A stretch of 34,856 nucleotides of DNA. Source: Planctomycetota bacterium. GTDB lineage: Bacteria; Planctomycetota; Brocadiia; Brocadiales; Brocadiaceae. The stretch spans positions 1-34,856 of the forward strand of contig JAHFOY010000015.1 in NCBI GenBank assembly GCA_023261485.1, read 5' to 3'. Shown here piece after piece: positions 1 to 34,856 of the stretch (the stretch's first letter is position 1; each line of letters opens with the position of its first letter). The translations under genes and the position numbers were made by a program. The notes beneath the pieces are model-generated. The model was not told where the DNA came from, ran no database searches, and saw nothing but the letters and a program-made list of their open reading frames with translations.

Positions 1-96
1 CTTGCAGGCGCAATTAATACGATGGCAGAGACCCTGGAGTCGAGGTCTCAAACGCCTGAACATACCAACCTGCCTAAATTACAAGGGGAAATTTAA
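1..96 (+). CDS. C-terminal fragment of a HAMP-domain protein (partial)
   Basis: Frame 1 is open from the window edge to a TAA at 94-96, giving 31 residues. The first part reads LAGAINTMAETLES, which matches the end of the second helix of a HAMP linker (typical form L-x-x-A-h-N-x-M-x-x-x-L). HAMP domains relay signals from membrane sensors. Only about 17 residues follow, so no kinase, cyclase or chemotaxis output domain comes after HAMP. The stop codon directly abuts the TTG start of rarA, so the two are probably cotranscribed. The rest of the protein lies outside the window. The HAMP call rests on a short stretch and is tentative. Confidence 0.5.
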   Translation, partial: LAGAINTMAETLESRSQTPEHTNLPKLQGEI

Positions 97-1443
97 TTGA
101 CAGTTAAAAGACCAGAAAGAGACTTGTTCGATGCAAAGGTGAAAACCACAAAAAAAGCCCCGCTGGCTGACCGGATGAGGCCGAAATATTTAAAAGAGTT
201 TGTGGGACAGGAACACCTTGTTGGACAAGACAAAATACTCCAAAGGCTGGTGGAAAACAGGGAACTGGTGTCTCTGATTCTTTGGGGACCTCCGGGCGTT
301 GGAAAGACAACGCTGGCCTCGATTATTGCCCAGGCGATGGATGCCCACTTTGTTTCTTTTTCAGCAGTACTCTCTGGGGTTAAGGATATCCGGGAAGTTA
401 TCGAGGAAGCCAGGGAACAACTTAAATATTACAATAAAAAAACCATTCTCTTTGTTGACGAAATTCACCGGTTTAACAAGGCGCAGCAGGACGCCTTTCT
501 GCATCATGTGGAAGACGGTACGATAACTCTGATTGGCGCTACGACGGAAAATCCGTCCTTTGAGGTGAATGCCCCGCTTTTATCACGGTGTAAGGTACTG
601 GTGCTGGAACAGCTCACCGAAGACCATTTGAAGACAATCATGAGTAAGGCATTACAGGATATGGAACGAGGGCTTGGCAATCTGAAAGTAGAAATTCAGA
701 ATGAAACTTTTGATTTTATAGCTCGCCTTTCTCATGGGGATGCCCGGGTGGCTTTAAATACCATGGAAGCGGCTGTCATGCTTGCCAAACCTGACCAGGA
801 GGGTAAGCGCACGGTGACCATGGAAATTGCCCAGGAGGCAATGCAGCGGAAGGCGCTTCTTTATGACAAGGGCGGAGAAGAACATTACAACGTAATTTCG
901 GCTTTTATAAAATCCATGCGGGGAAGTGATCCTGATGCAGCCCTCTACTGGCTGGCACGCATGCTGGATGCGGGCGAAGACCCTCTTTTTATTGCACGCC
1001 GTATGATCATATTTGCAGCGGAGGATATTGGCAATGCAGACCCGGCGGCTATCCAACTGGCTGTGGCCGTTAAAGATGCCTTTCATTTTGTGGGAATGCC
1101 GGAAGGATGGATACCCCTTGCGCAGGGTGTTGCCTATCTTGCCTGTGCGCCGAAGAGTAATGCCTCATACATGGCTTACTTAGAGGCATTGAAAGACGTT
1201 AAGGAGAAAGGCGCATTATCAGTGCCGCTTCACATACGGAATGCCCCAACACCCATGATGAAAGACATTGGATATGGAAAGGGGTATAAATATCCACATA
1301 GCTACGGAGGTTATGCAGAACAGGTGTACTTGCCCGATGAGATTCAAGGAAGGGAATATTATAAACCTACCGACAATGGATTTGATAAGGTGATCAAAGA
1401 TCGGCTTGAACTTTATAAAAAAAGCCATAATTCTTCGAAATAA
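97..1443 (+). CDS. rarA: Replication-associated recombination protein A (RarA/MgsA AAA+ ATPase)
   Basis: A 448-residue AAA+ ATPase of the RarA/MgsA/WRNIP1 family, which acts at stalled replication forks in the cytoplasm. Walker A is GPPGVGKT (about 64-71) and Walker B ends in DEIH (121-124) followed by [11 protein letters not shown], characteristic of the family. Sensor 1 is in [12 protein letters not shown]. The C-terminal half carries the MgsA lid and tetramerisation region ([14 protein letters not shown], then [15 protein letters not shown]). The start is a TTG at 97 with AGGGGAA 8-14 bases upstream; it abuts the stop of the upstream HAMP-protein gene. Length is normal for the family. No clear terminator follows. 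The family call is secure. Confidence 0.96.
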
Positions 1444-1601
1444 CGGGCTTTTGCTATTTATGAATATTGTTTTGTATAAAATGCTTAATTATTTTGAATT
1501 TGGAAAAAACCAATGTATAATATTTTGGTTAGTAAGTTTTATGACAGGGTGGTAACAGGGAATTGTGTTCAAGATATGAACGAAAGGAGGAGGACAACAT
1601 A

Positions 1602-1721
1602 GTGCTAAATACTACAAATTATAGTTGTAGTTATATTTGGTCATGCAAAGGTGTAGTATCTATGTTATTATTTTCCAATAAGGAGGAAGAACAATGTTTA
1701 AAACAACCAAATCAATTATAG
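1602..1721 (+). CDS. Possible 39-residue leader ORF upstream of the Cache gene
   Basis: A GTG at 1602 is preceded by a very strong ribosome binding site (AAAGGAGGAGG, 1583-1593, about 8 bases of spacing). The frame runs 39 codons to a TAG at 1719-1721 and so overlaps the first 28 bases of the next gene in another frame. The peptide has three cysteines (residues 9, 15 and 32) and resembles nothing I recognise. A 7-bp hairpin (ACTACAA/TTGTAGT, 1611-1631) lies just inside it. The ribosome binding site of the Cache gene (AAGGAGG, 1680-1686) sits inside this ORF, so its translation could modulate that gene. Conservation is unknown; this may be chance. Confidence 0.3.
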   Translation: MLNTTNYSCSYIWSCKGVVSMLLFSNKEEEQCLKQPNQL

Positions 1722-3469
1722 CTACATTTATAGCAATTTCCTTGCTGTCGCTGTTTACAGCAAAAATGGCATTTCCTGACACATTCGGCATCATTAGGGA
1801 AGGTATCGGGAGGGACTTGCAGGGCATTACAAGAAAACAGGCCGAGATCATTACGGCCTGGGTGGACGCCAGAAAGAAAGATATAAGGGTTACTGCCAAT
1901 AACTTGCCGGCCTATCGCGGCTCGGTAATTCGGGAGAAATCGGAACCGGATTTTTCTAAACCACTTGAATATCTTAATTTTCTGAAAAATATATATCATT
2001 ACAAGGAAGTATTTATTGTAAACCCTACAGGTACGATCATCGTTTCAACTGATAAAAATAATTTAGGAAAGGATGTCTCTTCTGCGCAATATTTTCAAGA
2101 GGCAATCAAAGGCAAGACATTTTTTTCTGACTTCATGCCTTCTACAGTTCCCATCGAGAACGAATTCGGTGAATTGGAATTGGGATTGCCTACGATGTTT
2201 GTATCAACCCAGGTTACTAATGAAAGAATGGATGTCTTAGGCGTTTTGGTTTTCCGTCTTGACGTAGATGAGCTTACAAAATTAATAATTCCCATGAAAG
2301 CAACGGAAACCGGCGAGATTTATTTGATCAATAAAGATGGGTACATGTTAACCGCATCCCGGTTTACCGATGACATCAAGAAAGACGGTCTTATAAAAAA
2401 GAGGACGTCCTTAGAGTTGAAGGTGGCAAATCCAAAGACGGGAAATCTGACACAGGCGGTTCAGCAATGTTTGAAGGGGTCGGAGGGATATAATGATACG
2501 GGCTACATCGATTACCGGGGTACCAGTGTGATTGGTTACTGGACGTGGCTGCCGTATCTTAATTGGGGACTTATTGCTGAAATTGACATAGACGAGGCAT
2601 GCAATGAGGTTCGTAAATTCTTTCAGGACACTACTATTAAAAACCTGCGGGGGCTTATGCACCGGCAGGTCGAAGTTGTAAAAAGGAGTATGGAAGGACA
2701 TAAGAATAATGCCTCAGCGATTGCCCGTAAGCCGCAGACTCTTCATTTCGCAAAGGGTGTGGCATCGGTGGAAGAATTTGTGAATGCCTTAAACTATTTG
2801 GAGTTCATCAGGGATGAGTATGGATATAAAGGCATATTCATATGCGACTCCGCAGGGGTTGTAAAGTTGTCCACGGAGAAAAATCTGGTTAGTATGGATG
2901 TTTCTAAGGAAGTCTATTTTGTAGAGGCAAAAAAGCAGGATGTCTTTGTCAGCGATGTTATGCCATCAACCACGCCGATCTTAAATGAATCCGGGAAGAT
3001 GGAACGTAATGTACCCACGTTGTTTGTATCTGCTGTAATCAAGGACAATGATGGCGCTTTTGCAGGCGTCGTGGTTTTTCGAGTCGATACTACGGAGTTG
3101 AACAAACTTATGCGAAGTATGGAGATTGGTGAAAGCGGGGAAACCTATCTTATTAATTCGGAGGGGGTTCTTATCACAGAATCGCGCTTCGGAATTGAAC
3201 TTAAAAGAAAAGAAATGATAAAAACCAGGACCGCTCTGGAACTGAAGGGAATTAATCCTAAGTCAGGAAGGCTGACAAAGGGAATCGCCGAATGCTTAAG
3301 CGGAACCGAAGGGTATGATGTTACAGGTTATCCGGACTATCGGGGTATACCGGTAATAGGAACCTGGTGTTGGATTCCGGAATATGAATGGGGTGTACTT
3401 GTTGAGATCGATCTTGATGAGGCGTTCCGTAAGAGTTCCGCCTTCTGGGGTATCAAGCAGTATTTCTAA
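1694..3469 (+). CDS. Secreted or membrane-anchored tandem double-Cache (PDC) sensor-like protein
   Basis: A 591-residue protein with an N-terminal hydrophobic segment (about residues 7-27, signal peptide or anchor), followed by two copies of the same roughly 210-residue unit. Copy 1 spans about 92-302 and copy 2 about 369-580. Both contain the order EYLNFL/NYLEFI, SDFMPST/SDVMPST, VPTLFVS/LPTMFVS, F-R-h-D, GE-x-YLIN, TSLELK/TALELK, EGY, GYxDYRG and EIDhDEA. The DYRG, VIGxW and GEIYLIN motifs match double-Cache ligand-binding domains, which normally sit in front of histidine kinases, chemoreceptors or cyclases. Here no transmembrane helix or output domain follows, so this looks like a free or N-terminally anchored sensor or ligand binder that would need a partner. 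The start has AAGGAGG about 7 bases upstream. It is convergent with the next gene across a hairpin. Ligand unknown. Confidence 0.82.
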   Translation: MFKTTKSIIATFIAISLLSLFTAKMAFPDTFGIIREGIGRDLQGITRKQAEIITAWVDARKKDIRVTANNLPAYRGSVIREKSEPDFSKPLEYLNFLKNIYHYKEVFIVNPTGTIIVSTDKNNLGKDVSSAQYFQEAIKGKTFFSDFMPSTVPIENEFGELELGLPTMFVSTQVTNERMDVLGVLVFRLDVDELTKLIIPMKATETGEIYLINKDGYMLTASRFTDDIKKDGLIKKRTSLELKVANPKTGNLTQAVQQCLKGSEGYNDTGYIDYRGTSVIGYWTWLPYLNWGLIAEIDIDEACNEVRKFFQDTTIKNLRGLMHRQVEVVKRSMEGHKNNASAIARKPQTLHFAKGVASVEEFVNALNYLEFIRDEYGYKGIFICDSAGVVKLSTEKNLVSMDVSKEVYFVEAKKQDVFVSDVMPSTTPILNESGKMERNVPTLFVSAVIKDNDGAFAGVVVFRVDTTELNKLMRSMEIGESGETYLINSEGVLITESRFGIELKRKEMIKTRTALELKGINPKSGRLTKGIAECLSGTEGYDVTGYPDYRGIPVIGTWCWIPEYEWGVLVEIDLDEAFRKSSAFWGIKQYF

Positions 3470-3485
3470 AGGCTATCTTGTAGGT

Positions 3486-3509
3486 AGGGGCGAACGGTTG
3501 TTCGCCCCT
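3486..3509. terminator. Palindromic repeat, likely shared terminator between convergent genes
   Basis: AGGGGCGAAC and GTTCGCCCCT form a perfect 10-bp stem with a GGTT loop. It lies 17 bases after the Cache gene stop and before the stop of the convergent small gene at 3527. No long T tract follows on either side, so termination strength is uncertain. A second copy of the motif with a GGAC loop lies inside the GH133 gene (27974-28001), so this is also a dispersed repeat. Confidence 0.6.
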
Positions 3510-3526
3510 CTGCATGCCTTCTCCCT

Positions 3527-3901
3527 TTACGTAATTGCTAAGAGTTCTTCAACCATTGAAGATATCTTTGCAAACCTTTCCTTTTGTATACCTCCGCCTA
3601 CAGCCTTTGCCTCGGCTACTTTTCCAGCAAAAAAATTAGGGATAACCTCGTTATCCCGTGTGTTCCTGAAGATGTCCCACGCATCTTTCAATTCCTTAAG
3701 CTTACCCTCAGCATTTGTGCCTTTTGCCTTTTCCATCAAGGTGGAAAAAAGCGATATAGTTTCATTTGTTAGATTTTTCACCGTTGTACGGCATGCCTCT
3801 TGTTTTTGCTTATCACTCTCACCAAGCATGGTAACAAGTGCCGTTCTCGCATCCACAAGCTTCGTCTTAATGCCACTGATTTCACCTGCACTAACAGCCA
3901 T
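3527..3901 (-). CDS. Small all-helical protein, possibly four-helix-bundle-like; function unknown
   Basis: A 124-residue soluble protein without signal peptide, membrane segment or cysteine-rich motif. The sequence is strongly helical and amphipathic with many Lys, Glu and Ala. Its spacing of hydrophobic residues (KLVDARTALVTML, then TISLFSTLMEKAKG, ELKDAWDIFR, KISSMVEELL) recalls four-helix-bundle sensor domains of chemoreceptors, but without their flanking membrane helices. The start at 3901 is well supported by AAGGAGGTG about 6 bases upstream. A TATAAT-like -10 lies on the minus strand at 3982-3987, without a good -35. It converges on the double-Cache gene. I do not recognise a named family; the bundle comparison is inference. 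Confidence 0.65.
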   Translation of the reverse strand: MAVSAGEISGIKTKLVDARTALVTMLGESDKQKQEACRTTVKNLTNETISLFSTLMEKAKGTNAEGKLKELKDAWDIFRNTRDNEVIPNFFAGKVAEAKAVGGGIQKERFAKISSMVEELLAIT

Positions 3902-4332
3902 ATTTCACCTCCTTGATATTTTTCCCCTCACCTTCAAATTCGCAGACAAGCCACATGGCTGTCCATGCGCGGCGAAGGATAATTATATAACTCAAACTTA
4001 AAATCCGGAGTCTTCAGTATGGTCTACCAGAAATGAATGCAGGATAATAAATGAAGATATGGCAGTAAAAGGGCAAATTCCATTCCCCTTTATAAAGGTA
4101 GGTTACATATAAAAAATATATCCTAATCCTTTGTTTTCATTAATACTACAAGAGGTATTGATTCTAATTTTAATTTGAACGTTGTGTAATTAAGGCGTTT
4201 CTTTTTGAAATGTGTTGTGCATTGCTGAAAAGGGTTTTAAAAGATGATATCTTAAAAGAAATAAGAATTCTGTGAGGTTGTTAGATGAAGTTGAGGTATG
4301 AAATCCTACAATCTGTATTCATATTCGATTTT
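3902..4332. other. Intergenic stretch of about 430 bp with no clear gene
   Basis: AT-rich and without a convincing ORF on either strand. It holds the probable 5' region of the minus-strand gene at 3527-3901 (TATAAT-like hexamer at 3982-3987), a small CATGG/CCATG hairpin near 3953-3966 and a perfect palindrome CCTTTATAAAGG at 4087-4098. I see no tRNA, riboswitch core or mobile element end. Confidence 0.5.
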
Positions 4333-4446
4333 TTATGGATTTATTCCGTTCAGTAACTCCTTAAAAATTTTCAAAAAATCCCTTTTCTCTTCTGTAGAGA
4401 ATTCTGCATCTTTTGGGATAGGCTTTAAGGAGAGTTCTTCGAACAT
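4333..4446 (-). CDS. Tiny overlapping ORF (37 aa), hypothetical
   Basis: An ATG at 4446 opens a 37-residue frame starting MFEELSLKPIPKDAEFSTEE and ending in a helical, Lys- and Glu-rich tail. It overlaps the 3' end of the preceding minus-strand ORF by 22 bases in another frame. That suggests either translational coupling of two very small proteins or a frameshift that split one longer protein (about 109 aa). There is no strong ribosome binding site for this ATG, and composition looks protein-like. I know of no homologue with certainty. Confidence 0.4.
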   Translation of the reverse strand: MFEELSLKPIPKDAEFSTEEKRDFLKIFKELLNGINP

Positions 4447-4640
4447 GAATTTAGGACCTTCGCGATCTTTATATCCACTTCTATTCCTTCCAATGGGTCT
4501 TTGGGGGGCAAGACACCAAGTCGTCTTCCTTCATTCCACATATCGGTAAAGAGTTTAAGGGACTGACTGTAATCGAGTCTATTATCATTTCGGATAAATT
4601 CGTCCTCAAATTTTTTTAATAAATCGGGATTTTTAATCAT
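4425..4640 (-). CDS. Small conserved-looking hypothetical protein (71 aa)
   Basis: The preferred start is the ATG at 4640, with AAAGGA about 8 bases upstream; an in-frame TTG at 4697 lacks a ribosome binding site. The protein begins MIKNPDLLKKFEDEF and contains LGVLPPKDPLEGIEVDIKIA, a pattern I associate with short uncharacterised bacterial proteins that end soon after an IAKVLN-like segment. It has no signal peptide or membrane segment. The second tiny ORF (4333-4446) overlaps its end. Function unknown; a small two-gene module or a decayed gene are both possible. Confidence 0.5.
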   Translation of the reverse strand: MIKNPDLLKKFEDEFIRNDNRLDYSQSLKLFTDMWNEGRRLGVLPPKDPLEGIEVDIKIAKVLNSCSKNSP

Positions 4641-4789
4641 ACTTTTAATCCTTTGCGAAAGCGTTTGGATTATAATCCCCTTGTTTCTTAAAAACAAGGC
4701 GAATATTTGATTTTGTGAGTTATGGGGTTGAGTTTATGCACACGATGGTATGCGTTATCTAACATCCAACATTAGGTACCAATTTATGT

Positions 4790-5995
4790 TCATGGTTTGA
4801 GTCCCGTTGCCTTTTCAACTTCATTAACAATAAATTTACTAAATGAAAATGCTGATGTGAACGCAGGCGATACTGCATTTAATACATGCGTGGAATTTTC
4901 TCCATGTTCGACAACGAAATCCATTACCAGTTTCATCTCTTCTGTGTCGAGTAATTGCGCCCGGATTCCCGGTGCCAAGTAATTGCCAAACTTGTTTATG
5001 TCGATTTTTTTCACCAAATGCGTGGCTTGGTGTATGAAATAGTTCCGGTAATATTTTTTGAATTCCTCGAAGGTTAGACTTCTAAAATTAAAGGCATTGG
5101 TAAAAAAGAGCTTCGCTTCATTATATAAAACCTCAAGAAATTCGTTTAGATTAAAACGAGAAATGCCCTTATAATTTTCCCTCCAGAAGGCTGGAATTGC
5201 AGTTGGGCCTATCTTTACCTTTCCACTTATCGTTATGGTAAAATGGACACCGAGAAAGGGGTTTTTTAAATTGGGCACAGGATATATGTGTTTGTGAATT
5301 AAATTACTGTCTTTATATTCCATGTATAAACCCTTGAATGGAATTAAGGTGTATTTTCGTCCAATCCCAAATTGATGCGCTATTTTGTCTGCATAGAGAC
5401 CCGCCGAATTGATCAAGTGTTTGAATTTTATTTTGCGTCTATTTGTGCTTACAGTGGACGTATCATCCCTTTTTATGAACGTCTCATTGAGTAAGATATT
5501 CACCTTTCCTTTCAAAGTATCAGCAATGTGTCCGACTACTTCTTTAGGATTTACTACGGAAGTTGTTGGCGAATATAAGGCCTTATTGAAAGTCTTGGCA
5601 TTTGGTTCGAGTTCCTCAAGTCTTTTTTCATCAATTAACTCTAGGTCAACTCCGTTTTTGTCACCCCGTCTTTTGAGTTCCAGGATGCCTTCCACTTCCT
5701 TTTCATCTCTTGCTACCACAACTTTCCCGCATCGGTTTATTGATAGATTATTTTTCAGGCAGTACTCGGTTAACAGCTTATTTCCTTCTACCGTAAATCT
5801 TGATTTCAAGCTATCGGGGGAATAATAAAAACCGGCGTGAAGCACGCCGCTATTTCTGCCGCTTGCGTGACATGCTACTGCAGCCTCTTTTTCAAGTAGG
5901 GTAATTTTTAAATCTGGGTGTCTATTATTAAGTTCTCTGGCGATGGAAAGACCGATTATGCCGCCGCCAACTATTAATATGTCTGTCGTTATCAT
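4790..5995 (-). CDS. lhgO: FAD-dependent oxidase of the LhgO (L-2-hydroxyglutarate) family
   Basis: A 401-residue DAO-superfamily flavoprotein. The N-terminal dinucleotide fold is ILIVGGGIIGLSIARELN, and the stretch ASGRNSGVLHAGFYYSPDSL is the signature of LhgO/YgaF enzymes, which oxidise L-2-hydroxyglutarate to 2-oxoglutarate and usually pass electrons to the membrane quinone pool. The C-terminal part keeps the FAD-contacting APGIRAQLLD and the NAVSPAFTSAFSF region. Length matches the family (about 400). The ATG start overlaps the stop of the upstream DUF362 gene by four bases (ATGA), so the two are almost certainly translationally coupled. The substrate is inferred from family and could be another 2-hydroxy acid. 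Confidence 0.85.
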   Translation of the reverse strand: MITTDILIVGGGIIGLSIARELNNRHPDLKITLLEKEAAVACHASGRNSGVLHAGFYYSPDSLKSRFTVEGNKLLTEYCLKNNLSINRCGKVVVARDEKEVEGILELKRRGDKNGVDLELIDEKRLEELEPNAKTFNKALYSPTTSVVNPKEVVGHIADTLKGKVNILLNETFIKRDDTSTVSTNRRKIKFKHLINSAGLYADKIAHQFGIGRKYTLIPFKGLYMEYKDSNLIHKHIYPVPNLKNPFLGVHFTITISGKVKIGPTAIPAFWRENYKGISRFNLNEFLEVLYNEAKLFFTNAFNFRSLTFEEFKKYYRNYFIHQATHLVKKIDINKFGNYLAPGIRAQLLDTEEMKLVMDFVVEHGENSTHVLNAVSPAFTSAFSFSKFIVNEVEKATGLKP

Positions 5996-7050
5996 GTATT
6001 ATTTAAAACGTGATGAATCTTCTGTAAGAGTTTTTCAAAATCGGATTTGTCTGCACCAAGACATTTGGACACGATTTTTAATTCTGAAGGGCTGCCAACC
6101 CCAAGATGCAGTTCTATAGCCCTTTTGATCTGCCGTTGTTGCCATACATCCATAGTCGCGCGTCTTTCCCACCCGCCAAATGACCTGATAACGCTTAATC
6201 CTACAATATCTGCGGCAATCCTATCGCCAGTAATGACGATAAGATTGGGCGTGGCAACCGTGCCTCTGGTTGGTCCACCCTTAATAAATATTTTTGTTCC
6301 ATCCAGGATGTTAAGATGTGGTGTATAAGCTACATTCAGTTCGGCGATGACTTCGTCCCAGAATTCAGGTGCAATGAAATATGGGCGTTGTTGTGGATGG
6401 ATAGCCCCAATGAAGTTTTTTAGGGAAATAGTATAGTGGGCATAACTATGGGTCTTAATGACGGGGACATTTATAACCCTGTCTACGGTATAAATAAATT
6501 CTGACACGATAGCCTTCTTTATGAATCTTCCACCTGGTATGTCTATTTCTACCCAGCCGTATTCCTCAAAGGGAACAAATTCCATATTTTCTTCACTAAT
6601 GGCTTCCCATATACCAGACTTAATGGCATTTTTCTTTGTTGGCAGTGCGAAGATGGCGGACATATCGCCAACAAATATTTTAGAAACTCCATACTCATGC
6701 AGGATTTTTATGAGATTTTTGATCACGAGGGGATTTGTATTGGCCGGGCTTGGATAGCGGTTGACGATATTCGGTTTTACGAGTACAGATTTCCCTTTGA
6801 TATCAAGCTTTTCCAAACCGCCCAGCAGTTCCAGCCCCTCCCTCAGCATTGTGTAAATATCATCACCCTGAACGATGGAGACGAGCGTCTTATTTTCCTC
6901 TTTGAAAATGTTCTGAGTGTGGTTGTGATTTGGTATTTTTGCCTTTGGTTTTGCTAAAAGAAGTTTGAAAAGGTCTCTCCATCGAAGTTTTAGGAAGAGG
7001 AAAATTGATATACCGATTTTATAGAAAAGCCGGGATTTGATAATGAGCAT
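5992..7050 (-). CDS. DUF362 domain protein, coupled to lhgO
   Basis: A 352-residue protein of the DUF362 family. Visible hallmarks are VLVKPNIVNRYPSPANTNP, VGDMSAIFALPTKKNA (the activity of this conserved region is unknown), VPVIKTHSYAHYTISLKNFIGAIHP and the C-terminal LNILDGTKIFIKGGPTRG. The N-terminus has a short hydrophobic stretch (about 8-22) that could be membrane-associating. The start at 7050 has no clear ribosome binding site. There is no ferredoxin-type cysteine cluster, which some DUF362 proteins carry. The 4-bp overlap with lhgO suggests the products act together. A second DUF362 domain occurs in the fusion gene at 23627-25762. Molecular function is not established. Confidence 0.8.
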   Translation of the reverse strand: MLIIKSRLFYKIGISIFLFLKLRWRDLFKLLLAKPKAKIPNHNHTQNIFKEENKTLVSIVQGDDIYTMLREGLELLGGLEKLDIKGKSVLVKPNIVNRYPSPANTNPLVIKNLIKILHEYGVSKIFVGDMSAIFALPTKKNAIKSGIWEAISEENMEFVPFEEYGWVEIDIPGGRFIKKAIVSEFIYTVDRVINVPVIKTHSYAHYTISLKNFIGAIHPQQRPYFIAPEFWDEVIAELNVAYTPHLNILDGTKIFIKGGPTRGTVATPNLIVITGDRIAADIVGLSVIRSFGGWERRATMDVWQQRQIKRAIELHLGVGSPSELKIVSKCLGADKSDFEKLLQKIHHVLNNT

Positions 7051-7261
7051 AATTATTTCAGCGAGATAGTTTTATAATTGACCATAAATTCCATTTGTTG
7101 TACTATAACAAAGCTTTTTAAACAGTTCAATGCTTAAGCGTAAATAACAAATAAATCCTAATATTAACGAGCCAGAACCGGGCAGGAAGTGAATTATATT
7201 TTAGATTTTCAATTTCAGATTACGTTTTAAATCGTAATTCGTAAATAATTAGTTCTATATT

Positions 7262-8020
7262 ATGATCCTTGTATTATCTGGCACAGAAGAAGGCAAAGAG
7301 ATCGTCAGAAGACTCCATGAAGAGGGAATGAGCCTCCTGACAACCGTTGCAACGGAATACGGCAAAAAGATGTTTGAGCAGATGGGTTTGGAAACCGTTT
7401 GCTTGCAAGGCCGGTTGGATGCTGGTGGGTTCTCCCGATTGATAAAGGAAAAGGGAATAGACACTGTGGTGGATGCCACTCATCCGTATGCTGTAGAGGT
7501 GTCTCAGAATGCAATGGATGCCTGCAAAAATACCAACGTTCGTTATCTGCGTTTTGAAAGGGAAGGGATAGCAATTCCGGCACATCCCTTAATCCACAGA
7601 GTAAAGACTATTGCGGAGGCTGTAGACAAGTCCAGATCCCTTGGCAAAAAGATATTCCTGACGACGGGCATATCGAGTGTGGCAAGATTTATTGTCTTAA
7701 AGGACGAAAAGGAATTATATGTGCGCATCCTGCCCGTACCTGAGCATATTGCTTTATGTTTGGATATGGGAATTCCTCCTACAAACGTTATCGCCATGCA
7801 CGGCCCATTTTCAGAGGATTTGAACCGGGCGATGTTCAGGCAGTATCAAATTAATACGATGGTGACCAAAGACAGCGGCGAGGCAGGGGGGGTACTTGAG
7901 AAGATTCATGCGGCATGTAGCGAGGCAATAGATACGATAGTTATCGAAAGACCCAAGCTGGAATTTCCCCAAAAATACTCGTCTATTGATGAAGTGATAA
8001 ATACGGTTAAAATAAAATAG
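7262..8020 (+). CDS. cobK: Precorrin-6A (cobalt-precorrin-6A) reductase
   Basis: A 252-residue protein of the CobK/CbiJ family, which reduces precorrin-6A or cobalt-precorrin-6A using NAD(P)H during cobalamin ring synthesis. Family features are MILVLSGTEEGKEI at the N-terminus, TVVDATHPYAVEVS in the middle and VIAMHGPFSEDLN plus TKDSGEAGG in the second half. Length matches the family. It stands alone here, with no other cobalamin gene and no recognisable cobalamin riboswitch upstream. The ATG at 7262 has no obvious Shine-Dalgarno. A near-palindrome with ATTACG/CGTAAT arms (7219-7238) lies upstream and could be an operator. It is divergent from the DUF362-lhgO operon. Confidence 0.92.
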   Translation: MILVLSGTEEGKEIVRRLHEEGMSLLTTVATEYGKKMFEQMGLETVCLQGRLDAGGFSRLIKEKGIDTVVDATHPYAVEVSQNAMDACKNTNVRYLRFEREGIAIPAHPLIHRVKTIAEAVDKSRSLGKKIFLTTGISSVARFIVLKDEKELYVRILPVPEHIALCLDMGIPPTNVIAMHGPFSEDLNRAMFRQYQINTMVTKDSGEAGGVLEKIHAACSEAIDTIVIERPKLEFPQKYSSIDEVINTVKIK

Positions 8021-8123
8021 GCTCTGTATTACGCCTTTTACCCCGGGTAAGGCAGTGGCAGTAAAGATTATTGATGCACAGGGGGATTGAAAGCTTGAAG
8101 ATTATAGGAATATAGAAAGTCAT

Positions 8124-8375
8124 GGCTAAAGCCTTTGATGCGCGCAGTCTCGTCTCCGCCATAAATGGCGGAGTTAGTGCACCTGAGATTCACAATGTCA
8201 GAGGGGTGAAAGTCTCCTTCGGATAAAACGCTCTCCAAATCGGAGGGAGGCGTAAGTCTTTCCTACCCTTATATAACTACAAGTTTTAGGCTGGGGTTAG
8301 ATGATAACTATCTCTATTAACTCCGCTCTTCAGAGCGGAGTTTGTGGGAACTCTCTCCATAACCTGGCTTTAGCC
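8124..8375. repeat. Symmetrical MITE-like palindromic element in the cobK-hutH gap
   Basis: The 464-bp gap between cobK and hutH contains no gene but a structured element. GGCTAAAGCC (8124-8133) and its reverse complement GGCTTTAGCC (8366-8375) mark the ends. About 20-25 bases inside each end sits a perfect hairpin with the same outer sequence: CTCCGCCAT/ATGGCGGAG (8154-8173) and AACTCCGCTCT/AGAGCGGAGTT (8319-8342). Each is followed on its inner side by GTTA. So both ends have the order GGCTAAAGCC, spacer, CTCCGC hairpin, GTTA, in inverted orientation. The interior has two related purine-rich motifs, GGTGAAAGTC and GCGTAAGTC. This fits a MITE, a REP-type unit or a decayed intron; there is no transposase. 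Confidence 0.6.
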
Positions 8376-8484
8376 TTGAGTAAAAAATGTCATACGTGAA
8401 AATAAAGAAGAAACCATGAAGCAAATATGCAAACTCAACATCGTTCCCATATTGATTCATATTGTCTCGCAAAAGGAGCTTTAA

Positions 8485-10014
8485 GTGGAATACATCGTAC
8501 TAAATGGCGAAAGCCTTTCTCTCGACCAGCTTATTCAAGGAGTGAGGGGAAGAAAACGGGTAATGCTGAGCGAAGAGGCTGAGATAAAGGTAATTAAGGC
8601 ACGCGAGACCGTTGACAAGGCGTTAAAGGGTAAGCGAGTTATCTATGGGCTGACTACAGGTTTTGGCGCCCTGAGCGACGTGGTTATTTCACAAGATCAG
8701 ATAAAACAATTGCAAAGAAACATATTAATGAGCCATGCGGCTGGCGTTGGGAATTATTTTAGTGAAGAAACAACAAGGGCTGCGTTACTTCTCAAGATCA
8801 ATAATCTGGCGAAGGGTTATGCGGGGATCAAGCTGGAAACATTAAAGACACTCATAGAGATGTATAACAAGGGTATCTGTCCCCTAATGCCCGAAAAAGG
8901 TTCTGTCGGAGCAAGCGGTGATTTGGCCCCACTTGCCCATATGGCGCTGGTTTTGGTAGGGCAGGGGCAGGCACTATTTAAAGGAAGAATTGTGAGTGGA
9001 AAAATTGCCATGGAAGAAGCGGGTATAAATTTAATTGATCTTGATGCAGGAGAGGGATTGGCTCTTATAAATGGAACGCAGGTTATGACTGCCATAGGCG
9101 CTCTTACGGTCTATGATGCCGTGAATTTGCTTAAGACAGCGGATATTGCCGCCGGAATGAGCCTGGAGGTATTGCTGGCATCAAATATTGAATTGGACAA
9201 AAAGATTCATGACGTGAGACCGCATCCCGGTCAGATTATAAGCGCCGATAATCTCAGGCGCATTACACAGAATAGTGAGATTGTATCATCCCATAAAGAT
9301 TGCTCCCGTGTGCAGGATGCATATTCAATTCGATGTTCTCCTCAAGTACATGGGGCTTCCATTGACGCGCTTCATTACGCTAGAAGGGTTATAGAAATTG
9401 AGATGAATGCGGCTACGGATAATCCTTTGATTTTCCATGAGACAAGCCAGATTGTATCCGGTGGAAACTTTCATGGTCAGCCGGTGGCGCTGGTATTGGA
9501 TTTCCTTGCCATTGCTTTATCTGAAATTGCCAATATTTCCGAGAGACGCATTGAGCGGCTTGTAAACCCTCAATTGAGCGGGTTGCCGGCCTTTCTCATA
9601 AAAGAAGCCGGTCTCAATTCCGGATTTATGATTGCGCAATATACGGCTGCGGCTCTGGTCTCGGAAAACAAAGTGCTTGCACATCCTGCCAGTGTCGATT
9701 CAATTCCTACATCAGCCAACAAGGAAGACCATGTAAGCATGGGTACAATTGCTGCAAGGAAATGCCGTGAAGTGCTTAAAAATGCAGAATACGTGGTTTC
9801 TATAGAATTACTCTGTGCAGCCCAGGCGATGGATTTGTTTACCAATCTCCAGGCGGGAATGGGGACTATGGAGGCGTATCGCAACATCAGAGAACACATC
9901 TCACACCTGGAAGAGGATCGGGTACTTTCAGAAGATATAAACATGATGCAACACCTGGTACACGATGCTAAAATTCTCAATTCTGTCGAAAATAGGATTG
10001 GTTTGCTTAATTAA
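8485..10014 (+). CDS. hutH: Histidine ammonia-lyase
   Basis: A 509-residue aromatic amino acid lyase that converts L-histidine to urocanate and ammonia. The autocatalytic MIO cofactor would form from Ala-Ser-Gly at 143-145 in GSVGASGDLAPLAH, at the position expected for bacterial HutH. The active-site loop YGLTTGFG (54-61) and the downstream HGASIDALHYAR, ATDNPLIF and GNFHGQPVAL segments are intact. Length is typical (about 510). The start is GTG at 8485 with AAGGAG about 7 bases upstream. No hutU, hutI or hutG lies nearby, so a complete histidine-degradation route is not visible here. The metallophosphoesterase follows 12-15 bases later and is probably cotranscribed. An aromatic MIO enzyme of another specificity is less likely. 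Confidence 0.94.
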   Translation: MEYIVLNGESLSLDQLIQGVRGRKRVMLSEEAEIKVIKARETVDKALKGKRVIYGLTTGFGALSDVVISQDQIKQLQRNILMSHAAGVGNYFSEETTRAALLLKINNLAKGYAGIKLETLKTLIEMYNKGICPLMPEKGSVGASGDLAPLAHMALVLVGQGQALFKGRIVSGKIAMEEAGINLIDLDAGEGLALINGTQVMTAIGALTVYDAVNLLKTADIAAGMSLEVLLASNIELDKKIHDVRPHPGQIISADNLRRITQNSEIVSSHKDCSRVQDAYSIRCSPQVHGASIDALHYARRVIEIEMNAATDNPLIFHETSQIVSGGNFHGQPVALVLDFLAIALSEIANISERRIERLVNPQLSGLPAFLIKEAGLNSGFMIAQYTAAALVSENKVLAHPASVDSIPTSANKEDHVSMGTIAARKCREVLKNAEYVVSIELLCAAQAMDLFTNLQAGMGTMEAYRNIREHISHLEEDRVLSEDINMMQHLVHDAKILNSVENRIGLLN

Positions 10015-10029
10015 ATATTTGGAGGGGTG

Positions 10030-10689
10030 ATGAGAATTATTTCTTTTGGCGACGTTCATGAAGATACAAGTAATCTGATAAAAATAAAATCAGAGCTGGA
10101 AATGGCCGATCTGATTGTGATTTCAGGTGATTTGACAAATTATCATGGAAAAGCCGAAGCTAAAGAAGTGCTGGAGTCTGTTAAAAAATATAATAAACAT
10201 CTGCTTGCACAGTATGGTAATCTGGATCAACCTGAGGTAGATGGATATTTAACCAAAGAAGGTATAAACCTGCATGGGAATGGATATATATTCGAAGATG
10301 TTGGTATATTTGGATGCGGAGGGTCAAGTCAAACACCATTTAACACACCTTCAGAAATTAGTGACATGGATATAAAAAGGTACTTGACGAATGGTTATAT
10401 CAAGGTAAAAGATGCGAAATGGAAGATAATGGTCTGCCATACCCCTCCAAAGGATACGGCGATAGACGTCATTCGAAGCGGTTTACATGTAGGAAGCGGT
10501 GTTGTGAGAGATTTTATTGTACAATACAAGCCTGATGTCTGCATATCGGGTCATATTCACGAATCGAGAGCTAGGGATAAAATAGGCGATACCGTTGTAT
10601 TAAATGCCGGCATGTTCAGGGATGGATGGTATATCGAGATCAATGTTGATAAAGGGGATGTCTCAGCAATGCTGAAACCTATTGATTAA
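10030..10689 (+). CDS. Calcineurin-like metallophosphoesterase
   Basis: A 219-residue phosphoesterase of the YfcE/UPF0046-like group. Metal-binding motifs are in order: SFGDVHED (D and H near the N-terminus), VISGDLTNYHG, YGNLDQPEV (GNxD instead of the usual GNHD), VCHTPPKDTA and SGHIHESRA. The start is taken as ATG 10030 because GGAGG at 10021-10025 gives acceptable spacing, whereas the overlapping GTG at 10027 would be too close. It is a soluble cytoplasmic protein. The short gap after hutH suggests one transcript, but the substrate (phosphodiester, cyclic nucleotide or other) cannot be read from sequence. Confidence 0.85.
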   Translation: MRIISFGDVHEDTSNLIKIKSELEMADLIVISGDLTNYHGKAEAKEVLESVKKYNKHLLAQYGNLDQPEVDGYLTKEGINLHGNGYIFEDVGIFGCGGSSQTPFNTPSEISDMDIKRYLTNGYIKVKDAKWKIMVCHTPPKDTAIDVIRSGLHVGSGVVRDFIVQYKPDVCISGHIHESRARDKIGDTVVLNAGMFRDGWYIEINVDKGDVSAMLKPID

Positions 10690-10812
10690 TTATCATACTG
10701 TTGTTATTCTTATCGTTCAGGTACTGACACAAGTCAGGATTTGCCACTTCTAAACAGAATAATTCCATTGTTACAGGTAAAACCTTATCTATAACAATAA
10801 TATAATGGGAGC

Positions 10813-13332
10813 ATGTTTCCCGGTAAAATGTCAGCAAAAATAGATTCCAAAAATTTAACTACCGATATCAATAGACCTTCCGGCGAGATATACAGGACGC
10901 TGTTTGATTATGCGGCGGATACCATGTTCATGCTGGATAACAAAGGATTTGTGAAACTCGTAAATAAACGTGGTAAAGATACGCTTGGATACGATGCCCA
11001 AGATTTCGAAGGGAGGAAACTGGATTTTATTATTCTTAAATCTTACAGGAATGCCTTTAACCGGGTGCTAAAAGAAAGCCTCGAACGAAAGGTAGAAACG
11101 GTTTCTGTGGACGTGCAGACTAAGAGCGGCAAAATACTGAATATGGAACTGGACGTAACAAGCGTAACGGAGCGCGGTAAATATTTATATACACAAGTTC
11201 ATTTCCGTGACGTGAGCAGAAGGAAAAAGGCCGAAGACGAGATCAGATACCTCAATGAATATTTGGAAACCATACTTGGCAATTTGGCGTGTTATTTGAG
11301 AGTAGTAAATCCAAAGGGAAGCGTTGTGTATGTAAACAAACCTTACAAAATGAGGTATGGCGATAGTACGGGAGAAAAGTGTTATCGCCTTTGGAACAGG
11401 AAATATCCCTGTGAAAATTGCATAGCGGAAAAGGCGCTAAAATTTAATACGATTCAAATGCAGGAGGAGATGCTCCCTGGCGGTGAGATCTATGAAAAAG
11501 TGGTTATACCACTCAGGAATAGAGACGGGACTGTATCGGTTGTTGAGATTATAACAGATGTTACTGAGGCAAGGAGGCTGGAACGTCAGGAGAAGGTTAT
11601 CAGTAGTATCATCCAGATGGCCACCTCCGACATAGATATCAGAAATGTGTATAAAACAGTAGCCGAGAAACTCCATGAACTGGTTCAGTTTGATCGGGCT
11701 GCTATAGTTGTATTGAAAGAGGACGGCGCGCATATTGAGATATTTAGTCTCTGGTCAGGATATGAGCAAACCAGCATAGATGTCGGTGTTTACCCATTAA
11801 AAGGGACGGTTTCAGAGGAGATAGTAAAAGGCAGAAAATCTCTTTTGATAGAGGATGTGGCCAGGAGCAAGTTCTGGACACTCCATAAGCTGGCGAAGGA
11901 GGGTATCAGGACGTTTCTTGCCATCCCGATGCTGTACAAAGGAAAATGTATTGGGGCTATAACTGTTTCCAGCAAGAAAGATAAAGCGTTTACCGAAAAG
12001 GATATTCATATCCTGGAAACCATTGCCCCTCATCTCGCCATTGCAGTTGAAAATACCAATCTGTTTATACAAACAATAAATAAACAAGAAGAGCTAAAGG
12101 CGTTAAATTCGCTTATTATGAGGCAGAATATTAGACTGGAGGAAATTAATAAGACATTAGAAGACAAGGTACGGGAAAGGACAAGATATTTAGAAGATTA
12201 TATTAAAGCACTGGATGCTAGTCTCAAGATTATGGAACACTTTGCACACCTGGAATTAACCGAAGGAAAGATTTATAATTTAATTGCAAGAGAACTGTTA
12301 ACCGTTGAACCCCATGATGGAAAATATTCATATATGTTAGTCCTATTTTGTAAAAAAGGCAGTCCAAATCTTACAGGGCAATTGTTATTTTCAAAAAACG
12401 GGGAAGTGGTTACATATCCTGGTACTATAGAGATTGAAGGTTTTGATCGAATAATAGTAAATCAAAAAATAAAAGATACGTATTATTTCAATGATACGAC
12501 GCAGGATGCCAAAAAGGGTAAATCCAAGTCGAAGCCTCCACAATTTCACAAAACTATTCTGGAAAAGGTGGGTAAAATCAGGAATGGTGTTTTGTGTAAG
12601 ATAAAGGACGTCAGTGGGAATATAGGGGTGGTATCCGTTTTTAATACGGATAAGGAAGTGGGTGAATATGACACGAAGATACTGGGTTCGTACTGCGTTA
12701 CGCTGGCATTCTTAAAATCCATAAATGACAAGATACTGGAGTTAAAAGAAACCTATGATAAAACCTTAACCTTTATTTCAAATGCGGTAGAACTGCGCGA
12801 CGCAGTGACGGGGGCGCATACCGAACGGGTAAAACAGTACAGCATAGAGATTGGAATGAAATTGGGCTACAAGGATAATGAATTGGTGCATCTGAAATGG
12901 GGCGCTATTTTACACGATATCGGGAAATTGGGCGTTCCTGATAATATCCTGATGAAGAAAGAGGCTCTTACCGATGATGAAATAGAGGTGGTAAAGAAAC
13001 ATACCCTAATAGGAGCAAAATTTGTTGAAACGCTGGATTTCTTGAAGAAGGCAAAGGACGCAAGCTTGTATCATCATGAGCACTACGATGGCCGAGGTTA
13101 TCCCAAAGGTTTAAAAGGAGAGCAGATTCCGATGGATGCGCGGATTGTTGCCCTTGCGGATGTATACGATGCAATGACATCTCAGAGACCATACAGAAAG
13201 GCTATTTCAGAGGAAGAGGTTGACAAGATCATTAAGGATAATGCCGGTATGCAATTTGACCCGCAAGTCGTAAAGGCATTTTTTGGGATTAAGGATAAAA
13301 TAATGGAGATCAAGCAAAAGTATATTGAGTAA
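10813..13332 (+). CDS. PAS-PAS-GAF-HD-GYP protein, predicted c-di-GMP phosphodiesterase
   Basis: An 839-residue cytoplasmic signalling protein. PAS 1 spans about 25-140. PAS 2 (about 150-255) holds a cysteine cluster (C190, C200, C203 in CYRLWNRKYPCENC). A GAF domain covers about 265-415, a coiled coil about 420-470 and a second degenerate GAF-like region about 475-640. The C-terminal HD-GYP domain has the HD pair at 701-702 (HDIGKLGVPD) and HHEHYDGRGYPKG at 754-766, so metal and GYP residues are intact and hydrolysis of c-di-GMP is expected. No membrane segment is visible. The start is either ATG 10813 (a GGGAG is very close) or ATG 10828; TATAAT at 10800-10805 could be a -10 only for a later start. 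It heads a pair with the tandem-HD gene downstream. Confidence 0.92.
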   Translation: MFPGKMSAKIDSKNLTTDINRPSGEIYRTLFDYAADTMFMLDNKGFVKLVNKRGKDTLGYDAQDFEGRKLDFIILKSYRNAFNRVLKESLERKVETVSVDVQTKSGKILNMELDVTSVTERGKYLYTQVHFRDVSRRKKAEDEIRYLNEYLETILGNLACYLRVVNPKGSVVYVNKPYKMRYGDSTGEKCYRLWNRKYPCENCIAEKALKFNTIQMQEEMLPGGEIYEKVVIPLRNRDGTVSVVEIITDVTEARRLERQEKVISSIIQMATSDIDIRNVYKTVAEKLHELVQFDRAAIVVLKEDGAHIEIFSLWSGYEQTSIDVGVYPLKGTVSEEIVKGRKSLLIEDVARSKFWTLHKLAKEGIRTFLAIPMLYKGKCIGAITVSSKKDKAFTEKDIHILETIAPHLAIAVENTNLFIQTINKQEELKALNSLIMRQNIRLEEINKTLEDKVRERTRYLEDYIKALDASLKIMEHFAHLELTEGKIYNLIARELLTVEPHDGKYSYMLVLFCKKGSPNLTGQLLFSKNGEVVTYPGTIEIEGFDRIIVNQKIKDTYYFNDTTQDAKKGKSKSKPPQFHKTILEKVGKIRNGVLCKIKDVSGNIGVVSVFNTDKEVGEYDTKILGSYCVTLAFLKSINDKILELKETYDKTLTFISNAVELRDAVTGAHTERVKQYSIEIGMKLGYKDNELVHLKWGAILHDIGKLGVPDNILMKKEALTDDEIEVVKKHTLIGAKFVETLDFLKKAKDASLYHHEHYDGRGYPKGLKGEQIPMDARIVALADVYDAMTSQRPYRKAISEEEVDKIIKDNAGMQFDPQVVKAFFGIKDKIMEIKQKYIE

Positions 13333-13437
13333 GGACGATTCAAGTGGAATTAATTTAAAGAAAGACCCCGATGATTTTGTGTGCTGAAATATCATCCCCA
13401 AAATAAGAGGACGACTCGGAAAGGAACACAATATCAA

Positions 13438-14709
13438 ATGATAAAAGAGCCAAAAATCTCACTCTTTGATTTGGTCATGTGCTTATCAGACGCAGTAGAT
13501 TTGGTTAGTCCCTCCTTAGTCAATCATCACAAGCAAGTGGCATACATCGCCTTCAGTATAGGGACTGAATTTGGATTACCCCTGGGACAAAGAAATGAGT
13601 TGGCGCTTGGAGGTGGTTTGCATGATATTGGAATTCTTTCCCTTAAGGATAGAATGAATGCTATGCAGTTTGAGCATGAAGTAAAAACCGACCGCCGGCA
13701 CGAGCATTTAAGTTATTTGCTTCTCAAAATGTTCGAACCTCTATCGGGCGCCGCTGCGCTTGTGCGATTCCACCATGTTCCATGGGATAAAGAAGGTGGA
13801 ACTGAGTTCGATGGTGAATCGGTGCCGATTGGCAGTCATATACTGCATCTTGCTGACCGGGTGGCTGCGCTTATAAACAGACAACAAGAAATACTTGGGC
13901 AAGTCGAGGCGATTCGTTGGAAGATAGAGCAGCAATCAGGAAAGATGTTTATGCCAAAGTTAGTTGATGCTTTCAAAAGTATTGCAGGAAAAGAGTATTT
14001 CTGGTTTGATGTAATATCCTTATCGTTAGGCTCAATTCTGTCCAATATGGTAAGTACCGTGAAGGTAGAATTAGGCTTGGACAAACTCCTCAGCCTGGCG
14101 AACATGTTTTGTCGGGTTATTGATTTCAGAAGCGTATTTACTGCAACTCATTCGAGTGGGATTGCAGCCAGCGCTAAAGAGTTGGCGAGGTTGGCTGGAT
14201 TTGCCGAGCGGGAGTGCCAGATGATGAAGGTCGCTGGCTATCTCCACGACCTGGGTAAACTTGCTGTACCACCGGAAATTCTGGAGAAACCGGCAAAACT
14301 GTCAAAGGATGAAATTAACGTCATGCAAAGTCATACGTTTCATACTTACCGTATCCTTGAGTCAATTAAAGATTTTGATGTTATCAATACATGGGCTGCC
14401 TATCATCATGAACGTCTGGATGGAAATGGTTATCCCTTCCACCTTAAAGGCGATGACATATCATTGGGGTCCAGGATCATGGCAATTGCGGATGTGTTTA
14501 GTGCTATTACAGAGGACAGGCCATACAGGAAGGGAATGACCAGCAATGAAGCGTTAAAGGTCCTCTTAAGAATGTCTGAAAATTCAGCATTGGATCCACA
14601 TATCGTATCGCTGCTGCGGAGTTCATATGATGAGATTAATTCTGTCCGTATGGCTGCGCAGACTGCTGCCGTCGAGGAGTATAAGCAATTTATGCAGTCA
14701 TCGGAATAA
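13438..14709 (+). CDS. Tandem HD protein: degenerate HD domain plus HD-GYP
   Basis: Two related HD domains in one chain of 423 residues (from ATG 13438; an upstream in-frame GTG at 13381 is the alternative and lacks a good ribosome binding site). The first domain (about 30-150) keeps HD at 62-63 (GLHDIGIL), a later HEH, an HH pair and a LADRV helix, but has no GYP motif. The second (about 225-400) is a full HD-GYP with HD at 270-271 (LHDLGKLAVP) and HHERLDGNGYP at 323-333. So at least the second domain should hydrolyse c-di-GMP; the first may retain metal or serve as a regulatory pseudo-domain. No sensor or membrane part is present. It follows the PAS/GAF HD-GYP gene on the same strand. Confidence 0.87.
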   Translation: MIKEPKISLFDLVMCLSDAVDLVSPSLVNHHKQVAYIAFSIGTEFGLPLGQRNELALGGGLHDIGILSLKDRMNAMQFEHEVKTDRRHEHLSYLLLKMFEPLSGAAALVRFHHVPWDKEGGTEFDGESVPIGSHILHLADRVAALINRQQEILGQVEAIRWKIEQQSGKMFMPKLVDAFKSIAGKEYFWFDVISLSLGSILSNMVSTVKVELGLDKLLSLANMFCRVIDFRSVFTATHSSGIAASAKELARLAGFAERECQMMKVAGYLHDLGKLAVPPEILEKPAKLSKDEINVMQSHTFHTYRILESIKDFDVINTWAAYHHERLDGNGYPFHLKGDDISLGSRIMAIADVFSAITEDRPYRKGMTSNEALKVLLRMSENSALDPHIVSLLRSSYDEINSVRMAAQTAAVEEYKQFMQSSE

Positions 14710-14725
14710 GAGTAACGTCAATATT

Positions 14726-15808
14726 TTAAAATACCTGGTAATATAAATCCCGCTGCTTCGCCTCATATCCAAGATCGTTGATAAGTGATTCAATTTCTTC
14801 CTTATCCATTTGGTAGCTTACTCCTGCTGCACGGACTACGTTTTCCTCAATCATCGTACTGCCCATGTCGTTTGCGCCGAATTTCAATGAGAGCTGTGCA
14901 ATCTTTGCGCCCTGGGTAACCCACGATGCCTGAATGTTTGCAATGTTATCCAGATACAGCCGCGAAATGGCTATAGTTCTTAAATAATCAAAGCTCCCGA
15001 TTAAGGCAGTATCCAATTTGGTGTTTTTTGGTTGGAACGTCCAGGCAATAAAGGCGGTAAATCCACCCGTTTCATCCTGGAGTTTCCGGATTTTTTCAAG
15101 ATGTTCGATCCGCTCTTCCACGGTTTCGATATGGCCAAACATCATCGTTGCTGTAGTTCGCATGCCAAGCTTATGGGCTTCACGCATGACGTCAAGCCAT
15201 TCCTGTGCTGTGCATTTATTCGGACTTAAAAGATTACGGCATCGGTCGGACAGAATTTCAGCGCCGCCGCCGGGAATCGAATCGAGTCCAGCTTCCCTGA
15301 GTCTTTGTATGACGTTCCGAACAGGGATACCATTTAATTTTGAAAAGTGTACAATTTCCGGAGGCGAAAAGGCGTGGATATGGACATCGTATTTCGTTTT
15401 GATGGATTGCAACAGGTCTACGTAGAAATCCAATTTTAATGATGGATGCAAACCGCCCTGCATCAGGATTTGTCTGCCGCCCAGGGCAAGCGTTTCTTCA
15501 ATTTTCTTGAATAAGGTATTTTTAGGGATGATATATCCATCGCTATGTTCAACTTCTCTATAAAAAGCGCAAAATTTACAACCCGATGTACAAACATTCG
15601 TGTAATTGATATTCCTGTCGATGATATATGTCCTGTAATTCTCTGGATGTTTTCGCTTGCATACTGCATCCGCAGCCATTCCCAGGCTGGTAAGTTCCTT
15701 TATTGAGAACAGTTTTAAACATTCCTTTGAAGACAATCTCCCGCTATTTATGGATTTTTCAAGAATATCTTCAAATGCATTGGATATATTAGACATGTTA
15801 TGACTCAT
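14726..15808 (-). CDS. mqnC: Cyclic dehypoxanthinyl futalosine synthase, radical SAM (MqnC)
   Basis: A radical SAM enzyme that cyclises dehypoxanthine futalosine in the futalosine menaquinone pathway. The Fe-S motif is CTSGCKFCAF (C73, C77, C80 from the chosen start). It is followed by QILMQGGLHPSL, HAFSPPEI, GLDSIPGGGAEIL, MMFGHIET and WTFQPKNTKL, which together identify MqnC rather than MqnE. The chosen start is ATG 15808, which has GGAG about 10 bases upstream and overlaps mqnA by 11 bases; a TTG at 15838 lies further upstream in the same frame. Length is about 360, normal for the family. It converges tightly (16 bases) with the tandem-HD gene. Confidence 0.93.
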   Translation of the reverse strand: MSHNMSNISNAFEDILEKSINSGRLSSKECLKLFSIKELTSLGMAADAVCKRKHPENYRTYIIDRNINYTNVCTSGCKFCAFYREVEHSDGYIIPKNTLFKKIEETLALGGRQILMQGGLHPSLKLDFYVDLLQSIKTKYDVHIHAFSPPEIVHFSKLNGIPVRNVIQRLREAGLDSIPGGGAEILSDRCRNLLSPNKCTAQEWLDVMREAHKLGMRTTATMMFGHIETVEERIEHLEKIRKLQDETGGFTAFIAWTFQPKNTKLDTALIGSFDYLRTIAISRLYLDNIANIQASWVTQGAKIAQLSLKFGANDMGSTMIEENVVRAAGVSYQMDKEEIESLINDLGYEAKQRDLYYQVF

Positions 15809-16592
15809 TGAAAATAATCTCCACTCCTTTTGGGGCAAGGCCTAAAGATACTGCATACTGATAAAATGCCAAAAGGCCCTTTATTTCGCTTTTACCAAAC
15901 TCATATCGAATGGAGTTCGTAAGGTAGTTCAAGCATCTCTCCTGTGATAATTGAAGCCGTTGCGATTCTGTAGTTGCCAATGCCTTTACTGACCGGATGC
16001 CCGCTTCCTTTGCACTTTTTAACAGGTCGTTTATTCCTGATATATGACGATTACCTTTGACGACCCAGACGGCATAGACGAAGGGGAGTCCGGTGAATTC
16101 AAACCATGACTGACCCAAATCCAACGTAACGTACCCATTGTCAATTATCTTCAAGGCGTTATCCCCGATGATAAGAACGGCATCGGTATCTGTGCTCGTA
16201 ATGTCGTATTGTTTATTCCATTGGGTGTATTGAGGAGAAAGACGATATTGTTCCCTGAGAATAATCTTTGTAAGTGCGCAGGAGGTTAAAGAGCTTTTGT
16301 CTAGTGCGGCAGAGCGGATATTTTGTATCGGTACCTTCGAAAAAATCTTTACGCTCTCGACAGTTCCAATCGAGGCGATTGAAATGTCAGGAATAATGGC
16401 GTAATTGCCATTTCTGAAGTATTCAATGGAAGGAACAATTGCCACATCAATCTGATCGTTGTTCAGCATGTTTGGCAAAAGAGAAGGTACTTCGAATACC
16501 AACTCAATTTCATCAGGATGTTGATCCAATCCATATATCAATGGTTTGGCGTTCATGTAAGGGACGGCGCCAATCCTGAGTTTTTTCGTCAT
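15798..16592 (-). CDS. mqnA: Chorismate dehydratase (MqnA), futalosine menaquinone pathway
   Basis: A 264-residue member of the MqnA/MqnD periplasmic-binding-protein-like fold. It begins TKKLRIGAVPYMNAKPLIYG and contains QIDVAIVPSIEYFRNGNY, matching MqnA, which dehydrates chorismate to 3-[(1-carboxyvinyl)oxy]benzoate, the first step toward futalosine. There is no signal peptide, consistent with a cytoplasmic enzyme. It overlaps mqnC, so the pair is cotranscribed. MqnE, MqnB and MqnD are not in the window. The ribosome binding site is weak. A 92-bp palindromic repeat (16639-16730) lies just upstream and separates it from the divergent FmdE-like gene. Confidence 0.92.
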   Translation of the reverse strand: MTKKLRIGAVPYMNAKPLIYGLDQHPDEIELVFEVPSLLPNMLNNDQIDVAIVPSIEYFRNGNYAIIPDISIASIGTVESVKIFSKVPIQNIRSAALDKSSLTSCALTKIILREQYRLSPQYTQWNKQYDITSTDTDAVLIIGDNALKIIDNGYVTLDLGQSWFEFTGLPFVYAVWVVKGNRHISGINDLLKSAKEAGIRSVKALATTESQRLQLSQERCLNYLTNSIRYEFGKSEIKGLLAFYQYAVSLGLAPKGVEIIFNES

Positions 16593-16638
16593 AATAATCT
16601 TGCCTAAATAAGTATTCTTCTATAAACTATTTCGTATC

Positions 16639-16730
16639 AGTTCACCCCCTCCCCTAACCCCTCCCGCCAGGGGCTGGGGAAAAACGTTTCCTCCCCCTTG
16701 ATGGGGGAGGTCAGGTGGGGGTGCTGAACT
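16639..16730. repeat. C/G-rich inverted-repeat element between mqnA and the FmdE-like gene
   Basis: AGTTCA followed by CCCCCTCCCC at the left end is mirrored by GGGGGTGCTGAACT at the right end, giving an imperfect terminal inverted repeat over 92 bp. Inside, CCTCCCCC/GGGGGAGG (16690-16710) is a perfect 8-bp hairpin. It shares the C-run/G-run hairpin style with repeats at 17577-17654, 25787-25955, 29672-29931 and 34615-34723. It fits a MITE- or REP-like dispersed element in a divergent promoter region. Confidence 0.65.
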
Positions 16731-16818
16731 GTTCACTATTTCTAGTATTTTAAGTGAGTTTTATTGATTCTGCAATAAAGAATTATTGGAATTGTTCCAT
16801 ATCGAAAGGAGTCGAAGG

Positions 16819-17571
16819 ATGAAAAAGGTATTTAGTAAAACTTGTTCATTAAAATGGTTATTTTTGTGTGTACTTGGTATCGTTGTCGCAAGTTGTATTA
16901 CAGTGCAAAGGCATGTTTCTGCAGAGGGGCAAACAAAATACAGTAAAGATTTCTTTGATAGTGCAGAAACGATAAAGATCAAGGATCCGTTAGCCGTTGT
17001 GCTTGGTGCGATGGACAAGGGGGAGGTATTTACCTTTACGTATGCCGATGCTGTAAAATTTGCCGGACATTCATGTCCTGCAGTTGCCGGCGCCTATAAA
17101 TCGACACAACTGGCATTAAAGGCATTATATGGTGAAGAAGTTCCTGTAAGGGGGAATATAAAGGTCACGTTTAAAGGGGGTGTTGATTATAAGGTAAATG
17201 GTCCGATATCCCAGGTGGTTACATTAATAACGGGTGCTTCGGCTGAGAGTGGATTTAAGGGTCTTGGCCCTGCCGGGAAGTACGGAAGATATAATCTGAT
17301 GGCCTTCAACAAAGATATCTCCCCCGATCCCAAGGCAATCTGCTCTATGATATTTCAAAGGGCCGATAGTGGGAAAAAGATAGAAGTAACGTATAGTGTT
17401 GAGCCAGTATTGGCAAGTGAGCGTATGGATAAACTGATGCCACTGGTAATTTCTGGTAAGGCATCTGAGGATGAATCTAAGGAATTTGGTAATCTATGGC
17501 AGGAACGCGTAAAAACTATTCTCTTAAGCCCGCCTGAAGGTGCATTTATCGTAAAAGAGTTGAAAGACTAA
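16819..17571 (+). CDS. Exported FmdE-like protein, possible lipoprotein
   Basis: From ATG 16819 (AAAGGAG about 7 bases upstream) the product has 250 residues. An N-terminal signal (about 1-35) contains VVASC, compatible with a lipobox at C26, though cleavage at HVSA-E is also possible. The core carries AVKFAGHSCPAVAGAYKS (H84, C86), the hallmark of FmdE family domains. These are named from the formylmethanofuran dehydrogenase operon and are thought to bind metal through the His-Cys motif. The domain continues with VTFKGGVDYKVNG and LGPAGKYGRYNLM. The location (periplasm or other extracytoplasmic space) is unusual compared with cytoplasmic FmdE. No methanofuran gene is nearby. It converges on a small secreted Cys-rich protein. 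Function unknown; a metal-dependent role is inference. Confidence 0.8.
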   Translation: MKKVFSKTCSLKWLFLCVLGIVVASCITVQRHVSAEGQTKYSKDFFDSAETIKIKDPLAVVLGAMDKGEVFTFTYADAVKFAGHSCPAVAGAYKSTQLALKALYGEEVPVRGNIKVTFKGGVDYKVNGPISQVVTLITGASAESGFKGLGPAGKYGRYNLMAFNKDISPDPKAICSMIFQRADSGKKIEVTYSVEPVLASERMDKLMPLVISGKASEDESKEFGNLWQERVKTILLSPPEGAFIVKELKD

Positions 17572-17576
17572 TTTAA

Positions 17577-17654
17577 TGTACAGGAATTTCAATCATAGTT
17601 TCCCCTCTAGAAAGAGGGGAGATTAAAAGTTGTTGCCGAAGGCAACCTAATTCA
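17577..17654. repeat. Modular hairpin repeat (copy of the 29858-29931 element)
   Basis: Starts with TGTACAGGAATTTCAA, then a hairpin TCCCCTCT/AGAGGGGA (17601-17620), then a second hairpin GTTGCC-GAA-GGCAAC (17632-17646) and CTAATT. The element at 29858-29931 has the same order: TGTACAGGAATTTCAA, a C/G-run hairpin and GTTGCCGAAGGCA. It begins directly after the stop of the FmdE-like gene and may help end its transcript. Confidence 0.7.
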
Positions 17655-17679
17655 TTAAGAGGTGTTTCAGTAAAAAATA

Positions 17680-17715
17680 AAGGCGTTCTTGCGTGGATAC
17701 ACGCAAGAACGCCTT
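17680..17715 (-). terminator. Strong intrinsic terminator (16-bp perfect stem)
   Basis: AAGGCGTTCTTGCGTG and CACGCAAGAACGCCTT form a perfect 16-bp stem with a 4-base loop. Read on the minus strand, the stem is followed by TTTATTTTTTA, so it should terminate the transcript of the small secreted protein gene at 17756-18058. It may also stop read-through from the convergent FmdE-like gene. Confidence 0.85.
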
Positions 17716-17755
17716 ATTACTACAAGGAATTTATTTGCTATTGTAATACTACACC

Positions 17756-18058
17756 TTAGTGGTGCTCTTTCTTTTTCTCACATTTTTCATCTTTGCAGAA
17801 TTTACAAGGATCCTTTTTAAACACGGCCTCGCAATCTTTGCAGCATAAAACAATCGTCTTTCCCTCGCACTCCACCTTTACGCCTTTGTCCTTTTCTACG
17901 GCCTTACCGCAGACCAGGCATTTTGTATCAGCCTGTTCGGCAGCGGCGCATTCTTTCGCACCGCAGCAGCTCGATGCGAATGTCGTTTTAACTGCATAAG
18001 AGGTTATTACTGCGCATGCAATACCTACAACACCGATAAAATAGCCAATACGCTTCAC
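17756..18058 (-). CDS. Small secreted Cys-rich protein with TRASH/YHS-like metal-binding motif
   Basis: The best start is GTG 18058, with AAAGGAGA about 7 bases upstream, giving 100 residues. A signal peptide covers about 1-29 (ends TTFASS). The mature part has eleven cysteines: CC at 31-32, C37, CLVC at 47-50, LCCKDC at 72-76, CKFC at 85-88 and C93, plus a Lys-rich tail ending HH. The pattern C-x2-C, GKTIVLCCKDCEAVFKKDP resembles TRASH or YHS domains, which bind copper or other heavy metals. It probably acts outside the cytoplasm in metal binding or transfer. It has its own strong terminator. Convergent to the FmdE-like gene, which also has a His-Cys motif; a functional link is only a suggestion. 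Confidence 0.78.
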   Translation of the reverse strand: MKRIGYFIGVVGIACAVITSYAVKTTFASSCCGAKECAAAEQADTKCLVCGKAVEKDKGVKVECEGKTIVLCCKDCEAVFKKDPCKFCKDEKCEKKKEHH

Positions 18059-18178
18059 GTCCTGTCTCCTTTCAGAAAAATTAATGATATGCAATACAAA
18101 ACAATATGTTTATAAAACAATTAATGTGTGTCCAAAGTTTCATAATTATTTGAAAAACAAATTTTTACATTTTCCAAT

Positions 18179-19078
18179 CTATAACTGCCTGATTGACGCA
18201 CGATTTCGTCCGTTAGCCTTGCTGTAATACAATAGTTTGTCCGCCCTCTCCAGCAGTGTTTCTGCGGTGTCTTTCGGTTGCGCAATGGTAGCCCCAATAT
18301 AGACAGTAACCTGAACGATGCCTGAATCTAAGGAAAAACCAGACTGTTCGACAAGGACGCGAAGCTTATTCGCAGTGAAAAATAACTGTTCTTCGTTGAT
18401 ATTGGGAATGATTGCGAGAAATTCTTCTCCACCCCAGCGGCCTACGATGTCGGACGCCCTTACGTTTTTTACGAACGTGTTTGCAACCATTATTAATACC
18501 TTGTCACCGATATCATGTCCGTAAGTATCATTTACTATTTTAAAGCGGTCTATATCCATGAAGAGAATTCCAAAAGGCCTGCCATATCTGCGCATTTCAT
18601 CTAACCTGGTCTGCAAATTTGACTCAATGTACCGCCTGTTTGCCAATTCTGTGAGGGGATCAAGCAACACCATTTTTTCAAGTTCTTTAATTCTTTGAGT
18701 GATAGAATGTACCGGAGAGTTGTCGCTGAATATTTCTACTGCGCCAATAACTTGTCCAAGTGAATCTTGAAGTGTGCTTGTACGCGTCAGGACGGGTACA
18801 CGATGCCCCTTTTTATGCCGAATATACAAGTTCTGTTCACGAGGAACGGAATCGTCCACTGTTTTGGCCAATGGGCATTCAGTCGTACATAATTGAATAC
18901 CATGTTCGTTTACATGGCGGATATTATCAGCGCATCGTTTACCAATTACTTCGGAACGAGTGTAGCCGGAAATATTTTCAGCGCCTTTATTCCAGTAAAG
19001 AATTCTTCTGTCGCAATCGACAAAGTATACACCGTCATAGAGGTTCTCTAGGATAGTTTTGGAAAAACCGTTTATCAT
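18179..19078 (-). CDS. PAS-GGDEF diguanylate cyclase
   Basis: A 299-residue cytoplasmic protein. A PAS domain covers about 5-125 (LYDGVYFVDCDRRILYWN) and includes a cysteine pair in CTTEC. A short coiled linker is followed by a GGDEF domain (about 135-297) that starts DPLTELANRRYIE and has the active-site loop RWGGEEFLAI. An RASD inhibitory I-site lies exactly five residues before GGEEF, so product feedback by c-di-GMP is expected. Catalytic residues appear intact. The ATG is 9 bases after the stop of the TPR/SUMF1-like gene, indicating an operon with it and valS. It would make the c-di-GMP that the HD-GYP proteins at 10.8-14.7 kb could break down. Confidence 0.93.
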   Translation of the reverse strand: MINGFSKTILENLYDGVYFVDCDRRILYWNKGAENISGYTRSEVIGKRCADNIRHVNEHGIQLCTTECPLAKTVDDSVPREQNLYIRHKKGHRVPVLTRTSTLQDSLGQVIGAVEIFSDNSPVHSITQRIKELEKMVLLDPLTELANRRYIESNLQTRLDEMRRYGRPFGILFMDIDRFKIVNDTYGHDIGDKVLIMVANTFVKNVRASDIVGRWGGEEFLAIIPNINEEQLFFTANKLRVLVEQSGFSLDSGIVQVTVYIGATIAQPKDTAETLLERADKLLYYSKANGRNRASIRQL

Positions 19079-19087
19079 GACTTCTTT

Positions 19088-20461
19088 TTATTTCTCTTTT
19101 ACATCCTTTGCGCATCGGAGGCCCAGCGCTAAATTGAACAGTTCCGGTTGCTCGGATTTTCTCGTGTGTGTTCGCACCTGAAATGGTTTTGAGAATCTGG
19201 AGCCTCCCCGTATTACGCGTCTTGCGCTTTTTTCAGGGCCTTTTGGGTTTTTGTAAGGAGATTCCGTATAATAGGTTTCCAGATACCAGTCGGCACACCA
19301 CTCATAGACACTACCCGCCATGTCATAGCAGCCGTAGACACTTTTCCCGGCGGCTACGCTGCCCACAGGCTTGGGTTCGCCGCTGAGATTGCATCTGGCA
19401 GTGTCCCATTCGTTTCCCCAGGGGAAATTTCTTCCGTCTAATCCTCTTGCTGCTTTTTCCCATTCAGCCTCAGTAGGCAGGCGTTTGCCCGCCCAGCCCG
19501 CATAAGCATAGGCATCATACCAATCAATACGTGCTATGGGACTATCTGGCATATTATAATATTCATTATCCCAGAACCTGGGAGTATGGTCTTTGTTGCT
19601 CGGCTCTCCTTTAAAACACTTACTGTGATCGTTCGTTTTTTTCAAATATTCGAGAAATTCCCAATATTGGGCGTTCGTTACCTCATAGCAGTCGATTTCA
19701 AATGCGTCGAGATAGACTTTATGTTCAGGGTATGCATCTTCCCTTGCTTCGTCCGTTCCCATGGTAAATTCACCGGCAGGCACAATGACGCTCTTGTGTT
19801 TTTGCTTTTGCATAATAACGGCCTTTTTCATGATCTCATCACGGCTCTTGATGGTATTTTGAATGTTCTGCTGCTTTTCAAGCGCCTGTTTTAAGACAAT
19901 GACATAACTCTGTACCTCGGTAAGATCGCTGGCGTTCGGTGACAGCACGATATATTTCTGCAGATGATTGATAGCCTGTTGTGCATCTCCGAGCTTGCCG
20001 TAAAGCCAGCCCATGTTGTAATGGAGCGCGGGAAAATCAGGGAATGCCGTTTCTGCCTTCTTGTAAGATTCCAAAGCCAGGTCGTATGATTCGGCGTCGC
20101 AGTAATCACTGCCTTCCTTGTAATATTTCCTGGCGAGTTCCATTTTTTGTTTAATAGCATCCGCTGCCTGAACAGGAGCGGCTTCTGCAAGTGGAATAAG
20201 TTTCTTTCCGTGTTCTTTGCAGAATTTTTCTCCAGGAGTACCTTCCTTCTTGCAGTCAGGACATATCATTTTTACGGGGATTTCAACCAACTGTGCCCCA
20301 TCTTCACCGCAAAACTTTGTCCCTTCTGTATAAACCTTGTTACAGGTCGGGCATTTTTTTGCCATTGCCTTGGATGCAGGTGTTTCAGCATGGAGAATCG
20401 AAATTACAATGAAACATGGTAGAATTAAACAAAATAATGAAATGCAATATATTTTTTTCAT
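19088..20461 (-). CDS. Exported zinc-ribbon/TPR protein with a SUMF1 (FGE-sulfatase) domain lacking the catalytic cysteines
   Basis: A 457-residue protein. A signal peptide (1-25) is followed by two short zinc-ribbon-like motifs (CPTC at 37-40 with FCGEDG; CPDC at 67-70 with FCKEHG), TPR repeats (about 105-185), a charged helix and a C-terminal formylglycine-generating-enzyme-like domain (about 222-452). That domain has VPAGEFTMGTDEAREDAYPEH, RLPTEAEWEKAARG, NFPWGNEWD and RVIRGGSRF. The stretch after RGGSRF reads SKPFQVRTHTR and lacks the cysteines that true FGE uses, so enzymatic sulfatase activation is unlikely; a structural or binding role fits better. It lies 6 bases after valS and 9 bases before the GGDEF gene. 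Zinc ribbons on an exported protein are odd. Confidence 0.83.
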   Translation of the reverse strand: MKKIYCISLFCLILPCFIVISILHAETPASKAMAKKCPTCNKVYTEGTKFCGEDGAQLVEIPVKMICPDCKKEGTPGEKFCKEHGKKLIPLAEAAPVQAADAIKQKMELARKYYKEGSDYCDAESYDLALESYKKAETAFPDFPALHYNMGWLYGKLGDAQQAINHLQKYIVLSPNASDLTEVQSYVIVLKQALEKQQNIQNTIKSRDEIMKKAVIMQKQKHKSVIVPAGEFTMGTDEAREDAYPEHKVYLDAFEIDCYEVTNAQYWEFLEYLKKTNDHSKCFKGEPSNKDHTPRFWDNEYYNMPDSPIARIDWYDAYAYAGWAGKRLPTEAEWEKAARGLDGRNFPWGNEWDTARCNLSGEPKPVGSVAAGKSVYGCYDMAGSVYEWCADWYLETYYTESPYKNPKGPEKSARRVIRGGSRFSKPFQVRTHTRKSEQPELFNLALGLRCAKDVKEK

Positions 20462-20467
20462 AGTTCC

Positions 20468-23152
20468 TTATCCAATATCGTTCAAAATAAGTTTTATTTT
20501 TTGTATCTGCTCTAACAATTCTTTTTCGCGGTTTTGTTCCATTGCTACTACATGGGCAGGCGCTCTTGCAACAAAATCTTTATTTTCCAGCTTTCGTTTC
20601 ACCACCATTAAGTGATTTTCAAGCTGATTCAGATGTTTCAACTGACGCTCCTTCTCTGCGGCGGGGTCAATAATACCCTCAAGAGGTACAAATGCCTGTA
20701 TTTGTCCGATAACCTCAGAGGCGGCATTATCAGGCTTTGAAAGATTATTGCCGATTTCCAGTCGTTCGAGGTTGGCCATCCGTTTGAGCAAATCTGAATG
20801 TTCATATAAACCGTATTCACTGTCTCCCGAAACGGAGATGATTGCGTCCAACTTTTGTTTTTCTTTGAGATTCATCTTACTGCGTATATTCCGAATGGCA
20901 CGGATAATATTCTGCAGGATAGCCATAGTATCCTCGGCGGTTCGGTCTTCATATCGTTTATCTACCGTTGGCCAGGCATCGCATGCAAGGCTTTCGCAAC
21001 CCATGTCTTTCTGTATGTTGATTTTGTTCTCAATCATAATCCCTTTTAAATTATGCCATAGTTCTTCGGTAATAAAAGGCACAAAGGGATGCAGGAGGTG
21101 CAATATCTGATCAAATACCTTTGCAAGGACTGTTTGCGCCACCTTTTTATCCCGGAAACTCACCGGTTCGTATAAACGCGCCTTCACGATTTCCAGATAC
21201 CAATCGCAGAAGGAGTGCCAGGTAAAATCGTAGACGTGCATGGCCGCATCGTTAAATTTGAATTGTTCTAAAGATGCGGTACACATCATTATGGTCATGT
21301 TTAACTGGCTGAGTATCCATCTGTCTTCGAACTGATAATCCGCCGGTTCCAGATTGATCTCTTGTGTATGTTCATCCTTCAGATTCATCATGATAAACCG
21401 CGCCGCATTCCACAATTTGTTGGTAAAATTACGTCCCATTTCGAACTTGCTTTCAGAAAGTTTTATATCCTGACCTTCTGTGGTAAGTACGGTAATCGAA
21501 AATCGTACGGCATCCGCGCCGTACTGATCAATCATGACAAGTGGATCGATGCCGTTACCCAACGATTTGCTCATTTTTCTTCCGATTTCGTCGAGGATTG
21601 TACCGTGGATATAAACGTTGGAGAAGGGGACATGCCGCATGAGTTCAAGACCCATCATGACCATGCGCGCTACCCAGAAATAGATGATCCCCCGGTCGGT
21701 GACAAGGGTAGACGTTGGATAATAATATTTCAGCTCCGGTGTCTCTTTAGGCCATCCCATCGTGGAAAAAGGCCATAATGCAGAACTGAACCATGTATCC
21801 AGCACGTCCTCGTCCTGTTTAAGTTTTTTGCTGCCGCACTTGGAACACTTCTCAGGCGTACTGCTTGATACGGTGATTGCTTCACAGTCCTGGCAATACC
21901 ATGCGGGGATACGATGCCCCCACCATATCTGCCTTGAAATACACCAGTCACGGACATTTTCAAGCCAGCTTAGATATATTTTTTCCCATCGCTCCGGAAA
22001 GAAGGTCACCGATTTGTTTCCGGAAGCCTGGATAGCAGCATCCGCAAGGGGACGCATCTTTACAAACCACTGGTCTGAAATATACGGTTCAATAACCGTA
22101 TGACACCGGTAACAATGCCCGACGGAGTGTTTGTGTGGTGTAACCATCTCGATGAATTTCTTTAATTTTAATTCTTCTACTAGCGCATTTCTGCATTCGA
22201 ACCGGTCCAGTCCCTCATATTCCCCCGCATGTTCGTTCATGCCCCCGTTCTCTAGCATAACAGCAATCGGGGTTAGGTTGTGGCGTTTGCCCATTTCGAA
22301 ATCATTAGGATCGTGAGCCGGAGTAACCTTGACGGCGCCCGTTCCAAAGGACGTATCCACAAAATCATCCGCAATTATTGGTATTTCCCGGTCAACGATA
22401 GGGAGCGTGAGCATCTCACCTATCATGTCCTTATAACGGTCGTCCTTCGGATTAACGGCTACCGCAACGTCGCCCAGCATTGTTTCTGGTCGGGTTGTGG
22501 CTACCACAATATAAAGATGCGGGGCGTCTCTGAACGGGTATTTTATGTGCCACAGGTGTCCCTCGTGCTCCTCATGCTCAACCTCGTCATCAGCAAGGGC
22601 TGTGCAGCATCGCGGACACCAGTTGATCATGTACTTGCCCTTGTAGATTAATCCCCTCTCGAAGAGGCGTACAAAGGTTTCCTTCACTGCCGCCGAGAGT
22701 CCTTCATCCATAGTGAAACGTTCCCTTGTCCAGTCGCAGGAACTCCCCAGCTTTTTCAACTGATTTATAATGGTCGAGCCATATTGATTCTTCCATTTCC
22801 AGACCTCTTCTACGAAGCGTTCGCGCCCCAATTGCTCACGTTTGATGTGTTTTGTGGCCAGTTCCCGTTCGACCACATTCTGGGTGGCAATGCCTGCATG
22901 GTCTGTGCCGGGCATCCAGAGGGCTGTGTATCCCTGCATGCGTCTCCATCGGATTAAAATATCCTGGATAATATTATTCAGGGCATGCCCCATATGAAGC
23001 ACACCTGTTACGTTTGGAGGCGGAATGACGATGGTATAAGGTTTCTTCGAGGAATCCGGTACGCTGTGAAAAACCCCTTTTTCCTCCCAGAAACGGTACC
23101 ACTTATCTTCTATTTCTTTAGGATTGTATTGCGTTGATAGTATTGTCTGCAT
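20468..23152 (-). CDS. valS: Valyl-tRNA synthetase
   Basis: An 894-residue class I synthetase that charges tRNA-Val. The HIGH-type motif is PPPNVTGVLHMGH (44-56) and the KMSKS motif is at 526-530. The editing (CP1) domain includes TTRPETMLGDVAV (219-231) and GTGAVKVTPAHDPNDF (270-285). There are zinc-finger-type cysteines at CPRC and at C420, C423, C436 and C439. The C-terminus ends in the coiled coil typical of ValRS (AAEKERQLKHLNQLENHL onward). It is complete and normal in length. No T-box leader is visible upstream; instead the upstream DNA is the left arm of the GxxExxY cassette. Two unrelated signalling or exported genes follow in the same operon. Confidence 0.97.
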   Translation of the reverse strand: MQTILSTQYNPKEIEDKWYRFWEEKGVFHSVPDSSKKPYTIVIPPPNVTGVLHMGHALNNIIQDILIRWRRMQGYTALWMPGTDHAGIATQNVVERELATKHIKREQLGRERFVEEVWKWKNQYGSTIINQLKKLGSSCDWTRERFTMDEGLSAAVKETFVRLFERGLIYKGKYMINWCPRCCTALADDEVEHEEHEGHLWHIKYPFRDAPHLYIVVATTRPETMLGDVAVAVNPKDDRYKDMIGEMLTLPIVDREIPIIADDFVDTSFGTGAVKVTPAHDPNDFEMGKRHNLTPIAVMLENGGMNEHAGEYEGLDRFECRNALVEELKLKKFIEMVTPHKHSVGHCYRCHTVIEPYISDQWFVKMRPLADAAIQASGNKSVTFFPERWEKIYLSWLENVRDWCISRQIWWGHRIPAWYCQDCEAITVSSSTPEKCSKCGSKKLKQDEDVLDTWFSSALWPFSTMGWPKETPELKYYYPTSTLVTDRGIIYFWVARMVMMGLELMRHVPFSNVYIHGTILDEIGRKMSKSLGNGIDPLVMIDQYGADAVRFSITVLTTEGQDIKLSESKFEMGRNFTNKLWNAARFIMMNLKDEHTQEINLEPADYQFEDRWILSQLNMTIMMCTASLEQFKFNDAAMHVYDFTWHSFCDWYLEIVKARLYEPVSFRDKKVAQTVLAKVFDQILHLLHPFVPFITEELWHNLKGIMIENKINIQKDMGCESLACDAWPTVDKRYEDRTAEDTMAILQNIIRAIRNIRSKMNLKEKQKLDAIISVSGDSEYGLYEHSDLLKRMANLERLEIGNNLSKPDNAASEVIGQIQAFVPLEGIIDPAAEKERQLKHLNQLENHLMVVKRKLENKDFVARAPAHVVAMEQNREKELLEQIQKIKLILNDIG

Positions 23153-23171
23153 AGTTTATTAATTGTAAATA

Positions 23172-23617
23172 TTTAGCCACGAATGAACACGAATATACAC
23201 AAATTAAAAATATTAATTTTATAGAATAAATCTTTCGGACTCAAGTCGGTCTTTCCCAAAATTCAGGATAATTGCTAATTGTAATCTAGTTGCTTTCAAA
23301 TAATTAAGAATTTGAGATCTATGTGCATCTATAATTTCTTCTACAGCTTTTAGCTCTAAAATGATTTTATCTTCAACCAAAATATCTGCATAGTATTCTC
23401 CTACCACCTCTTCTTCAAAATAAACAGTTATAGGCGCTTGTTGTTTTGCTTGAATACCTTCTCTTTTAAATAGTACCATCAGTGCATTTTCATAAACTTT
23501 TTCAAGGAAACCATAGCCGAGTTTGTTATGCACTTGCATAGCCAATCCGGCGATTTTGTAAGATAAATCCTTATATAATATTTTATTAGTGTCCATTCGT
23601 GCCAATTCGTGGCTAAA
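23172..23617. mobile_element. Inverted-repeat-bounded cassette carrying the GxxExxY gene
   Basis: TTTAGCCACGAATGAACACGAAT (first 20 bases TTTAGCCACGAATGAACACG; 23172-23194) is matched in inverted orientation at 23595-23617, with 20 of 23 positions identical. Weaker similarity extends about 13 bases further inward (ATACACAAATTAAAA against GGACACTAATAAAA). The arms enclose only the GxxExxY gene, whose start codon lies in the right arm. The unit is 446 bp and sits between two unrelated genes on the same strand. No transposase is present. The inverted repeats are seen directly; mobility is inferred. Confidence 0.6.
23219..23596 (-). CDS. GxxExxY protein (PD-(D/E)XK nuclease-like superfamily)
   Basis: From ATG 23596 the product has 125 residues. 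The naming motif is GFLEKVY (29-35) within VHNKLGYGFLEKVYENAL. A nuclease-like acid cluster follows: D71 in YADILVEDK, then E81-L-K83 in IILELKAVEEI, fitting D-x(n)-E-x-K. The end, LQLAIILNFGKDRLES, is also typical. The family is widespread, often multicopy, and has no agreed function. An in-frame TTG at 23605 lies further into the inverted repeat and is less likely. There is no ribosome binding site because the upstream DNA is the repeat arm. The gene reads toward valS but is separate from it. Cytoplasmic; nuclease activity is inferred from fold family only. Confidence 0.85.
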   Translation of the reverse strand: MDTNKILYKDLSYKIAGLAMQVHNKLGYGFLEKVYENALMVLFKREGIQAKQQAPITVYFEEEVVGEYYADILVEDKIILELKAVEEIIDAHRSQILNYLKATRLQLAIILNFGKDRLESERFIL

Positions 23618-23626
23618 TAATGTTTT

Positions 23627-25762
23627 TCACTCCTCTTCCATTTCAAAAAGGGTGACCGAATAAGAAATCTTCGTACCATCGCGTTCGAGCTCCACAGTAC
23701 TGGTATCTCCAAACTTCTTTGTCTGGAGGTAATGAACCAGGTCTGGCACACCTTTTACTGCGTTTCCGTCAATTGACGAAATAACATCACCAACTATAAA
23801 TCCCGCCTTTTCTGCGGGGCTTCCGGGGGTTATTTCCTGTATGACCAGTTTGTTTTCGCTTGTTCTTTTCAGTTGAACCCCTAAATATATCCTTTTTTGC
23901 TCCGCTAAAGGAGTGATAACCCAGACAAAATCAGCCGGTTCTAAAGGAATTTCAGGTAAAAACAGGTCATGCTCTGGTGTAGGTTTTTCTCCGTGAAACT
24001 CAGCGGGATAAATTGTGTAATAGGGTAAGTGCGTGCGTCTAAACACCTTTTTCGGGATGCCAAAATCGTAGATTATATGACCATTTCCGGCAAAGGCCAG
24101 AAACTTCTTATCTTTGCCTTCCCAGGATGATAAGTAATCTGCAATTGTTTGGGCCATGTACTCTTCCCATAAATTCTGAACGTCGTTATATTTTTCTAAA
24201 TCGGCTGTACGGTCCACCATGTGCTCCCGAATAGCCCTCTCCAGATAAGCCCGGTGAAAATTATCGGTCGTATCAATTTCAGGCAATTGTTTTTTCTCTT
24301 CCTCACTTAACCCTTTAAGGCCGTTTTTACTTACCATTTTTACCATTGCCTTTGGGGCGTTTAAGGCGATCACGGGGATTTTCTTTTCACGTGCAAAATC
24401 CAGGATGTCTTTATACAAATCATAATCATATCCCCATTCCGAATTCCAGCGGGTCTCTTCCAGAAATTTATTCTCGTCAATTTCACCGGCAATCCATTGG
24501 TCCAGAAAAGGCTGATATGGCCTTGTGAACATCTCCATACCAACGGCAATGTTGTTTCCAAATTTCTCATAAAACGAATTGAGTATTTTTAATTGCACCT
24601 GGTGAGCAGCCTTATTGGCGTGGGTTTCGCCGACGTAAAGGACACGGGCGCAATCAAAAAAATGGGTCAAGTTGGAAAACTGCACCTTTTCGCCTGTCGG
24701 GACATGAATAACATCATCAACGGCTACGTGTGATGGAAAATTCCTTAAGTTGTTTTCTTCTGAAAAGGCATTCATTGGTAGTGATAGGGAGAAAGTCAAA
24801 AGAAATAAAATGGCCTTGCCAAAGTTCTTCAACCAGAGATGTTTGGCAAGACTCTTCATAACCCTGAAGGTAGTAAATCCAATCGGTACCAGTTTTGGCA
24901 GGATAAAATCATGTACTTTTACGGAGGATACTGATTCTCCCAATATTTCTATGGTATTCAAATTTTGCTCTCCTATGGAATGAGTTTTTGCTGCCTTTAA
25001 AAGCGACGACTGGGAAGGATGTGCGTTAATAACCTCCGCTACGACCCGGTCAATAGCGATGCAGTCAATGCCCCCGAAGATTAAGGAAACTTGTTTTGGT
25101 ATTCCCCCGGAAGGTCCGTGTTTTTCCATAGCCATAATGGCATCCACAATGGTAAACGCGGGTTTCACGGCGTGATAATTGGCCAGCAGCATCTCTGCAT
25201 ACCATTCAATGTCATCTTTTGATTGAAAATGACGCCAGGCCTTTCTCTTGCCGCTGACACACCCATACATATTTTTTACTCCGGCGGTATATAACAGTTG
25301 CCCATGCGCCTTGAGCTTGGGGATGTTGATAATGGCATCAACGTCCAGCGCCCTGCCGGAGACGGTGAGTGTGAACGGTTTTGTTCCGCATTTTGTCTTC
25401 ACCCGGCGTGGTGAGTCGAGTTCAATAATCTCGATACCATGCTCTTCGGCAAAACGGTCAATACCTGCACGTCTGGCAATCTTTGATATAGCGCCAAAGG
25501 CCGGGCTATCGCCGATAATCGGTGTTGCGCCCATTTCCAGCACCTTTTTGGCTACTACCTCGATGACCATTGGATGGGTAATGGTGCAGTCTTCAGGCGC
25601 GCTTTCCCTGATAAAGTTCGGCTTCAAGAGTACCTTTGCCCCCTTTTTAACGATGGTGTGAATACCGCCAAAGTATGCAAAGGTCTGTTCGACAGCCGTA
25701 ATGACTTTATCCCTGTCGTAACTTTCACAGCGGACGATAGAGACACTTGTTTTATCAGTCAT
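23627..25762 (-). CDS. DUF362 - transmembrane - ChaN-like - PDZ fusion protein
   Basis: An unusual 711-residue fusion (ATG 25762; a TTG two codons upstream is less likely). Numbered from that TTG, DUF362 spans about 5-300 (VLLKPNFIRESAPED, IGDSPAFGAISKIA, NIPKLKAHGQLLYTAGVKN). A hydrophobic helix lies at 317-335 (FGKAILFLLTFSLSLPMNAF). A ChaN/DUF399 haem-uptake-like domain spans about 350-615 (VLYVGETHANKAAHQVQ, VGMEMFTRPYQPFLD, AGNGHIIYDFGIP). A PDZ domain spans about 625-706 (LGVQLKR, ITPGSPAEKAGFIVGDVI). The predicted topology puts DUF362 in the cytoplasm and ChaN-PDZ outside. The junction begins with a Met followed by a perfect signal-peptide pattern (ATG at 24859), as if two genes had merged. 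A repeat element lies upstream. Confidence 0.85.
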   Translation of the reverse strand: MTDKTSVSIVRCESYDRDKVITAVEQTFAYFGGIHTIVKKGAKVLLKPNFIRESAPEDCTITHPMVIEVVAKKVLEMGATPIIGDSPAFGAISKIARRAGIDRFAEEHGIEIIELDSPRRVKTKCGTKPFTLTVSGRALDVDAIINIPKLKAHGQLLYTAGVKNMYGCVSGKRKAWRHFQSKDDIEWYAEMLLANYHAVKPAFTIVDAIMAMEKHGPSGGIPKQVSLIFGGIDCIAIDRVVAEVINAHPSQSSLLKAAKTHSIGEQNLNTIEILGESVSSVKVHDFILPKLVPIGFTTFRVMKSLAKHLWLKNFGKAILFLLTFSLSLPMNAFSEENNLRNFPSHVAVDDVIHVPTGEKVQFSNLTHFFDCARVLYVGETHANKAAHQVQLKILNSFYEKFGNNIAVGMEMFTRPYQPFLDQWIAGEIDENKFLEETRWNSEWGYDYDLYKDILDFAREKKIPVIALNAPKAMVKMVSKNGLKGLSEEEKKQLPEIDTTDNFHRAYLERAIREHMVDRTADLEKYNDVQNLWEEYMAQTIADYLSSWEGKDKKFLAFAGNGHIIYDFGIPKKVFRRTHLPYYTIYPAEFHGEKPTPEHDLFLPEIPLEPADFVWVITPLAEQKRIYLGVQLKRTSENKLVIQEITPGSPAEKAGFIVGDVISSIDGNAVKGVPDLVHYLQTKKFGDTSTVELERDGTKISYSVTLFEMEEE

Positions 25763-25786
25763 AAACAAACCTAAAGGTTGTAATAA

Positions 25787-25955
25787 GGAATTTCAATCTT
25801 TTTTAATTAAGCGATTAATAAACACACCCCTGCCCCTCTCAAGAGGGGAATTTTAGGAGTCCCCTCTTGGGAGAGGATTAAGGGGTGGGTAAAATAAAAC
25901 TTGTCCTCGTGTAAACGGGGAGCCGTTGGGTTTTGTCTTTTAAACCCCAACCTAA
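25787..25955. repeat. Dispersed composite repeat, copy B
   Basis: Fills much of the 349-bp gap upstream of the DUF362-ChaN-PDZ gene. The order is GGAATTTCAATCTTTTT, AAACACACCCCTGCCCCTCT, hairpin CCCCTCTCAAGAGGGG, hairpin CCCCTCTTGGGAG, GGGGTGGGTAAAA, then GTTGGGTTTTGTCTTTTAAA with CCCCAACCT closing a stem. The same modules in the same order occur at 29672-29843. Its position could affect the promoter of the fusion gene. The rest of the gap (25956-26111) holds the terminator of the next gene. Confidence 0.75.
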
Positions 25956-26020
25956 TTAATTCTAATCAATATACTATTTTTTGGCTATTAATCAAATACT
26001 CATTTTTGCTTAAACGAAAA

Positions 26021-26061
26021 AAGGCCAATTGCGGAGGATTTCGACTCCTGCAATCGGCCTT
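26021..26061 (-). terminator. Intrinsic terminator after the DUF4145 gene
   Basis: AAGGCC-A-ATTGC-GGAG pairs with CTCC-T-GCAAT-C-GGCCTT (one mismatch and one bulge) around a short loop. On the minus strand the stem is followed by a run of six T, so it should end the transcript running from the antitoxin gene through the toxin gene to DUF4145. Confidence 0.78.
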
Positions 26062-26111
26062 ACATGGATATATCAGTTATTTAATGATATACAGTATGGT
26101 AGCGTTACTCT

Positions 26112-26774
26112 CTAGCCTTTTTTCATGCCCTTTTTATCAGCTTCCTTCAGCTTGAGATTAAGGATTTCCCGTTTCCTTTTTATTGTTGCCGGTTGAACAA
26201 AATAATAATTAAAGAGGGCTTCCAACACATCGAGGTTCCAATCTGCCTCGCCTGGCTCAATGTCTACAACTTCTCCAGGCCTTTCGCTCTTTATCGGATG
26301 GGCGGTATAGTTGCCTATCTTTCGAACGGCATCGATTGCTTCTACTATGTAAGGCGGCAAGTTTCCATTGTCTATCACTTCCTGGATTTCATCTGCGAGT
26401 TTGGAGGGTTTAACATTAGCCATTTCCTTTAAAAGATGCTGTAGACAGCGACGACTTATGGCAGAGCTTGCCTTTGGACTATCGGCAAGCACCGTGCATG
26501 CTTCTTTGTAAACTTCGGCAAATTCTTCAGGCACTTCTTTCGGGAGTGGTATACGGCTTGGGGTCCTCGGATAAATAAGGCGTTCGCCTTTAACCGACTC
26601 AAGCATAGATCGGCCTCCGATACTGCCAATTTTCCCGTTTACCAAAACAAGTACTACCCGTTCACAGGACGGACACTTCCTGCTAACAACGCCCCAATTG
26701 CCGTCCGCGTCGTTACCAACGGGTATTACCTCGTAAAAATCGTGAAATGATTCCAGACAGTGCGGACATTTCAT
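26112..26774 (-). CDS. Zinc-ribbon DUF4145 domain protein
   Basis: A 220-residue protein. The N-terminus has two CxxC pairs (CPHC at 3-6, CPSC at 34-37) forming a probable zinc ribbon. The region about 85-190 fits DUF4145: EVYKEACTVLADSPKASSAI, RRCLQHLLKEM, LADEIQEVIDNGNLP and VRKIGNYTAHP, a helical domain common in restriction- and defence-related proteins and in stand-alone form. The C-terminus is Lys-rich. ATG 26774 has AAGGA about 8 bases upstream. The gene starts 45 bases after the RelE-like toxin gene on the same strand and ends at a good terminator, so it may be the third member of that operon. Molecular function unknown. Confidence 0.83.
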   Translation of the reverse strand: MKCPHCLESFHDFYEVIPVGNDADGNWGVVSRKCPSCERVVLVLVNGKIGSIGGRSMLESVKGERLIYPRTPSRIPLPKEVPEEFAEVYKEACTVLADSPKASSAISRRCLQHLLKEMANVKPSKLADEIQEVIDNGNLPPYIVEAIDAVRKIGNYTAHPIKSERPGEVVDIEPGEADWNLDVLEALFNYYFVQPATIKRKREILNLKLKEADKKGMKKG

Positions 26775-26819
26775 GGTAATTATCCTTAATAATTGTGAGT
26801 ATTTAAATGTTTGAAACCC

Positions 26820-27083
26820 TTAAAAATTATCAATCAGTTTGTGCGTGCCGACGAAATACAGCTTGTAAACATCCCCTTCTTGCTTAAATACGCATCTATA
26901 ACCTTTATCAACGTAAAATTCCCAGAAGTCTGTGCCTTCAAGTTTGTGTATCTGTAATGAATTGTGCTTTGGATTGTCTTTCAGATAGGTTAATTGCTTT
27001 TTAAACTTCTTTTTTATCTCTTTAGGCAGGCTGTCGTACTGTGGGAAAAATTCTGGTTCTATTGCAATAAGATACTTGCTCAC
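26820..27083 (-). CDS. RelE/ParE-superfamily toxin-like protein
   Basis: An 87-residue small basic protein with the RelE fold pattern: IAIEPEFFPQYDSLPKEIKK, a helical middle, then KLEGTDFWEFYVDKGYRCVF and YKLYFVGTHKLI at the C-terminus. RelE-type toxins cleave mRNA on the ribosome; the conserved Arg of GYRCVF is present, but the other catalytic residues vary in this family and cannot be confirmed. The start is a GTG overlapping the antitoxin stop by four bases (GTGA), and AAAGGA of the antitoxin's last codons lies just upstream, so toxin translation should depend on antitoxin translation. The DUF4145 gene follows. Confidence 0.82.
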   Translation of the reverse strand: MSKYLIAIEPEFFPQYDSLPKEIKKKFKKQLTYLKDNPKHNSLQIHKLEGTDFWEFYVDKGYRCVFKQEGDVYKLYFVGTHKLIDNF

Positions 27084-27349
27084 TCCTTTAGGTCCTTTAT
27101 AAATTTATCTATCTTATGTGTCTTGAAATTGCCCGCCTTAAAATTCTCATCAGCTTTTTTTACCTTCTCCTGCACTTCAGGAGTCCAAAAGTATGACTGT
27201 GAACGTGGGACACTTACTACAGGCTCTAATACAATCCTACCCCTGTCTACCTTATAAACCAGCCGGTCTCCCTCTTTAATATTCAAAGAATCCCTTATTT
27301 CCTTTGGTATTGCAATTTGCCCTTTAGATGATATTGTCAACGCCTTCAT
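27080..27349 (-). CDS. AbrB/MazE/SpoVT-type antitoxin
   Basis: An 89-residue protein whose first 45 residues form a swapped-hairpin AbrB DNA-binding domain: MKALTISSKGQIAIPKEIRD, SLNIKEGDRLVYKVDRGRIV. The C-terminal half (about 50-89) is charged and helical and would wrap the toxin. It precedes and overlaps the RelE-like gene, the usual antitoxin-first order. The start is ATG 27349; a GGAG lies about 12 bases upstream and a GGA closer. A near-palindrome (27387-27401) in the upstream region is a candidate autoregulatory operator. Pairing of an AbrB-type antitoxin with a RelE-type toxin is less common than MazE with MazF. Confidence 0.87.
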   Translation of the reverse strand: MKALTISSKGQIAIPKEIRDSLNIKEGDRLVYKVDRGRIVLEPVVSVPRSQSYFWTPEVQEKVKKADENFKAGNFKTHKIDKFIKDLKE

Positions 27350-27386
27350 ATTTCCATATCTCCAATTGTAAAGTAACAGTAAGATG

Positions 27387-27401
27387 GTAAAAATATTTTA
27401 C
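27387..27401. promoter_or_regulatory. Candidate operator of the toxin-antitoxin operon
   Basis: GTAAAA-ATA-TTTTAC is a palindrome with 6-bp arms, 38 bases upstream of the antitoxin start. A TATAAT on the plus strand (27402-27407) and TATTAT on the minus strand overlap its edge, but neither has a convincing -35. AbrB-type antitoxins often repress their own operons by binding such sites; this assignment is an inference from position and symmetry. Confidence 0.3.
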
Positions 27402-27570
27402 TATAATACCGTTTCAAATTCAACCAATACTTTTTGAGTCGTACCTAATCGTAAAAAAATGCAAACGGAAAACAAATGAAATTTCTTGAAAGCCTTAGAA
27501 ATGCTGGTAAAATCAAAATTCATGACAAGACATAAAAAGATGCAAAAACAGATTAAAAAGGCTTATAGAG

Positions 27571-29628
27571 ATGACGATAGAATTTAATAAAGATACCTGT
27601 CATAATCTTTCTAAGGCCGTTGAAAAGGAATGGCTGGAGACCAACGGGATCGGTGGTTATGCATCCTCTACGATAATCGGAGCAAATACAAGACGTTATC
27701 ACGGCCTGCTTATGGCCGCTACCAGGCCGCCCCTTGGACGTACCCTGTTGCTCTCCAAATTGGAAGAATTCCTGTGTATCGATGGCAAGGAGTATCCTCT
27801 GTCTGCAAACATCTATCCTAATGCAATCTATCCCGAAGGATACAAAAACCTTGTCCAATTTACTTTAAACCCATTTCCCACCTTTGAATATGCTGTTCAC
27901 GGGGTAAACGTAAAAAAGACAGTGTTTATGATTTATGGAGAAAATACTACGGTAATTTTATATCAGGTGAAGTGTAGTGGCGAACGGACGTTCGCCCTTA
28001 CATTGAAGGTAAGGGTCATGGTTGCATTCCGCGATTACCACTGGCTTACCCATGAAAATCCCGTCTTTAAGACCGATTATAAAATTCTTGATAATAGTAG
28101 GGTGTGTTTACAACCATACGAAAATCTTCCATCCATGTATCTTTTCCATAATGCAGAGGCAATGGATAAGACGTCGTTCTGGTATAAAAACATGGAATAC
28201 CCGAAGGAGATTGAACGTGGCTTGGAGTCACACGAAGACCACTTTAGCCCATTTGCCCTGCAGTTCGACTTGAACAAAGGGATGGATTGTTATGTTGTCG
28301 CCTCTACAAATGAATACGGTAAATTGGATGTGTTTGAGTTGTTAAAGAAAGAAACCGCACTGCGTGAAAAAGAAGACAGAGGTTTGAAGTTAGAGGTAAG
28401 CAATTCCAGCCGCCAACCTCCAGCCTCAGCTCTCGAACCTCCACAAGTAGAAGTAAAAAATATTGCCAAATTGTGCAAATCTTTGTTGACTGTTTCTAAC
28501 AGTTTTATTGTGAAACGGGAGGGCAACAAGAAGAGCATCATCGCAGGGTACCACTGGTTTGGAGACTGGGGGCGCGATACCATGATCTCGCTGCCGGGAC
28601 TTACCCTAGTCCAGGGCGGATTCGACGATGCACGGGAAATATTACTTTCGTTTGCACAGTATACAAGCAAGGGAATGATACCGAACCGATTCCCCGATTA
28701 TGGCGAAACGCCTGAATACAATACCGTTGACGCATCGCTGTGGTATATTCAGGCAGTGTACCAATATCTACGCTTTGCAAAGGATTTGGTGACTATTCGT
28801 AAAGATTTATATGATGTACTAAAAGAGATTGTTGAGTATTATCAGAAGGGGACGCGATACAACATCCATATGGATGCGGATGGGTTAATTTATGCAGGTG
28901 CAGAGGGTGTGCAACTGACGTGGATGGATGCGAAGGTATGTGACTGGGTGGTGACGCCACGCAAAGGAAAGGCTGTGGAAATTAATGCGTTATGGTATAA
29001 TGCCTTAAAAATCATGTCGTTCCTTGCCCGTGAAATGGATTTAAGCAACGAGAGTAAGGACTATAATATTTTAGCGCAAAAAGTAAGCAGGTCATTTAAT
29101 GATGTCTTTTGGTTTGATGAAGGGCAGTATCTTTATGACTACGTTGATGGCGAAACAAGGAATACAGCCATTCGCCCCAATCAAGTGTTTGCCGTGAGTC
29201 TGCCGTATTCGATGCTGTCAATAAAGAGGCAGAGTACCGTGGTTGAGATAGTGAAGGAACATCTATTAACACCGTACGGTCTTCGATCTCTTTCGCCAAA
29301 GGATAAAGACTATGTTGGTCGTTACTGCGGGAATGTTTACGAAAGGGACAGGGCCTATCATCAGGGCACGGTGTGGGCGTGGTTGATAGGCCCGTATATT
29401 TCGGCCTATGCAAAGGCTTACACCGGCAATAAGGAAACCCTGAACTATGTCAAAGGACTATTTGTGCCGTTTTATGAACACCTGTTTGAGTCCGGACTGG
29501 GGACGGTTTCTGAGATATTTGATGGTGACCCGCCCCATACGCCACGTGGATGCATCTCACAGGCGTGGAGCGTGGCAGAGATATTGCGGGCCTATTTTGA
29601 GCATGTATATGGGTTTGAAAATGGTTGA
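27571..29628 (+). CDS. Glycogen debranching enzyme, amylo-alpha-1,6-glucosidase (GH133 type)
   Basis: A 685-residue protein with the two-part layout of bacterial and archaeal debranching enzymes. The N-terminal beta domain (about 15-230) starts EWLETNGIGGYASSTIIGAN and has TRRYHGLLMAATRPP and RDYHWLT. The C-terminal (alpha/alpha)6 glucosidase domain (about 290-675) has HWFGDWGRDTMISLPG, NTVDASLWYIQAVYQ, GAEGVQLTWMDAKV, RDRAYHQGTVWAWLIGPY and GCISQAWSVAEILRAY. It removes alpha-1,6-linked glucose at branch points of glycogen-like polymer in the cytoplasm. Length is normal. The start ATG 27571 has a weak ribosome binding site. An in-frame palindromic repeat encodes SGERTFAL in the N-terminal domain (27974-28001). 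It stands upstream of the pentose phosphate genes. Confidence 0.94.
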   Translation: MTIEFNKDTCHNLSKAVEKEWLETNGIGGYASSTIIGANTRRYHGLLMAATRPPLGRTLLLSKLEEFLCIDGKEYPLSANIYPNAIYPEGYKNLVQFTLNPFPTFEYAVHGVNVKKTVFMIYGENTTVILYQVKCSGERTFALTLKVRVMVAFRDYHWLTHENPVFKTDYKILDNSRVCLQPYENLPSMYLFHNAEAMDKTSFWYKNMEYPKEIERGLESHEDHFSPFALQFDLNKGMDCYVVASTNEYGKLDVFELLKKETALREKEDRGLKLEVSNSSRQPPASALEPPQVEVKNIAKLCKSLLTVSNSFIVKREGNKKSIIAGYHWFGDWGRDTMISLPGLTLVQGGFDDAREILLSFAQYTSKGMIPNRFPDYGETPEYNTVDASLWYIQAVYQYLRFAKDLVTIRKDLYDVLKEIVEYYQKGTRYNIHMDADGLIYAGAEGVQLTWMDAKVCDWVVTPRKGKAVEINALWYNALKIMSFLAREMDLSNESKDYNILAQKVSRSFNDVFWFDEGQYLYDYVDGETRNTAIRPNQVFAVSLPYSMLSIKRQSTVVEIVKEHLLTPYGLRSLSPKDKDYVGRYCGNVYERDRAYHQGTVWAWLIGPYISAYAKAYTGNKETLNYVKGLFVPFYEHLFESGLGTVSEIFDGDPPHTPRGCISQAWSVAEILRAYFEHVYGFENG
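27974..28001. repeat. Palindromic repeat inside the GH133 coding region
   Basis: GTAGTGGCGAAC and GTTCGCCCTTAC pair as a 12-bp stem (one mismatch, one G-T) around a GGAC loop. The core GGCGAACGG..GTTCGCC matches the intergenic hairpin at 3486-3509. Here it is in frame and encodes about SGERTFAL without disrupting the enzyme. Confidence 0.65.
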
Positions 29629-29671
29629 CAAGTTTGCGGGGGGTAACATGCAGTTGACATATTTATGTTCA

Positions 29672-29843
29672 GGAATTTCAATCTTTTTAAAATATGTAAT
29701 GGATAAACACACCCCTACCCCTCTCAAGAGGGGAATTTAAGAAGTCCCCTCTTGGGAGGAAACCCACCCCTTAGTCCCCTCCAAGGAGGGGATTTAGGGG
29801 TGGGTAAAAAAGTCGTTGGGTTTTGTCTTTTAAAACCCAGCCT
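29672..29843. repeat. Dispersed composite repeat, copy C
   Basis: Same modular order as the element at 25787-25955: GGAATTTCAATCTTTTTAAA, AAACACACCCCTACCCCTCT, hairpin CCCCTCTCAAGAGGGG, then CCCCTCTTGGGAGG, an extra module CCCCTCCAAGGAGGGG (about 29776-29791), GGGGTGGGTAAAA and GTTGGGTTTTGTCTTTTAAA with ACCCAGC. It lies in the 361-bp gap between the debranching gene and rpiB, which contains no gene. Confidence 0.75.
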
Positions 29844-29857
29844 GATTTAACGTACAT

Positions 29858-29931
29858 GTACAGGAATTTCAAATACCCCCCCATCATCCCCCCGTAAACG
29901 GGGGGAAACAGGGGGGAAAGTTGCCGAAGGC
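29858..29931. repeat. Modular hairpin repeat (second copy of the 17577-17654 type)
   Basis: TGTACAGGAATTTCAA, then C runs with a perfect 8-bp hairpin CCCCCCGT-AA-ACGGGGGG (29888-29905), a further G run and GTTGCCGAAGGCA. It follows copy C almost directly, so two different repeat units are stacked upstream of rpiB. Confidence 0.7.
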
Positions 29932-29989
29932 ATAATTAAACGAGAGTGGTAATCTTGACTGAAGAACTGTAGACTAAATGGAGGTAAAT

Positions 29990-30469
29990 ATGCGGATCGC
30001 TATTGGAGCCGATCATGCGGGATTCGAATTGAAGGGATATCTGGCCACTTTTCTTCAAGAATTGGGATTTCAGGTCGTGGATGTGGGTACATTTAGTACT
30101 GAGACTGTCGATTACCCAGATTTTGCTGAAGCAGTGGGGCTGTCTCTCTTAAAGAATCAGGCAGACCGTGGAATTCTGATTTGTTGTAGTGGTGTTGGTG
30201 CCTCAGTTGCGGCAACCAAACTGTCAGGCATCCGCGCAGGGCTTTGTCATGATACATACTCGGCTCATCAGGGGGTAGAACATGATGACATGAATATTCT
30301 GGTGTTGGGGGCGTGTGTGGTTGGGCTTGAACTGGCCAAAGAACTCGTTCGGGCATTCGTGGAGGCAAAATTTACAGGTGCAGAGCGCCACAGTCGAAGG
30401 TTGGAAAAGATCCGCATGTTGGAGGTGCGTTACGGCCATCAGACAACAAGGAAGGCAGGTGACGAGTGA
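29990..30469 (+). CDS. rpiB: Ribose-5-phosphate isomerase B
   Basis: A 159-residue RpiB/LacAB-family isomerase that interconverts ribulose 5-phosphate and ribose 5-phosphate. Hallmarks are MRIAIGADHAGFELKGYL, DVGTFSTETVDYPDFA, GILICCSGVGASVAATK (catalytic Cys region) and HDTYSAHQGVEHDDMNILVLG. The start ATG 29990 is chosen because GGAGG lies about 5 bases upstream; an ATG at 29978 would put the ribosome binding site inside the gene. The last codons (GDE) lie in the left arm of an inverted repeat (30459-30525), so the C-terminal tail may derive from a repeat. It is followed by gnd and zwf, together a pentose phosphate operon. A sugar-phosphate isomerase of other specificity is possible but unlikely here. 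Confidence 0.92.
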   Translation: MRIAIGADHAGFELKGYLATFLQELGFQVVDVGTFSTETVDYPDFAEAVGLSLLKNQADRGILICCSGVGASVAATKLSGIRAGLCHDTYSAHQGVEHDDMNILVLGACVVGLELAKELVRAFVEAKFTGAERHSRRLEKIRMLEVRYGHQTTRKAGDE

Positions 30470-30525
30470 CAAGTGGCGAGAAAACATTACCCGTCACCCG
30501 TCACTCGCCACACGTCACTCTTCAC
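30459..30525. repeat. Imperfect inverted repeat across the rpiB stop and gnd leader
   Basis: GTGACGAGTGAC-AA-GTGGCGAG (30459-30480) pairs with CTCGCCAC-AC-GTCACTCTTCAC (30504-30525), leaving a 23-base loop that contains CCGTCA twice in tandem. The left arm contains the rpiB stop. It could act as a weak terminator or transcript stabiliser between rpiB and gnd, or be another dispersed repeat. Confidence 0.6.
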
Positions 30526-30547
30526 CATTTCTGAAAGGAGAAAGATT

Positions 30548-31531
30548 ATGCAGTTGGGTATGATTGGTTTGGGTAGAATGGGAGCAAACATAGTACGACG
30601 CTTGATGCGGGGGGGGCATCAGTGCGTTGTGTTTACCCGGAATCCCGACAATGTGAGGCAATTGGCCGGTGAGGGGGCCACCGGAGCGGCATCCCTGGAT
30701 GACTTTGTTAACAAATTAAGCAAACCACGTGCGGCATGGGTCATGGTTCCGGCGGGTGATCCGACCGAACAGACGGTATTGGCTTTGGCCGAACGCATGG
30801 AAACAGGCGATATTATCATTGACGGCGGCAACTCCTATTATAAAGACGCCGTGCGCCGTGCAAAGTTGCTGAAGAATAAGAACATTCATTACCTGGATGT
30901 AGGCACGAGCGGCGGCATCTGGGGACTGGAGCGTGGATATTGTCTCATGATTGGCGGAGAATCTGATGCCGTTAAGCATCTGACGCCTGTTTTCAAGACC
31001 CTTGCGCCAGGGCATGGAGGAATATCACGAACCCCCGGACGTGAGAGCGCGGATTGCACCGCGGAATACGGTTATCTTCACTGCGGTCCAAATGGCGCCG
31101 GGCATTTCGTGAAGATGATCCACAATGGCATTGAATATGGCTTGATGCAGGCCTATGCGGAGGGTTTCGATATTTTACGAAATGCCAGCGCCGACAATTT
31201 ACCCGAAGGCCATCGCTACGATTTCAAAGTTGCCGACATCGCTGAGGTTTGGCGTCGCGGGAGCGTTATCGGGTCGTGGCTTCTCGATCTTACGGCAATG
31301 GCACTCTTTGAGAATCCAACACTATCCAATTACTCCGGGGATGTGCAGGATTCCGGCGAAGGTCGCTGGACAATTCTGGCTGCTATTGAAGAAGCTGTGC
31401 CGGTTGATGTACTCTCAGCATCACTATTTGCACGTTTCCGCTCACGCCAGGGGCACACGTTTGCTGAAAAGTTGTTATCGGCTATGCGGCAAAAATTTGG
31501 CGGCCATACTGAACGGAAGCAGGAAGGGTAA
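30548..31531 (+). CDS. gnd: 6-phosphogluconate dehydrogenase, short decarboxylating type
   Basis: From ATG 30548 (AAAGGAG about 6 bases upstream) the product has 327 residues, matching the short Gnd type (often NAD-using) rather than the 470-residue enzyme. The Rossmann start is [19 protein letters not shown]. Substrate and catalytic motifs are [29 protein letters not shown] and [20 protein letters not shown] (Lys and Asn of the active site). It oxidatively decarboxylates 6-phosphogluconate to ribulose 5-phosphate, which RpiB then isomerises. It lies between rpiB and zwf; 82 bases separate it from zwf. NAD versus NADP preference cannot be fixed from sequence alone. Confidence 0.94.
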
Positions 31532-31613
31532 CTTTGGTTCGGATGTTGTTATTCAGTGTGGCAAAGACGAGATTTCCAATTAATCAGGAGAAATCATAGA
31601 GGAGTACATACGA

Positions 31614-33179
31614 ATGGACAGTGCTGGTGAAAAGCGCAGAGACAGCGAACTATTGGGGCATATCGGTGATCCCTGCATCATGGTAATATTTGGAGCATCC
31701 GGTGACTTGGCCAAACGCAAGCTTATCCCAGCGCTTTACAACCTGGCAAAAGAGCGCTTATTATCTAAGGAGTTTGCCGTTATTGGATTTGGCCGCCGCG
31801 GGATGAGCCACGAGGAATTTCGCGACAAGTGTAGTCAGGATATAAAAGAGTTTGCTACAGGTTTGATTGATCCTGAATTGTGGAAATGGTTTATCCAACG
31901 GCTCTATTACGTATCGGGTGACGTGCAGGACCCAAACGCATACCAACGGCTTCAAAATCAGTTAGCGGAAGCGGACAAAAAACACGGCACACAGGGGAAC
32001 TATCTTTACTACCTTGCTACAGAGCCAGATTTGTTTTCACAAATTATTCAGCAAATTGGTGCAGCAGGGCTGTCACGTGAGGAAAATGGCCGCTGGAGAC
32101 GGGTCATTGTCGAGAAACCCTTCGGGCGTGATTTCGAATCTGCCCGTGCCCTTAACCAGGAAATCAGGAAAGTAATGAGTGAGAGTCAGATTTACCGCAT
32201 CGATCATTACCTTGGCAAGGAAACCGTGCAAAATATCATGGTCTTTCGCTTTGCAAACGGCATCTTTGAACCCATCTGGAACCGGCGATACATTGACCAT
32301 GTGCAAATAACGGTTGCTGAGGATATTGGCGTGGGGCAACGCGGCGGTTATTACGACAAGGCTGGGGCGTTGCGGGACATGGTGCCAAACCATATTTTTC
32401 AGTTGGTTACTCTAACAGCGATGGAACCACCGATTTCTTTTGATGCCGATGCTGTGCGGGATGAACAGGTCAAGATTTTACGGGCAATTCAAACCCTGTC
32501 TCATGAGGAAGTTCTCAGGTCAACAGTGAGAGGACAATATGGAGAAGGCACTGCCGGTGATCAGCGGGTGACTGCTTACCGGTCAGAATCAAGCGTTCCT
32601 GCCGATTCTAATACGGAGACGTTTGTAGCTTTAAAACTGCACATTGATAATTGGCGATGGGCGAATGTGCCGTTTTACCTGAGGACGGGGAAACGGCTTC
32701 CATGCCGCGTTACCGAGATTGCCATTCAATTCAAGAGCCCCCCCTTTGTCTTATTCCGTAAAACTGCTGTCGGATGCCTGAAACCAAACCTTTTAGTGCT
32801 TCATATTCAGCCTGACGAGGGTATCTCGTTAAACTTCGGCGCCAAAATTCCCGGACCACTCGTGCGGCTGGGGACGGTTGATATGGACTTTAAATATGAG
32901 GATTATTTTGGCAGTACTCCGAGTACGGGGCACGAGAGGCTGCTATACGACTGCATGGTAGGTGACGCAACTCTGTTTCAACGCGCAGACATGGTCGAAA
33001 CTAGCTGGAACGTAGTATCAACGATACAGGACGTGTGGAAAGCATTACCACATAGAAAATTTCCTAACTATGCGGCAGGTACTTGGGGACCTCAAGATGC
33101 AGACGACCTGATGGCAAGGGACGGACGGGAATGGCGAAGATGTAACGTAAGCAGTAAACAAAGTAGTATTGGAGTTTAA
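31614..33179 (+). CDS. zwf: Glucose-6-phosphate 1-dehydrogenase
   Basis: A 521-residue enzyme that oxidises glucose 6-phosphate to 6-phosphogluconolactone, the entry step of the oxidative pentose phosphate pathway. The nucleotide-binding motif is [20 protein letters not shown], the active-site peptide is [20 protein letters not shown], and EKPFGRD and [11 protein letters not shown] are also present. Length is normal to slightly long. ATG 31614 has GAGGAG about 9 bases upstream. The aldehyde dehydrogenase starts 2 bases after its stop. No pgl gene for lactonase lies in the visible operon; the lactone step could be spontaneous or encoded elsewhere. Confidence 0.96.
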
Positions 33180-33181
33180 CA

Positions 33182-34606
33182 ATGCAAAGTAAATATAAAT
33201 ATCTTATTGGTAACGAATGGCGGGAAAGTAAGGATATCCTGGAGGTAAAGAATCCATATAATAATGAGATTGTAAGCGCCACCTTTCTGGCAACGGAAAA
33301 GGACGTGAACGATGCCATTCAGGCTGCTGTCCATGCCTTCGAAGAAACCAGAAAGCTGCCCAGTTATAAAAGGGCTGAAGTTTTAAGTAGTATCAGGGAT
33401 GGGATTCAGAAAAGGAGCGAGGAATTTGCACAAACGATAGCACTGGAAGCAGGGAAACCCATCGCCGATGCACGGGCAGAGGTTGAAAGGGCGATTGGTA
33501 CATTTCAAATAGCGGCTGAAGAATCCAAGAGGATGTTGGGTGAATATATTCCATTAGACATCTCAGAGTGGTCGAAGAACAGAACTGCGATTAATAGAAG
33601 ATTTCCTATCGGTCCAATTTTAGGTATCTCGCCTTTCAATTTTCCATTGAATCTTATTGTGCATAAAGTAGCCCCAGCCATTGCTTCGGGAAATCCGATT
33701 ATCATCAAGCCGGCTTCAAAGACTCCTTTAACCGCCTTGTTGCTTGGCGAAGTTATCTCCGAATCAGGTTGGCCATCCGGAGGTTTTAGTGTGTTTGCCT
33801 GCGCGTCAAATCTGGCAGAGCGGATGGTTGCAGACGAACGAATCAGGATGTTTACATTTACCGGCAGCGCAGCGGTAGGGTGGCGGCTCAGGCAAATCGC
33901 AGGCAAGAAAAGGGTAACCCTGGAACTGGGCGGGAATGCAGGCGCTATTGTTGACAGCAGTGATAATCTGGACTATGCCGTGAAACGATGCATTGCCAGC
34001 GCATTTTCATTTAGTGGTCAGATATGTATATCCCTCCAAAGGCTATTTGTCAATAACAAGATATATGATGACTTTCTATCGAATTTTCTAAATGAAGTAA
34101 AAACGTTAAAAATGGGAGATCCTCTCAGGGAAGAAACGAGGCTTGGGCCTATGATTGACGAACAGTCCGCTCAAAGGATAGAATCGTGGGTCAATGAGGC
34201 AGTGAAGGAGGGTGCAGTCCTGGCATATGGCGGAGGACGCAAGGGTACGCTCTACGAACCGACGGTTATTACTAAAACAACGCCGCAGATGAAGGTCAAC
34301 ACAAACGAATTATTCGCACCGGCAGTAACAGTTTCGAAACACGACACATTCGAAGAGGCAGTAAAGCGGCTAAATGATTCTGCCTATGGATTACAGGCAA
34401 GCGTGTTTACCAACAACATAAGGCATGTTTTTTATGCTTATGAGCATTTGGAGGTGGGGGGGGTGATTGTAAACGATGTGCCGTCATTCCGTGCGGATAA
34501 TATGCCGTATGGGGGTGTTAAGGATTCAGGTATTGGTCGGGAAGGTGTCCGTTACGCCATGGAAGAAATGACAGAACCCAAATTGCTGGTTCTAAATCTG
34601 TCATAG
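33182..34606 (+). CDS. NAD(P)-dependent aldehyde dehydrogenase
   Basis: A 474-residue member of the ALDH superfamily with all key residues: ISPFNFPLN (N153), KPASKTP (K176), FTGSAAVGW, LELGGNAG (E248) and SFSGQICISLQR (nucleophile C282). It oxidises an aldehyde to the acid in the cytoplasm. The general form resembles non-phosphorylating glyceraldehyde-3-phosphate, lactaldehyde or succinate-semialdehyde dehydrogenases. The neighbourhood (zwf 2 bases upstream) would suit a sugar-derived aldehyde such as glyceraldehyde 3-phosphate, but this is inference. GGAG lies about 8 bases before the ATG, inside the end of zwf. Confidence 0.9.
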   Translation: MQSKYKYLIGNEWRESKDILEVKNPYNNEIVSATFLATEKDVNDAIQAAVHAFEETRKLPSYKRAEVLSSIRDGIQKRSEEFAQTIALEAGKPIADARAEVERAIGTFQIAAEESKRMLGEYIPLDISEWSKNRTAINRRFPIGPILGISPFNFPLNLIVHKVAPAIASGNPIIIKPASKTPLTALLLGEVISESGWPSGGFSVFACASNLAERMVADERIRMFTFTGSAAVGWRLRQIAGKKRVTLELGGNAGAIVDSSDNLDYAVKRCIASAFSFSGQICISLQRLFVNNKIYDDFLSNFLNEVKTLKMGDPLREETRLGPMIDEQSAQRIESWVNEAVKEGAVLAYGGGRKGTLYEPTVITKTTPQMKVNTNELFAPAVTVSKHDTFEEAVKRLNDSAYGLQASVFTNNIRHVFYAYEHLEVGGVIVNDVPSFRADNMPYGGVKDSGIGREGVRYAMEEMTEPKLLVLNLS

Positions 34607-34614
34607 TAAGAATA

Positions 34615-34723
34615 TTCACCGCAAAGATGCAAAGGGGCACGAAGACAACCCCCTAAATCCCCCTTTGATAAGGGGGATTAATCGGTTTGTCAATCTCTGC
34701 GTTCTTTGCGTCTCTGCGGTGAA
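34615..34723. repeat. Inverted-repeat element with nested hairpin
   Basis: TTCACCGCAAAGATGCAAAG (34615-34634) and CTTTGCGTCTCTGCGGTGAA (34704-34723) form a 20-bp imperfect terminal inverted repeat (18 of 20 match). Inside is a perfect 10-bp hairpin AATCCCCCTT-TGAT-AAGGGGGATT (34656-34679). It begins 8 bases after the aldehyde dehydrogenase stop. The size and end structure suggest a MITE-like element; a similar end style flanks the GxxExxY gene. Confidence 0.7.
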
Positions 34724-34744
34724 ATGAACATTTAAGGAAAATAT

Positions 34745-34856
34745 ATGCCCAGAGACATACCGGTAGGGAATGGTTCGATGCTGGTTACATTCGATCGTGA
34801 GTATCAGATCAGGGATATTTATTATCCATATGTGGGGAAAGAGAACCACACCATTG
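34745..34856 (+). CDS. N-terminus of a glycoside hydrolase family 15 (glucoamylase-like) protein, cut by the window edge
   Basis: ATG 34745 follows AAGGAAAA and opens a frame that runs off the window. The 37 visible residues, starting MPRDIPVGNGSMLVTFDREY and including RDIYYPYVGKENHT, match the beginning of bacterial GH15 proteins, whose N-terminal beta domain precedes an (alpha/alpha)6 catalytic domain that releases glucose from alpha-glucans or trehalose. Its position after zwf and the aldehyde dehydrogenase, and near the debranching enzyme, supports a glycogen-use role. Catalytic residues lie outside the window. Confidence 0.8.
   Translation, partial: MPRDIPVGNGSMLVTFDREYQIRDIYYPYVGKENHTI

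Follow-up and report, generated by a model that had tools for sequence, protein, structure and literature searches.

The window is a 34,856-nucleotide stretch of a Planctomycetota genome, and the unit examined here lies in it between valS and a DUF362/ChaN/PDZ gene. The unit measures 446 bp (23172–23617) and consists of two inverted arms enclosing one gene, which encodes a GxxExxY protein. All three genes are co-directional. The features of the locus are listed below.

20468–23152, − strand: valS, downstream of the element, co-directional with it
23153–23171: AT-rich stretch AGTTTATTAATTGTAAATA, from the valS start to the left arm, missing at empty sites
23172–23204, + strand: left arm; terminal TTTAGC, then units CACGAAT starting at 23178, CACGAAT at 23188 and CACAAAT at 23198, with 3-nt spacers
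23219–23596, − strand: GxxExxY gene, 125 aa, predicted RecB/Cas4-type PD-(D/E)XK nuclease; motif residues G29xxE32xxY35, D71, E81-x-K83 and Q95xxxY99, numbered from the ATG
23594–23596, − strand: ATG start codon, formed by arm unit 2 and the first spacer base, CACGA-ATG-GACACTAAT
23585–23617, − strand: right arm, inverted; TTTAGC, then units CACGAAT (23605–23611), CACGAAT (23595–23601) and CACTAAT (23585–23591)
23618–23626: stretch from the right arm to the stop codon of the upstream gene
23627–25768, − strand: DUF362/ChaN-like/PDZ gene, upstream of the element, co-directional with it; 3 bp from valS at empty sites

Architecture of the arms

The initial annotation described the ends of the unit as 23-bp imperfect inverted repeats. 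The arms do match at 20 of 23 bases (23172–23194 on the + strand against 23595–23617 on the − strand), with all three mismatches confined to the 3-nt spacer that separates two CACGAAT units. The stated length, however, falls short: inverted similarity continues over 42 nt, with 81% identity (23170–23211/23578–23619), and the true arms are about 33–42 nt long, with tandem direct repeats inside the inverted repeat. In each arm, a 7-bp unit, CRCNRAK (here CACGAAT), is repeated about three times with 2–3 nt between copies; the units lie at 23178, 23188 and 23198 on the + strand and at 23605, 23595 and 23585 on the − strand. The pattern CRCNRAK-N3-CRCNRAK occurs five times in the whole window, four of them in the two arms, compared to 0.14 expected from shuffled sequences. 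An outer end of the form GTAAnnnT may lie within the AT-rich stretch next to valS.

The ATG had also been placed inside one arm, without a ribosome binding site of its own, and this is indeed the arrangement: the start codon overlaps unit 2 of the right arm, the arm encodes the residues MDTN of the protein, and no Shine-Dalgarno-like sequence lies ahead of the ATG (23596–23594). Elsewhere in the window, a CGCAAAG-type arm is found at 34695–34710, near the right end, where its partner would fall outside the window, and a 220-residue DUF4145 protein is encoded upstream of the valS region (26112–26774, − strand).

The GxxExxY protein

In profile searches, the encoded protein matches TIGR04256 (GxxExxY; 137.2 bits, cut-off 35) and PF13366 (PDDEXK_3; 134 bits, cut-off 22). 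Together with the arm match, this bears out the earlier description of the unit as a single 125-residue GxxExxY gene between inverted ends. The nuclease residues (D, ExK and QxxxY) are intact in the window protein. Among 44 aligned relatives, D71, K83 and Tyr99 are invariant, and E81 and Q95 are conserved in at least 90% (residues are counted from the ATG; the alignment numbering is 2 lower). The AlphaFold model of the protein has a pLDDT of 96.7, and its nearest solved folds are SSO0001, a Cas4 family nuclease, and lambda exonuclease, with TM scores of 0.5–0.6; a search of solved structures by sequence returned no significant relative. Based on the motifs and the model, GxxExxY is predicted to be a minimal PD-(D/E)XK nuclease of the RecB/Cas4/lambda-exonuclease type. 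Pfam and the fold comparison place it with PD-(D/E)XK enzymes, and it has no fold of a DDE, HUH, tyrosine or serine recombinase. Most nucleases of the RecB/Cas4 type are exonucleases, and none is known to transpose DNA unaided, which speaks against the mechanism proposed below. The dN/dS ratio between non-orthologous GxxExxY copies is 0.05–0.13 where dS could be estimated, which indicates that the protein is under purifying selection.

Three other assignments of the gene were considered and rejected. As a defence gene, it matches no PADLOC model; as a phage gene, its sole PHROG match is a weak one, to an endonuclease (E 0.002); and as a plasmid-borne family, its relatives occur on just 8 of 72,556 plasmids.

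Arms around GxxExxY genes in other genomes

Small inverted-repeat elements of this kind form a widespread family, of which the window element is one member. We surveyed 80 GxxExxY loci fetched from other genomes, which represent 18 phyla among the loci with assigned names; cultured carriers include Propionigenium maris (L158) and Flavobacterium succinicans (L173). Inverted similarity between the two flanks, scored without reference to any motif, has a median of 36, compared to 17 at offset positions of the same loci, and 58 of the 80 loci exceed the 99th percentile of the control. With the unit model, at least two units are present on both sides of 68 of 112 GxxExxY loci, versus one of 396 offset control positions, so that arms flank the gene in most sampled genomes. 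Unit-to-unit spacing is mostly 2–3 nt, giving a 9–10 bp repeat, and the consensus of 122 arms begins with ATTARC, followed by CRCNRAK units.

The genome that contains the window comprises 217 contigs totalling 2.79 Mb, and TIGR04256 matches it seven times, at six loci. Five of these loci each have their own inverted arm pair, and the arm types differ: CGCAGAG twice, CACGAAT, CACGGAA and CACCAAG-like. The sixth copy is truncated and has kept one arm. The CACGAAT-type arm pattern has 34 matches in this genome at up to three mismatches (none for the reversed control), and the CGCARAG type has 104, dispersed throughout. Such dispersal is what would be expected of ordinary REP-like host repeats, or of chance, with a GxxExxY gene having landed between repeats that were already there. 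We consider this very improbable: the control count is near zero, several GxxExxY copies in one genome each have their own arm type, arm type follows the protein rather than the phylum (see below), and the DNA match between copies begins and ends at the arms. According to the initial annotation, arms scattered over the genome with no enrichment near GxxExxY genes, together with a lack of empty sites, would speak against a cassette. The arms are dispersed, yet strongly enriched at these genes, and empty sites exist.

A comparable arrangement surrounds a second, unrelated gene. Genes of the four-helix-bundle family TIGR02436 (S23/IVP; loci L117–L146) are present in 27 of 29 genomes related to that of the window, and 23 of 29 TIGR02436 loci exceed the inverted-repeat threshold. 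Their arms are inverted, degenerate short tandem repeats with a motif particular to each locus (AGTAGCC, ACAGGAA, GGATGAA, CGAATAT and others), and the genes are co-directional in 13 of 13 tandem contexts. These four-helix-bundle genes in analogous arms hint at a wider class of such containers.

Empty sites, other locations and gene-less copies

The orthologous gap between valS and the upstream gene measures 3 bp in three relatives, which supplies the empty valS site that the initial annotation proposed to look for, and 14–15 bp in two more. The same junction holds other elements elsewhere: CGCAAAG-type inverted elements in three genomes (G024, G025 and G017) and, in G004, a right-hand remnant whose end is of the CGCAAAG type. 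The left CACGAAT arm at the valS site is common to G005 and G027, so the window insertion predates those splits. Copies of the window element also lie elsewhere: G001, G030, G022 and G055, the last of another family, carry it at unrelated sites, and G005 carries an internally deleted form; similarity between these copies begins and ends at the arms. DNA identity between the closest copies is about 80%, so a very recent jump has not been caught.

The majority of arm pairs have no gene. The window genome contains many such inverted pairs, of 66–283 bp, and a joined-flank search found empty counterparts in relatives for six of ten gene-less elements. Full and gene-less copies have terminal inverted repeats in common. 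One gene-less element in G003 retains 59 nt of the end of the gene (83% identity), and another, in the window genome, retains a 39-nt remnant (85% identity). These remnants imply that gene-less copies arise by internal deletion, as MITEs do.

A CACGAAT element of the window genome (G000 contig C43, 6609–6704; orthologous site in G002–G004) has an empty counterpart in two relatives, and the orthologous site carries a CGCAGAG/CGCAAAG-type element in three other genomes; different elements at one junction point to its repeated use. Within one genus, a single gene junction carries GxxExxY elements of two arm types (L034, G000 C206; L097, G001 C29). At another orthologous element site (L276; G004 C81, 28500–29800), a 969-bp insert starts with a CACGAAT-type arm and contains long open frames with no GxxExxY match, possibly representing an element with cargo.

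The unit had been proposed as a self-contained mobile cassette. Mobility is upheld by the arms, the empty sites, the copies at other loci and the gene-less derivatives. Self-containment did not gain the same support, as neither a transposition intermediate nor a clear target duplication was found. The arm-gene-arm container recurs in at least 18 phyla; sites can be empty or used again, deletion has produced derivatives that lack the gene, and insertion is in the sense direction between co-directional genes.

Insertion context and target duplications

The insertion spots are short gaps between stop and start codons. In tandem contexts, 72 of 73 GxxExxY loci are co-oriented with both neighbours, and a second method based on stop-free runs gave 60 of 60. 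The GxxExxY start codon lies within the arm in 20 of 72 loci and at most 25 nt past it in 28 more. Where it is encoded by the arm, the first residues are MDTN, MNTN, MNTD or MNAD, which correspond to translated arm units. A start codon supplied by the arm would explain the missing ribosome site, and its location within the arm binds arm and gene into one unit.

The strict sense orientation in operons, which extends to the gene remnants of gene-less copies, could also reflect an element acting at the RNA level, similar to the intervening sequences (IVS) of 23S rRNA. The element would then lie in polycistronic mRNA as a long hairpin, subject to trimming by RNase III or to dispersal through reverse transcription of mRNA, and its arms would matter as RNA stems. 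The inverted ends of IVS do pair and are cut by RNase III (PMC4990558), and the element RNA folds better than its shuffles (z −4.9). Sense orientation is, however, also expected if only expressed copies persist, and the element has no match in Rfam. Between arms, the spacers agree at just 47% (about 34% expected from base composition), compared to 89–100% at most unit positions, which favours recognition of the units over pairing of a stem. We regard an RNA-level element as improbable. A plain RNA hairpin was rejected as the reason for the arms, since the spacers are not complementary between arms despite the significant fold, and a structured RNA was rejected on the Rfam result.

The target duplication that the initial annotation proposed to look for did not appear in convincing form. 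When the distance from the arms is held constant, direct repeats are as frequent as expected, and those of at least 7 nt at a free distance are in weak excess (10 versus 4.4 expected), which speaks against the mechanism proposed below. Three elements with empty sites have 6-bp candidate duplications (CCATAA, TTATGA and AGGTAA), two of which include a start codon. The one long direct repeat, at L214 (19 nt, 32 nt when extended), was rejected as a duplication; it is an array of neighbouring arms.

Arm type and protein clade

Within an element, the paired arms have matching bases at variable unit positions 2, 5 and 7 in 89, 94 and 95% of cases, respectively, compared to 46–50% between elements. 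On the protein tree, arm type changes 14 times, whereas 1000 shuffles gave 42 changes on average and never fewer than 35. When only rows with a named phylum are used, the arm motif changes 10 times (20.6 when shuffled) and the phylum 26 times (33 when shuffled). Judging from these sequence comparisons, arm type tracks the protein clade rather than the host phylum.

Arm number follows the gene as well. Matches to the two main arm types number 0–1 in nine related genomes without GxxExxY, against a median of 13 in 50 carriers, a contrast that is partly phylogenetic as the nine genomes are one family. The Spearman correlation between arm number and gene number per genome is 0.66 overall and 0.46 within carriers. 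One efflux-like operon junction holds five orthologous copies, among which units 1–2 vary at 2 of 30 positions and the spacers at 5 of 8. This junction carries a GxxExxY element in several genera of the family (L032, L079, L084, L086 and L088), and some copies thus persist for a long time.

The elements could be mobile and yet be moved by something else, such as a reverse transcriptase, a recombinase or host repair, with GxxExxY as a passenger that aids their persistence, perhaps through homing, exclusion of competitors or an effect akin to addiction. GxxExxY has no obvious transposase chemistry, most arm pairs lack the gene, and the unrelated four-helix-bundle protein in analogous arms indicates that the container need not depend on one enzyme. 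Against such a passenger stand the match of arm type to GxxExxY clade across phyla, the match of arm number to gene number, and a gene start built from arm sequence. Parallel inheritance of arms and gene would nevertheless also be expected if another factor recognized the arms. Overall, we hold a passenger role to be rather unlikely, though the most serious of the alternatives.

Proposed mechanism

On balance, we lean, with modest confidence, toward an insertion-element family with inverted arms of iterated 7-bp units, in which GxxExxY is the element's own enzyme and acts on the arms. The little-studied GxxExxY proteins are probably part of a type of mobile DNA that has been overlooked. Indirect support for the nuclease acting on the arms comes from the tracking of clade by arm type and of gene number by arm number, and from the retention of units while spacers drift. 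A GxxExxY multimer would bind the iterated units on both arms, whose period of 9–10 bp is about one helical turn, and would cut or nick DNA at or near the element ends. The cut could start excision or copying, followed by re-insertion at intergenic junctions of operons, and arm pairs without the gene would rely on enzyme supplied in trans. The GxxExxY gene would be read from the host operon transcript and started at the arm-supplied ATG; this would account for the strict co-orientation and for the lack of a promoter and a ribosome site.

A broader proposal, about which we are more tentative and close to evenly divided, is that a widespread mobile-DNA class relies on GxxExxY proteins as its mobility enzymes. 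Its members would combine a single minimal RecB/Cas4-type PD-(D/E)XK nuclease, clade-specific arms of iterated 7-bp units, sense insertion between operon genes and the generation of large gene-less families, and the four-helix-bundle (S23/IVP) elements would form a sister class that uses the same container.

Comparison with known systems

REPINs and REPtrons, as described in PMC3116915 and PMC3733652, are similar in having paired short inverted repeats between genes, with many gene-less copies and few with one flanked gene. However, their RAYTs are HUH tyrosine transposases and their REPs are GTAG-tagged, whereas the window element has a PD-(D/E)XK nuclease and iterated CRCNRAK arms. The arm consensus ATTARC-CRCNRAK contains no GTAG tag, and neither profiles nor fold identify the window protein as an HUH tyrosine transposase. 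Unlike in REPINs, every GxxExxY gene clade has its own arm type. TIRtrons also resemble the window element in layout, with a RAYT-like gene between diverse terminal inverted repeats that also form dispersed families, but they use another enzyme class, and the portions of PMC3733652 that we draw on describe no iterated unit for them.

Insertion sequences and MITEs share autonomous-looking copies, internally deleted copies with the same ends, and empty sites. GxxExxY elements differ from insertion sequences in lacking a DDE, HUH, tyrosine or serine recombinase, in showing no consistent target duplication, and in lying nearly always in sense orientation between genes. The 23S rRNA IVS is a selfish element of about 430 nt with one small ORF (S23/four-helix-bundle) and inverted ends (PMC4990558), and thus resembles the window element in size, gene content and ends. 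The latter, however, lies between valS and a protein gene rather than in 23S rRNA, its protein is not a four-helix-bundle S23, and its ends are kept as repeated units rather than as a perfect stem. GxxExxY shares the predicted fold and the D, ExK and QxxxY motifs with RecB, Cas4 and lambda exonuclease, but has just 125 residues, no helicase or Fe-S module, and a gene tied to its own DNA repeats.

In open-access full text, we found no paper linking GxxExxY to repeats or mobility; one names it in passing as a domain beside a CRISPR-like reverse transcriptase. Of six arm strings taken literally, not one turned up in a relevant open-access paper, and this literature yielded no description of the short repeats CCACGAATnnnCACGAAT, CCGCAAAGnnCGCAAAG and their relatives.

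The GxxExxY family is large and has a name but no function, and the tie to its own DNA ends provides a first testable role and, for each clade, a defined substrate. It would also account for a large class of short repeats, those just named among them, scattered through environmental genomes. If the nuclease moves the elements, they would represent a transposition-like system whose enzyme has a fold more familiar from DNA repair and CRISPR.
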